Part shown: in pieces, positions 1 through 48,847 of the stretch
How the letters are laid out: the number at the start of each line of letters is the position of its first letter
Position numbering within the stretch: position 1 is the first letter of the stretch
DNA from: a virus
Virus record (IMG/VR): IMGVR_UViG_3300030101_001013
Span: 1 to 48,847 of that record
DNA length: 48,847 nt
Strand: one strand, 5' to 3'
Program-made: the position numbers and the translations under genes
The notes under the pieces: generated by a model
Told to the model about the DNA's origin: nothing
Databases searched by the model: none
The model's input: the letters and a program-made list of their open reading frames with translations, nothing else

Positions 1-18
1 ATGGAACATGGGGATAAT

Positions 19-462
19 ATGAAGATATCAGAAGAAGGCAAATCATTAATAAAAAAATTTGAAGGCTGTAGATTAGAAAGTTACAGATGTAGCGCTGACG
101 TGCCTACCATTGGTTACGGTCACACTAGAGGTGTTAAAGATGGTGACACTATAACTCAAGAACAAGCAGACCAAATGTTATCTGAAGATTTAGAAGAATT
201 TGAAGGATACGTTGATAAATATGTAGAAGTTGATTTAACACAAAACCAAAGAGATGCGTTAATTGCTTGGACTTTCAATTTAGGTCCTAATAATTTAAAA
301 ACCAGCACCATGTTAAAAGAATTAAACTCTGGTAATTTCACAAAAGTACCCAGCGAAATTAAAAGATGGAATAAAGCTGGTGGCAAGACATTAGATGGTT
401 TGATTCGTAGACGTGAAGCTGAAAGTCTTTTATTCCAAGGTAAAGAGTGGCATGAGGTCTAA
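19..462 (+). CDS. Phage endolysin, GH24 T4/P1-type lysozyme
   Basis: It cleaves the glycan strands of peptidoglycan at the end of infection. The frame is open from base 1, but the ATG at 19 has a GGGG motif six bases upstream and begins just before the conserved fold, giving 147 aa. From that start the catalytic pattern is Glu15, Cys24 and Thr30 followed by IGYGHT; the 9 and 6 residue spacing matches the Glu-Cys-Thr triad known in P1 Lyz. Cys17 lies two residues after the catalytic Glu, where P1 Lyz has a caging cysteine. No N-terminal signal-arrest segment is visible, so export probably needs a holin. The stop overlaps the terminase start. Because the window begins here, an upstream extension cannot be excluded. 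Confidence 0.9.
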   Translation: MKISEEGKSLIKKFEGCRLESYRCSADVPTIGYGHTRGVKDGDTITQEQADQMLSEDLEEFEGYVDKYVEVDLTQNQRDALIAWTFNLGPNNLKTSTMLKELNSGNFTKVPSEIKRWNKAGGKTLDGLIRRREAESLLFQGKEWHEV

Positions 463-1943
463 TGTCAGAGGTTTCCTTAAAAGACTTTGATATATTATCT
501 CAACAAGACCAAGCTGAAGCCGTAGCTTTACTTAATAGGTTTGAACAGCTAAAAAAGCAAGATTCTTGTCAAAAAGATTTTATAACCTACTTAAAACACA
601 TGTGGCCTGAGTTTGTAGAAGGTCGTCATCATAAAATTATTGGTGAAAAATTTAATCGTATAGCTCAAGGTAAATTAAAACGGTTAATCGTATGTTTACC
701 GCCAAGACACTCTAAATCTGAGTTTGCAAGCACTTTCTTTCCTAGTTGGATGATGGGTTTGCGCGGTAATTTAAAAATAATTCAAACTACTCACACAGCA
801 GAACTGGCAGTCAGGTTCGGTCGTAAAGTCAGAAATATAATTGGTAGCCAAGAGTACAGCACTATATTTCCTGATTTAAAACTGCAAGCTGATAACAAAT
901 CCGCAGGTAGATGGACATCTAATCAAGATGGAGAGTTCTTTGCCGCAGGTGTAGGTGGTGCTATCACAGGACGAGGCGCAGATTTATTGATTATTGACGA
1001 CCCTCACTCAGAACAAGATGCCATGTCACCAACAGCTATGGAAAGCGCTTATGAATGGTACACATCAGGTCCAAGACAGCGTTTACAGCCTGGCGGCATT
1101 ATTATCATTGTAATGACACGATGGAGTACAAAAGACCTCGTTGGAAAAGTGCTTAAAAAACAAACAGATGAATACGCTGATAAATGGGAGGTGGTTGAGT
1201 TTCCAGCGATCATGCCAGAGTCAGACACACCTTTATGGCCTGAGTTTTGGAAAAAAGAAGAACTTTTATCTGTAAAAGCATCTTTACCTATTTCTAAATG
1301 GAACTCTCAATGGCTACAAAATCCTACTGCTGAAGAAGGCGCTATAGTAAAAAGAGAATGGTGGAGAACATGGGATCGTGACGTTCCGGCTTACAGTTAT
1401 GTAATTCAAAGTTACGATACTGCTTTTAGTAAAAAAGAAACGGCTGACTATTCTGCAATAACAACTTGGGCTATTTTTAGTCCCAGAGATGGAGAAGCAG
1501 ATCAAATAATATTGTTGGATGCAAAAAGAGTGCGTGTAGACTTCCCAGAATTGAAAAAATTAGCATGGGAAGAATACAAATATTGGGAGCCAGATTGTAT
1601 ATTGATTGAAGCTAAAGCAAGCGGTACACCCTTAACACAAGAGTTACGCAGGATGGGTATTCCTGTAACATCTTACACTCCAAGTAGAGGACAAGATAAA
1701 ATAGCGCGAATGAACTCTGTAGCACCAATATTTGAATCTGGTATGGTGTGGGCTACCGAAGATCAATTTGCAGATGAAGTAATACAAGAAATGGCATCTT
1801 TTCCTTACGGAGATCACGATGATTACTGTGATTCTGCTACAATGGCACTAATGAGGTTTAGACAAGGCGGTTTCGTATCGCTCGATGAAGACTATCAAAT
1901 GGAGGCAGATTTACTACCACGAAAACGCACGGTTTATTATTAA
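462..1943 (+). CDS. terL: Terminase large subunit (packaging ATPase and nuclease)
   Basis: This is the motor that cuts concatemeric DNA and pumps it into the prohead through the portal. The 493 aa protein has a deviant Walker A motif, LPPRHSKSE, at about residues 79-87, and a Walker B motif, DLLIIDD, at about 174-180. The C-terminal RNase H-like nuclease has a YDTA acid site, a second acidic strand (ILIEAK) and a final DDYCDSA motif. Length and domain order are those of ordinary TerL proteins. It overlaps the endolysin by one base. The small terminase subunit is not next to it but about 34 kb away at 34458. Confidence 0.95.
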   Translation: MSEVSLKDFDILSQQDQAEAVALLNRFEQLKKQDSCQKDFITYLKHMWPEFVEGRHHKIIGEKFNRIAQGKLKRLIVCLPPRHSKSEFASTFFPSWMMGLRGNLKIIQTTHTAELAVRFGRKVRNIIGSQEYSTIFPDLKLQADNKSAGRWTSNQDGEFFAAGVGGAITGRGADLLIIDDPHSEQDAMSPTAMESAYEWYTSGPRQRLQPGGIIIIVMTRWSTKDLVGKVLKKQTDEYADKWEVVEFPAIMPESDTPLWPEFWKKEELLSVKASLPISKWNSQWLQNPTAEEGAIVKREWWRTWDRDVPAYSYVIQSYDTAFSKKETADYSAITTWAIFSPRDGEADQIILLDAKRVRVDFPELKKLAWEEYKYWEPDCILIEAKASGTPLTQELRRMGIPVTSYTPSRGQDKIARMNSVAPIFESGMVWATEDQFADEVIQEMASFPYGDHDDYCDSATMALMRFRQGGFVSLDEDYQMEADLLPRKRTVYY

Positions 1944-1973
1944 AACTTGCAAGGCGTGTTAAACTGAGAAGCT

Positions 1974-4463
1974 ATGGCTATAGAAAAACGAGAATTAGGT
2001 ACTCAAGATAATCCTGATATTAATGTAGGTGGTAGTGCAGTTGAGGTTTTTCCAGAGCCTACAAGACAAGATCAAATACGTGAAGCTGCTGAAATTTTAG
2101 TCACCGAAGAAGAAATATTAGTAGGTGATGAAATTGATATGCCAGAAACTTTACAGGAACAAATACCATTTGATGCTAACCTTGTTGAGTTTGTTGACGA
2201 AAACGAATTACAAAAACTATCTAACGATATTTTGTCAAGCATACGTCATGACAAACAATCACGTAGCGAGTGGGAAAAAACATACGTTGATGGTTTAAAA
2301 TACCTTGGAATGAAGTTTGACGAAGCAAGGTCTGAACCATTTGAAGGTTCAAGCGGTGTTATTCATCCGATTTTGGCAGAAGCCGTTACCCAATTCCAAG
2401 CGCAAGCATACAAAGAATTATTACCAGCTAAAGGACCAGTTAAAACACAATTAGTAGGTCAACGTAGCGCGGAAACAGAAGCACAAGCTGACAGAGTTCA
2501 GGAATTTATGAACTTTTACATTATGAACGTAATGCAAGATTACGATCCAGAGCTTGATATGTTGTTATTTTATTTACCGTTAGCGGGTTCTGCGTTTAAA
2601 AAAATATACTTTGACACTGTTTTAAATAGAGCTGTATCAAAATTTATATCCCCAGAAGATTTAATTGTTCCATACGAATCTTCAGATATTAGTAGCGCAG
2701 AGAGGGTTACACATGCAATTAGCATGTCTCGTAATGAAATCAAGAAACAACAATTGTCAGGTTTCTACGCAAACGTGGATATTAAATCTAACTCTTACAG
2801 CACAGATAACGATGATATTCAAGAAGAAATAGATGAAATACAAGGTATTAGCCCGTCTTACGCTGAAGATAGAGATCACACTGTGTATGAAGTACATACG
2901 ATACTTGATTTACCAGGATATGAGGATTTAGATGCAGAGGGTAATCCAACAGGTTTAAAACTGCCTTACATTGTAACAATAGATGAATCGTCACAAACAG
3001 TTCTATCTATTAGACGTAATTTCTTAGAAAGCGATCCTTTTAAAAACAAAATTAATTATTTTGTGCAATACAAGTTCTTGCCAGGTCTAGGCTTTTATGG
3101 TTTAGGACTGTCACACATGATTGGTGGTCTATCAAAAGCATCAACATCTATTTTACGGCAGCTCATAGATGCTGGCACATTAGCTAACTTACCTGCTGGC
3201 TTTAAAGCTCGCGGTATGAGAATAAGAGATGAAGACGAGCCGTTACAACCAGGCGAGTTTAGAGATATTGACACAACTGGCGGTTCTTTAAGAGAGAACT
3301 TAATACCATTGCCTATTAAAGAACCAAGTAATGTGCTTATGTCTTTGCTTGGCATTTTGGTAGACAGTGGTAAGCGTTTTGCCTCAATAGCGGATATGAA
3401 TGTTGGTGACATGAACCAAGCCATGCCTGTAGGCACTACTGTTGCGCTACTTGAGCGCGGCACTAAAGTAATGAGCGCCATACATAAAAGATTGCATTAC
3501 GCGCAAAGATTAGAGTTTCAATTACTTTCTAGGTTATTTAGCGAATACTTACCACCAGAGTATGCCTACGAAACTGGCACTGGTCCTAGAGAAGTAAAAC
3601 AAACTGATTTTGATGATCGTATAGACGTTATACCTGTATCAGACCCTAATATATTCAGTCAAAGTCAACGTATTACACTTGCGCAAGAGCTTTTACAGAT
3701 GGTTCAGTCAAACCCTCAAGTTCATGGACCAAATGGTATTTATGAAGCTTATAGACGTATGTACGGAGCTTTGGGTGTTGATAATATTGAGTCTCTACTA
3801 GCACCACCTATAGATACTACAGAAAGACCAATAGATGCGGGTCTTGAAAACAGTGGTTTTTTGATGGGTCAGGTTGCGAAAGCTTATCAAGGTCAAAACC
3901 ATGCGGCTCACGTAGAAACTCACAGAGCTTTATTTTTAACACAAGTTGTTAAAGAAAACGCTCAAATACAAAGTTTGATTATCAGTCATGTAATGCAGCA
4001 TCTACAATTTTTAGCATCTGAGATAGCTCAACAGCAAATACCGCCTGAGTTGGTGGAAAGAATTAATCAAATACAACAAACATTAGGTCAGATGCCGATA
4101 GATCAACAACAACAAGCAGCTCAAGATATACAAATTTTGCTGGAACAATTTACCTCACCGATCATGGCTCAACTTAGCCAAGAGTTTTTACAGTCAATCG
4201 GACAAGGCGCAGAAGATCCTTTGGTTGAAATTAGAAAAACTGAATTAGAGTTGCGCGATAAGCAGATAGATCAAGATCAACAGCAATTTGAATCTAAACA
4301 AAATCAACGCGCCCAAGAAAAATTACTAGAAAATGAAATACTTAAAAAACGTATAGATGTGCAAAAAGATACAGCCGATGATAAACTCGATCTTGCTAGT
4401 AAAAGATTAGAACAGCAAGCAAACTTAAAACTTCTTGAATTAGAGCAAAAGATGAGAGGCTAG
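1974..4463 (+). CDS. Portal protein, P22-like
   Basis: It forms the dodecameric DNA channel at one capsid vertex and binds terminase and the head-tail adaptors. The 829 aa size and the central segment near residue 229 (SPEDLIVPYES) fit the long podovirus P22-type portal family. The last 140 residues are rich in Gln and Glu and strongly helical, resembling the extended C-terminal barrel or coiled coil of P22 gp1. A GAGAAG ribosome site lies just before the ATG. It follows TerL after a 30-base gap, the usual packaging gene order. Family assignment is by recognition of the sequence pattern, without a search. Confidence 0.85.
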   Translation: MAIEKRELGTQDNPDINVGGSAVEVFPEPTRQDQIREAAEILVTEEEILVGDEIDMPETLQEQIPFDANLVEFVDENELQKLSNDILSSIRHDKQSRSEWEKTYVDGLKYLGMKFDEARSEPFEGSSGVIHPILAEAVTQFQAQAYKELLPAKGPVKTQLVGQRSAETEAQADRVQEFMNFYIMNVMQDYDPELDMLLFYLPLAGSAFKKIYFDTVLNRAVSKFISPEDLIVPYESSDISSAERVTHAISMSRNEIKKQQLSGFYANVDIKSNSYSTDNDDIQEEIDEIQGISPSYAEDRDHTVYEVHTILDLPGYEDLDAEGNPTGLKLPYIVTIDESSQTVLSIRRNFLESDPFKNKINYFVQYKFLPGLGFYGLGLSHMIGGLSKASTSILRQLIDAGTLANLPAGFKARGMRIRDEDEPLQPGEFRDIDTTGGSLRENLIPLPIKEPSNVLMSLLGILVDSGKRFASIADMNVGDMNQAMPVGTTVALLERGTKVMSAIHKRLHYAQRLEFQLLSRLFSEYLPPEYAYETGTGPREVKQTDFDDRIDVIPVSDPNIFSQSQRITLAQELLQMVQSNPQVHGPNGIYEAYRRMYGALGVDNIESLLAPPIDTTERPIDAGLENSGFLMGQVAKAYQGQNHAAHVETHRALFLTQVVKENAQIQSLIISHVMQHLQFLASEIAQQQIPPELVERINQIQQTLGQMPIDQQQQAAQDIQILLEQFTSPIMAQLSQEFLQSIGQGAEDPLVEIRKTELELRDKQIDQDQQQFESKQNQRAQEKLLENEILKKRIDVQKDTADDKLDLASKRLEQQANLKLLELEQKMRG

Positions 4464-4477
4464 GCTAGGAGAGAAAC

Positions 4478-4762
4478 ATGACAACAAGCTATAAGTTAGA
4501 AGCTATAAAAGCTTTGAAGGCAAGAAAAAAATTAGAACATGAGGCTGAAGCACAGGCATTGTCAGAAAAATTAGCTGAACAAGCAAAAGCTGATGCTGAA
4601 AATGCAGCAAGAATTGAAAAAAAACTTAAATTAATAGCAAGCGGTGAGTCTGCACCTGCTGAAAAACAAACAAAACCCGTTGCTAAGAAAAAAGTAACCA
4701 AAAAGACAGCCAGTAAAAAAGTAGCAAAGAAAGCTGGTCGTCCATCAAAGAAAAAGGCATAA
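4478..4762 (+). CDS. Small coiled-coil protein with H1-like lysine-rich tail
   Basis: I do not recognise this 94 aa protein as a named family. Residues 1-55 are a charged, alanine-rich helix likely to be a coiled coil. The last 30 residues are almost all Lys, Ala, Thr and Val, with a GRPSKKK end resembling an AT-hook. Such tails bind DNA non-specifically, as in histone H1-like proteins. Its place between portal and scaffold suggests a minor virion or packaging-associated protein. A GGAGAG ribosome site precedes it. Confidence 0.7.
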   Translation: MTTSYKLEAIKALKARKKLEHEAEAQALSEKLAEQAKADAENAARIEKKLKLIASGESAPAEKQTKPVAKKKVTKKTASKKVAKKAGRPSKKKA

Positions 4763-4764
4763 AT

Positions 4765-4944
4765 ATGGAAGGTTATACAAAATATCAATCTAAGAAGAAA
4801 ACCATTAGAGAAGTCACACCAAGAGTTAATAATCCAGAGATTATCGTCAATAGCGTTGTAAAAAATGCTGGTGTTGAACAAATTGTTGACATGAAAGGCA
4901 AAGGCGCAGCAACAAAAGGCTTGAAGTTTAAAGTAAGAGCGTGA
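4765..4944 (+). CDS. Small basic hypothetical protein
   Basis: A 59 aa basic protein (pI clearly high from Lys and Arg count), beginning with ATG two bases after the previous stop and ending by overlap with the next gene's GTG start. No family is recognised. The continuous spacing with its neighbours supports a real gene translated by coupling. Position in the head operon suggests a minor structural or assembly role. Confidence 0.6.
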   Translation: MEGYTKYQSKKKTIREVTPRVNNPEIIVNSVVKNAGVEQIVDMKGKGAATKGLKFKVRA

Positions 4945-5126
4945 TAGACGACATAACCCTATACGATAAATTAAAAAATGTTATCAGAGAACGCGAGTCT
5001 CAGATACAAGAAACACTTATGTCTGGTGCATTAGAAAGTATAGAACATTATAAATTTTTGCAAGGAGAGCTATCTGCGTTATACTATATCGAATCGGAGA
5101 TAAAAGAGTACAACAAGGAAATATAG
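4941..5126 (+). CDS. Small helical protein near the portal
   Basis: This 61 aa protein starts with GTG inside the TGA of the upstream gene, an overlap that suggests translational coupling. It is predicted entirely helical, with a charged N-terminus and a segment ending in ALYYIESEIKEY. Similar short helical proteins often sit between portal and capsid genes in uncultured marine phages, but I cannot assign a function. It is followed by the co-chaperonin gene after three bases. Confidence 0.65.
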   Translation: MIDDITLYDKLKNVIRERESQIQETLMSGALESIEHYKFLQGELSALYYIESEIKEYNKEI

Positions 5127-5129
5127 CGG

Positions 5130-5555
5130 ATGTCTGAAACAGCAAAAAAAGTAGCTACAGATGCTTATGTAGAAGCAGATGACAGGGTTCTCGATCCAAC
5201 TTTACTAGATAAATCAATTTTAGAAAGGATGCCACAACCGACAGGTTGGAGAATCTTAGTTCTGCCTTATGGTGGCAAACAAAAATCCAAAGGCGGTATT
5301 ATTTTAACAAATGAAACTGTTGAAAGAGAAAGCCTTGCAACCGTGGTTGCTTACGTTGTGAAAATGGGACCGCAATGTTATAACGACACAAACCGTTTTG
5401 GATCAACCCCTTGGTGTCAAGAAAAACAATGGGTGTTGATAGGTCGCTATGCTGGTTCACGCTTTAAGCTAGAAGATGGAGCTGAAGTAAGAATTATCAA
5501 TGACGATGAAGTTATAGCAACAATCCTTGATCCTGATGATATAATGAGTGTGTAA
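5130..5555 (+). CDS. groES: GroES-like co-chaperonin
   Basis: It would cap the host GroEL ring and help fold the phage capsid protein, as T4 gp31 does. The 141 aa protein has the GroES core: a strand WRILVLPYG at about residue 40-48, then a mobile loop with GGIIL at residues 55-59, equivalent to the GroEL-binding GGIVL of bacterial GroES, followed by the ATVVAYVVKMGP strand. An insertion (about residues 81-98) and an acidic C-terminus make it longer than the usual 95-100 aa. Its place directly before scaffold and capsid genes supports a role in capsid folding. Confidence 0.85.
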   Translation: MSETAKKVATDAYVEADDRVLDPTLLDKSILERMPQPTGWRILVLPYGGKQKSKGGIILTNETVERESLATVVAYVVKMGPQCYNDTNRFGSTPWCQEKQWVLIGRYAGSRFKLEDGAEVRIINDDEVIATILDPDDIMSV

Positions 5556-5557
5556 AA

Positions 5558-6511
5558 ATGATAGAAAAAACTGAAAATCAAGAAACACCAGAAGAACAGA
5601 TTGAAGTAAATATTCAAGATGATGCTGTTGTTGAAGCTAACACAGATTCAAAAGTTGCTAGTTCTGATGAAGAATTAGAAAATTATACAAAGGGTGTAAG
5701 TAAACGGATAAACAAGAAAAATGCTCAAATCAAAGCTGCTGAAGAAAGAGCCGCACATTTTGAGCAAATTGTTCGTCAACAACAAGAGCAACTATCAACA
5801 TTAACTAAAAATCAACAAGCCCAACAAGCCACAGTATTACAAAAGGAAGAAGAAGCTCTTGAAGTAAAAGAAAGGGAGGCTGCTGATCTTTACAAAAGAG
5901 CTGTAGAAGCTGGTGACGCTGATTTAATGAGTAAAGCAGATGATCTCAAAGGCGATCTAAGGATTCAGAAAGAAAAGATTGCTGTTGCAAAGCGCAAAAC
6001 AGAGCAAAATCAGACTCAAGAAGTGCAACAAGTAGACCCTGCTACTTATCAAGAACAACCGCAACAACCTCAACAACAAGCACAGCCTACAAAAGAAGCA
6101 CTAAATTGGTATGAAAATAATAAATGGTACGGTGATCAAGACGATCCGACCAGTATGGAAGCAACTCAGTTTGCTTTCTTTCAACATAACATGCTTATTA
6201 ATGAAGGTTACGAAGCAGACTCAGATGAGTATTATGGCGAATTAAATAACAGAATTTATAAAGTATACCCTCAGTTGCAATCTGCAAGTGAGACTGACGA
6301 TCAAAAGGATAATAGACCCTCCGTGCAAAGAGTCGCATCCGCTTCCGTTGGAAGTCGTCAACAAACACGTAGTAAAAAGAACGGCGTAACTTTCTCAAAA
6401 TCAGAAGTCGAGCGCCTTCGTGGGTTAAAACCTCATAACATGTCAGAATCAGACTGGTTAAAAAGGGTAGCCCAAGAGAAGCAAAAAATAGCTCAAAGGG
6501 AGGCAATGTAA
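5558..6511 (+). CDS. Capsid scaffolding protein
   Basis: It probably templates prohead assembly and is then removed. The 317 aa sequence has an acidic N-terminus, a long charged coiled coil (about residues 50-150), a Gln/Pro-rich linker, and a basic helical C-terminus that in scaffolds binds the coat protein. This composition and its position before the major capsid gene are typical of podovirus scaffolds. No protease motif is seen. The ATGA-type junction with the next gene suggests coupling. The identification rests on composition and gene order. Confidence 0.7.
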   Translation: MIEKTENQETPEEQIEVNIQDDAVVEANTDSKVASSDEELENYTKGVSKRINKKNAQIKAAEERAAHFEQIVRQQQEQLSTLTKNQQAQQATVLQKEEEALEVKEREAADLYKRAVEAGDADLMSKADDLKGDLRIQKEKIAVAKRKTEQNQTQEVQQVDPATYQEQPQQPQQQAQPTKEALNWYENNKWYGDQDDPTSMEATQFAFFQHNMLINEGYEADSDEYYGELNNRIYKVYPQLQSASETDDQKDNRPSVQRVASASVGSRQQTRSKKNGVTFSKSEVERLRGLKPHNMSESDWLKRVAQEKQKIAQREAM

Positions 6512-6987
6512 TGACAACTGAAAAGAAAGTAGCGAATCGAAACTCACGTGAATCCGAAGCTCACGATAATCAACTTCGTAGTAAACCTTGGAGGCCAGTT
6601 AGAAACCTAGAAGCTCCACCTCCACCGCCAGGTATGACTTATCGGTGGATTAGGAGTGCAATGCTCGGTGAAGAAGATCGCTCTAACGTATCAAGACGTG
6701 TCCGTGAAGGATGGGAGCTTGTTAAATTAGAGGAACTTCCATCCGAATGGCAGCACATGTCAACCGTTGCAGTAGGTAAATCATCTGGCATCATTAATAA
6801 TGAAGGTTTAATTTTGGGTAAAATGCCTACGGAGATGGTTGAACAACGTAATGCTTACTATCAAAAGAAAAACGTAGATCAGGTCGAAGCTTTGGATAAC
6901 ACTGTTTTCAATGATTCACGAAAAGATGGACGATACGTTAAATACGATCCTCAAAGGGATACCAAAGTTACCTTCGGTAAACAATAA
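6511..6987 (+). CDS. Conserved phage head-cluster protein
   Basis: A 158 aa protein with a proline run (APPPPPGMTYRWIR) followed by a segment on an NVSRRVREGWE pattern that recurs in proteins next to capsid genes of many tailed phages. Its function is not known to me. It has a charged, probably disordered N-terminus and overlaps the scaffold stop. The context indicates a head assembly or minor capsid role. Confidence 0.6.
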   Translation: MTTEKKVANRNSRESEAHDNQLRSKPWRPVRNLEAPPPPPGMTYRWIRSAMLGEEDRSNVSRRVREGWELVKLEELPSEWQHMSTVAVGKSSGIINNEGLILGKMPTEMVEQRNAYYQKKNVDQVEALDNTVFNDSRKDGRYVKYDPQRDTKVTFGKQ

Positions 6988-7002
6988 TTTAGGAGTGTAA
7001 CA

Positions 7003-7587
7003 ATGGCTAATAAAGATGCCGCTTTTGGCATGAAACCAGTCAAGATGATTGGTGGATCGCCATACACCGGAGGCGTGAGTCGATATCGCATAGCTGCTAA
7101 CTATGGTACAGCAATATTTCAAGGCGATATGGTGGCTCAGGTCACAGGTGGGACAATCGAAGTACACGCCGACGGCGGAACTGTGCCGATCGTTGGAGTT
7201 TTTAACGGTTGTAGCTTTACAGACCCCACAACTGGTGAACAAGTATTTAGCAATCATTATCCTGCATCTACAAATGCAAGTGACATCATTGCTTTTATCA
7301 TTGACGATCCAAATGTCGTATTTGAGATACAGGCCGATAGTGCCTTCCCTATTGCAGACTTATTTGGCAATTTCGACGTTGTGTATACAACTGCTGGAAG
7401 CACGGCAACTGGAATTTCAGGAGCCGAGTTAAAAGTAGCTGACGGTGGAACTGGAACAACATTGTCTATTAAGGCAATCGACATTTCAGAAGATCCTGAT
7501 AACAATGATGTTTCGTCTGCAAATACAAATGTATATGTAGTAATTCAAAACCATGTATTCGGCGTTAAAGGCGCTGGGTTAGCTTAA
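7003..7587 (+). CDS. Probable capsid-associated or decoration protein
   Basis: This 194 aa protein begins MANKDAAFGMKPV and is rich in Gly, Thr, Val and short beta-strand patterns, as in capsid decoration proteins. It sits directly upstream of the major capsid gene, the usual place for such proteins, and has a strong AGGAG ribosome site. No catalytic motif is seen. The role is inferred from composition and position. Confidence 0.6.
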   Translation: MANKDAAFGMKPVKMIGGSPYTGGVSRYRIAANYGTAIFQGDMVAQVTGGTIEVHADGGTVPIVGVFNGCSFTDPTTGEQVFSNHYPASTNASDIIAFIIDDPNVVFEIQADSAFPIADLFGNFDVVYTTAGSTATGISGAELKVADGGTGTTLSIKAIDISEDPDNNDVSSANTNVYVVIQNHVFGVKGAGLA

Positions 7588-7599
7588 AGGAGTTAATTT

Positions 7600-7869
7600 A
7601 TGGCTATTTCAAGAGCGCAATTAGCTAAAGAGCTAGAACCAGGCTTAAACTCTCTTTTTGGTATGTCTTATGACAGCTACGGTGGTCAAGAATATGCAGA
7701 TATTTTTGCAACCGAAGATTCACAAAGAGCGTTTGAAGAGGAAGTTCTTATTACAGGCTTTGGCAGCGCGCCAAATAAAACAGAAGGTGGATCAGTTGCC
7801 TTTGACAATGCTAACGAGGGCTTCACGGCCCGCTACACACATGATACTGTAGCGTTGGCTTTCGCACTT
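7600..7869 (+). CDS. Major capsid protein, exon 1 (residues 1-90)
   Basis: First exon of the HK97-fold major capsid protein, related to Mu gpT-type heads (ISRAQLAKELEPGLN at the N-terminus). The frame reads on into the intron and stops at 7896, giving a false 98 aa product. The last coding bases, CGCACTT at 7863-7869, pair with an internal guide in the intron, placing the 5' splice site after 7869. Joined to 8153 in the same phase, the protein reads VALAFAL then TEEAIEDNLYDSL, a motif conserved in this capsid family, for a total of 306 aa. An AAGGAG ribosome site precedes the ATG. Confidence 0.9.
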
Positions 7870-8152
7870 AATAATTTCTGTGGGTGCGCTGCGTAGGAAT
7901 ACGCAGGACATAAGATGGTGAATTCAGGGAACATCTCAATAGAGACAATCCTGAGCCAAGCCCGAAAGGGAAGGTGCAACGACTATTCCGAAAGGAAGTA
8001 CACTCAAGCGAGTGGAAGCGCCATCCAACCAGAACGGTTGAAGATATAGTCTGATCTGCATGGTGACATGCAGCAGTCTTGGAAACAAGACGGGATCGAA
8101 AGTAGCGAATCGGTCTGAACATAAAAAGTCATTATAAATCAATGACTTATGG
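7870..8152 (+). ncRNA. Self-splicing group I intron in the major capsid gene
   Basis: A 283-nt intervening sequence without an ORF. P1: exon CGCACUU (7863-7869) pairs with GGGUGCG (7882-7888), giving the expected U.G pair at the splice site. P10: UUCUGU (7876-7881) pairs exactly with the first bases of exon 2, ACAGAA (8153-8158). P2 is CTGCGT/ACGCAG (7889-7894/7901-7906). P5 is CCC-GAAA-GGG (7961-7970). P7 is formed by GACTA (7981-7985) and TAGTC (8047-8051) inside the hallmark AAGATATAGTC box. Further perfect hairpins have GAAA or GTGA loops (7986-7997, 8056-8073, 8076-8091). The intron ends in G at 8152. The compact form and the GAGCCAAGC...GGTGCA core recall bacterial tRNA introns, but the subgroup is uncertain. 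Confidence 0.93.
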
Positions 8153-8803
8153 ACAGAAGAAGCGATAGAAGATAATTTATATGATTCTTTAGGCAAACGG
8201 TATGTGAAAGCACTCGCAATGTCGATGGCACACACTAAGGAAGTGAAGGGAGCAGATGTACTTAACAATGCTTTTTCTTCATCTTTCACAGGTGGTGACG
8301 GCGTTTCGTTGATCAATACTTCTCATCCATTAGCAGGCGGCGGTACGGCCGCTAACAGAGCCACCACAATGGCCGATTTGAATGAGACAAGTCTTGAAGA
8401 TAATCTGATTGACATTTCTACATTCACTGATGATCGAGGTCTTACTATCTCAGTACAAGCGACGAAACTTATTGTTCCGCCACAACTTGTATTTGTTGCA
8501 GATCGTATTCTCAACTCACCAGGTAGAACTGGCACAGCAGATAATGACTTGAACGCAATCAGAAACACAGGTGTTATTCCTGGTGGTTACAGTGTTAACC
8601 ATTACTTGAATGATCCTGATGCTTACTTCTTGATGACAACTGTTACTGAAGCGGGAGAAGGTCTAAAGATGTTCCAAAGAACAGGTATGGAAACATCAAT
8701 GGAGCCTGATTTCACAACAGGTAACATTCGTTATAAAGCGCGTGAGCGTTATAGCTTTGGTTTCTCTGATTGGAGAGGAATCTTTGGCTCGCAAGGTGCA
8801 TAA
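8153..8803 (+). CDS. Major capsid protein, exon 2 (residues 91-306)
   Basis: Second exon, starting with the codons TEEAIEDNLYDSLGKRY and carrying the rest of the capsid fold, with conserved segments SMAHTKEVKGADVLNNAF, a NETSLEDNLIDI region and a final YKARERYSFGFSDWRG. An internal GTG at 8204 could be mistaken for the gene start, but the 17 codons before it are clearly coding and family-conserved. The first base is fixed by the P10 pairing with the intron. Splicing is needed to make an intact coat protein. A strong terminator follows at 8842. Confidence 0.92.
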   Translation, partial: TEEAIEDNLYDSLGKRYVKALAMSMAHTKEVKGADVLNNAFSSSFTGGDGVSLINTSHPLAGGGTAANRATTMADLNETSLEDNLIDISTFTDDRGLTISVQATKLIVPPQLVFVADRILNSPGRTGTADNDLNAIRNTGVIPGGYSVNHYLNDPDAYFLMTTVTEAGEGLKMFQRTGMETSMEPDFTTGNIRYKARERYSFGFSDWRGIFGSQGA

Positions 8804-8841
8804 ATGAACCAACAGTAGGGTTTATTACTCAACTACTGATG

Positions 8842-8868
8842 AAAGGGAGCTTCGGCTCCCTTTTTTTA
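8842..8868 (+). terminator. Rho-independent terminator after the capsid gene
   Basis: A stem of GGGAGC and GCTCCC closed by a TTCG loop (8845-8860), with flanking A and T pairs, runs into seven T residues. It ends the first head operon about 40 bases after the capsid stop. Confidence 0.9.
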
Positions 8869-8891
8869 TCTAAATAAATATTTACAAAAAC

Positions 8892-8920
8892 TTGCACAAA
8901 TATATCAATAAAGATAGATT
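8892..8920 (+). promoter_or_regulatory. Promoter of the SNF2 helicase, probably leaderless
   Basis: TTGCAC (8892-8897), a 17-base spacer and TAGATT (8915-8920) resemble a sigma-70 promoter. Only six bases separate the -10 hexamer from the ATG at 8927, and there is no ribosome site, so the message may start on the ATG. The preceding 13-mer AAAAACTTGCACA recurs at 35736. Confidence 0.5.
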
Positions 8921-8926
8921 TAATTT

Positions 8927-10432
8927 ATGAAATTAAATTTAGATTGGTCAGAAAAAAAAATACACACAGACGGACGTTTTATCCAAACTGCCTTACCCAC
9001 ATCTGAATTTTGGCAATCGTGGAGAGAAAACAAACAAAAAATCAAGTCTGCTGGCTATTCTGTAATAAAATTTGATGAAACATGGTTTGTAACTCGTTTT
9101 TTTGAAAACAAACAAGCTATTGCTGACTCTCAGGCTATAAATGCAGACATAAATATACCCGTACCAGATGGATTATCTTACTTACCGTACCAAAAAGCAG
9201 GCATAGCTTATGCAGTGCAAAGACAATCTACGTTGATTGCAGATGAAATGGGTCTGGGTAAAACCATTCAAGCCATTGGTGTAATCAATGCTATCAAACC
9301 AAAGAGTGTGTTAGTCATTTGTCCAGCATCTATCAAGATAAACTGGAAAAATGAGATGACTAAATGGCTAGTCTCTGAACGTGAGATACACGTTGTAGAA
9401 GGTGGATCAGATGAAATACCAGATAGTTCAGATACCATTATTATTAATTACGACATTTTGACCAAGCATAAAGAAACTATTTACAACCGCTTTTGGGATG
9501 TTGTCATTATGGACGAAGCTCATTACATCAAGAATCCAAAAGCTAAGAGAACAAAGGTTGCTGTAGGTGTTAAATCTCAACGTAAGATAGTGCTAACTGG
9601 TACGCCCATAACTAACAGACCGATTGAGTTACAACCGATTGCTGGTTATCTTGACCCTGAAACATTTGGTAATTTCTTCAGATTTGCACACAAATATGCA
9701 GGCGCATACAAAGATAAGTTCGGTTGGCATTACGATGGCGCTTCTAATTTAGATGAATTACAAAGATTATTGCGTCAATCCTTTATGATTCGTAGAAAAA
9801 AAGACGAAGTATTAAAAGAATTACCTCAAAAAATAAGACAAACAATATTACTGCCAAGCAACAAATATAAGAATGAAATAAAAAAAGAGTTTGCATCATT
9901 AGCTGATGCAGCTAAAGAAACTCAAACAAAAGACATAGATTTTGAAAAGATGTCTGAAGTAAGACATGAAACTGCACTAAAAAAAGTGCCTGATATAGTC
10001 GATCATCTCACTGATATAAATCATCAAGTAGTGGTTATGGCTCATCACAAAAATGTTGTAGATGGCATAAAACAAGGGCTTGAAGCCATAGGTAAAAAGG
10101 TTGTCACGTTAACAGGAGACTGCAATCAAACTCATAGGCAAAAATCCGTGGATACATTTCAGGCTGGAAAAGCAGATGTTTTTATAGGCACTATTGGCGC
10201 TGCGGGTGTTGGAATAACACTAACCAAAGCGAGTCATGTGGTTTTTGCAGAGTTGGATTGGGTTCCTGGCAATATGTCACAGGCAGAGGATAGATGTCAT
10301 AGGATAGGACAAGATAACTCTGTTTTAGTGCAACATTTAGTGGTAGATGGATCAATCGACGCTAGGCTTGCAAAGGTTTTGGTTAAAAAACAAAAAGTGT
10401 TAGATAAAACTTTAGATAATTTGGTATACTGA
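8927..10432 (+). CDS. SNF2-family DEAH helicase/ATPase
   Basis: A superfamily 2 DNA translocase of 501 aa. Visible motifs are Walker A (DEMGLGKT, about 106-113), DEAH (about 196-199), LTGTP (about 223-227), and in the second RecA domain the IGAAGVGITLT segment and motif VI ending HRIGQ (about 457). It lacks extra chromatin-type domains and resembles short bacterial and phage SNF2 proteins thought to act in recombination, replication restart or transcription. It is out of place in the head gene cluster, behind a terminator and with its own promoter, suggesting separate expression or late acquisition. The substrate cannot be told from the sequence. Confidence 0.88.
   Translation: MKLNLDWSEKKIHTDGRFIQTALPTSEFWQSWRENKQKIKSAGYSVIKFDETWFVTRFFENKQAIADSQAINADINIPVPDGLSYLPYQKAGIAYAVQRQSTLIADEMGLGKTIQAIGVINAIKPKSVLVICPASIKINWKNEMTKWLVSEREIHVVEGGSDEIPDSSDTIIINYDILTKHKETIYNRFWDVVIMDEAHYIKNPKAKRTKVAVGVKSQRKIVLTGTPITNRPIELQPIAGYLDPETFGNFFRFAHKYAGAYKDKFGWHYDGASNLDELQRLLRQSFMIRRKKDEVLKELPQKIRQTILLPSNKYKNEIKKEFASLADAAKETQTKDIDFEKMSEVRHETALKKVPDIVDHLTDINHQVVVMAHHKNVVDGIKQGLEAIGKKVVTLTGDCNQTHRQKSVDTFQAGKADVFIGTIGAAGVGITLTKASHVVFAELDWVPGNMSQAEDRCHRIGQDNSVLVQHLVVDGSIDARLAKVLVKKQKVLDKTLDNLVY
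10422..10430 (+). promoter_or_regulatory. Extended -10 promoter for the second structural operon
   Basis: TTGGTATACT contains TG-n-TATACT, an extended -10, at the very end of the helicase gene. No clear -35 is seen. It would start transcription near 10437, ahead of the 10491 gene. Similar TG-n boxes occur at 18174 and 41278. Confidence 0.5.
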
Positions 10433-10445
10433 TTTGGTCTTTATG

Positions 10446-10466
10446 GCAATCAGATAGGCTGATTGC
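10446..10466 (+). promoter_or_regulatory. 5' leader hairpin
   Basis: A perfect 8-bp stem, GCAATCAG with CTGATTGC around a five-base loop, lies in the leader between the promoter at 10422 and the AGGAGG ribosome site before 10491. There is no T run, so it is unlikely to be a terminator. It could stabilise the late message or serve as a regulatory or processing site. Confidence 0.5.
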
Positions 10467-10490
10467 TGGTCTAACTTAGGAGGACTGTAA

Positions 10491-11201
10491 ATGACAACAC
10501 ACTTTACAAGCGGAGTTACCAATGTTGGAGCAGATTCAACATTAGGTAAACTAAAAGCACCTGCACCGCACAAATATCATACTTACTTTAATGATTTTGA
10601 TACTTATCTAGCAAGTGATTGGACGATCACAACAACCGAAGGTGGATCAGGCGATGCCTCTGAAGCTTTAGCAGACGGTGACGGTGGTTTACTTTTAATT
10701 ACCAATGACGATGCTGATAACGATAATGACTTTTTGCAGCTAGTAAAAGAAGGTTTTAAGTACGAAACTAGCAAACAGTTGGCTTTCAACATCAGATTTA
10801 AAACTAATGATGCAACTCAAACTGATATCGTTGCTGGCTTACAGCTCACGGATACATCTCCATTAGATGTAACCGATGGTATCTTTTTCTTGAAAGAAGA
10901 TGGAGCTGCTACAATTAGCTTTATCGTAGAAAAAGACAGCACTCAATCAACATTAACTTTGCCTAATTCTTTGGCTGATGACACTTTCATGACGCTTGGT
11001 TTTGTTTACGAGCCAAAAGATCAGAAGTTTCACGTTTTCCAAAACAATGTTTTGGCTGGCACTGTAGTTAGCACTAATGCACCTGATAACGAAGAGTTAA
11101 CAGTTTCATTTGGCATACAAAATGGTGCTGCTGCTGCAAAAACTTTGACTGTTGATTATATCGGAGCAAGTAAAGAGCGCACAGCTACCACTGAACTTTA
11201 G
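10491..11201 (+). CDS. Virion protein, beta-rich, probable capsid fibre or decoration
   Basis: A 236 aa protein with a lectin-like beta pattern: an N-terminal PHKYHTYFNDFDTY segment, alternating hydrophobic strands, and aromatic FHVFQNN near the end. Related proteins beginning with a GVTNVGADSTLG type sequence are common after the capsid gene in uncultured marine phages. It has a very strong ribosome site (TAGGAGGAC), suggesting high expression. I infer a surface structural role; no enzyme motif is present. Confidence 0.6.
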   Translation: MTTHFTSGVTNVGADSTLGKLKAPAPHKYHTYFNDFDTYLASDWTITTTEGGSGDASEALADGDGGLLLITNDDADNDNDFLQLVKEGFKYETSKQLAFNIRFKTNDATQTDIVAGLQLTDTSPLDVTDGIFFLKEDGAATISFIVEKDSTQSTLTLPNSLADDTFMTLGFVYEPKDQKFHVFQNNVLAGTVVSTNAPDNEELTVSFGIQNGAAAAKTLTVDYIGASKERTATTEL

Positions 11202-11211
11202 GAGGTGACAC

Positions 11212-11616
11212 ATGGCTGATGCAGTAGCGACACAAACTATTCAAGACGGCGAAAGAAACGTCGTCATGCGGTTTACCAACGTGTCTGACGGCACTGGCGA
11301 GTCAGCAGTAAAAAAGGTAGATGTATCTGCTTTGGCTGCAAACTCAGCCGGACAAGCTTGCACTGAGGTTCACATCCAAAGAATTTATTGGATGACGGTC
11401 GGCATGTCAGTAAAATTAGAATTTGATGCAAGTACTAATGTCTTACTGACACATATACCAGCCGATGCAACTGGCGATGAATACTATGATAACTTTACTG
11501 CTATCCCAAATAATGCTGGTTCTGGCAAAACTGGAGACATTGATTTCACAACTGTGGGTCATTCCAGTGGAGACAGTTACACTATTATTTTGGAGATGAT
11601 TAAGAGATACGATTAA
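11212..11616 (+). CDS. Small virion structural protein
   Basis: A 134 aa, beta-rich protein with a strong AGGAGGTGACAC ribosome site, next in the same operon as the 10491 gene. Proteins with this pattern (QDGERNVVMRFTNVSDGTGES) occur beside capsid genes in many marine tailed phages. The exact role is not known; a head or neck component is likely from context. Confidence 0.55.
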   Translation: MADAVATQTIQDGERNVVMRFTNVSDGTGESAVKKVDVSALAANSAGQACTEVHIQRIYWMTVGMSVKLEFDASTNVLLTHIPADATGDEYYDNFTAIPNNAGSGKTGDIDFTTVGHSSGDSYTIILEMIKRYD

Positions 11617-11630
11617 AGGTTATGTAAATT

Positions 11631-12098
11631 ATGTCACTTGGTAGTTCGTTTAAAGGAATAGATCAAAACTTCTCCAATATGGATGTAGGATTGCAAGGTC
11701 TTTTATCTAAATTTAGGTTTGATAAACAAGGCAGACCTATTTTAGATGTTAGTGGTAATATAAAATTATCCGAAGCAGGTCAAGCACAATTAGATAGACA
11801 AAAAGCTAGACCTAAAAGAAGGAGAGTTCTTTTACCAAGCACTCCACATCCATTTAGCGGCATAAGTAGTATTGCTATGAACATGGCTAGATCGCAAGGG
11901 TTAAACGGAGATAGCACACAAGCTTCTCCGTTTACCCCTAATTTAGGCGGTTTCGTACCCAAATTTAGATTGAAAGCTCAACCATCTACGTCTACACCAA
12001 CCATGCCTATTTCACAAAGACAAGCTGGTATATTAAGTATTATGCCAAGGATGAATAGATTTGGTTCAGGTGAAACCGTAATGCAGGGGATGATGTAA
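11631..12098 (+). CDS. Hypothetical protein, basic and Pro/Ser-rich
   Basis: A 155 aa protein with no recognised domain. It is basic, with an RPKRRR cluster about residue 60 and a Pro, Ser and Thr-rich, probably disordered second half. It lies between structural genes, two bases before the next basic protein gene, so it is probably a minor virion protein. Ribosome site is weak (AAAGG). Confidence 0.5.
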   Translation: MSLGSSFKGIDQNFSNMDVGLQGLLSKFRFDKQGRPILDVSGNIKLSEAGQAQLDRQKARPKRRRVLLPSTPHPFSGISSIAMNMARSQGLNGDSTQASPFTPNLGGFVPKFRLKAQPSTSTPTMPISQRQAGILSIMPRMNRFGSGETVMQGMM

Positions 12099-12100
12099 AC

Positions 12101-12556
12101 ATGGCTAAAGAAAAATTAAACAAAGTAATTAAGGGCTTGAAAAAAGCAAGCAAGACACATGCACAACAAGCAAAAACTTTAAGCTCTATTAAAATGAAAA
12201 AAGGCGGTAGTGCTTCAAAGATACCAGATAATGTTGCAAATCCAGCGATATATCGCAAAGCCAAAGCAAAAATGAAACGAAAGTTCGATGTTACACCCTC
12301 AGCGTATAGTAGCGGGTATTTGGTTCAAGAGTACCAGCGCATGGGCGGCAAATATAAAGGTGCTAAGAAAGCTGAAGGTGGTGAGGTAAGTTTAAAACCA
12401 ATACCTGAAGGAAATAAAGGTTTACCAAAATTACCTCAAAAAGTAAGAAACAAAATGGGTTTTATGGCGAAAGGCGGCAGCGTGGAGGTTCAAGCAAGGG
12501 GTTGTGGAGCTGTAATGAGTAACAAGCTTAAAAAAACAAGAGTGCCAAGAAGCTAA
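12101..12556 (+). CDS. Basic virion-associated protein with ARGCGAVM motif
   Basis: A 151 aa lysine-rich protein with KKGGS and AKGGS segments and a C-terminal ARGCGAVM motif that I associate with small internal proteins of marine phages. It starts a run of five overlapping genes for very basic small proteins. Such composition suggests contact with packaged DNA. Its stop overlaps the next ATG. Confidence 0.6.
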   Translation: MAKEKLNKVIKGLKKASKTHAQQAKTLSSIKMKKGGSASKIPDNVANPAIYRKAKAKMKRKFDVTPSAYSSGYLVQEYQRMGGKYKGAKKAEGGEVSLKPIPEGNKGLPKLPQKVRNKMGFMAKGGSVEVQARGCGAVMSNKLKKTRVPRS

Positions 12557-12699
12557 TGCCTGCCAAACTAGCAACTATAAAAAAGAAAATTAAAGAAGGT
12601 AAACGCTTAGGATTCAGTGAGCGTGCGTCTGCAAAAGCAAGAGGTTTAATAAAAAGAGCAGACGGCACTAAACGAAAAAGTGCTAAATACAAAAAATGA
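12556..12699 (+). CDS. Tiny basic protein
   Basis: A 47 aa protein, over a third Lys and Arg, with ATG overlapping the previous stop (TAATG) and its TGA overlapping the next ATG. No family is recognised. The overlaps on both sides support translation as part of the basic-protein operon and suggest a DNA-binding, virion-internal role. Confidence 0.6.
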   Translation: MPAKLATIKKKIKEGKRLGFSERASAKARGLIKRADGTKRKSAKYKK

Positions 12700-12986
12700 A
12701 AAAGAAAAAAGACCCAAAGGTAGGTACAGGTAAAAAGCCAAAAGGTACGGGTAGAAGGCTTTACACCGATGAAAATCCTAAAGATACGGTTAGTATCAAA
12801 TTTGCAACTATGAAAGATGCAGATAAAACCGTGAATAAAGTAAAAAGAATTAAAAAACCATTTGCAAGAAAAATACAAATACTTACAGTTGGCGAACAAA
12901 GAGCTAAAGTTATGGGTAAAACTGGTATAGCTAACGTGTTCAAAAGAGGTAAAGAGGCTATTAGGAGACAACATGGCAAAGCCTAA
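12696..12986 (+). CDS. Small basic protein
   Basis: A 96 aa protein with a Lys-rich N-terminus (MKKKKDPKVGTGKKPKGTG) and a basic helical C-terminus. The middle (TVSIKFATMKDADKTVNKVKRI) could form an alpha-beta fold. It overlaps neighbours by 4 and 14 bases. Function unknown; its context is the basic-protein cluster. Confidence 0.6.
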   Translation: MKKKKDPKVGTGKKPKGTGRRLYTDENPKDTVSIKFATMKDADKTVNKVKRIKKPFARKIQILTVGEQRAKVMGKTGIANVFKRGKEAIRRQHGKA

Positions 12987-13290
12987 AGGTGGTCTTACTA
13001 AATGGTTTAAACAAAATTGGGTAGACATTGGCGCGCCAAAAAAAGGCGGTGGTTTTGCTAAATGCGGTCGCACTAAATTAAAAAAAGATATGAAAAGAAA
13101 GTATCCTAAATGTGTGCCAGCTGCAAAAGCAGCACAAATGTCAAAATCTCAAATAGAATCAGCCGTAAGGCGTAAACGAGCAAAAAAACAAGGTGTGGGT
13201 GGTAAACCAACAAACGTAAAAACCATACTCAAAAGTGGTGGTGGTAAAGTAATGAGACAATCAAACATGGGCTTGTTTGGTAGAGTCTGA
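12973..13290 (+). CDS. Small basic phage protein, DUF5872-like
   Basis: A 105 aa protein with the pattern TKWFKQNWVDIG, then a KKGGGFAKCG segment, KYPKCVPAAKA and an SAVRRKRAKKQ helix. This arrangement matches a widespread small family in cyanophages and other marine phages that I associate with DUF5872. The two spaced cysteines may bind a metal or form a disulfide. Its function is unknown; basic charge and context suggest a virion-internal role. Confidence 0.65.
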   Translation: MAKPKGGLTKWFKQNWVDIGAPKKGGGFAKCGRTKLKKDMKRKYPKCVPAAKAAQMSKSQIESAVRRKRAKKQGVGGKPTNVKTILKSGGGKVMRQSNMGLFGRV

Positions 13291-13301
13291 GGAGCAAAAA
13301 A

Positions 13302-13967
13302 ATGTTTAGAAGTACCAAAGGTTATTCAATGAATAAGAAATCCAAGGGTGGCGCAATAAAACGAAAATCTAAAGGAGGATCGTTAATGCGTAAATCTAAG
13401 GGTGGATCAATGATGAAGAAGTCTAAAGGAGGATCGTTAATGCGTAAATCTAAGGGCGGTTCTCTCATGAAAAAGTCTAAAGGCGGTTCTATGATGCGTA
13501 AATCAAAGGGCGGTTCTATGATGAAGAAGTCTAAAGGTGGAGCTATGATGCGCAAATCTAAAGGCGGTTCTCTTATGAAAAAATCAACAGGTGGTGCAAT
13601 TACTGAAAAGGAAGCACTCAGCATAATTAATAAAGTGCTTAAAGAAACTGGAGCTGCTATCTCTGAAAAAGAAAAAGAAACTTTGAGAAAAGCTATTTCA
13701 ACCAAACGTCCTATGCCTGGCAAAATATCAAGATTCTTAGGAAAAGCATCGCGAAGAAAAGATCCAAAAAATAGATCATTACCAAAGAAGTCTAAAGGTG
13801 GAGCAATCAAACGTAAGAGTAAAGGCGGTTCTCTACAACGTAAGAGTAAAGGTGGCTCTATGATGCGTAAAGCAAGAGTAGCTACAGCCACACGTAAGAG
13901 TAAAGGTGGAGCTATGATGCGTAAAAGCAAGGGTGGCTCTATGAATAAAAGATCAAGGAAAATATAA
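13302..13967 (+). CDS. KSKGG-repeat, highly basic protein
   Basis: A 221 aa protein built mostly from a nine-residue unit of the form (L/M)M(K/R)KSKGG(S/A). About ten copies lie in the first 100 residues and six more, partly decayed, in the last 65, around a non-repeat helical middle (about residues 100-150). Lys and Arg dominate and there are almost no acidic residues in the arms. It has a GGAG ribosome site. It is probably a DNA- or RNA-condensing virion protein, by analogy with H1-like and protamine-like proteins; that is inference. Confidence 0.75.
   Translation: MFRSTKGYSMNKKSKGGAIKRKSKGGSLMRKSKGGSMMKKSKGGSLMRKSKGGSLMKKSKGGSMMRKSKGGSMMKKSKGGAMMRKSKGGSLMKKSTGGAITEKEALSIINKVLKETGAAISEKEKETLRKAISTKRPMPGKISRFLGKASRRKDPKNRSLPKKSKGGAIKRKSKGGSLQRKSKGGSMMRKARVATATRKSKGGAMMRKSKGGSMNKRSRKI
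13329..13596 (+). repeat. 27-bp coding tandem repeats
   Basis: About ten imperfect tandem copies of a 27-base unit containing AAATCTAAGGGCGG-type cores, encoding the KSKGGS arms. A second, shorter array lies at about 13788-13950. Copies differ at synonymous as well as non-synonymous sites. Confidence 0.85.
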
Positions 13968-13982
13968 AACCGGAGAAAAAAT

Positions 13983-14654
13983 ATGTACCTAATAAGTAAT
14001 ATCCCTCATTTCAAATGTTGGGTGAGGAGGGAATTTACTCACAATCATGAAGAATATCATGACGAGTATCTTCATGCGTTAGCTATAGCTGTAAATACTA
14101 TCCCTGATAGGTCACTAAGCTTTCAAGTTGTATTTACAGGCTGTGAATCAGATTGCGAGGATTCGGATGAAGAAAATATACATGGAGGAGCTATGTGGGC
14201 TAGGATGCCAATACAAGGGTTGGTTTTTGACATGCCATTAGAGGATTTTCCAAAACCAATGGAAGATCATTTAGCCCAGCCTTGGGATTGTGAATCAAGG
14301 CATCATGCGGTGACTGTCATGGATCGTGTCAGTTCATCACCGTGGATTGCAAAGATAGATGGTGAATTTTATCAAGCTAAGTATTTATTTACGGTTGACT
14401 ATACAGATTCAGATATTGCAGATGATCCTGCACAACATAAGCAAAGTCATGTATGCTATATAACTGAAGATTGTGAATGGAAAGGAAATATTGTTGCTTT
14501 ACCTAACAACCGAGTAAGGGCAACATCTCCCGCACTATGGGTTACAGGTGAGGGCGCACCAGATTTCAAACCATCGCAATGGGCGCATAGTGCTGAAGGA
14601 CATGAAAGTTATTTAGACCCAGCGATAACTTTTGATAATTTATATGAGGATTGA
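13983..14654 (+). CDS. Conserved hypothetical protein, acidic
   Basis: A 223 aa acidic protein following the basic cluster, with a CCGGAGAAAAA ribosome site. It has a Cys/Asp-rich segment (CESDCEDSDEEN, about residues 58-69), several His and Cys residues and no motif I can assign. Its acidic character contrasts with its neighbours, so it could bind or neutralise them, but that is a guess from charge only. Confidence 0.55.
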   Translation: MYLISNIPHFKCWVRREFTHNHEEYHDEYLHALAIAVNTIPDRSLSFQVVFTGCESDCEDSDEENIHGGAMWARMPIQGLVFDMPLEDFPKPMEDHLAQPWDCESRHHAVTVMDRVSSSPWIAKIDGEFYQAKYLFTVDYTDSDIADDPAQHKQSHVCYITEDCEWKGNIVALPNNRVRATSPALWVTGEGAPDFKPSQWAHSAEGHESYLDPAITFDNLYED

Positions 14655-14656
14655 AC

Positions 14657-14785
14657 ATGGCTAAAATGACAGAAGCAGCTACAAAAAAGATGATCAAAGA
14701 GTTGAAAATGGCTTCTCGTTTACATGCAGGTCAAGCTGCACGGCTAGAAAAAACATTACAAAAACCAAAGAAAGCTAAAAAGTAA
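14657..14785 (+). CDS. Tiny basic protein
   Basis: A 42 aa helical, lysine-rich protein (ending KPKKAKK) starting two bases after the previous stop and overlapping the next ATG. It resembles the N-terminus of the 12101 protein (short Lys-rich helices with a HAGQAA / HAQQAK motif), suggesting duplication within the basic-protein group. Confidence 0.55.
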   Translation: MAKMTEAATKKMIKELKMASRLHAGQAARLEKTLQKPKKAKK

Positions 14786-15480
14786 TGGCACTTTCAGGCA
14801 GTAAAAATTTTGAACCAGATGTAGCTGAATATGTAGAAGAGGCTTTTGAGCGCTGTGGTTTAGAACTACGCACAGGCTATGATTTACGCTCTGCGAAAAG
14901 AAGCATCAACTTAATGTTAGCTGAGTGGGCTAATAGAGGTTTGAACCAGTGGACAATCAAAGAAAAAGACATAACTTTGGTTAAAGATACTAAGACCTAC
15001 AACATAGACACCACTAACGCCACAGCACCGATTGATGTTTTAGATATTTACATTAGAGAAACCATTAATAATCAAACGACCGATTTTCCGCTTAACAAAA
15101 TTAGTCGCGCAGAATACGCTAATCTCTCTACAAAAAGCACAACAGGAAAGCCAAACCAAGTTTTTGTTGACAAACAAACTACTCCTACAATAACTGTTTG
15201 GCCTGTTCCTGATAAAAATAGCACATACACAGTGCGCATGAACGTATTAACTAGAATGGATGATGCAGATGGCGCAACAGATACAGTAGATATGCCGTTT
15301 CGTTTTTTCCCATGTTTTACAGCAGGCTTGGCTTACTATATAAGCATGAAAAGAGCGCCAGATAAAACACCTATATTAAAGCAAATCTACGAAGAAGAGT
15401 TTACAAGAGCTTTATCACAAGATGAGCCAAGAACCTCCTTTAGGATTTCACCTCATTTAACCAGGTATAATCACCCGTAA
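14785..15480 (+). CDS. Head-tail adaptor, gp4/gp11-like
   Basis: A 231 aa protein with the all-helical adaptor pattern: an early helix (RCGLELRTGYDLRSAKRSINLMLAEW), a beta insertion, and helices near the end. This is typical of the ring protein that sits under the portal in podoviruses. The position between portal-side genes and the tail stabiliser fits. A second, similar adaptor is encoded at 16064. Assignment is by pattern. Confidence 0.6.
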   Translation: MALSGSKNFEPDVAEYVEEAFERCGLELRTGYDLRSAKRSINLMLAEWANRGLNQWTIKEKDITLVKDTKTYNIDTTNATAPIDVLDIYIRETINNQTTDFPLNKISRAEYANLSTKSTTGKPNQVFVDKQTTPTITVWPVPDKNSTYTVRMNVLTRMDDADGATDTVDMPFRFFPCFTAGLAYYISMKRAPDKTPILKQIYEEEFTRALSQDEPRTSFRISPHLTRYNHP

Positions 15481-15740
15481 TGGTTGCAAAAAGAAAAAAA
15501 CAAGTAAATCCTCCAGTGGGTACAAAAGCTCATAAAGCTAGGATGGAGAGACAGCGAGCAAGACGCGCTATGGATGCTAAAGCAAAAAAAAGCGGCGGTG
15601 ATAAAAATAAAAACGGGATTGCAGACAAAAGAGAAAAAAAAGATATTTCTCATAAAAAAGCACTTTCAAGAGGTGGTACAAACAAAGACGGTTACAAACT
15701 TGAATCAAGAAGTAAAAATAGAAGTAGGAATTATAAGTAA
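15480..15740 (+). CDS. Small basic protein, possible degenerate HNH-like end
   Basis: An 86 aa, very basic protein. The C-terminal DISHKKALSRGGTNKDGYKLESRSKNRSRN resembles the DxDH...GG...N...R...N layout of short HNH-type phage proteins, but with a Ser in place of the first catalytic Asp and no second His, so activity is doubtful. It overlaps the adaptor stop by one base. Confidence 0.55.
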   Translation: MVAKRKKQVNPPVGTKAHKARMERQRARRAMDAKAKKSGGDKNKNGIADKREKKDISHKKALSRGGTNKDGYKLESRSKNRSRNYK

Positions 15741-15752
15741 AAAGGTTGATAA

Positions 15753-16067
15753 ATGGCTTTTGCATCAGGAAAAGAGGCTTATGGTATTTGTGATATAACA
15801 GGATTTCGTTATAAGCGCAGAGAAATGAAGAAAACGTGGAATGGTTTGATAGTCGGACCAGATCAATTTTCTCCTAAACATCCTCAATTAGACCCAAAAC
15901 CAAAGCCATCTGATCCACAGGCTATAAGAAATGCAAGACCTGATACAGCAGATGATAATAATTCTTTCGTATTGTATACAAATGTGGACAAAGGTATACT
16001 TGGAACTAAACTAGATACTTATGAAATTTCTGTAAGTGTAGGCGAGGTAACAATAACAACATCATGA
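15753..16067 (+). CDS. Small conserved virion-region protein
   Basis: A 104 aa protein starting MAFASGKEAYGICDITGFRY, with a WNGLIVGPDQFSPKHPQ segment; similar proteins lie between adaptor genes in uncultured marine phages. A C-terminal beta segment resembles repeats seen in tail proteins of this phage (VGEVTITTS). Probably a neck or tail component; role unproven. It overlaps the next ATG by four bases. Confidence 0.6.
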   Translation: MAFASGKEAYGICDITGFRYKRREMKKTWNGLIVGPDQFSPKHPQLDPKPKPSDPQAIRNARPDTADDNNSFVLYTNVDKGILGTKLDTYEISVSVGEVTITTS

Positions 16068-16711
16068 GTTTTACGTTAGCGACTTTAAAAACTGCGATAC
16101 AAGATTATTTAGAGTGTACAGAAAGCACTTTTGTTAATAATCTACCTACTTTTATACAAGAATCTGAATCTCGTATATTTAAACTTGTTCAGCTTCCAAA
16201 ACAACGTAAAAACGTAACAGGCACGGTTTCTTCAAGTAATCGTTTTTTAGCAACGCCTAGTGATTTTTTTGCACCGTTTAGCTTGGCTGTTATATCAAGC
16301 AATACTTATCACTATTTAGATTACAAGCATCCTTCTTTTATTAAAGAATTTGCACCGAATACAACAACATCTGGTAGACCAAGATATTACTCTTTGTTCG
16401 ATGACACGGCTTTTGAGCTATCACCTGTGCCAGATGCTAATTACGACATTGAACTACATTATTTACACAAACCAGCGTCCTTAACATCGGGTGCAGAAAG
16501 TGGAACTACATTTTTATCCACAGATTTTCCCGATGCCCTTTTATATGGCTCTCTTGCTGAGGCGGCAGTTTTCTTAAAAGAATCTCCAGATGTTATCGGA
16601 GTGCTAGAACAAAGATTTAAAGAAGCCATTGTTAGAATGAAGAATCTATCAGAGGGACGTGAAACTAGAGATGAATACAGATACGATTTGCTGAGAACCG
16701 GAGTCAGTTAA
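16064..16711 (+). CDS. Second head-tail adaptor/tail tube-like protein
   Basis: A 215 aa protein with the T7 gp11 / tail tubular A-like pattern: helices at the N-terminus (LATLKTAIQDYLE), a loop with YYSLFDDTAFELSPVPDA that is typical of this family, then C-terminal helices. It lies between the first adaptor and the gp10-like stabiliser, where neck proteins are encoded. Joined tightly to both neighbours. Confidence 0.65.
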   Translation: MSFTLATLKTAIQDYLECTESTFVNNLPTFIQESESRIFKLVQLPKQRKNVTGTVSSSNRFLATPSDFFAPFSLAVISSNTYHYLDYKHPSFIKEFAPNTTTSGRPRYYSLFDDTAFELSPVPDANYDIELHYLHKPASLTSGAESGTTFLSTDFPDALLYGSLAEAAVFLKESPDVIGVLEQRFKEAIVRMKNLSEGRETRDEYRYDLLRTGVS

Positions 16712-17431
16712 ATGCAAAAAATTGAGTCGCTAGAAGGCGCTCACATAGCGATTGTTGCGTTGGGCAACTCTCAAGTAGATTATGCAATCGGCGCAGAAAA
16801 CAGTATGCAATGGGATGAAGTGTGGACTGTAAACTCAGCAGCAGCCGTTTATAAATCAGACAGAATGTTTATGCTAGATCCTGCTAGTCGTTTTTTTGAT
16901 ACCGATGATGCGGGTGCGCAAACCGATGTTATGAAGCGGTTTTTACCTGTATGCGACATACCTTGCTACACATGTGAACTGGATGAGCGTGTACCCAGCG
17001 CAGTTTTGTATCCTATAAAAGAAATAATACAAGACACGCAATGCGCATACCTCAACAACACAATACCCATGACGATTGCTTTTGCGTACTGGCATAAAGT
17101 AGCTCGCATAGATTTTTTTGGTGTTGACTACAGTTATCAACACAATTTGCATTTTGCAGAGGCGGGTAGAGCTTGTGTAGAGTTTTGGTTGGCAAAGTGT
17201 ATGGAGGCTGACATCAATATAGGTGTTTCTCACAGATCAGCTTTACTTGATCAAAATGTACCGCTAAACGAGAGAATCTATGGTTTTCATAGACTAAATG
17301 ATCCAATTGTTGCTGTGAAACATGAATCTGACTGGATTGTATGTGAAAATTCAAAAATAGAGAAAGAAATGGAAAGAGCAGGAGCTAAAGCACCAGAACC
17401 AGTAATGTCACCGGAGCCTTATCGTGGGTGA
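16712..17431 (+). CDS. Hypothetical protein, possible Rossmann-like fold
   Basis: A 239 aa protein. The N-terminus has a beta-strand with GNS motif (IAIVALGNSQ), then DEVWTVNSAAAVYKSDRMFMLD and later VARIDFFGVDYSY, an alternating pattern resembling nucleotide-binding or DUF115-like enzymes. I cannot identify a catalytic site. Homologues are common in marine phage structural regions. It overlaps the next gene by eight bases. Confidence 0.55.
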   Translation: MQKIESLEGAHIAIVALGNSQVDYAIGAENSMQWDEVWTVNSAAAVYKSDRMFMLDPASRFFDTDDAGAQTDVMKRFLPVCDIPCYTCELDERVPSAVLYPIKEIIQDTQCAYLNNTIPMTIAFAYWHKVARIDFFGVDYSYQHNLHFAEAGRACVEFWLAKCMEADINIGVSHRSALLDQNVPLNERIYGFHRLNDPIVAVKHESDWIVCENSKIEKEMERAGAKAPEPVMSPEPYRG

Positions 17432-17720
17432 GATGGGTAAAGACAGCTTTATAGAATTAGGCAATGTCATGGTTGAAACCACACATAACAAAGGCCACGA
17501 TCCTGAGTTTTGGGCTGAACAAATAACTAAAAAGATTTGTGAAATATCAGCCGATGCAGCGCCGCACATAAGGCAACAAGCAGAGGCTTTTCAAAATTAC
17601 ATTTATTTAACAGTTTTGTACGGAATCAAAAACGCTATTACCTCAGATCGAACAACTATGGTAAACTTATTATCAAGCCAAGGTCATAACGACATGGCAA
17701 AAATTATCAAGGAACTATAG
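17424..17720 (+). CDS. Small helical hypothetical protein, GTG start
   Basis: A 98 aa protein. The GTG at 17424 has a GGAG seven bases upstream and is preferred over the ATG at 17433, which is badly spaced. It is mostly helical with a hydrophobic stretch (NYIYLTVLYGIKNAI) that may pack rather than cross a membrane. Function unknown. Confidence 0.6.
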   Translation: MGEMGKDSFIELGNVMVETTHNKGHDPEFWAEQITKKICEISADAAPHIRQQAEAFQNYIYLTVLYGIKNAITSDRTTMVNLLSSQGHNDMAKIIKEL

Positions 17721-17722
17721 TT

Positions 17723-18151
17723 ATGGCGATATCTAGCGCAATACCAACAAGTTTTAAGCAAGAATTACTTGTAGGCACTCATAATTTTACAGCAAGCTCT
17801 GGCAATTCTTTTAAGCTCGCACTATACACATCTAGCGCAACTTTAGGCGCTGGCACAACTGCATTTACAACCACTGGACAAGCATCGGGTACAAATTATA
17901 CATCTGGCGGAAATACACTGACAAGTGTGACACCAACGACATCGGGAACGACAGCAATTTGCGATTTTGCGGATTTGACATTCGGCACGGCTACCGTTAC
18001 AGCTCGCGGTTGTATGATCTATAACGACACGCAATCTGACAAAGCCGTTGCTGTAATTGATTTTGGAGGCGATAAAACAAGTACCGCAGGTAATTTTACT
18101 ATCGTCTTCCCAGCAGCCAATGCGACTGCTGCAATTATTAGATTAGCTTAA
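17723..18151 (+). CDS. Beta-rich virion protein
   Basis: A 142 aa Thr/Ser/Ala-rich protein with the pattern FKQELL.G.HNF....GNSFKLALYTSSATLG, common in small structural proteins of marine tailed phages. It is likely a tail or head surface component. Two bases separate it from the previous gene. No enzymatic motif. Confidence 0.6.
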   Translation: MAISSAIPTSFKQELLVGTHNFTASSGNSFKLALYTSSATLGAGTTAFTTTGQASGTNYTSGGNTLTSVTPTTSGTTAICDFADLTFGTATVTARGCMIYNDTQSDKAVAVIDFGGDKTSTAGNFTIVFPAANATAAIIRLA

Positions 18152-18173
18152 AGACTTTAAATTAAATTTTTTG

Positions 18174-18182
18174 TGGTAAAAT
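18174..18182 (+). promoter_or_regulatory. Extended -10 promoter, possible leaderless start
   Basis: TGTGGTAAAAT gives TG-n-TAAAAT with the hexamer at 18177-18182. The ATG of the next gene is six bases further on and has no ribosome site. The same distance occurs at the SNF2 gene promoter. Confidence 0.45.
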
Positions 18183-18188
18183 TTAGAC

Positions 18189-20099
18189 ATGCCACTAACA
18201 AAGATAAATTTTAAACCAGGTATTAACAAAGAAGAAACTGACTACGCTAACGAAAATGGTTGGGTAGACGGTAATCTGGTTCGATTCAGGAAAGGTAGAC
18301 CTGAAAAAATAGGTGGTTGGGAAAGACAATCAGATACCAATACTTACCTTGGTACAGGTAGAGCGTTACACAGTTGGATATCCCTTGGTGGCGCTCGTTA
18401 TTTAGGTATCGGCACTCATCTTAAATACTATATAGAATCGGGTGCTAGTTATAATGACATAACACCTATAAGAGCAACTACAAGCGCAGGTGATGTAACT
18501 TTTAGCGCAACCAATGGCTCAAGCACGCTCACAGTAACCGATACTTCACACGGGGCAATAAACGGAGATTTTGTAACTTTTTCGGGCGCTGCCTCATTAG
18601 GTGGCAATGTTACAGCCGATGTTATAAATCAAGAATATCAAATCTTGTTGGTAAGTGATGCAAACACTTATACAGTAACAGCTAAAGATAGCAGTGGTTC
18701 TGAGATATCAGCAAACGCGAGTGACAGCGGAAACGGTGGTAGCAGTGTTGTCGGCACATACCAAATAAATACGGGATTAGATGTATATATATCTGGCACT
18801 GGTTGGGGACTTGGAACTTGGGGAGAAGGCACTTACGGTAGCGCGGGCGCAATATCTAGCGATGGTCAGCTTAGATTGTGGTCACATGATAATTTTGGTG
18901 AAAATTTAATTATTAACCCAAGAGGCGCAGGAATCTTCAGATGGGTTGAAAATAATGGATTAACAACAAGAGCGCTAGAGTTATCAGGCATTACAGGAGC
19001 TAGTAAAGTGCCTACTGTTGGCTTGCAAGTCATAACCAGTGAGGTTGACAGACATCTTATAGTTTTAGGTGCTGATCCTATTGATTCCAGTTCTGGAAAT
19101 AGAACTGGCTCAGTAGATCCTATGCTGGTCGCGTTTAGTGACAGCGAAAATGAATTAGATTTCAACCCAACCGCTACAAATACGGCGGGATCAGTCAGAC
19201 TTAGCTCTGGATCATTAATAGTTGGTGGCATCAAATCAAGACAAGAAACTCTGATTTGGACAGACACTAGCTTATATTCTATGACTTTCATTGGTCCACC
19301 GCTTACTTTTGCCATAAATTTAATAAATGAAGGCGCTGGTTTAATTGCACCGAAAGCCGCTATAAATAGCCCTGTTGGTGTGTTTTTCATGAGTAAAAAC
19401 GGTTTTTATTACTACAATGGTTCTGTCAAAAAACTACCATGTAGTGTGCAAGATTTTGTATTTTCAGACGTAAACTTGGAACAAGCTTTCAAATGTTACG
19501 CATCTTTAGATGCCGAACACTCAGAGGTGTGGTTTTGGTATCCATCGCTTGAGGATGACACAGGAGAAATATCAAGGTACGTCATATATAACTACGAAGA
19601 ATCAACTTGGAGTATTGGTTCTCTGGTTAGATATGGTTGGCTTGACACGGGGATTGAAGATAAACCACTAGCGACCGCTAAAGTTAGCGGGGAGGGTGTA
19701 ATTTATGTTCATGAAAGTGGGTTTAACGATGATGATAGCGCAATGTCAAATGTGTTTATTGAATCTGCGGACATTGACATATCAGATGGCGAAAACTTTA
19801 TGTTTGTCAAAAAATTGATACCAGATATAAAATTTTCGACAAAACTTGGCGTATCTAACACACCATCAATGAATATTGTTATTAAACGTAGAGATTATAA
19901 TGTTGATACTCTATCAACAGATTCTACAAACGAAATATCAAGCACAACTCGTTTTACTAATTTACGGACGAGAACAAGACAAGTGGTGTTACGCTTCGAA
20001 TCAGATGATGATAACTCAGTAACGGCAAATATTAAGGATTTTAAATTTAGAGTTGGCGATACCAGATTAGATATACAACCATCTGGGCGTAGAGGATAG
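18189..20099 (+). CDS. Tail/DNA stabilisation protein, P22 gp10-like
   Basis: A 636 aa beta-propeller-like protein that closes the neck and holds packaged DNA in podoviruses. The N-terminus KINFKPGINKEETDYANENG followed by DGNLVRFRKGRPEKIGGW is characteristic of the P22 gp10 / phage stabilisation family. A Gly-rich TWGEGTYG segment resembles sequences in the 40682 tail protein. No ribosome site precedes the ATG; see the promoter at 18174. Its stop overlaps the next GTG start. Confidence 0.8.
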   Translation: MPLTKINFKPGINKEETDYANENGWVDGNLVRFRKGRPEKIGGWERQSDTNTYLGTGRALHSWISLGGARYLGIGTHLKYYIESGASYNDITPIRATTSAGDVTFSATNGSSTLTVTDTSHGAINGDFVTFSGAASLGGNVTADVINQEYQILLVSDANTYTVTAKDSSGSEISANASDSGNGGSSVVGTYQINTGLDVYISGTGWGLGTWGEGTYGSAGAISSDGQLRLWSHDNFGENLIINPRGAGIFRWVENNGLTTRALELSGITGASKVPTVGLQVITSEVDRHLIVLGADPIDSSSGNRTGSVDPMLVAFSDSENELDFNPTATNTAGSVRLSSGSLIVGGIKSRQETLIWTDTSLYSMTFIGPPLTFAINLINEGAGLIAPKAAINSPVGVFFMSKNGFYYYNGSVKKLPCSVQDFVFSDVNLEQAFKCYASLDAEHSEVWFWYPSLEDDTGEISRYVIYNYEESTWSIGSLVRYGWLDTGIEDKPLATAKVSGEGVIYVHESGFNDDDSAMSNVFIESADIDISDGENFMFVKKLIPDIKFSTKLGVSNTPSMNIVIKRRDYNVDTLSTDSTNEISSTTRFTNLRTRTRQVVLRFESDDDNSVTANIKDFKFRVGDTRLDIQPSGRRG

Positions 20100-20410
20100 T
20101 GACTAAGATATTAGAGACTCGCTTGCCTCTAGCAACGGATGAAACAGTTACAAGTGATACTTTTAACCGTTTAGTAAGAATTTTGGAGATAAATTTAGGC
20201 GCAAAAGACATAGATCAAACACCCGTTTTTACAAACAGTGAAATTTCTACGTTACAATTCGCCACAGGTGCTATAATATTCAATAGTACAGTAGAAGTTC
20301 ATCAAGCATTTGATGGAACAGAATTTAGAAATTTGTATGAGCATCAGACATACCCAACTGGTTTGTCTGCAACAGCAGGTATAGGAGCTGTAACAGTTAC
20401 GATAGGATAA
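20099..20410 (+). CDS. Small tail-region protein
   Basis: A 103 aa protein starting with GTG in the stop of the previous gene. The last residues, SATAGIGAVTVTIG, match the repeat unit of the 40682 protein, showing a shared module. A TGCTATAAT extended -10 box lies inside it at about 20271, which might serve the next gene. Role unknown, probably tail or neck. Confidence 0.55.
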   Translation: MTKILETRLPLATDETVTSDTFNRLVRILEINLGAKDIDQTPVFTNSEISTLQFATGAIIFNSTVEVHQAFDGTEFRNLYEHQTYPTGLSATAGIGAVTVTIG

Positions 20411-20412
20411 AT

Positions 20413-22395
20413 ATGTCATTACAACAATCACTAGAAAATGTTTATAAATTGCCAGTAGGATCTCTAAAAAAATCAGAATCAGGCACAAAGTCTCGCATGA
20501 ATATGAATGTTTTCCCTGAAAATTACACCGCTCCTCTTTTGCCAGAAAGAATGAATATGAATGTTTTCCCTGAAAATTACACCGCTCCTCTTTTGCCAGA
20601 AAGAATGAATATGAATGTTGCTCCTGAAAGCATGAATACAGATGCAGACCCTTCATTACGAGTTTTTATAGAAGATTTAGCCAATCAAATTAGCGAAACA
20701 GATGATCCAGATCAAAAAGCAATACTTAATAAAAATGTAGAAAAATTTGAATTGGATGAAAAAGCTCCTCTAGCTGATTTAGCTGAATTAATCAGACAAG
20801 CAGGCACAGGTGAAGACACGGTTTTAGCTCATTTAGCGCCTGGTGAAGTAATTTTACCAGGAGAGTTCATGGAAGATGAGCAGTTAGAATCCATGATTGA
20901 AGCAAAATTTGATGAGGTTGGTATTAAACCAGAGGAGTATGTTGCTGGCATAGGGATAGCCAGTCTCAATCAAATGACTGGTTTACAGGAATTTGGATTT
21001 TTTAAAAAGCTAGGCCGATCACTCGAAAAGATTGCAAAGAAGGTCATCAAGCCAGTTGCAAAGGTGGCTCAGTTCATACCTGGTCCTTGGCAACCGATAG
21101 CGGCAATGGCAAATAAAGCCTTTACTGTTTATGACGTAGCCAAAGGCAGAGCAAGCCCTCTAGCTCTAGCTAGTGCTTTTGCACCTTTGCCTGGTGGCGC
21201 TGATGCAGGCAAGGGACTCAGTTCTTTCGGAAAAATCAAAGAGTTTTTTACGAAAGGCGCGGATGACGTTGGTTTCCTTGGCAACGTCGGTAAGACTTTG
21301 AGTGGCGCAGGCGAAGGTATTGCTGGGCTTATAAGCGGTGGTGGTGCAGATAACATAGGCAGGTTTGGTCGCTTGGGAGATTTCTTAGGCGGTACTAGTG
21401 GCGCAAGCGGAGGTATTGCTGGGCTGATCAGAGGCGGTGGTGCAGATAATACCGGTAGCTTTGGCCGTATCGGAGACATATTTAGTGGTGGCGGCATTGA
21501 TAACAAGGGAAGCTTTGGCAGAATAGGTGATTTTTTCACTGGCGCTGTTGATCCTGAAAAGGAGTTTACTTACTACGATCCAGTGAATGAAGTAATTGTA
21601 GATAAAAGAACTGGTAGGGAATATGTGCCACCTGAAATTACTACAACAGATGGAAACTTTTTTAGCAAGTTAATTAGTGGTGGCGGCGCAGACAATAAAG
21701 GAAACTTTGGCACTTTAGGCGACATTCTTGGAGGTGGATTAGGTGGTGGCGCTGACGGTGGTGGATTAGGTGGTTTAGGTTCTTTGGCTAAATTAGGTCT
21801 GGCAGGCACAGCCGCCGCTAAACTTGGTCAACTTGCAATGGAAGAAGCTAGAAAAGATAGGGGAGTGCCACTAACACCATTAACAACTATGGATGCAGCT
21901 GGCAGGTACAATATAGAGGCTGAGATAGCCAGAAGAATGGGATTACCAGCACCTAATCCAGTTGAATTTGGATTAATGCCTAGATTTCCAGCACTAAGCG
22001 GTGCGCAATCAGGAGCTAGACGTGAAGCCGTTATATCACCTTATGTGCAACAAGCTGCGATGGGTGGAGCGATTATGCCTATGATGTATGCAGAAGGTGG
22101 CGCTGTTGCAATGCAAGAAGGTGGTGAAATGAATCCTAGTGAGTTTCCTAGAATGGATGGTGACATAAATGGACCAGGCACAGAAACTTCTGATGACATA
22201 CCCGCCATGTTAAGTGATGGTGAATTTGTTATGACAGGGCGTGCTGTACGTGGAGCTGGTTCATTTGAACTAAATGAAGAACCAAACGGTATTTTAACAC
22301 TTGTGCCTTCTGCCTCTGAGAGCAGGGAAAAAGGCACTCAACTTATGTATAAAATGATGGATGTTTTCGGGAGGTATGCCGATGCTACCAGTTAA
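20413..22395 (+). CDS. Large Gly-rich internal virion/ejection protein
   Basis: A 660 aa protein with three parts: an N-terminal Met/Asn-rich repeat (about residues 29-75), a middle with helices and a hydrophobic segment (about 200-260), and a Gly-rich region holding repeated GGGADNxGxFGRxGD units (about 310-460). The end has GTETSDDIPAMLSDGEFVMT, which I associate with internal proteins of marine podoviruses; an earlier LAHLAPGEVILPGEF is similar. It probably enters the cell with the DNA. The exact role is inferred. Confidence 0.65.
   Translation: MSLQQSLENVYKLPVGSLKKSESGTKSRMNMNVFPENYTAPLLPERMNMNVFPENYTAPLLPERMNMNVAPESMNTDADPSLRVFIEDLANQISETDDPDQKAILNKNVEKFELDEKAPLADLAELIRQAGTGEDTVLAHLAPGEVILPGEFMEDEQLESMIEAKFDEVGIKPEEYVAGIGIASLNQMTGLQEFGFFKKLGRSLEKIAKKVIKPVAKVAQFIPGPWQPIAAMANKAFTVYDVAKGRASPLALASAFAPLPGGADAGKGLSSFGKIKEFFTKGADDVGFLGNVGKTLSGAGEGIAGLISGGGADNIGRFGRLGDFLGGTSGASGGIAGLIRGGGADNTGSFGRIGDIFSGGGIDNKGSFGRIGDFFTGAVDPEKEFTYYDPVNEVIVDKRTGREYVPPEITTTDGNFFSKLISGGGADNKGNFGTLGDILGGGLGGGADGGGLGGLGSLAKLGLAGTAAAKLGQLAMEEARKDRGVPLTPLTTMDAAGRYNIEAEIARRMGLPAPNPVEFGLMPRFPALSGAQSGARREAVISPYVQQAAMGGAIMPMMYAEGGAVAMQEGGEMNPSEFPRMDGDINGPGTETSDDIPAMLSDGEFVMTGRAVRGAGSFELNEEPNGILTLVPSASESREKGTQLMYKMMDVFGRYADATS
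20497..20604 (+). repeat. Exact 54-bp tandem duplication in coding sequence
   Basis: Two identical 54-base copies (20497-20550 and 20551-20604) encode an 18-residue unit beginning MNMNVFPENYTAP. A third, partial copy follows from 20605. Exact identity points to a recent duplication. Confidence 0.95.
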
Positions 22396-23731
22396 AAAAT
22401 TTCAAACAGGCGGTCTATTAGATGCCAGCACGTATGGCTTAGACCCTGATTTGTACGAGCCATTGACTCAAGAAGAATTTGATAGACAGGAAGCTGAATA
22501 TTTTGGTGTGCCTGTTGGCGATTTACCAAAATTAAGACAACAAAGAGCTGGTATTACGGGCATACCCGCAGCACAGCCTATGGTTCCTCAAACATCACAG
22601 CCAGCGCCGTATGCGACAGGCGCCCAAACAGAAACTGTATCGCGCGATCCAGCCTTACAACAACTCTTATTTGGTTTGGGTGGCGAAGGTGGTTTCATAC
22701 CAGGTGCTTTTAGAGCCGCAGAGCGCACTTTCTTTGATGAAGAGGGTAGACCCGTTATTGTACCTCAAGAGGTCGCAGGTTTAACCGAAGATCAACTAGC
22801 AGCAGCCCAAGCCGCTAGAGATTTAGTGGGCGTACAAGATAGATTTTTAACAGAATCAGAACAAGCTGCAAGACAAGGCGTAGAAGGATTACTAACCTCA
22901 CTAAGACAAGGCAGGGGTCTAACAGCACTTTCTACAAGAGATTTACTTAATAGATTAGGTGAATCAGAAGAATTATTTAGAGGCACAACAGAGGCTTACG
23001 ATCCATCTATGACACAACAGTTCATGGACCCGTTTGAAGATGCTGTCGTGCAACAAACAATAGATGATGTCATCAAACAAGCTAACATAGCCGATATAGA
23101 GCAAACAGCTAGAAATATAAGAGCTGGCGGCGAATCAGCCTTTGGATCAAGAGCAAGACTTAGTAAAGATGAATTAAGTGAGGCGATAGGTAGAGGTCTT
23201 GCAAAAGAAATAGCAGGCATACGCTCAAGAGGCTTTTCCGAAGCACAACAAACAGGTCTAGGTGAGTTTGCAAGGCAACAACAAGCTGCAAGAACAGCCG
23301 CTACTGGATTAGCTGGGCTGTCTGCGCAAAGATTTGGTGCAGGCACAGGTTTAGGGCAACAATTGGTTGATTTTGGTCGAGCAGGACAACAAGCTCGTAC
23401 AGGATTTGGTGGCTTCTTACAAAATTTAGGCACTCAAGCGCAACAAGCAGGACTTGGTGGTATAGATTTGTTATCAACTTTTGGCGGTCAGCAGCAACAG
23501 CAGCAACAACGATTACTTGATGCACAAAGAGCAAATGCTTTACAGGCGCAACAAGCTCCTCTACAGCAGTTTCAATCACTATTACCTTTTGTTACAACAG
23601 CTACGCAAACAGCAGGAAGGCAAGCACAAGCACAACAGTTCGCACCGCCGCCTAGCCCATTACAGGCAGGATTAGCAACTGGTTTGGGTGCATTTGGCGC
23701 ATTTGGTAACATGCTTAATCCAAGGAATTAG
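22382..23731 (+). CDS. Gln/Ala-rich internal virion protein
   Basis: A 449 aa protein. The start at 22382 (MLPVKKFQTGG) is preferred because a GGGAGG ribosome site lies six bases upstream; the ATG at 22361 is further up and has none. The sequence is helical, Ala/Gln/Gly-rich, with a poly-Gln run and an ARNIRAGGESAFGSRARL segment conserved in ejection proteins of marine podoviruses. It overlaps the end of the previous gene by 14 bases. Likely a core or ejection protein. Confidence 0.65.
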   Translation: MLPVKKFQTGGLLDASTYGLDPDLYEPLTQEEFDRQEAEYFGVPVGDLPKLRQQRAGITGIPAAQPMVPQTSQPAPYATGAQTETVSRDPALQQLLFGLGGEGGFIPGAFRAAERTFFDEEGRPVIVPQEVAGLTEDQLAAAQAARDLVGVQDRFLTESEQAARQGVEGLLTSLRQGRGLTALSTRDLLNRLGESEELFRGTTEAYDPSMTQQFMDPFEDAVVQQTIDDVIKQANIADIEQTARNIRAGGESAFGSRARLSKDELSEAIGRGLAKEIAGIRSRGFSEAQQTGLGEFARQQQAARTAATGLAGLSAQRFGAGTGLGQQLVDFGRAGQQARTGFGGFLQNLGTQAQQAGLGGIDLLSTFGGQQQQQQQRLLDAQRANALQAQQAPLQQFQSLLPFVTTATQTAGRQAQAQQFAPPPSPLQAGLATGLGAFGAFGNMLNPRN

Positions 23732-23733
23732 TA

Positions 23734-24462
23734 ATGGCTATCAATCAAAATAGTCTTAGTTCTGAAGAAATACTTGATTTATACCGAGGTTTGCAACAGC
23801 AACCAGTAAGTAAATCTGATGTAGACGAAGAACTTTTTAAAATATCTACGCTATTTCCTAATCCAAGGCGACAAAATATATTTGATTTAGCATCAGCTTT
23901 ATCAGCAGGCTTGGCGGCGCAAGCTGCAAGCGGTCAACCTCCATCTATAGCTTATGGTTTGACAGCAGGTTTTAATTCATTTAATGAAGGAAATCAGATA
24001 AAAAGAATAGAGGCTGATAAAATTAAACAACAAGCCAAAATGATGGCATATCAACAAGCTGAAGCTAAAAAAGAAAGAGAACTTGAGTTTTCAAAAGATA
24101 TTTTAGAAAAACAATTTGAACTATCTCTGAAGTCGGGCGGTTTTATGGAAGGCACTGGAGATTTAGCGTCTGCGTTAAATTTTATAGCTAGAGCTGAAAA
24201 AAATCCTGCTCTGAGAAATACATTAGAATATAAATTAGCTTTAGCGGTTGCAGAAAGAAGTAGGGCATCAATACAACAAACAGAACAAGGAGCCGTACCT
24301 GTAACGCAACCTGGTCTTGATGTTCAAAAGGTTCTTAAAAAATTTAGAGGCGAGCCTACAAACACGATTACCGACGATGACGGAGTAGTGTGGACGCCGA
24401 CAGGTAAAGTCTATGATGGCAAGACTGTTTATACGGACGGAATTAATGAGGCGGTGTTTTAA
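23734..24462 (+). CDS. Internal virion protein, helical
   Basis: A 242 aa helical protein with an N-terminal region containing ASALSAGLAAQAASGQPPSIAYGLTAGF, which could insert in a membrane, then a coiled coil (about residues 85-130). It follows the previous ejection gene by two bases and overlaps the next. Probably a further ejected protein; no catalytic motif. Confidence 0.6.
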   Translation: MAINQNSLSSEEILDLYRGLQQQPVSKSDVDEELFKISTLFPNPRRQNIFDLASALSAGLAAQAASGQPPSIAYGLTAGFNSFNEGNQIKRIEADKIKQQAKMMAYQQAEAKKERELEFSKDILEKQFELSLKSGGFMEGTGDLASALNFIARAEKNPALRNTLEYKLALAVAERSRASIQQTEQGAVPVTQPGLDVQKVLKKFRGEPTNTITDDDGVVWTPTGKVYDGKTVYTDGINEAVF

Positions 24463-25103
24463 TGCCAACTGCAATAATATTAACAGATGAACAAAAAAAT
24501 GAATCCTTACAGGATAATACCGATAGCAGGGTCACTGTTGGAGGTGTAATACCAGGAACCGAAAAAGTCAAAGATCCTTTAAGTGAGGGTCAAAAAAAAC
24601 AGGCGGGCTTTGCTCTTCGTATGGAAAACGCAATCAAAAGATTTGATGAGCTTGAAGCTAGTGGGTTCAATCCCGTGAACCTTAAAGACGTAATGATAGA
24701 TAACGCTCCTTTCGTACCAGAAACCGTAGAGAGATTTTTTACTAGCTCACAATACAAACAATATCAAAGAGCAATTATAGATTTTGCAACAGCACAACTT
24801 AGACAAGAAACGGGTGCAGTTATAAACGATAGCGAAATTGATTGGATGTATCTTACATATTTTCCAGCATTGTTTGACGATCAAAAAACATTGGCTGACA
24901 AAAAACAAGCTAGACAAGACGCTTACATTGCCATGCGCACTTTAGGGGGTAAAGCTTTCGATAAAGTGAAAAAAGAAACAGAAGAGTATAATAAAAAAAT
25001 GGGTCTTGGGGGAGATAGTGATCAAGCCTTGCAAATTTTGCGTGAAAGAGCAAAAAATGATCCAAAAACTAGAACTAGATTAAAAGAGGCTGGTTTATTA
25101 TGA
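24462..25103 (+). CDS. Ejection-region protein with RQETGA motif
   Basis: A 213 aa helical protein. The segment QLRQETGAVINDSEIDW followed by a YFPALFDDQKTLADKKQARQDA helix matches a motif shared by internal proteins of many podoviruses (R-x-E-S/T-G-A, then YFP). It overlaps both neighbours by one to four bases, forming one translational block. Role: probable ejection or core component. Confidence 0.65.
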   Translation: MPTAIILTDEQKNESLQDNTDSRVTVGGVIPGTEKVKDPLSEGQKKQAGFALRMENAIKRFDELEASGFNPVNLKDVMIDNAPFVPETVERFFTSSQYKQYQRAIIDFATAQLRQETGAVINDSEIDWMYLTYFPALFDDQKTLADKKQARQDAYIAMRTLGGKAFDKVKKETEEYNKKMGLGGDSDQALQILRERAKNDPKTRTRLKEAGLL

Positions 25104-27619
25104 GCGATGGATTAAGATCATTAGATGACGATATTCTTCTTTCTATGGTTTTAGATGAAGATGAGCTTGATACTTTTATTGATAGTATCGGTGATGAATC
25201 TTACGAAGAATCTTTAATAAATGAAATAGCTAAAGAAAAACTAATAAACTCTATAGATACCAAAACAGGCGCTCCTGCGAATGTGAGAGCGCAAGTTGGT
25301 GCAGCACAAAAGCCAAACGATAAACTTGAAACTTTAAAAAAATTCTATCCCGACGCAATACCCGTCGAAATTTTAGACCCGCAATCTGGCGCTTCTAAAT
25401 TTGGACGTGGTAATTTTGTATTTACTAATCCTGAAACAAATAAACCTACACTGTTTGATGAAGATTTAAGATTGTTTGGTATTCCAGTGCCAGGTTTGAG
25501 GGATTTAGTAGATGTTGGACCAGAAATAGCAGAAACAATAGGAGCCGTAGTGGGAGGTACAGGTGGAGGAATTGCTGGAGCACCAGCAGGTCCAGCAGGA
25601 CCGGCGATTGGATTTGCTATAGGAGAAGGTATTGGTAGTGCCACAGCAAGAGAGGCTTATATCGACATCTTAAATTTTTTTGGTGAGACAGAGGATAATA
25701 GAACTGGTATCGAAAGATTATACGATTTCGGAACTACTGCTATTGTAAACTCTACTGGTGGTCCATTAACAAATAAGTTGCTCGATGGTATAAAGTACGT
25801 GGCTGGACAGCCCATACGGTTTGTTACAGGAGCTATGTCAAAAGAAGCTAAAATAGCAAAAGATAAAATGTTAAGTGTAGGAGTAACAAATCCAAGCGCG
25901 GGTCAAGTAACAGCTAATCCAGTTCTTAATTTAGCAGAACAAGCGTTAGCTGCCGCACCTGCATCTACAAAGATTTTACAAGAAAATGCGGCACAAACGG
26001 TGAAACAAATAGACAATTTTGCAAAGGATCTGGCACAAAAATACGGTGGTATAAGAACAACAGCAGAAGCATCAGAAAAACTGGTGACTGGTGCGCAAAG
26101 GGCAAGATTAGATTACGACAACAAAATAAATAAAATGTATAACGAAGTTAACAACTTCATGCCTGAAACATTGGTTTCTGATGGTAAAAATACCATAGAA
26201 TTTGTAGAAAAATATTTAGCAAGATCAAAAACCGCAACGGGTAAACCAGAATTAAATCCTGCTCTTCGTCAAGCAGAAATGTTATTGAAGGATGCAAAAA
26301 ACGGTGTTTTGACTTACAACAACTTAAAAGATTTCAGGTCAAGCTTGATGTTTAATTTGAGAAGTGCTGAATCAAGAGGATCTTTGTCCGCACCAAACAG
26401 AAAAATAAAAGAGTTAGTAGGCTTTATAACTAAAGACTTAGACGCGCTAGTAAAACTATCAGATGATCCTAGAGCGCTAAAAAAATACAAAGCGGCAAAT
26501 GCTTTCTATGCAAAAAATAAAGGCAAGCAAGGCGGCATGACATATATTGACGACATAATAAAAAAAGGTGAAGTAAGAGCAACTGACGCACTCAAATATG
26601 TATTACGTGGATCAAAAGATGGTGGTGAAGATCTTTTAAAATTAAGAAAAGAGCTAAAGAAAGATGAATACAACGTAATATCGGGATATATTTTAGGAAG
26701 AATGGGTTTACCTACTCCTGGTTTAGCCAGTGCGGCAGAGTTAGGTCAAGAAGCGGCAAAAAAGGGTAGTGAGTATATTTCAGAACAAGGGTTTTCACCG
26801 AAAAGATTTATTACTAACTGGAACCAACTAAGCAAAGAGGCGAAAGAAGCTTTGTTTAAAGGAACTGAACATGAGGAGCTTGTTCCTGCTTTAGATAATT
26901 TAGTTTTCACGATAGATAGAATTGGCAAGTCCGCTGATCAAATGGCTAACCCTTCTGGTACTGCGAGAGTTGCTTTTGCGATGGGTACGCTAGGTGTTTT
27001 GGGCGCTGATGTAGGTTTGGGTAGGCTTTTTGGATCAGAGGGGTTTGAATATGGTTTAGGTGCATTAATAGCGCCTTATTATTCCGCTAAATTATTAACA
27101 AACAAATCATTTGTAAATTGGCTTGCTGAAGGTGTGGAAAAAGCAGCTTACGATCCGAAATCGTGGGGACAACATGCAAGAAGGTTGTTTCAAATATATG
27201 AATTGAATCCTGATATCAGAGAGGAAGTAAGAGCCGTTGCTAACGGTCTTACGGGAGAGACTTTAGAGCCAACCGATTGGGAATCTTCTAAATCTGCATT
27301 ACCAATTTCAAAATCCAACGAAAATGAGCAAAAATTTAGAGAAGTTTCAGGAGAGGAAGTTTCTAACAAATTGATACCAACAAATTTAGATTTAGAAAAT
27401 AGAATACGAGAATTTGAAGTCTCAAAAATTAACTCATCTCCTATGACAACACCTGTAACAAGCACAGATATTTTTGAAGATGATTTATCTGGACAGCCAA
27501 TGGCACAATTAGGCATAAACCCCGCTACATCACCAACTATTCTACCAAGTGAAATAGATCGAGAGATAGCGATGCGGATGCAGATGCAGGATCGTAAAGG
27601 TATAACTGGTTTAGGGTAG
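25100..27619 (+). CDS. Large ejection protein with membrane-active Gly-rich segment
   Basis: An 839 aa protein. Around residues 140-190 a long Gly/Ala segment (AETIGAVVGGTGGGIAGAPA) resembles transmembrane hairpins that form channels in the cell envelope during DNA entry. The remainder is helical with an acidic N-terminus. It is the last gene of the structural block and converges with a reverse-strand gene, overlapping it by nine bases. No transglycosylase active site is obvious. Ejection role is inferred. Confidence 0.65.
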   Translation: MSDGLRSLDDDILLSMVLDEDELDTFIDSIGDESYEESLINEIAKEKLINSIDTKTGAPANVRAQVGAAQKPNDKLETLKKFYPDAIPVEILDPQSGASKFGRGNFVFTNPETNKPTLFDEDLRLFGIPVPGLRDLVDVGPEIAETIGAVVGGTGGGIAGAPAGPAGPAIGFAIGEGIGSATAREAYIDILNFFGETEDNRTGIERLYDFGTTAIVNSTGGPLTNKLLDGIKYVAGQPIRFVTGAMSKEAKIAKDKMLSVGVTNPSAGQVTANPVLNLAEQALAAAPASTKILQENAAQTVKQIDNFAKDLAQKYGGIRTTAEASEKLVTGAQRARLDYDNKINKMYNEVNNFMPETLVSDGKNTIEFVEKYLARSKTATGKPELNPALRQAEMLLKDAKNGVLTYNNLKDFRSSLMFNLRSAESRGSLSAPNRKIKELVGFITKDLDALVKLSDDPRALKKYKAANAFYAKNKGKQGGMTYIDDIIKKGEVRATDALKYVLRGSKDGGEDLLKLRKELKKDEYNVISGYILGRMGLPTPGLASAAELGQEAAKKGSEYISEQGFSPKRFITNWNQLSKEAKEALFKGTEHEELVPALDNLVFTIDRIGKSADQMANPSGTARVAFAMGTLGVLGADVGLGRLFGSEGFEYGLGALIAPYYSAKLLTNKSFVNWLAEGVEKAAYDPKSWGQHARRLFQIYELNPDIREEVRAVANGLTGETLEPTDWESSKSALPISKSNENEQKFREVSGEEVSNKLIPTNLDLENRIREFEVSKINSSPMTTPVTSTDIFEDDLSGQPMAQLGINPATSPTILPSEIDREIAMRMQMQDRKGITGLG

Positions 27620-27874
27620 TTTTTCTAAGGGTAACTCACCCTGTGGCTCAGACTCATGAGCCAAGATTACAGCGTTATCTACATCGTAATTAAACTCGTA
27701 ACCCATATACTGCTCACCATCTACCTGTATAACTAAGTTGCGCGATATCAGGCGCAATAAAGCTGCTTGATGGTGTAAGGTGAGTCTTGAAAACAAATCA
27801 ATGACTTCTTTTGCCTCAAGCACTGGCTGATAAGTCTGTGGCACAGACTTTTTATTACGTTTAAAAAGATTCAT
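27611..27874 (-). CDS. Small hypothetical protein
   Basis: An 87 aa protein on the reverse strand, with a basic N-terminus and a helical middle (EAKEVIDLFSRLTLHHQAALLRLISRN). No family is recognised. It overlaps the upstream gene of the same strand by four bases, so the pair is translated together. Confidence 0.6.
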   Translation of the reverse strand: MNLFKRNKKSVPQTYQPVLEAKEVIDLFSRLTLHHQAALLRLISRNLVIQVDGEQYMGYEFNYDVDNAVILAHESEPQGELPLEKLP

Positions 27875-28059
27875 ATTCTTGGACTTATTTTAAACAGTTT
27901 TTCGTATTCTCTTTCAATCAATACCTTTAATTGGCAAATTTTAGAGCGCCTTTCAGAATTACAGATATCCTGCAACATATTATAAGTTTGGACATCAAGC
28001 GCTAAAGATTTACGAATCTTGCGGTTAGCATCAGCTTCTTCTTGTGAAATATTATCCAT
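27871..28059 (-). CDS. Small putative ribbon-helix-helix DNA-binding protein
   Basis: A 62 aa protein whose middle, RKSLALDVQTYNMLQDICNSE, has the strand-helix layout of Arc/MetJ-type regulators, with a following helix ending in KVLIEREYEKLF. This suggests a small dimeric repressor. It is divergent from the oxygenase gene, so the AT-rich gap at 28060-28123 may hold divergent promoters that it regulates. The call is tentative. Confidence 0.5.
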   Translation of the reverse strand: MDNISQEEADANRKIRKSLALDVQTYNMLQDICNSERRSKICQLKVLIEREYEKLFKISPRI

Positions 28060-28123
28060 ATCAACACTTTATTTATAAAAATTATAGACGATTTTATAAA
28101 ATTTTATTAGAATATGCAAACTT

Positions 28124-28837
28124 ATGTATCAATTAAAAAATTACATGCTTTCCATGCAATCGCATTGGATGATAAACCAGAACACTTACCAAGCTGTTCA
28201 AGACTCTATGCCTATCATTAGTCGTTATGCAGCGCAAAGTGGCGTGGACAAAATGCAGAAAACGCCAATTCATGAAATGCTTAAAAATCCTTTTCCAGAC
28301 GTTTACACCATGCCTATCTTCCGACGTAGCTGGTGCAAAATGATGTGCGAAGAGATAGAAAACATGCGTAAAGAGTTTGGATTTGAAAATAATCCAGATG
28401 AGGATAGTTTGCGCCAAATACCAGAAATCGTATTACAAGAGCGCTCGCCAGAGCTTTATCAAAATATGTGGTTTGTTGTGCGAAATATCATGAACCCCAT
28501 AATCATGGCAATATGGCAAAGAAGTTGTCCTGATCCTGCCAGCATACAAATAGCTAACTACAACGTCACAGAGCGCGATCAGGGGCATTGGCATCACGAT
28601 GACAGCGCTGATATCAGTATTGTCGTTCCGCTTAACACAGGCAAATACACAGGCGGTGGTACAGAGTTTCATAATCACGGTAAGTTGAAGCCGTTGCCAA
28701 ACGGTCATGGCTTAATATTTCCATCCTTTACTCATAACCATAGAGGTTTACCCGTAGGCAAAGGCGATAGATATTTACTGGTTTTTTGGCTATGCGATAA
28801 GAAAAGAGCCATTGATATTGTACAAAATTCTATGTAA
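28124..28837 (+). CDS. 2-oxoglutarate/Fe(II)-dependent oxygenase
   Basis: A 237 aa enzyme of the double-stranded beta-helix oxygenase fold. The metal site is visible as His157-x-Asp159 (in HWHHDDSADIS) and His206, with Arg216 placed to bind 2-oxoglutarate, and a conserved ending RGLPVGKGDRYLLVFW. Such phage enzymes may hydroxylate proteins, nucleobases or small molecules; the substrate is unknown. There is no clear ribosome site at this ATG, and internal Met codons leave the start uncertain. It heads the region before replication genes. Confidence 0.8.
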   Translation: MYQLKNYMLSMQSHWMINQNTYQAVQDSMPIISRYAAQSGVDKMQKTPIHEMLKNPFPDVYTMPIFRRSWCKMMCEEIENMRKEFGFENNPDEDSLRQIPEIVLQERSPELYQNMWFVVRNIMNPIIMAIWQRSCPDPASIQIANYNVTERDQGHWHHDDSADISIVVPLNTGKYTGGGTEFHNHGKLKPLPNGHGLIFPSFTHNHRGLPVGKGDRYLLVFWLCDKKRAIDIVQNSM

Positions 28838-28861
28838 TTAACATATATTCAAATATTTTAG

Positions 28862-28889
28862 TTGACATCGACACGGTAATATGGATAAT
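28862..28889 (+). promoter_or_regulatory. Early promoter with ACACGG spacer
   Basis: TTGACA (28862-28867), a 16-base spacer containing CGACACGG and the hexamer GATAAT (28884-28889). The spacer motif and all distances match promoters at 35572 (reverse) and 39415. The downstream leader also matches that at 35538, ending AAACCGGAGA. Confidence 0.75.
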
Positions 28890-28921
28890 ACACATATAAG
28901 TTAAACAAACCGGAGATGACA

Positions 28922-29080
28922 ATGACTAATTTATTATTAATTTTATTTGCTTGTTTTTTAGTTGCTTTCATAGTATTTACAGGTCACGAAGATGCAGTTA
29001 TGAGCGCTAATCACTATACAAATATGGTATGCGGTGGATATTGGCCTGATTATGAAAATGTGAAGCCAGTATGCAATTAG
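28922..29080 (+). CDS. Small single-pass membrane protein
   Basis: A 52 aa protein with one hydrophobic helix at residues 3-20 (NLLLILFACFLVAFIVF) and a short C-terminal part with two cysteines. It has a CCGGAGATGAC ribosome site behind the strong promoter at 28862, so it is probably expressed early. Function unknown; small early membrane proteins often modify the host or exclude other phages. Confidence 0.65.
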   Translation: MTNLLLILFACFLVAFIVFTGHEDAVMSANHYTNMVCGGYWPDYENVKPVCN

Positions 29081-29084
29081 ACAA

Positions 29085-29161
29085 GACCAAGGGGATTCCT
29101 TAGTTAGGTTTTCACTTCACCCCGAAAGAGCGCGTTCCCGTCCGCGTTGGTCGAAGGCGGG
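29085..29161 (+). other. Possible structured leader RNA
   Basis: Between two early genes, GACCAA (29085-29090) can pair with TTGGTC (29147-29152), while CCCGTC (29137-29142) can pair with GGCGGG (29156-29161) around the same loop. The GC content is much higher than nearby. Mutually exclusive pairings could form a switch; there is no T run to make it a terminator. Confidence 0.35.
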
Positions 29162-29186
29162 ACTAATTAAAAAAACGGAGAAGAAC

Positions 29187-29492
29187 ATGCAAGAAGTTAC
29201 AATAAAATACAATATTGATGACATAAATTATTTGTATCATACATCCAATCGTAGTTTTTACTTTGCTCAAGAAGAAAGATTTGAGCATATATCAAAAAAT
29301 GAAATACCCTTTGATGAGGATAAAGGCACTTACATGTATTGGATTGATGGTTACGGACAAGCTTTGTTATTTTCTAAAGTATTAGAAGCGCTAGGATATT
29401 TGACTCATATTGTATTCGATTTATATAAAGAACCTGATACCTTTACCGTTGTTTCTGACTATTCAGCAAATTGGGAAGATCACGAAGAATAA
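29187..29492 (+). CDS. Small acidic hypothetical protein
   Basis: A 101 aa acidic, aromatic-rich protein with an ACGGAGAAGAAC ribosome site typical of this phage's early genes. No family recognised. It lies in the early region upstream of SSB and may be an accessory or anti-host protein. Confidence 0.6.
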   Translation: MQEVTIKYNIDDINYLYHTSNRSFYFAQEERFEHISKNEIPFDEDKGTYMYWIDGYGQALLFSKVLEALGYLTHIVFDLYKEPDTFTVVSDYSANWEDHEE

Positions 29493-29509
29493 ATCAAAGA
29501 TAAACAGTA

Positions 29510-29537
29510 TTGCCATATTTATATAAATATGTAAATA
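29510..29537 (+). promoter_or_regulatory. Possible promoter upstream of SSB
   Basis: TTGCCA (29510-29515), a 16-base AT spacer and TAAATA (29532-29537) precede the SSB gene. It lacks the ACACGG spacer element of the other early promoters, and the region is AT-rich, so this is a weak call. Confidence 0.35.
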
Positions 29538-29572
29538 TTCACAAAAAAACACATTAATTAACGGAGAAGAAA

Positions 29573-30295
29573 ATGGGACTAACAGTATCAAGTGGAAGTG
29601 GTGATTACGAAAGCTTAAAGCCAGGACGCTATCAGGCAATCTGCTATAAAATAGTAGATGTAGGAACCAGGATGGAATCATTTAAGGGCGGGCCTGAAAA
29701 GAAACGCACCCTAGTATATCTATATTGGGAAGTCTCACATATTCAAATGGGAAATGACGGTGAAGAATTTTGGGATGAAATCAAAATGTCCGATGGACGA
29801 CCTTTTAGTATATCTAAAAAGTACACAGCATCTTTAAATGAAAATGCAACATTGCATTTAGACCTTAAATCATGGCGTGGTAAGCCATTCACCGCAGAAC
29901 AATTAAAAGCTTTTGATATAGAAAATTTGATGGGTAAAACATGCGAGTTAGAAGTGATTGGCTATGCTAAACAAGATGGTTCTGAGGGAGTTGCTGTAGA
30001 GAGCGTCTACAAACCAGATGGCGGTGTCAAGAATGTTTCTACAATTAATGATAAAGAAGCTTTTGACTTAGACCTCTATAAATTAGAATTTACAGGTAAA
30101 TCATGCCCAGATTCAAAACGTATGCTCGATATTTATTATGATCTACCAGATTGGATGAAAGATTTAATAGATAACAGTTTAGAAATGCAAGCAGTTGATT
30201 GGGACAAATTTGCTGCTGGTTCAAAACCTATTGAACCAGGCGGTTTATCTGATTTAACAAAAGACAAAGACGACGACGAGAATATTCCCTTTTAG
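29573..30295 (+). CDS. Single-stranded DNA-binding protein
   Basis: A 240 aa protein starting a replication block. Its C-terminus, DDDENIPF, is like the acidic tip of bacterial SSB (DDDIPF) that recruits partner proteins. The core has beta strands with aromatic residues and a KYTASLNENATLHLDLKSW segment seen in long phage SSB-like proteins. It sits just upstream of exonuclease and primase-helicase genes, fitting a role in replication and recombination. An ACGGAGAAGAAA ribosome site precedes it. Confidence 0.7.
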   Translation: MGLTVSSGSGDYESLKPGRYQAICYKIVDVGTRMESFKGGPEKKRTLVYLYWEVSHIQMGNDGEEFWDEIKMSDGRPFSISKKYTASLNENATLHLDLKSWRGKPFTAEQLKAFDIENLMGKTCELEVIGYAKQDGSEGVAVESVYKPDGGVKNVSTINDKEAFDLDLYKLEFTGKSCPDSKRMLDIYYDLPDWMKDLIDNSLEMQAVDWDKFAAGSKPIEPGGLSDLTKDKDDDENIPF

Positions 30296-30312
30296 TTTTC
30301 CAAACTAGAAAT

Positions 30313-30363
30313 CGCACCCAATGGTGTGGTGTTTCATCTCCGGACCAGACATCGGAGGGTGCG
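30313..30363 (+). other. Nested hairpin in the gap after SSB
   Basis: CGCACCC (30313-30319) pairs perfectly with GGGTGCG (30357-30363); inside, TCCG (30339-30342) pairs with CGGA (30353-30356). The stem contains a CGGAGGG sequence that resembles a ribosome site. It precedes the small 30386 gene. It may regulate that gene, process the transcript or act as a weak terminator, though no T tract follows. Confidence 0.5.
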
Positions 30364-30385
30364 TATTTCTTTGACGGTAAATTTT

Positions 30386-30502
30386 ATGAGCAAAAAAATA
30401 ACATTAGAATTTGATGAAGAAGATGCCGATGAAATCATTGCTATGATTCGGGAGCTTATGCAGAGAGAGGAAGAGGTAGAGGATTGTGACCAAGAAGATT
30501 GA
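30386..30502 (+). CDS. Tiny acidic protein
   Basis: A 38 aa protein, strongly acidic with a helical middle (DADEIIAMIRELMQREEEVED). It follows the hairpin at 30313 and overlaps the next gene's GTG start by 17 bases. Coding is supported by its position and acidic helical composition but not by any homologue I know. Confidence 0.45.
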   Translation: MSKKITLEFDEEDADEIIAMIRELMQREEEVEDCDQED

Positions 30503-30719
30503 TGATCAAGTAAACTCACCATCGCATTACACTGGCGATATAGAGTGCATAGATGCCATGGTAGCGGCGTTTGGAGAAGACCAAGTGCGCATATACTCTA
30601 AACTAAATGCCTTTAAGTACCTTTGGCGCTGCGATAAGAAGCACACTAGAAGCAAGACTGATCTTCAAAAAGCACGTTGGTACACAATTCGCGCAGCAGG
30701 CGTTGACCCGAGGATATAA
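30486..30719 (+). CDS. DUF3310 family protein
   Basis: A 77 aa protein starting with GTG and matching the DUF3310 pattern: VNSPSHYTGDIECIDAM, then KLNAFKYLWRCDKK and a DLQKARWYT helix. This small family is common in phages near replication genes and has been labelled a nucleotide-kinase-like protein, but its function is not established. It ends two bases before the exonuclease. Confidence 0.8.
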   Translation: MTKKIDDQVNSPSHYTGDIECIDAMVAAFGEDQVRIYSKLNAFKYLWRCDKKHTRSKTDLQKARWYTIRAAGVDPRI

Positions 30720-30721
30720 TT

Positions 30722-31498
30722 ATGGAATTTAAGCCAGGTGTATATGAGAACATACCTTATGAAGAATATGCTGATATAAAAGCATTTAGATCTCACGATC
30801 TGACTTCAATAATTAAATGCCCGTACACTTGGAAACATCAAGGTCCAATGAAAGAAACACCAGCACTGATTGAAGGCCGTGTTCAACACACGGTTTTTTT
30901 AGAGCTGGATAAATTTGATGATGAGTTTGTAATTGAACCAGATACTATAAACAGGCGTACAAAAGCGGGTAAAGCAGAGTATGAAGATTTTTTATCCAGC
31001 ATTGGAAATCGTACAGCTATCAAACAAAGTATGTACGATGTTTGCATGGAAAGGCGCAAAGTGGTTGAACAATACGTTCCACGTGAAACGGATAAAGTTG
31101 AGCTAACCATTTGTTTCAATTGGCATAATCACCCGTTCAAAGCCAGAATGGATTGGTATGACGGTAAGAATGTATTGGATTTAAAAACTGCGCGAGATGC
31201 CTCACCAAGAGGATTTAAAAAAGCAATTAATAGTTTTAATTATCACATGCAGGCGGCTCTCTACTTACAAGCTGCAAAGTCTCAAGGATTGCCAGCAGAG
31301 AAATTTATCTTCTTGGCTCAAGAGAAGCTACATCCTTACCCATTTGGTATTTACGCGCTATCTCAAGAGTGCATAGAATACGGTAATGCTAAAAATGAAC
31401 AAGCACTTAAATTAATTTTAGATTGCGAGTTAAAAAGAGAATATAAACCGTTTAACATCGAGGGGATACAAACAATCGAGCTTTCAGATTTGTATTAA
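30722..31498 (+). CDS. PD-(D/E)XK exonuclease, RecE/exodeoxyribonuclease VIII-like
   Basis: A 258 aa nuclease. The catalytic motif is visible as ARMDWYD...NVLDLKTARD (Asp, then Asp-x-Lys), and the N-terminal EEYADIKAFRSHDL and GRVQHTVFLE segments match RecE-type exonucleases. It would resect DNA ends for single-strand annealing recombination, working with SSB. A GAGG ribosome site precedes the ATG. No separate annealing protein (RecT/Beta) is seen. Confidence 0.8.
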   Translation: MEFKPGVYENIPYEEYADIKAFRSHDLTSIIKCPYTWKHQGPMKETPALIEGRVQHTVFLELDKFDDEFVIEPDTINRRTKAGKAEYEDFLSSIGNRTAIKQSMYDVCMERRKVVEQYVPRETDKVELTICFNWHNHPFKARMDWYDGKNVLDLKTARDASPRGFKKAINSFNYHMQAALYLQAAKSQGLPAEKFIFLAQEKLHPYPFGIYALSQECIEYGNAKNEQALKLILDCELKREYKPFNIEGIQTIELSDLY

Positions 31499-31522
31499 TC
31501 AGTAACAAAACAAGGTAGTTGG

Positions 31523-33703
31523 ATGTCGTTAAAAATAAAAAAACCGAAACAAAAGAACTTTGAGCGTCCTTTTTCAAGTGACATCATATCTGAGTTTCAT
31601 AATTTTTTATTACATAACGGTTTAGAGCTAGATCAAAAAAAAGGATTAATTACAGATGGCAGTGTTGGTAGAGCTTTTATCAACGTAGGCGGTAAGAAAA
31701 AATTAGTCGGCTGGTATCAACTCTGGGCTGATCAAGAAGTGCCTTTTGGCAGACTTGGTGATTACAGGGTATCGGCGCAAGAGCCAACAGCTACTTTCAG
31801 ACCAGAACATCAAAAAAAATACGAGATCACAGACGAGCAAAGAAAAGAAATAGAAGAACTGCAAAAACAAGCCGAGGTAAAAAAACAAGCTTCTTACAAC
31901 AAAGCCGCCATACGCGCACAATCGGCTTGGGAACGTGCAAAACCAGTAGAGCGCCATCCTTACCTAGAAAAAAAACAAGTATTGAGTTACGGATTAAGGC
32001 AAAACGATCAAGGCGTTTTGATGATTCCTATGTACGATTCGCAACTTACAATCGTTGGCATACAGTACATTAGCGAGGATGGCAGTAAGAAATTTCTCAC
32101 TGGTTCTAAAAAAAGCGCAAGCTTTTACATATTAGGCGGTGAAATATTAAAAACCAGTGATACGGTTAACTATGCTGAAGGTTACGCCACTGCTGCATCT
32201 TATTACGCTGACAAATCAGAACCCGTCGTCGTGGCGTTTGATGCTTATAATCTATCGCCTGTTGCCGAGGTTATGTTTGAATATTTTAATGATCGTAAGC
32301 ATATTTTTATTGCAGACAATGATCCAGATTCAAATACAGGTGAAAAAGAAGCTGTCAAAGCGTGTCAGCTCATACGCGGTAAAAAAGGTCAAGCCGATGT
32401 ATGGATGCCAGAGACAAAGGGCGATTACAACGACCATAAAAATGCAACAAAAGCGCTAGAGGGCGAGCTAATGCCTACATTGAAAAATGTGGACATTCCC
32501 GTTGAATTTGACTTTCACAAAAGCTCTACAGGGCGTTTTTTAAATACAAAAGAGAACATACAAGGTGTTTTAACAATCCAAGGCATACGAGTTGTCTACA
32601 ATGTAATTAAGAAGGTGATGGAGATAGACATACCCAACACCACATTTATTGATGATTTAAAAGAAGATGCCTCATTAATCGAGATTGAAAATCGTTGCAT
32701 CAACATGGGTATACCGCATACAAAAGTATCTGATTATCTCAAAGTGTTAGCAAAAGAATACAATCCTGTTAAGGAATGGATGGAATCACGGCCTTGGGAT
32801 GGTCGCAGTCGTATTCAAGATTTTTTAGATACCATTGGCTCACCAGAGAATGAAAAATTAAAAGAAATGCTTATGCGCAAATGGCTGATAAGCTGTTGCG
32901 CCGCAGCCTGTGAGCCAAAGGGAGTGGAACTCGAAGGCATCTTAGTATTTCAGGGTGCTCAAGGCCTTGGTAAGACGCTCTGGTTCAAACGATTAGCCAA
33001 TTACGAAAACGGATGGCTATTAGAGGGCGCTACCTTAAATCCATCTGATAAAGATTCAGTAAAAAGGGCAGTGAGCCATTGGATAGTGGAACTTGGAGAG
33101 ATCGAATCAACCTTTAAGAAGAGTGATATTGATCAGCTGAAAGCCTTTGTAACCGCAAGAAGCGATGAACTGCGATTACCTTATGATCGCGGTTTCTCAC
33201 GATATCAAAGGCGCACAGCGTTTTATGCAAGTGTAAACGCAAGAGAATTCTTGACGGATACGTCCGGTAATCGACGATTCTGGGTAATTCCAGTGCGCTC
33301 TATCAATTTTAATCACGGTATTGACATGCAACAGCTCTGGGCTGAAGTAAAAGAAACCATGTATGTACCAGGGCAAAAGAATTGGTTTTTATCTCCAGAT
33401 GAAAGGGAGATGCTAAACGAGAGCAATGAAATTTACAGGACGCAATCAAGCGTTGAAGATTTATTATTAGAACATGTGCGCTTTGAGAGTAAGACAACGA
33501 AGCCAGTACAAATGACCAAAGTATTACGTGATCTAGGCATTGCAAATCCAAGGATGCCTGATTTTAAAGAGGCTAACCGTGTATTACACGAGCGCGGTAT
33601 CGAGCCAAGGCGATCAAACGGGAAAAAAGTATACGATCTTGATTACGATAAGCCAGGCGATGAGGATGAATATCCTAAATATAACTACAAAGAATTTTCA
33701 TGA
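31523..33703 (+). CDS. Primase-helicase, Toprim plus VirE-type ATPase
   Basis: A 726 aa replication enzyme. The first third has a Toprim-like primase domain (EGYATAAS near 215-225 and an ADNDPD acid motif near 265). The C-terminal half is a VirE-family superfamily 3-type ATPase with Walker A GAQGLGKT at about 478-485, and SHWIVELGEIE and SGNRRFWVIP segments typical of VirE. It is likely the main replicative helicase and primer maker. No DNA polymerase is found in the window, so host polymerase is probably used. Confidence 0.85.
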   Translation: MSLKIKKPKQKNFERPFSSDIISEFHNFLLHNGLELDQKKGLITDGSVGRAFINVGGKKKLVGWYQLWADQEVPFGRLGDYRVSAQEPTATFRPEHQKKYEITDEQRKEIEELQKQAEVKKQASYNKAAIRAQSAWERAKPVERHPYLEKKQVLSYGLRQNDQGVLMIPMYDSQLTIVGIQYISEDGSKKFLTGSKKSASFYILGGEILKTSDTVNYAEGYATAASYYADKSEPVVVAFDAYNLSPVAEVMFEYFNDRKHIFIADNDPDSNTGEKEAVKACQLIRGKKGQADVWMPETKGDYNDHKNATKALEGELMPTLKNVDIPVEFDFHKSSTGRFLNTKENIQGVLTIQGIRVVYNVIKKVMEIDIPNTTFIDDLKEDASLIEIENRCINMGIPHTKVSDYLKVLAKEYNPVKEWMESRPWDGRSRIQDFLDTIGSPENEKLKEMLMRKWLISCCAAACEPKGVELEGILVFQGAQGLGKTLWFKRLANYENGWLLEGATLNPSDKDSVKRAVSHWIVELGEIESTFKKSDIDQLKAFVTARSDELRLPYDRGFSRYQRRTAFYASVNAREFLTDTSGNRRFWVIPVRSINFNHGIDMQQLWAEVKETMYVPGQKNWFLSPDEREMLNESNEIYRTQSSVEDLLLEHVRFESKTTKPVQMTKVLRDLGIANPRMPDFKEANRVLHERGIEPRRSNGKKVYDLDYDKPGDEDEYPKYNYKEFS

Positions 33704-33867
33704 TCATACGAAACATCTTAGGAATACTCTTGCTGGCTACAAGCTACCTTGCCGCCATATTAGCTATAATACCTTTAATGATGGCAGCGATACCGATTTA
33801 TATATGGCTCAAAGCTGGCAAGCTGGGTAATGAAATTATAGGGCGTGATGAGACTATTTGTAACTGA
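33700..33867 (+). CDS. Small membrane protein
   Basis: A 55 aa protein overlapping the primase-helicase stop by four bases (ATGA). It has one or two hydrophobic helices (about residues 4-36) and a short polar C-terminus. Function unknown. Confidence 0.6.
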   Translation: MIIRNILGILLLATSYLAAILAIIPLMMAAIPIYIWLKAGKLGNEIIGRDETICN

Positions 33868-34021
33868 ATTTGAGGTCGATGGTGTGAAACACATTGGACC
33901 CACATTGGCGGCTAAAAACTGGCAAGAAGCGAAGCACATAGCAGAGCTGGCAGGCCTGGATTTGGTGTGTGAAATCAGCGATGTTGTGCTAATTGATAAA
34001 GGTTACCATACCCTGCACTGA
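33848..34021 (+). CDS. Small hypothetical protein
   Basis: A 57 aa protein overlapping the previous gene by 20 bases. It has a helix with KNWQEAKHIAELAGLDLV, a pattern found in small phage proteins of unknown role. Supported mainly by overlap and composition. Confidence 0.5.
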   Translation: MRLFVTEFEVDGVKHIGPTLAAKNWQEAKHIAELAGLDLVCEISDVVLIDKGYHTLH

Positions 34022-34305
34022 CTTTTCCGTGTCACAATGTAATTCTTTATAACTGTACTCGGTAATTTTTTAGGAAAAAAAGAGGAAAATAAAAGCGAAA
34101 ATGATGCACTGTACACTTAGCTCTACCCTGTGCTGAAAGCCTTATGTTTACTAGGTTTATTACTATAGGTAGTGTTAGGTAACAGTATATAAAGATAATT
34201 ATAATATACATATAAATAAGCACCGTGTCGTGTTATACCACTTACAAATAGGTACTAATGCGGTTAGGTGTACCCTACCCTACCTGTTGACTAAAGGAGA
34301 AGATA
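34022..34305 (+). other. 284-bp non-coding gap between replication and terminase genes
   Basis: No ORF with a start signal is seen. The stretch is AT-rich with short direct elements (TAGGT- and TACC-rich words) and a CGACACGG word in reverse orientation near 34226, like the early promoter spacer, but without correct -35 and -10 boxes. A GGAGAAGA ribosome site ends it. Confidence 0.5.
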
Positions 34306-34494
34306 ATGCAGGAATTTTTATATGACGATAAGCAAAGTTTTGATGACAACTTTGCACGATGGTTTATCATGAATAGCGATGAGAGAATTGCTTATAATGA
34401 AAAGCCTTATGAAAGGAAAGAAGCTAAGAAAATATTTGCTAATTATGTGAGTGGACCATGGCTGGACGACCAAAGAAAGAAAAACCAAAGTTGA
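34306..34494 (+). CDS. Small hypothetical protein
   Basis: A 62 aa acidic-to-neutral helical protein with a very good AAAGGAGAAGATA ribosome site. It overlaps the small terminase gene by 37 bases in another frame, which suggests coupled translation. No family recognised. Confidence 0.6.
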   Translation: MQEFLYDDKQSFDDNFARWFIMNSDERIAYNEKPYERKEAKKIFANYVSGPWLDDQRKKNQS

Positions 34495-34970
34495 TATCAG
34501 TTCCCGATCAATTTGAAAAGGACAAGGAGCTTGGCTTAACGCAAATGCAAAATGCTTTTGTATGGCATTATACGGAAGGAGCGTGCGGGCAAACTGAAGC
34601 TGCCAGGCGTGCTGGGTTCGAGTTTCCAAGTCAAGCAGCTACTAAATTCTTAAATGGTAAGGATTACCCTAAAGTCACCAAGGCCATTAAATTAAAACAA
34701 TCTGAGCTGAGAGAGAAGTATGCTATTACCCCGCAAAAGACTGGCACGATGCTTTGGAAAATAAGCGAGACAGCATTTGAGAAAGGACATTACAACGCGG
34801 CTGTGAGTGCTATCAAAGAATTAAATCAATTAGCTGGTTTAAATATCTCAAGATCACAGAACCTAAATATCAACGCCAACATTGATTCAATGTCCTCACA
34901 TGAGATCAAGGATAGACTGGCTAAACTATTAGGTGCAGAGGATACTGAACCTGATCCAAAAGACTTTTAA
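34458..34970 (+). CDS. terS: Terminase small subunit
   Basis: A 170 aa DNA-recognition subunit for packaging. The N-terminus MAGRPKKEK resembles an AT-hook, followed by LTQMQNAFVWHY and a helix-turn-helix GQTEAARRAGF, typical of Terminase_2 small subunits, then a helical oligomerisation region. It lies 34 kb from TerL, whereas most phages keep them adjacent. A terminator follows directly. Confidence 0.88.
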   Translation: MAGRPKKEKPKLISVPDQFEKDKELGLTQMQNAFVWHYTEGACGQTEAARRAGFEFPSQAATKFLNGKDYPKVTKAIKLKQSELREKYAITPQKTGTMLWKISETAFEKGHYNAAVSAIKELNQLAGLNISRSQNLNINANIDSMSSHEIKDRLAKLLGAEDTEPDPKDF

Positions 34971-34972
34971 AA

Positions 34973-34997
34973 AAACCCCAATCAGTGATCGGGGTTT
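34973..34997. terminator. Bidirectional terminator between convergent genes
   Basis: AAACCCC (34973-34979) pairs with GGGGTTT (34991-34997) with further inner pairing, and A and T tracts flank it on each side. It separates the small terminase from the reverse-strand 35023 gene and can serve both. Confidence 0.85.
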
Positions 34998-35022
34998 AAT
35001 AAATAATTAATTAAATTAATTA

Positions 35023-35538
35023 TTAGTCTATTAGAGTCAAACGGTAGTCGCCAAAATCCATGACACTCAATTCTTTGCTTCCTTTTAAAATAAAAACTTC
35101 GATAACACCCTTGCTTGTTTTTCTAGTTTCATAATGATTTTGATTTTTTTTGAAATCTAATATTTCATCCTTAGTGCTCACTATTTCTTTTAGTGCTTCC
35201 TCTCTGTCAGATATATATTCATATCCAAAAGCTTCGTTGATAGCATCAATAAATATATTTTTACTCATCTCGACCTGTTGTTTAAATTCTCTTAATTTTA
35301 GCTCCGCCTGACACTCTGAAATTTCAATCTCTAGCATTGAAATGATGCGAAATAAACTTGTAATGCTATTAGCGAGTGCTTCAAGTTTTGCTTTTTTGTA
35401 ACCTCTAGGGCGCTCTAAAATTCTTGTAAAATCCTTAATTCTCGACTGTTTATTTTTAATATCTAATTTACAGTCAGCTATTACGCTTTCAATCACTTCT
35501 TTACTGTGTGCGCCATAATCAAATTCATTTATTATCAT
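35023..35538 (-). CDS. Coiled-coil hypothetical protein
   Basis: A 171 aa helical protein on the reverse strand with two coiled-coil regions (about residues 10-90 and 115-135). It has a CCGGAGAAGAAAA ribosome site and a strong promoter of the ACACGG type, so it is probably expressed early. No domain recognised; a regulator or anti-host role is possible. Confidence 0.65.
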   Translation of the reverse strand: MIINEFDYGAHSKEVIESVIADCKLDIKNKQSRIKDFTRILERPRGYKKAKLEALANSITSLFRIISMLEIEISECQAELKLREFKQQVEMSKNIFIDAINEAFGYEYISDREEALKEIVSTKDEILDFKKNQNHYETRKTSKGVIEVFILKGSKELSVMDFGDYRLTLID

Positions 35539-35571
35539 TTTTCTTCTCCGGTTTAATTAACTTAAACCTTT

Positions 35572-35599
35572 ATTATACAGATATCCGTGTCAATGTCTA
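35572..35599 (-). promoter_or_regulatory. Early promoter with ACACGG spacer (reverse)
   Basis: On the reverse strand TAGACA (35599-35594), a 16-base spacer containing TTGACACGG and a perfect TATAAT (35577-35572). Its leader matches that of the 28862 promoter over about 60 bases. It drives the 35023 gene. Confidence 0.8.
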
Positions 35600-36042
35600 C
35601 ACTTTTATACAATTAATTTAAAGTTTTTTTATTGTAGTTTATGGTTGAACATTGATTGCCTGTGGATAGATCTGGGGATAACTCATGTTTAATCTTGTAT
35701 ATTTTTGTGGATAGTTTGTGGGCAGTTTTAGATATAAAAACTTGCACAGGGCTGTTTTTTATTCCTAATTAAAAAAATCTACAGAAATTCAATATATTTT
35801 GTAAGTCATTGATATATATAGCTTTTTGGCGTGTATAGTCTTGTATACATTTGTATGCAACAGTAATATCTCTGCACAGGGGGGTTACATAAAAAGCTTT
35901 TAGGGACTCCTAAGGTTCTGATTTTTCTAAATATTTACATTTTTTCTGCACCCATAACCCCATATATACGAGCGCGTTGTGGCTAGTAGTAGTTGTAGAG
36001 TTTGGTACATTCAAAACTATGATTTTTACATCAAAAAAAAGC
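35600..36042 (+). other. AT-rich non-coding region with DnaA-box-like sites, candidate origin
   Basis: No gene is seen. TGTGGATAG occurs at 35661-35669 and 35706-35714, each one base from the reverse DnaA box TGTGGATAA; ATATCCACA at 36136 is one base from TTATCCACA. Long A/T runs surround them and a palindromic GTATAC word lies near 35850. The position between divergent genes fits a replication origin or control region. Functional proof is lacking. Confidence 0.5.
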
Positions 36043-36130
36043 CGTCCCCATCCCGACTGACCGGAGAAGATGATGAGGACGACCACCTGTAGCCCCTTGG
36101 ATGTCGAATCGTTGGGAAGAGGCTATAGGT
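36043..36130 (+). ncRNA. Two adjacent strong hairpins, candidate structured RNA
   Basis: Stem 1: CGTCCCCATC (36043-36052) with GATGAGGACG (36072-36081), one mismatch, with an inner CCG/CGG pair. Stem 2: 36085-36098 with 36117-36130, fourteen positions with one mismatch and one G.U. No T run follows either, and no tRNA cloverleaf can be drawn. It lies upstream of the resolvase gene and holds a CCGGAGAAG word in the first loop. A regulatory RNA or origin structure is possible. Confidence 0.5.
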
Positions 36131-36220
36131 ACTTGATATCCACAGAATGACGGTAAAATGGATATCAAGCGATTCAATGTTATACTGGCGACATGGTTAT
36201 ATCAATTGGTAAGGAACCCT

Positions 36221-36640
36221 ATGGGCGCAGATTCTAGGAGAAAAGGTGCTTCATTTGAAAGATCAGTGGTTTCAAAAATAAATGAGTGGCTTGAGTCCCA
36301 AGCCATAAATTTTTCATGTAAAAGAAATCTTGATCAATATCAGCAGAAAAACCTTGCAGACATCGACATTCCATATCATGCTGTCGAATGTAAGCATTAT
36401 GCCGACGGATGGACCTATAAGCCTGAGTGGTTAAAACAGGTGCAAGAATCAGCAGGAGATAAAATTCCTGTTTTGATATATAAATACAATAGGAAGCCAA
36501 TACAGGTTTGCTTGCCTATGTACGCCGTAAATCCTGAATGGTCTGCGGAAAGTGATTTAACGTGTATAATGACTATGGAAAACTGGTTTGAGGTGATGTC
36601 AAGAAACTGGCAGCACTATGAAAGGATAAGCGATGGCTGA
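36221..36640 (+). CDS. Resolvase-like PD-(D/E)XK nuclease
   Basis: A 139 aa protein from the ATG at 36221, chosen because AAGGA lies upstream and the conserved fold begins there (SRRKGASFERSVV). The catalytic pattern is Glu in ASFER, Asp in LADIDI, and ECK in HAVECKHY, as in archaeal-type Holliday junction resolvases and related phage nucleases. An in-frame ATG at 36158 would add 21 residues. It may resolve branched DNA before packaging. Confidence 0.7.
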   Translation: MGADSRRKGASFERSVVSKINEWLESQAINFSCKRNLDQYQQKNLADIDIPYHAVECKHYADGWTYKPEWLKQVQESAGDKIPVLIYKYNRKPIQVCLPMYAVNPEWSAESDLTCIMTMENWFEVMSRNWQHYERISDG

Positions 36641-36926
36641 TGTAAAAGATGTTGAGCGCACAAAATCCGGTAGGTTAACTTATCGTGGCGAGTCTTTTCC
36701 TGGCTATAACAAACAAAAGAGAACGCCTGGTAAAAATAAAAAATTTGCTGTATTAGCCAAAAAAGGTGATCAAGTAAAGATAGTTCGCTATGGCGACCCC
36801 AAAATGTCAATTAAGAAGGATCAACCCGATAGGCGTAAATCTTTTCGCGCTCGCCACAATTGCGATGCGGTAGAGAAGAAAAAGGATGTTTTCGCAGCGT
36901 CTTACTGGTCCTGTAAGAACTGGTGA
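36633..36926 (+). CDS. Small basic phage protein with SFRARHNC motif
   Basis: A 97 aa basic protein: GRLTYRGESFPGYNKQKRTPGKN, KFAVLAKKGDQVKIVRYGD, and a C-terminal SFRARHNC...SYWSCKNW. This layout recurs in small proteins of cyanophages and other marine phages, but its function is unknown to me. It overlaps the nuclease gene by eight bases, with an AAGGATAAG ribosome site. Confidence 0.65.
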   Translation: MADVKDVERTKSGRLTYRGESFPGYNKQKRTPGKNKKFAVLAKKGDQVKIVRYGDPKMSIKKDQPDRRKSFRARHNCDAVEKKKDVFAASYWSCKNW

Positions 36927-36927
36927 T

Positions 36928-37332
36928 ATGAATACAAAAGATATAGACATATTTGATCTTAACGGTACGCCTACTGTATACAAAAAAAATTTTGCAGAAG
37001 GTGGAGAAGCTAAAACCGTTGATCCAAACGTGCAAGAGGTCAAAGAAATATTAAAAAGTGCCGGAATAAATAAATTATATCAAGCAGCAGATTCTTTAGG
37101 CATAAGACTTCCAGATGGTATTGGAGTTGATAGCGCAGCAGATGTCATTACGAATGAATTATTATTTAGAGCAAATATTCCTGTAAGAAAGAAAGACGAT
37201 ACGTTTACTTTAGAGAAATCATTAGGTAAAGGCATATCTTTTCGAGCAGACGTAAATCCTAAACAAAAATCCGGCTTTCTCAATATTAGCGGTAGATTCA
37301 ATGAAGGCGGGATTGTCTCGCTCTTTAACTAA
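36928..37332 (+). CDS. Hypothetical protein
   Basis: A 134 aa protein starting at ATG 36928, just after the previous stop; the in-frame ATG at 36886 is less likely since it lies inside that gene. It contains an AEGGEAKTVD segment and ends NEGGIVSLFN, Gly-Gly words also seen in the ejection proteins. It converges with the SET gene, overlapping by four bases. Function unknown, possibly virion-associated. Confidence 0.6.
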   Translation: MNTKDIDIFDLNGTPTVYKKNFAEGGEAKTVDPNVQEVKEILKSAGINKLYQAADSLGIRLPDGIGVDSAADVITNELLFRANIPVRKKDDTFTLEKSLGKGISFRADVNPKQKSGFLNISGRFNEGGIVSLFN

Positions 37333-37673
37333 CCAATAGGATAATCAGGTTCTTCATCCGCATGGTAATTTAAGGTCAATTCTTCGCCCTTTTCTATGTC
37401 CATGCTGGTTACGATGTGATAAACCCGATAATCGTCCCAATCCAGTCTTTCCTCTAAGAAACAGTTTTCATGGATTGCATGGTTTACAAAACCGCCTAAA
37501 GCTGTTCGTATGTATCCGTGTATTATCGGCACTTTGATGTGTGACATGCCTAAATCTGTGTCGGCAAGTATCTTTTTGGTGGCAAATAATCCTAAACCTT
37601 CGATATCGCTGCGTCTTACCTCTAAGCCATCCATCAATGGTTTGTAATAAAATTTATTGTAATTTGGTTTCAT
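37329..37673 (-). CDS. SET-domain protein
   Basis: A 114 aa protein on the reverse strand with the core of a SET lysine methyltransferase: an early EGLGLFATKKI (about 25-35, the xGxGLFA motif), FVNHAIHENC (about 62-71, equivalent to the NHxxxPNC knot), and DIEKGEELTLNYH (about 92-104, equivalent to GEELxxDY). The length fits a minimal SET domain without pre- or post-SET. The substrate is unknown; it could methylate a host or phage protein. Its N-terminal coding sequence is repeated at 37874. Confidence 0.8.
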   Translation of the reverse strand: MKPNYNKFYYKPLMDGLEVRRSDIEGLGLFATKKILADTDLGMSHIKVPIIHGYIRTALGGFVNHAIHENCFLEERLDWDDYRVYHIVTSMDIEKGEELTLNYHADEEPDYPIG

Positions 37674-37686
37674 ATTTTTTATCCGT
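37660..37686 (+). repeat. 27-bp direct repeat, copy 1
   Basis: This segment covers the start of the SET gene and the end of the zinc-ribbon gene. It matches 37874-37900 at 26 of 27 bases. The two copies bracket the zinc-ribbon gene and the 23-codon ORF. Confidence 0.9.
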
Positions 37687-37819
37687 CAAAGTTTGAACAC
37701 TGATTACAGATTTCATCTTCATCCTCATAAAGATCAGAATAAAAGCTACCTCCGCAGACTCTACACCGCCAAGATTCATCCTCGTCTAGTTGGTTTTCTG
37801 GTAAATCCATAATATTCAT
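37679..37819 (-). CDS. Small zinc-ribbon protein
   Basis: A 46 aa acidic protein with two CxxC pairs: CRVCG at residues 19-23 and CNQC at 38-41, forming a small zinc ribbon. Its ATG overlaps the stop of the 37816 mini-ORF. It sits between SET and methyltransferase genes, and may serve as an adaptor or regulator. Too short for confident family assignment. Confidence 0.65.
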   Translation of the reverse strand: MNIMDLPENQLDEDESWRCRVCGGSFYSDLYEDEDEICNQCSNFDG

Positions 37820-37887
37820 CTGTAATTTGTTTCGTGTACTAGCTCCGAGTCTAAATACACTCCATAATTATTATAATTTGGCTTCAT
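37816..37887 (-). CDS. 23-residue fusion mini-ORF, probable duplication product
   Basis: Reads MKPNYNNYGVYLDSELVHETNYR. The first six residues match the SET protein start (MKPNYN), and the rest matches the end of the 38977 protein (VYLDGELVHETDYR) at 12 of 14 positions, with many synonymous changes. It sits upstream of the zinc-ribbon gene with the same ATGA overlap seen at the methyltransferase. It may be a translation-coupling leader or a remnant of a recombined gene. Confidence 0.5.
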   Translation of the reverse strand: MKPNYNNYGVYLDSELVHETNYR

Positions 37888-38980
37888 ATTTTTTATCCGT
37901 TTGTAATACCTGTACAAACATTCCTAATTCTTGATCAATTCTTGCTTTAGCTAAATCTATGTATTCTTGATTTAACTCTAACAAAACTGAATTACGATTA
38001 TGATTTACCGCAACAATACCTGTTGTTCCAGAACCACCAAAAGGATCAAGAACTGTACCGCCTTCAGGACAACCAGCTAATACACATGGCTCTATTAAAT
38101 CCATTGGAAAAGTTGCAAAGTGCGCTCCTTTAAATGGTTTAGTAGTTACTGTCCAAACTGATCTTCTATTTCTTTTGTCATAGCTCTTTGTTAATCCACT
38201 ATGTGGTTGCAATCCTGTACCTTCGTTATGATATTTGCCTTTTGTTCTATCCCTTGTACCCCAATCTTTTTTTACTGTCTCTTTAATAGCTTCATTGTCA
38301 AAGTAATACTTTGGACTCTTACTTAATAAAAATATGTATTCGTGTGCTTTCGTACAACGATCCGTCACACTTTCAGGCATAGGGTTTGGTTTATGCCAAA
38401 TAATATCTTGTCTCAAATACCAACCATCTTGTTGTAAAGCGAAGGCAACTCGCCAGGGGATTCCAATTAAATCTTTTGGCTTTAGTCCAACCACATTTGC
38501 ACCGCTTCTTTGCAAGTATTTTTTATGATTTTGTTTACTGCCGCCCGCATGTCCACCATTTCTGGCTGCATTATAAGTATCACCAAGATTCAGCCAAACA
38601 GTTCCATCATCTCGCAACACTCGTTTCACTTCTCTAAATACCTTAACCAAGTTCTCTACAAATGCTTCTGGTGTATCTTCAAGTCCGAGTTGACTGTCTT
38701 TTCTAATTGCACCACATTTAGGACACTTACTTTTATAAATAGCATCACCAACTACATTACCTTGATCAAACATGGCTTTATGTCCAGTTGATGTATTTTT
38801 ACTTATTTTTGTGGTTCTCATGTGACTGCAATTAGGATCGCCCCCCACCCATTCAGCAGTACCATAATCACGCAAACCCCAATAAGGTGGTGAAGTAATA
38901 CAAGTATTAATGCTTTGATCCTCTAGTTTTTTAAGTGAGTCTATGCAATCGCCTTGCAGTATTTCAATTAATTTATTCAT
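37871..38980 (-). CDS. DNA methyltransferase (N4-cytosine or N6-adenine)
   Basis: A 369 aa amino-methyltransferase. Motif IV is TSPPYW at residues 29-34, and the AdoMet-binding motif I is DPFGGSGTTG at 312-321, the beta-class order. Inserted between them is a possible zinc knuckle (CPKCG, with a paired CSH upstream). SPPY favours N4-cytosine but N6-adenine is possible. No restriction enzyme lies nearby, so it probably protects phage DNA from host restriction. Its ATG overlaps the stop of the 38977 gene; both sides carry the duplicated cassette. Confidence 0.9.
   Translation of the reverse strand: MNKLIEILQGDCIDSLKKLEDQSINTCITSPPYWGLRDYGTAEWVGGDPNCSHMRTTKISKNTSTGHKAMFDQGNVVGDAIYKSKCPKCGAIRKDSQLGLEDTPEAFVENLVKVFREVKRVLRDDGTVWLNLGDTYNAARNGGHAGGSKQNHKKYLQRSGANVVGLKPKDLIGIPWRVAFALQQDGWYLRQDIIWHKPNPMPESVTDRCTKAHEYIFLLSKSPKYYFDNEAIKETVKKDWGTRDRTKGKYHNEGTGLQPHSGLTKSYDKRNRRSVWTVTTKPFKGAHFATFPMDLIEPCVLAGCPEGGTVLDPFGGSGTTGIVAVNHNRNSVLLELNQEYIDLAKARIDQELGMFVQVLQTDKKYEAKL
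37874..37900 (+). repeat. 27-bp direct repeat, copy 2
   Basis: Matches 37660-37686 except for one base. It includes the end of the methyltransferase gene and the start of the 37816 mini-ORF. See copy 1. Confidence 0.9.
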
Positions 38981-39198
38981 CTGTAGTCAGTCTCATGCAC
39001 TAATTCACCGTCTAGGTATACACGAAAATTTTGAAAATTTTTCTCAAACTCTCTTACTTTACGAGATATCAAAGTAGGGAATCGTTTATCGTCGCATCTT
39101 ACCCATCTTACATAGTGTTCACTGCCATCTGTGTCTTTTAGAAGCACGTGCAGCTCCCACATACTGTTATCAAATACTCCGTATATGACTTCACCCAT
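38977..39198 (-). CDS. Small hypothetical protein upstream of the methyltransferase
   Basis: A 73 aa protein. The ATG at 39198 is preferred because AGGAGAAAAGAT lies just before it; the longer frame to 39276 runs through a neighbouring gene. The C-terminus VYLDGELVHETDYR is the source of, or is shared with, the 37816 mini-ORF. A tryptophan-rich, charged sequence; function unknown. Confidence 0.65.
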   Translation of the reverse strand: MGEVIYGVFDNSMWELHVLLKDTDGSEHYVRWVRCDDKRFPTLISRKVREFEKNFQNFRVYLDGELVHETDYR

Positions 39199-39208
39199 AT
39201 CTTTTCTC

Positions 39209-39355
39209 CTATTTTTGGTAAGCCTTCTCAAGTTTTGAAGATTGGATAAGCTTGATAACACCAAGCTCCTCATCAAGAAACATTACCTTCTTGGTTTTCT
39301 TATCAACACCCATGTATTGACCGTATATGGCTTTGTTTTTTATTTTTAGTCTCAT
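39209..39355 (-). CDS. Small basic protein
   Basis: A 48 aa basic protein (MRLKIKNKAIYGQYMG) followed after ten bases by the 38977 gene, in the same reverse operon. No family recognised. Start has no strong ribosome site. Confidence 0.5.
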   Translation of the reverse strand: MRLKIKNKAIYGQYMGVDKKTKKVMFLDEELGVIKLIQSSKLEKAYQK

Positions 39356-39414
39356 TTTGACAACTTATCATAAAAATATAATATATGCAACTTTTAACAT
39401 AATTAAATATAAAC

Positions 39415-39443
39415 TTGTACTTCAACACGGAGTATGTTATTAT
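39415..39443 (+). promoter_or_regulatory. Early-type promoter with ACACGG spacer
   Basis: TTGTAC (39415-39420), a 16-base spacer with TTCAACACGG and TATTAT (39437-39443 region). The spacing from ACACGG to the -10 is the same eight-base step as at 28862 and 35572. It serves the small protein and serine recombinase. Confidence 0.7.
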
Positions 39444-39473
39444 ATTCAAATAATTTATGTATTGGAGAAGAAA

Positions 39474-39704
39474 TTGTCACAAGATAAAAAGCGTTACTAC
39501 AATCGTGTTAGGCGTACTTGCCTGAAACACGACATCAACATTGTTTACGATGGAGTGCCTAAAAACATGCGTTCCGTAGAGTTATTGAAAGACGGTCAAT
39601 TACTGATGGGTGATTATGCAGAGGATCGCAATCCACTTGATATTAACTGGCAACGCTTACATGAAGACTTAACTAAATATGGTTTTACCGGAGGTGTGAA
39701 ATGA
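39474..39704 (+). CDS. Small hypothetical protein, TTG start
   Basis: A 76 aa basic protein. The TTG at 39474 has a GGAGAAGAAA ribosome site, while an in-frame ATG at 39327 lies upstream of the promoter and is therefore unlikely. It overlaps the recombinase ATG by four bases. No domain recognised; it may be a partner or regulator of the recombinase. Confidence 0.6.
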   Translation: MSQDKKRYYNRVRRTCLKHDINIVYDGVPKNMRSVELLKDGQLLMGDYAEDRNPLDINWQRLHEDLTKYGFTGGVK

Positions 39705-40498
39705 GTAATCCTACAAAACAGATTAATAATATATACGGTTACTGCCGTGTTTCAACCATTGAACAGGCTGAAAACGGCATATCTATTGAGACACAGAAAA
39801 AATTAATATCTGAATTTGTAAAAAATAAATTCAATAAAGATGTTACTGAATGGTTTATAGATGCGGGTGTATCCGGCACTGTGCCTATATTGGAGCGCGA
39901 ACAATGTCGCGCCATGACAGATGTTATGGATGAACACGATATTGTTGTTGCAACGCGCATAGATAGACTTTCTCGTAGTTGCAACGATTTATTAAAAACT
40001 ATTCCACACTTTGAGGGTTGTGGCGTGATCCTTTACCTTTGCGAACAGTTTAACGATATGCCCGTTGTGTATCCAAAAGAAGATAAAGAAAAAGGTTTAG
40101 CAGCAAAATACGACATGAATATCTTGGTAAATCAAATCATGTTGATGGTTTTATCAGCCGTAGCCGAAATGGAATTTATTAACATTAAAAAAAAATTTGC
40201 AGAGGGTAAGATTGCTTGGGCTGAAAGAGGCTACTCAATAGGCGGCGCACCGCCATTTGGCTTTGAGTTTAAAGAAGAAAAATTTAAGTATGGTAAACGC
40301 CTGAAAAGGCGCAAAAAACTCATAGAAGTGCCAGAGGAGCAAGCTGTGATACGGACAATTATAGCGTGTGATAAGCGTGGGCTTGGTGCGCGCCGTATTG
40401 CTAAACAAGTTGCAAACACACATGCAGGCTATGAAAACTTTAAACCCAATAAGGTTGTGAAGATACTTAATCGCAAATTTCAAGGGGTTGGTACATAG
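39701..40498 (+). CDS. Serine recombinase (resolvase/invertase-like)
   Basis: A 265 aa site-specific recombinase. The catalytic serine is Ser18 in YGYCRVSTIEQ, with arginines in ATRIDRLSRS (about 85-94) and a long helix leading to a short recombinase domain (GGAPPFGFE ... RRIAKQVAN). It is shorter than large serine integrases and lacks their zinc ribbon and coiled coil. Possible jobs are integration, resolution or inversion of tail-fibre DNA next to it. No att site or inverted repeat is obvious. Confidence 0.85.
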   Translation: MSNPTKQINNIYGYCRVSTIEQAENGISIETQKKLISEFVKNKFNKDVTEWFIDAGVSGTVPILEREQCRAMTDVMDEHDIVVATRIDRLSRSCNDLLKTIPHFEGCGVILYLCEQFNDMPVVYPKEDKEKGLAAKYDMNILVNQIMLMVLSAVAEMEFINIKKKFAEGKIAWAERGYSIGGAPPFGFEFKEEKFKYGKRLKRRKKLIEVPEEQAVIRTIIACDKRGLGARRIAKQVANTHAGYENFKPNKVVKILNRKFQGVGT

Positions 40499-40541
40499 TT
40501 GCGATTAATTGGTTATAATGTTAGTAGCTATGGACTAACTT

Positions 40542-40682
40542 ATGACTACATTAGAAAAAATAGAAGCGCAAATAAAAAAAATAGACTCGATACTACTACT
40601 TGACTACATTACAGGTCCGGTGCGTGAAGAGTTAACAAATATCAAAACAAGCTTAGAAAGCGTAAAAGCGGAACTTAGCTAA
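40542..40682 (+). CDS. Small coiled-coil protein
   Basis: A 46 aa helical protein with heptad-like spacing (LEKIEAQIKKIDSILLLDYI), overlapping the next ATG (TAATG). It may be a chaperone or small tail component given its coupling to tail genes. No family recognised. Confidence 0.55.
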   Translation: MTTLEKIEAQIKKIDSILLLDYITGPVREELTNIKTSLESVKAELS

Positions 40683-41269
40683 TGGCGATTATTAACGGAT
40701 GGGGTCGAGGCACTTGGGATGAGGGTGCTTGGGGTACTGCGCTACCCGTTGATGTAACAGGTCAAGCCATAACATCGGGTATTGGTGCTGTTACAGTCAC
40801 AATATCAAAAAATGAAAGCGTAAATGTAACAGGTCAAGCGATAACTTCAGGGCTTGGCTCTGTATCCGTTGTTGCGTTAGCCAATCAAACTTTAACAGGT
40901 CAAGCCATAAATAGCGGATTAGGCGCTGTTTCTGTGGTTGCGCCCGCAAACGTATCCGTAACAGGTCAAGGTATTACATCATCTCTTGGTACTATAGAGG
41001 TGCATCACAATGCAGTAGCAGAAATTACTGGATTATCAATAACATCTGGAGTAGGCGCTGTAACGCATAGTATTTCTGTCAATGTTACACCAATAGGTCA
41101 ATCTGCAACATTTAGTATAGGTAGAACCATAGTATTTGGACAAATAGATACATCACAAACACCAAATTACGCTACAATCAGCACAAGTCAGACTCCAAGT
41201 TTTAGTGAAGTTGATACAAGTCAAACACCAAGTTACGAGGAGATAGAAGCTGGACGTGATGCAGCTTAA
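40682..41269 (+). CDS. Repeat-rich tail protein
   Basis: A 195 aa protein with an N-terminal WGRGTWDEGAWGTALPVDV and four to five repeats of about 25 residues of form TGQAITSGxGAVxV, then DTSQTPSYxEI repeats at the end. Both repeat types are common in tail-associated proteins of marine phages. The related GIGAVTVTIG occurs at the end of the 20099 product. Probably a tail or fibre attachment protein. Confidence 0.65.
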   Translation: MAIINGWGRGTWDEGAWGTALPVDVTGQAITSGIGAVTVTISKNESVNVTGQAITSGLGSVSVVALANQTLTGQAINSGLGAVSVVAPANVSVTGQGITSSLGTIEVHHNAVAEITGLSITSGVGAVTHSISVNVTPIGQSATFSIGRTIVFGQIDTSQTPNYATISTSQTPSFSEVDTSQTPSYEEIEAGRDAA

Positions 41270-41277
41270 AAATTTTT

Positions 41278-41286
41278 TGCTATAAT
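41278..41286 (+). promoter_or_regulatory. Extended -10 promoter before the tail fibre
   Basis: TTGCTATAAT gives TG-n-TATAAT (hexamer 41281-41286). It lies just after the stop of the 40682 gene and 23 bases before the fibre ATG, with an AAAGGAG ribosome site between. No clear -35. Confidence 0.55.
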
Positions 41287-41308
41287 GCAAAAAGGAGAAC
41301 TATAAAAA

Positions 41309-43660
41309 ATGTCAACTTATGTAAATGATTTACGTCTCGAAGAGATAGGAACGGGTGAAAGATCAGGTACTTGGGGTACAGCTACTAATGTCTCACTCGA
41401 ATTAATTGGCGAGGCTCTTGGTTTCGGAACTGAAGCTATTACAACCAATGCCGACACGCACACTACTACCGTAGCCGATGGTGCAACCGATCCTGGTCGA
41501 GCCATATTTATAAAATACACTGGCACTTTGGATTCTGCTTGTACGATTACCATAGCGCCAAACACCATGAGTAGATTGCATTTTATTGAAAATGGAACAA
41601 GTGGCTCTCAGAATATAATTATTTCTCAAGGAAGTGGGGCGAGCATAACCATACCGCCAGGTGACGTAAAAGCTGTTTACCTAGACGGCGCTGGTAGTGG
41701 CGCTGCTGTAGTGGATGCGTTTGCCAGCCTAAATGTTGTCGATCTTAAAGTACAAGATGATTTAACCGTAACAGACGATGCAACTATAGGTGGCACTTTA
41801 GGTGTTACTGGTATTCTCACTTGCACAGATGACATTATCATTGGTGATGGAAAAACGATAGGTTCTGCATCTGACGTAGATGCAATGACCATAGCAGCCA
41901 ACGGTCAAATAACATTAACACAAACATTGATCGGTACAGCTTTAGATATATCAGGCGACATTGATATCGACGGCACATCTAATCTTGATGTCGTGGATAT
42001 TGATGGTGCGGTTGATATGGCTTCTACTTTAGGTGTTACCGGAGTGGTTACAGCCAACGCTGGTGTAGTAATTGACAATATAACAATTGATGGCACAGAA
42101 ATAGATTTATCAAGCGGCGACCTAACACTAGACGTTGCGGGAGACATCATTCTTGATGCCGATGGCGGTGATATTAAATTAAAAGACGGTGGAACGCTAT
42201 TTGGGACAATTGGAGCTACTGGAAGTTCTGATTTAGCTATAGTTTCAAATGTTAACGATAAAGATATTAAATTTTTTGGACAGGATGGTGGAGGACAAAT
42301 TACTGCCCTCACTCTTGATATGTCAGATGCAGGTGCAGCTACGTTCAACGACAAGATTACTGCGGTCGGAACTTCAGTCTTTACAAACTTAGATATTTCT
42401 GGCGATGTAGACGTTGACGGTACAACAAACTTAGACGTTGTAGACATTGATGGTGCTGTCGATATGGCATCTACATTACAAGTAGACGGTGCAATCACTA
42501 CATCTTCTGCTATGACGATTTCAACCACAGCAACAGGAGATTCATTAACTATAGTTTGTACTGAGGCTTCAGCAAACTCTGGTCCTAATTTAACATTTAG
42601 TAGAGTTTCAAGTTCTCCTGCTGATAATGATAGAATCGGTGATATACATTTCACTGGTAGAAATGATGCCGACCAATCTGTTGAATTTATTGCACTACAA
42701 GCAGATATAGAGGATGCTTCTGATGGCGCAGAAGATGGTCGTCTTACTATTAATACCATAACAAATGGTTCTGCTGTTCTAAAGGTTAATATTAGGTCAT
42801 TTGAAACATCCTTTAACGATGGTGCTGCTGATGTAAACTTCAGAGTAGAAAGCACTGGCAATCAAAATATGTTTAAAGTTGATGCTGGCGACGATATAGT
42901 TTTAGTTGCTACCTCTTCAGATTCAGCAGCTACTTCTGCTTTATTTGTGGATGGTACTATTTCACACGATGGTCGCGTAATTCCTAATAGTTCAGCAGGT
43001 AACGGAAGTGCGTCTGTGCCTAGTATTCTTCCTGGATTTGATTACGATACTGGATTCTTCTTAGCATCATCAGGCATCATAGGTATTACAACGGCTGGAA
43101 CAGAAAGAGCTAGAATAGACGGTAGCGGAAATCTTATGGTTGGTAGAACAGCTACATCTGTTTCAACAGCAGATGCTAGTAGTTTTATAGGCGCTACAGG
43201 TTTCTTTATGTCAGTAAGAGATGGCACAAGCACCACTTCTCATTTTCAGTTTCGCAACAACGCTAATAGTGGCAGTGTATCTTCACTTGTAGGAAGTATC
43301 AGTTCAAGTTCCTCAACCACATCTTTCAACACATCTTCAGACTATAGATTAAAAGAAAATGTTACTTATAGTTGGGATGCGACAACTAGATTGAAACAAT
43401 TAAAACCAGCTAGATTTAATTTTATATCAGATTCAAGCAACACTTTACTTGATGGATTTTTAGCACACGAAGTTTCTAGTGTAGTTCCTCAAGCTGTAAC
43501 TGGAGATAAAGATGCAGTTTTTACTGCTGAAGAAGCAGCAGAAGGTCTAGGCACAGAGGGCGATCCAAACTATCAAATGATAGATCATGCTAAATTAGTA
43601 CCGTTACTCGTTAAAACCATACAGGAACTTGAGGCGCGTATTGCTGCCCTTGAATCATAG
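41309..43660 (+). CDS. Tail fibre with C-terminal S74 intramolecular chaperone
   Basis: A 783 aa fibre. The N-terminus (NDLRLEEIGTGERSGTWGTATN) is the attachment module common in marine phage fibres. The shaft holds beta-helix-like Asp/Gly/Thr repeats including two copies of LDVVDIDGAVDMASTL (near residues 225 and 375). From about residue 673 lies the peptidase S74 chaperone with SSDYRLKENV, which trimerises the fibre and then cuts itself off. It determines host receptor binding. High Thr/Asp content produces long false ORFs on the reverse strand. Confidence 0.88.
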   Translation: MSTYVNDLRLEEIGTGERSGTWGTATNVSLELIGEALGFGTEAITTNADTHTTTVADGATDPGRAIFIKYTGTLDSACTITIAPNTMSRLHFIENGTSGSQNIIISQGSGASITIPPGDVKAVYLDGAGSGAAVVDAFASLNVVDLKVQDDLTVTDDATIGGTLGVTGILTCTDDIIIGDGKTIGSASDVDAMTIAANGQITLTQTLIGTALDISGDIDIDGTSNLDVVDIDGAVDMASTLGVTGVVTANAGVVIDNITIDGTEIDLSSGDLTLDVAGDIILDADGGDIKLKDGGTLFGTIGATGSSDLAIVSNVNDKDIKFFGQDGGGQITALTLDMSDAGAATFNDKITAVGTSVFTNLDISGDVDVDGTTNLDVVDIDGAVDMASTLQVDGAITTSSAMTISTTATGDSLTIVCTEASANSGPNLTFSRVSSSPADNDRIGDIHFTGRNDADQSVEFIALQADIEDASDGAEDGRLTINTITNGSAVLKVNIRSFETSFNDGAADVNFRVESTGNQNMFKVDAGDDIVLVATSSDSAATSALFVDGTISHDGRVIPNSSAGNGSASVPSILPGFDYDTGFFLASSGIIGITTAGTERARIDGSGNLMVGRTATSVSTADASSFIGATGFFMSVRDGTSTTSHFQFRNNANSGSVSSLVGSISSSSSTTSFNTSSDYRLKENVTYSWDATTRLKQLKPARFNFISDSSNTLLDGFLAHEVSSVVPQAVTGDKDAVFTAEEAAEGLGTEGDPNYQMIDHAKLVPLLVKTIQELEARIAALES

Positions 43661-43690
43661 TAAACACTTAAACAAAAAAAGGTAAGTGAC

Positions 43691-44038
43691 ATGGCAATAA
43701 ATTTTACTTGGAATGTATCGAGAGTTGAAACATATCCAACATTAAGTGGCAAATCAGATGTTATCTGCAAAGTGCATTGGGAGTTAAAAGGGGTAGATGA
43801 TTCCAATAATGATGAAAATGGCGACCCTATCAATTGGGGTGATGCAGGTACAGTGGATTTAGACACTTCCGATTTGTCAAGTTTTACAGATTTTTCAAGT
43901 GTCAACGCCTCTCAGGTTCAAGGATGGGTAGAGGCTGCGCTAGGTTCGGATCAAGTAACAAAAATTAAATCAAAAATTGAAGCAGTAATCAATGAATTTG
44001 CTACACCAACAACAGTAATGAAAACCATAGGATCGTAA
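43691..44038 (+). CDS. Small conserved phage protein (DUF7936-like)
   Basis: A 115 aa protein starting INFTWNVSRVETYPT, with KVHWELKGVDDSN and a helical C-terminus. This pattern recurs after tail fibre genes in marine phages and I associate it with a DUF7936-type family. It may be a fibre-associated protein or chaperone; function not established. Confidence 0.65.
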   Translation: MAINFTWNVSRVETYPTLSGKSDVICKVHWELKGVDDSNNDENGDPINWGDAGTVDLDTSDLSSFTDFSSVNASQVQGWVEAALGSDQVTKIKSKIEAVINEFATPTTVMKTIGS

Positions 44039-44054
44039 TTACAAAGGAAAAAAA

Positions 44055-44297
44055 ATGAATGACGAGAAAACAATAAATATTGATGGAATGGAAGTAAAAG
44101 AGTCTAATTTAACCCCAGAACAGAATGAAGCAAAAATTCACATACAATCTTTGAGAACTAAAGTATCAAAGCTAGAGTTTGAAATTAATGAACTACTACC
44201 TAGTTTAAGGTTTTATGAAAATAAACTTATACAGTCAGTAAAAGAATCTGCTGATGAAAACTTAAAAACTGAAAAAAAAGTGGTAGGTGAATCATGA
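44055..44297 (+). CDS. Small coiled-coil protein
   Basis: An 80 aa protein with a long helix containing a leucine-spaced coiled coil (about residues 20-60). An AAAGGAAAAAAA ribosome site precedes it; its stop overlaps the next ATG. Function unknown; context is tail and lysis region. Confidence 0.6.
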   Translation: MNDEKTINIDGMEVKESNLTPEQNEAKIHIQSLRTKVSKLEFEINELLPSLRFYENKLIQSVKESADENLKTEKKVVGES

Positions 44298-44530
44298 GCT
44301 GGCTAACAAAATTTGTAGATTTTTTTACAGGCACAGAAAAGAAAAAGGTTAGAGCTAGAAACGATAAAGGTCATTATGTAGCAGATGATAAATCTACTCC
44401 AGATGTAAACGAAGCTTATACCACCAAAAGAGTGTTAAAAAATACACCAAAAAAGAAAAAAGCCGTAAAGAAAAAGATAGCTATAAAGAAAGTTGCTAAG
44501 AAAAAAGCTAAAAAAGGAGCAAGAAAATGA
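44294..44530 (+). CDS. Small protein with H1-like lysine tail
   Basis: A 78 aa protein. The first half is mixed; the last 35 residues are nearly all Lys with Ala, Val and Ile (KKKKAVKKKIAIKKVAKKKA), similar to the tail of the 4478 protein. It overlaps both neighbours by four bases. A nucleic-acid or envelope-binding role is possible. Confidence 0.6.
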   Translation: MSWLTKFVDFFTGTEKKKVRARNDKGHYVADDKSTPDVNEAYTTKRVLKNTPKKKKAVKKKIAIKKVAKKKAKKGARK

Positions 44531-44691
44531 TGGATATTATATCAATTATCAACATCATTACTTTAGTTGTAACGGCAGCAAGTGCTATATGCGCTATAAC
44601 TGAAACACCAAAAGATGATGCTTTCATGGCTAAATGGATTTACCCTGTGATTGAAGCGCTTGCTATCAATATAGGTAAAGCTAAAAAGTAA
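44527..44691 (+). CDS. Small membrane protein
   Basis: A 54 aa protein with one transmembrane helix at residues 4-25 (SIINIITLVVTAASAICAI) and a C-terminal amphipathic part. First of five overlapping or adjacent membrane-protein genes before the curli module. Could be a holin or antiholin part. Confidence 0.6.
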   Translation: MMDIISIINIITLVVTAASAICAITETPKDDAFMAKWIYPVIEALAINIGKAKK

Positions 44692-44692
44692 T

Positions 44693-44878
44693 ATGGATAA
44701 AGGCACTAAAGCCTTAAGTGAAATTAGCGCACACGAAAGAGAGTGTACTATTCGCTATCAATACATTGAAAAACGCCTCGACGAAGGTTCTGAAAAGTTT
44801 AAAAAATTAGAATTACTTTTGTGGGGCGTTTATCCCTTTATTGTTACAACGGTCATAGGTGTAGCGGTATTTTTATGA
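44693..44878 (+). CDS. Small C-terminally anchored membrane protein
   Basis: A 61 aa protein with a helical polar N-terminus and a C-terminal transmembrane segment (LLLWGVYPFIVTTVIGVAVFL). This arrangement resembles small phage accessory lysis proteins. Its stop overlaps the next ATG. Confidence 0.6.
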   Translation: MDKGTKALSEISAHERECTIRYQYIEKRLDEGSEKFKKLELLLWGVYPFIVTTVIGVAVFL

Positions 44879-45192
44879 GTGAAGAAATAACCAAAAAAAA
44901 GATTGAGCTAGAGGTAGAGGTTGGCACTACTACTGTGAATCGTGGCATCAATCCTTTTGAAAAGTGGGTGCATTTAGCAAAAACAGTGGACGCTTGGCGT
45001 ATTTTTCCAAGAATCTTCGTAAGCGTGTATATCATATTACTGTATAAAGTAGTCACTTGGTTTATGACATTGCCAGAGCCAAACCTAGAACAAGCAGGAT
45101 TAGTATCTGTCGTAACAGGTGCGATGGCTGCTGTTTTTGGCATATACGCTGGTAGCGCAGGACAAAGTAAGAAGTTTAAAGGCGAAGATTAA
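44875..45192 (+). CDS. Holin-like membrane protein
   Basis: A 105 aa protein from ATG 44875 (an upstream in-frame GTG at 44821 is unlikely). Two hydrophobic segments are seen: about residues 41-63 (IFVSVYIILLYKVVTWFM) and 70-92 (GLVSVVTGAMAAVFGIYAG), the second resembling phage holin sequences in cyanophages. It would perforate the inner membrane to free the endolysin encoded at the window start. Holin identity is by pattern. Confidence 0.65.
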   Translation: MSEEITKKKIELEVEVGTTTVNRGINPFEKWVHLAKTVDAWRIFPRIFVSVYIILLYKVVTWFMTLPEPNLEQAGLVSVVTGAMAAVFGIYAGSAGQSKKFKGED

Positions 45193-45488
45193 TGGAAACA
45201 GCCATTGACCTTATTGGTGATTTAGGTCTACCAATAGCAAGTGGTCTAATAATGGCTTACTTTATATTTCTTATTATGAAACAACTTATGGATGGCTTGG
45301 TATCTGAAATAAAAACCGTTCAAAGTATTACTAAGATGCTTATCACAAGAGCATCTATTATGAATAATGACATCATGCGCATTGATACAATCGTATCCAG
45401 CGCCTTAAATCTACCACCTGATCTTGATCGTATAGCCAGAGCTGAAAACTTTGTTGAGGACGGCAAAATTGATGCCCGCAGAGATTGA
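45192..45488 (+). CDS. Small membrane protein, paralogue of the next
   Basis: A 98 aa protein with a transmembrane helix at about residues 11-31 (LGLPIASGLIMAYFIFLIMKQ) and a soluble helical C-terminal part. The following gene encodes a similar protein (FGFPTVMVIGLGYFVFFVWQ), suggesting tandem duplication. Function possibly lysis or envelope-related. Confidence 0.6.
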   Translation: METAIDLIGDLGLPIASGLIMAYFIFLIMKQLMDGLVSEIKTVQSITKMLITRASIMNNDIMRIDTIVSSALNLPPDLDRIARAENFVEDGKIDARRD

Positions 45489-45748
45489 TGGACGTAGTTG
45501 AGCTAGTACAAAAATTTGGCTTCCCAACTGTAATGGTTATAGGTTTGGGCTATTTTGTATTCTTTGTATGGCAAACCATAACTAAAACAATTGATCCAGC
45601 AGTGCAAGAGATGAAAGTTACCATTATTAGGCTTACTGACCAGTTAAGATTGCTTGATCAAGATATGATAAGGTTGAAAGAGAAAGTTGATACTGTTGTA
45701 CGATTAAAAGACCAGGAGAAAAGAAATGAAAAAGATAATAGTGCTTAG
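45488..45748 (+). CDS. Small membrane protein, paralogue of the previous
   Basis: An 86 aa protein from ATG 45488 (TGATG overlap; the TTG at 45485 is less likely). One transmembrane helix, then a coiled coil (VTIIRLTDQLRLLDQDMIRLKEKV). Overlaps csgF by 23 bases, tying the lysis-type genes to the curli module. Confidence 0.6.
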   Translation: MDVVELVQKFGFPTVMVIGLGYFVFFVWQTITKTIDPAVQEMKVTIIRLTDQLRLLDQDMIRLKEKVDTVVRLKDQEKRNEKDNSA

Positions 45749-46175
45749 TTATCTTGCTTTATTTTCAACATTTGGTTTAGCAGATGAGATGGTTCATAAG
45801 TTTAAATCACCATCTTTTAGTGGCATAAATCAAAGTAGTCACTATCTTACTATTGAAAATCAAGAGTTTAATCGACAAGAATCAATAGAGGCTGAAATAA
45901 AAGCGTATAATGAATCCTTAGAACGTGATGCTGAAAACACAACTTTAGCGCGTTTTATTAGAAATCTTGAATCTAGGGTATACGCTCAACTTTCAAGACA
46001 ATTAGTAGATCAATTGTTTGGTGAGAATCCTAGCACCAGTGGGCTAGTTGAATTATTGGGAAATACAATTGAATATGTGGTTGATGAAACAACTGAACTT
46101 ATTACACTTAGAGTTACCGATTCTGATGGAAATACGACAGAAATTACCGTTCCAATGGGTAGTTTTACTTTTTAG
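45726..46175 (+). CDS. csgF: CsgF-like curli assembly factor
   Basis: A 149 aa secreted protein. Residues 1-19 are a signal peptide cleaved after GLA. The mature start HKFKSPSFSGINQ matches the CsgF pattern F-x-NP-x-FGG, followed by an FIRNLESRVYAQLSRQLVDQLFG helix and the final ITLRVTDSDGNTTEITVP strand seen in CsgF. In curli systems CsgF is exported through CsgG, stays at its mouth and links it to fibre nucleation. An AGGAGAAAAGAA ribosome site precedes the ATG. It is the first gene of the curli block. Confidence 0.88.
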   Translation: MKKIIVLSYLALFSTFGLADEMVHKFKSPSFSGINQSSHYLTIENQEFNRQESIEAEIKAYNESLERDAENTTLARFIRNLESRVYAQLSRQLVDQLFGENPSTSGLVELLGNTIEYVVDETTELITLRVTDSDGNTTEITVPMGSFTF

Positions 46176-46956
46176 TTGTCTGATTTCATCATGCACACTC
46201 TTAATACCTGATCCTATAGATAACAACCTATTACCTATACAAAGGATAGAGCAAGCTCAGATACAAAGCCTGGTTAATGAAGAGTTACTAAATGTTGAGC
46301 CACCAGAGCGAAAACCTGTTATAGCTGTCTATGCTAATTCTTTTCGTGACGAAACAGGTGCGCGTAGGTCAAACAGTCAGTTTGCTACCTTTTCAACAGC
46401 AATAACACAAGCTCCACATGCTTACTTAATACGTGCGCTAAAACACGCAGGTAGAGATAAAGAAGGTTTTTTTGAAGTTGTGGAAAGAGTGGGACTGGAT
46501 CACGTCACAAAAGAAAGACAGCTTATTCGTTCAACCCGCGAGTCTTTTGATGAAGGTCAGAAATTACCACCTTTGAAATTTGCAGGATTAATTATGGAAG
46601 GTGGTGTTATAGGCTATGAGTCAAATAATACCTCTGGTGGCGTAGGCGCTAGATATTTAGGCATTGGTACAAGTAAATCTTACCGTAGAGATACCGTACA
46701 AATATCACTAAGAACAGTGTCCGTAACCACCGGAAAAGTTTTGATGGAAGTTTTGGTATCAAAAACCATTTTAAGTGCATCGCTTGATAACGATATTTTC
46801 CGTTTTGTGGCGCAAGGCACTGAGTTAGTAGAAGTAGAAGGTGGTGTAGTCAGAAACGAATCAATAAACATAGCCCTACAAGCAGCGATAGAGGCGGCTG
46901 TTTTACAAACTATCAAAGAAGGCATACAATACAATTACTGGACAGTACAGAGATGA
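46126..46956 (+). CDS. csgG: CsgG-like outer-membrane curli secretion pore
   Basis: An outer-membrane lipoprotein pore. The ATG at 46126 gives 276 aa, close to E. coli CsgG (277), and a lipoprotein signal ending LISSC, with lipidated Cys23. The hallmark segment IGYESN...SGGVGARYLGIG (about residues 164-181) forms the channel barrel and constriction, and SKTILSASLDNDIFRF follows as in CsgG. The ring would form a large channel for unfolded curlin. It overlaps csgF by 50 bases. The earlier in-frame ATG at 46048 would bury the signal and is rejected. Confidence 0.93.
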   Translation: MEIRQKLPFQWVVLLFSCLISSCTLLIPDPIDNNLLPIQRIEQAQIQSLVNEELLNVEPPERKPVIAVYANSFRDETGARRSNSQFATFSTAITQAPHAYLIRALKHAGRDKEGFFEVVERVGLDHVTKERQLIRSTRESFDEGQKLPPLKFAGLIMEGGVIGYESNNTSGGVGARYLGIGTSKSYRRDTVQISLRTVSVTTGKVLMEVLVSKTILSASLDNDIFRFVAQGTELVEVEGGVVRNESINIALQAAIEAAVLQTIKEGIQYNYWTVQR

Positions 46957-47660
46957 AACACTACACAGCATTGATTTTGTTGTTTTCATTGTCAGCTTTT
47001 GGCGCTGATAATGAAGTGTATGTGGACCAAGCTGGTAACAACGCTGATATAGACATCGAACAGCTAGGCGAATCCAACATCATCGGTGGTCTTAATTCTG
47101 TAGCTGGAACGCTTACAGCGCTTGATCTTGACGGCACAAGCCTCACTCTTGATATCAATCAAATCGGTAACTCAAATAAGTTTCTAGGCGACATCAATGG
47201 AGACTCAATCACTGGTTTTTTTAATTTTGACGGTGACTCCAACAACTTTACGATTCAAGCCGATCCAACCGATACCTACGGGATAGACAGTTCAGATTAC
47301 AATGTTAATGTAACCGGATCATCAAACACCTTTACATTCGATCATGGAACAGGTGCTTTATCTTCTACGATAGACTTAGATTGGACTATCATGGGTGACT
47401 CTAATACCATTGATTATGACCTTGATATTGATGGTGCAACCTCATACATAGATGTTGATGGAGATTCAAATAGCTTAACGTATGACGGTGACGGAGCAGA
47501 TAATGGATATTTTTACTTGGATCACACAGGCGACAGCAGCACCCTCAACGTGCAACAACAGTCAACGATTAACAACGATTGGCTTCAAATCAATTCTAAT
47601 TCTAACAATACTACTTTGTGCGTCATTCAAGACGACCAAGGCACAACAACCTCCTGCTGA
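46953..47660 (+). CDS. Curlin-like secreted repeat protein
   Basis: A 235 aa protein with a signal peptide cut after FGA (residue 18). The mature start VYVDQAGNNADIDIEQLGESN is a curlin repeat (x-Q-x-G-x2-N-x-A ... Q). Several further Gly-Asp-Ser-Asn repeat units follow (GDSNxxxxxxD), giving a probable amyloid-like or beta-solenoid fibre subunit. It ends with two cysteines. Overlap with csgG by four bases indicates it is the natural cargo of that pore. Confidence 0.8.
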   Translation: MKHYTALILLFSLSAFGADNEVYVDQAGNNADIDIEQLGESNIIGGLNSVAGTLTALDLDGTSLTLDINQIGNSNKFLGDINGDSITGFFNFDGDSNNFTIQADPTDTYGIDSSDYNVNVTGSSNTFTFDHGTGALSSTIDLDWTIMGDSNTIDYDLDIDGATSYIDVDGDSNSLTYDGDGADNGYFYLDHTGDSSTLNVQQQSTINNDWLQINSNSNNTTLCVIQDDQGTTTSC

Positions 47661-48684
47661 TATAGGTAAAGTTTCCGAACTTAACGGAAATGCAAGAATC
47701 CTTAGAGAAAATCCTTTAGACGTATCTTTATCTTTGCCAGTTCAGCAAATGGATGATGTTAGAACTGCGTCTGGCAGAGTAGGTATAACCTTTGTTGATG
47801 ATTCTGTTGTAAGGCTTACAGAACACTCAAAGCTTGTTATTACAGAGTATATTTTCAATCCAGACCCAGATAAATCAAAATTAAGTTTACGTTTCGCATC
47901 TGGAACTGCACGGTTTATAACCTCAAAAATGGGGCTAATCAACAAAGAACGTATCAATATAACCACGCCAACAGCACAGATTGTAATCAGAGGCACAGAC
48001 TTCACCACTACTGTTGATGAGTTAGGAAGATCGTTGGTAATACTATTACCCGATGAAAATGGAGATGCTTCAGGTGAAATCATGGTTGCAACTGGAGCTG
48101 GCACGGTTACTTTAAATAAACCATATCAAGCAACTACTGCATCTGTGTACGAAAGTGAGCCTACAAAGCCTGTTCAGCTAGATATTACATTAGATTTAAT
48201 TGACAACATGTTGATAGTTTCACCGCCAGAGGAAGAAGAAGTTGTAGCAGAAGAGCGCGCAGCTAAATCAAATAATGTTTTAGATTTTGATGCGCTAGAG
48301 TTTGAAGAATTAGATTTTGATTACCTAGATGCTGAAGCAGAACTGGCTTTTGAAGAATTAGACATAAATTATTTGGATGTTAATTTTCTTGAGGATTTAC
48401 TGGATGTAATAGAAGAAGTTGATTTGTTACGTGATGATGAAATAGATCAGGTAGAAACAAGCGTTGCGGTGACTGGCACGGCTATCGGTCAAGACCTAAC
48501 AACACAAATAACAACGCTTATTGATGGACAACAAATAAGTTTGCGCAGAAATGTAAATGAAAGCGTTAGATTAGATATAGACGGTTCTGACGCTTACACA
48601 ATTATATTTATACAAGACGGCGTTAGTAAAACGATAACAATTAACGGAGGAGGCAGTTCCGTGATAAAGATCAAACAAGGATGA
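47503..48684 (+). CDS. FecR-domain secreted protein
   Basis: A 393 aa protein with an exported N-terminus: the hydrophobic segment KSILILTILLCASF at residues 29-42, then KTTKAQ and a likely cut before PPADIG. A FecR domain follows (about 50-170: VSELNGNARILRENP ... TTPTAQIVIRGTDFTT). Next is an acidic repeat (LDFDALEFEELDFDYLD) and a beta C-terminus. The ATG at 47503 is chosen for its GGAG six bases upstream. It overlaps the curlin gene by 158 bases in another frame. It probably helps sense or anchor at the cell surface. Confidence 0.78.
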   Translation: MDIFTWITQATAAPSTCNNSQRLTTIGFKSILILTILLCASFKTTKAQQPPADIGKVSELNGNARILRENPLDVSLSLPVQQMDDVRTASGRVGITFVDDSVVRLTEHSKLVITEYIFNPDPDKSKLSLRFASGTARFITSKMGLINKERINITTPTAQIVIRGTDFTTTVDELGRSLVILLPDENGDASGEIMVATGAGTVTLNKPYQATTASVYESEPTKPVQLDITLDLIDNMLIVSPPEEEEVVAEERAAKSNNVLDFDALEFEELDFDYLDAEAELAFEELDINYLDVNFLEDLLDVIEEVDLLRDDEIDQVETSVAVTGTAIGQDLTTQITTLIDGQQISLRRNVNESVRLDIDGSDAYTIIFIQDGVSKTITINGGGSSVIKIKQG

Positions 48685-48847
48685 AAAATCTAATTAAAAC
48701 AATTTTGGTTGTTTTGTTGTTATCAGTGCCATTGATCATGCAATGGACACCTTTAGAAATAATAAAACTTAAAACTTTTGATGCGTTAGTTACAGAAAAG
48801 CAACAATCAAACTATTTTACTGTATTAAATATTACTGAAGAAGATAT
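48681..48847 (+). CDS. CHASE2-domain sensor protein, N-terminus only
   Basis: The frame starts with ATGA overlapping the FecR stop and runs to the window end (55 codons visible). It has a transmembrane segment at about residues 5-22 and then the beginning of a periplasmic CHASE2 domain (LEIIKLKTFDALV ... FTVLNITEEDI). Full CHASE2 proteins usually carry further membrane helices and a signalling output such as a cyclase or kinase, which cannot be seen here. Coupling to FecR suggests a surface signal partner. Confidence 0.75.
   Translation, partial: MKNLIKTILVVLLLSVPLIMQWTPLEIIKLKTFDALVTEKQQSNYFTVLNITEED

Follow-up and report, generated by a model that had tools for sequence, protein, structure and literature searches.

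The window analyzed here, 48,847 nucleotides long, is an entire linear virus record (IMGVR_UViG_3300030101_001013) that ends inside a cyclase gene. Near its right end, five genes with overlapping ends follow each other on the plus strand in the order csgF, csgG, a curlin-like gene, fecR, and a gene that starts at position 48681. The original prediction had named the first four as CsgF-like, CsgG-like, curlin-repeat, and FecR genes, and all four were borne out by Pfam matches above the curated cutoffs (25.8 bits for CsgF, 20.8 for CsgG, 20.7 for Curlin_rpt, and 24 for FecR). For comparison, viral loci (L002 to L015 and L018 to L095) were collected in two IMG/VR scans, the second of which took the best 80 of at least 590 relatives and is thus skewed to close relatives that are not independent. 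Adding HTVC008M, Melnitz, contigs binned into metagenome-assembled genomes (MAGs), and the window itself, and counting truncated loci, gave 102 usable loci. The earlier suggestion that profile searches of phage databases would reveal whether the gene order recurs was answered clearly, as the order csgF-csgG-curlin-fecR-(second curlin)-CHASE2/cyclase was unbroken in all 102, which are not independent of each other. Shorter gene strings were traced to contig ends or to an undetected gene. A profile scan of genome contigs with the CsgG alignment gave nine matches, mostly in the viral gene order; these are mostly phage contigs binned into MAGs and a poor source of bacterial operons.

The csgF homologue (45726..46175, + strand) encodes a putative secreted, CsgG-associated plug that matched PF10614 (1.9e-15, 57.6 bits) and phrog_35372 (1.2e-45), and the N-terminal CsgG-docking motif of CsgF, FxxPxFxG, was found in 93 of 93 loci. 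A PDB sequence search with this protein returned no relevant match. The csgG homologue (46126..46956, +), coding for a predicted outer-membrane lipoprotein pore, matched PF03783 (2e-44, 151.8 bits) and phrog_20175; we place its start at the ATG at 46126, where the ORF tool had taken a TTG at 46048. The signature first noticed in this protein, SGGVGARYLGIG, does align with SGGVGARYFGIG of Escherichia coli CsgG. The lipobox of the window protein reads ISSC (a lipobox-like site occurs in 102 of 104 CsgG proteins), its match to the PDB CsgG 3x2r reached 1.9e-37, and it is 42% identical to the CsgG of HTVC008M and 39% identical to that of Melnitz. The reported lack of CsgE, an accessory factor of gammaproteobacterial systems, was upheld, since neither the window nor any of six related records, including two complete genomes, gave a PF10627 match; CsgE is not essential for curli (PMC7029224).

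The third gene (46953..47660, +) encodes the curlin-like cargo. Its Pfam match (PF07012, 1.6e-4) covers one curlin repeat unit and lies barely above the cutoff (22.0 versus 20.7 bits). The protein has a Sec signal peptide (recognized by eye), GxSN repeats, a strongly acidic composition (37 D/E versus 2 K/R), and a C-terminal cysteine pair that is present in 86 of 99 cargo proteins. The canonical Q-G-N-Q spacing is found in the first repeats only, and the glutamine ladder is lost later. Length is nearly fixed (of the 91 proteins measured, 54 have 217 residues counted from the DNE motif to the C-terminus), and mean column identity is 57%. The AlphaFold2 model (pLDDT, 84.9) is a beta ladder. Plain Foldseek with this model gave no match at E <= 0.001, and a PDB sequence search with the protein gave no relevant match; on re-alignment of the model, Pontibacter CsgA (8c50) came out on top (Z, 17.3; 24% identity; 193 residues; rmsd, 8.9), a rank tied with unrelated solenoids. 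Judging from the model, the cargo is a beta-solenoid, plausibly of the curlin type, and it may not form amyloid, as it is very acidic and keeps the repeat spacing only in its early part.

The secreted FecR-domain protein (47482..48684, +) matched PF04773 (1.6e-10, 41.7 bits) and phrog_37870 (3.1e-66). The 5' end of its gene overlaps the curlin-like gene out of frame, and its start codon is uncertain; the structure prediction, with a mean pLDDT of 56, was set aside. The last gene (48681..48847, +) is cut by the end of the record after 55 residues, and this stub had no relevant profile match. It is 82 to 98% identical to the N-termini of genes in L002 to L008, and the full-length orthologues contain both a CHASE2 domain and a Guanylate_cyc domain (1.5e-27 and 4.7e-21, respectively, in L008; both also present in L010). 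By comparison with these close relatives, the last gene of the window is read as encoding a CHASE2 plus adenylate cyclase protein. The CHASE2 sensor of the original prediction was therefore recovered through the full-length orthologues and not from the 55 residues of the window alone. The metal-binding Asp and base-contacting Lys motifs are standard in 67 of 71 full-length cyclases, and the remaining four have variant motifs with the same catalytic residues; the combination of CHASE2 and the Asp/Asp/Lys motifs that marks a class III cyclase is thus a property of the full-length orthologues and not of the truncated gene in the window. PADLOC reported a resemblance of the cyclase domain to Pycsar cyclases, which we read as generic class III similarity.

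Three small genes lie ahead of csgF. The first (44821..45192, +) encodes a small membrane protein of phrog_10198 (3.1e-20) with no Pfam family above the cutoff; it precedes the module in most loci of the window's clade and is a candidate holin by position. The other two encode short membrane/coiled-coil proteins of phrog_18771, namely, copy A (45192..45488, +; 3.2e-22), which is without a kinase domain, and copy B (45488..45748, +; 3.4e-24), whose start was set at the ATG at 45488 and not at the TTG at 45485 taken by the ORF tool, and which has orthologues in HTVC008M and Melnitz. A phrog_18771 gene, single or double, stands directly before csgF in 84 of 84 evaluable loci (the other 18 of the 102 have too little upstream sequence to judge), an arrangement common to podophages and myophages. 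Read from sequence, the proteins before csgF, of about 87 to 116 residues, carry a single hydrophobic segment at the N-terminus plus a coiled coil. Thirteen diverse members all matched phrog_18771; seven matched the holin family phrog_4898 weakly (best, 2.1e-5), four matched phrog_1296, and none showed a kinase domain. Consequently, the upstream genes described earlier as holin-like do encode short membrane proteins, while the term holin-like is weakly supported; a 3TM gene found in other clades had no Pfam support as a holin. Wittmers et al. (2022) labeled the gene or genes before csgF as histidine kinase (PMC9599517). This label looks doubtful, because the gene in that place appears to be short, membrane/coiled-coil, and without a kinase domain. 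The doubt falls short of proof of error, as the comparison was made by gene position and not with the sequences of those authors.

What follows the module can be read from close relatives. In L008 and L010, fecR is followed by the CHASE2-adenylate cyclase gene, an Rz-like spanin (1.4e-14), an Rz1-like lipoprotein (5.7e-15), a nuclease, and an endolysin; an endolysin also lies downstream of the module in L004 and L005. The TerL gene of L010, whose product is 94% identical to that of the window, is found about 0.9 kb past the endolysin with one gene between. In the window, the endolysin gene (1..462, +; phrog_7, 8.2e-62) opens the record, and the terminase large subunit gene (TerL; 462..1943, +; phrog_38, 5.7e-109) is the next gene. 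Since the order in L008 and L010 continues from fecR through the cyclase to the lysis genes, and in L010 on to TerL, the two ends of the window most likely meet across about 3 kb of missing sequence, and the endolysin would then come after the cyclase, Rz, Rz1, and nuclease genes across this join. Phages of the window's clade carry the module within their lysis cassette, with Rz, Rz1, nuclease, endolysin, and TerL coming after it. More widely, 43 complete modules had 1.5 kb or more of sequence downstream; 33 of them lay near an endolysin, Rz, Rz1, or 3TM membrane gene, and the 10 without a nearby gene of this kind include both cultured myophages. In the largely open-access literature searched, we found no paper that describes either the placement in a lysis cassette or a holin-like leading gene. 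The fixed link of the module to holin-like and lysis genes is what is new here; the module itself had already been reported in SAR11 phages. No riboswitches or tRNAs were found near the module, and the promoter and terminator scan gave scores not above those of shuffled sequence. Rfam returned a single type of match, a group I intron located elsewhere in the record.

The genes of the module look functional and show purifying selection. Against L009, L010, and L018, pN was 0.09 to 0.18 and pS was 0.68 to 0.87 for csgF, the curlin-like gene, fecR, and the two membrane genes, and csgG differed mainly at the third position of codons (e.g., 45, 18, and 145 differences at positions 1, 2, and 3). Chance as the source of the gene order is excluded by its recurrence in 102 loci, by pN values far below pS, and by csgG differences that are mainly at third positions. 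A different objection is that the region came from a bacterial host and was fused to a phage contig, or that it is a remnant in decay; in its favor, the record is linear and ends inside the cyclase gene. This objection is very improbable, given that the region is common to 14 close viral loci, some of them flanked by phage fiber, endolysin, TerL, and portal genes, that bacterial csg loci look different, and that the codon position bias indicates constraint and argues against a remnant. Host DNA contamination was rejected, as independent viral contigs carry the same region. It is a phage-borne type VIII (curli) export module in a late/lysis region, as first proposed, since it recurs in phages and its relatives have Rz, Rz1, endolysin, and TerL linked to it.

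The reading we favor, with a probability of roughly 55%, is that the module would send a curlin-like coat out through CsgG/CsgF at a late, lysis-coupled stage, with FecR and the CHASE2-cyclase acting as an envelope sensor. The pore, export, and sensing steps are drawn from homology and anatomy. Late in infection, the CsgG lipoprotein would assemble an outer-membrane pore capped by CsgF, and the Sec-exported curlin-like protein would exit via this pore and coat the infected cell. The periplasmic CHASE2 domain, together with the secreted FecR-domain protein, may signal the state of the envelope or of secretion and so set the cAMP made by the cyclase. The short holin-like membrane proteins encoded first in the operon could couple the expression of the module, and perhaps its activity, to when the cell is lysed. 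As a likely benefit, the dying cell and its debris would present an altered surface that aggregates neighbors or masks receptors and so limits superinfection and wasted adsorption. A self-contained exporter, as originally proposed, is the best reading of the module because the export parts and a cargo are all present; that it makes a surface fiber is more tentative, given the lack of CsgE, the degenerate curlin repeats, and the absence of clumping in Melnitz infections (PMC9004378). Counting further against coat export are the acidic cargo, the myophage modules that lie away from recognized lysis genes, and the weak holin similarity of phrog_18771. A more tentative idea is that the phrog_18771 holin-like proteins and the CsgFG exporter form one device, in which the FecR/CHASE2-cyclase pair would sense the envelope and time both coating and bursting.

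The placement beside endolysin, spanin, and holin-like genes, the weak holin likeness of phrog_18771, and the lack of clumping in Melnitz would also suit the proposal of Buchholz et al. (2022) that CsgG, with or without CsgF, is a pinholin- or secretin-like lysis pore that depolarizes or permeabilizes the envelope with no fiber export. This proposal built on csgA/B being absent from Melnitz (PMC9004378), yet the Melnitz GenBank record carries two curlin-associated genes, one of them directly after csgG, and an intact and conserved curlin-like gene follows csgG in nearly every locus. Furthermore, CsgF retains its CsgG-docking motif, CsgG is by homology an outer-membrane lipoprotein and not an inner-membrane pinholin, and a pore alone would leave FecR and the cyclase idle, so we consider the lysis pore unlikely. 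The secreted, conserved cargo of nearly fixed length, in phages whose hosts are without curli (PMC9599517), would fit a block to superinfection, with receptors on the surface of the infected cell or its debris masked or occupied by either the curlin-like protein or the CsgG/CsgF complex. We regard this as improbable too, as no receptor-binding domain was recognized and superinfection block is usually early, yet the module lies among lysis genes. Such a shield is compatible with the same machinery as coat export and differs only in the purpose of the coat. The lysis cassette placement, the holin-like leading gene, and the intact cargo argue against both the histidine kinase label and a pore-only model. 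With at least 590 IMG/VR stretches encoding relatives of the window's CsgG, the module is a common tool of abundant marine phages.

The statement in the original prediction that csg-like genes occur in marine phages is correct, and the module order has been published as well (above all in PMC9599517, besides PMC7029224 and PMC9004378). Zaragoza-Solas (2020) reported csgF and csgG in phages (PMC7029224), and Wittmers (2022) described a csgF-csgG-csgA/B-fecR-cyclase module in SAR11 podophages and myophages (PMC9599517). This pelagiphage type VIII secretion (T8SS) module, found in HTVC023P-type podophages and pelagimyophages, has the same order as that of the window and no CsgE. Its podophage lineage is also related, as the window's TerL is 57 to 62% identical to those of HTVC023P, HTVC027P, and 023Pt_psg01 (closest to 023Pt_psg01 at 61.5%, followed by HTVC027P and HTVC023P at about 57%), and by this measure the phage of the window is related to HTVC023P-type pelagiphages. 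The window's clade differs in having no second curlin gene and in a module shown here to lie inside a lysis cassette, and the position of the histidine kinase holds a phrog_18771 membrane protein without a kinase domain. The pelagimyophage HTVC008M and the methylophage Melnitz (PMC7029224 and PMC9004378) share the order of the window, with two phrog_18771 genes, csgF, csgG, the curlin-like gene, FecR, and CHASE2/cyclase; unlike in the window, a further curlin-like gene precedes their cyclase gene, and their modules lie between ssDNA-binding-protein and tail genes and not beside recognized lysis genes.

The bacterial curli (type VIII) system shares CsgG, CsgF, and, plausibly, a curlin-repeat cargo with the phage module. 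Six bacterial csgFG loci (L103 and L121 to L125) have csgF-csgG and separate curlins, and none had a FecR, CHASE2-cyclase, or phrog_18771 match; this result agrees with the claim of Wittmers et al. (PMC9599517). Of 20 FecR-domain loci from alphaproteobacteria, three lack csg genes and have a cyclase-profile match no more than about 4 kb away, which in two of the three includes CHASE2. Since FecR and a cyclase occur together without csg genes in these three loci, the comparison suggests that a FecR/CHASE2-cyclase pair may have existed beforehand and been combined with an exporter in the phage module.

The curlin gene and the fecR frame share approximately 180 bases of the window (47482-47660). 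In the related viral loci L009 and L010 from IMG/VR, fecR starts at an ATG located 83 bases upstream of the curlin stop. Since this site reads ACG in the clade of the window, the fecR start there would be either a far-upstream ATG or a non-standard codon.

The gene order of the viral module was also present on contigs labeled as bacterial MAGs (L096 to L102, with Maricaulis, Rhodobacteraceae, Flavobacteriaceae, and Pelagibacter among the labels), which are probably phage contigs placed in bacterial bins. Regarding the 'Salmonella phage' record OR851715.1 (1,499 bases), the matching part is csgG, and the record may be a bacterial sequence deposited under a phage name.

Elsewhere in the window, the major capsid gene is apparently split by a Group I intron (RF00028, 7859-8073; 101.9 bits, E 2.2e-25), with one ORF preceding it (7600-7896) and another, annotated as major head protein (phrog_371), following it (8204-8803). 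Additionally, a DNA methylase (37874-38980, minus strand; PF01555, 1.4e-50) lies near a serine recombinase on the opposite strand (39701-40498, plus strand; PF00239, 8.8e-22), with tail fiber genes directly after; together, the two could form an integration or inversion module.

Among 20 alphaproteobacterial FecR-domain loci, L146, L161, and L165, where csg genes are absent, carry a cyclase-profile gene a few kilobases from the FecR-domain gene.
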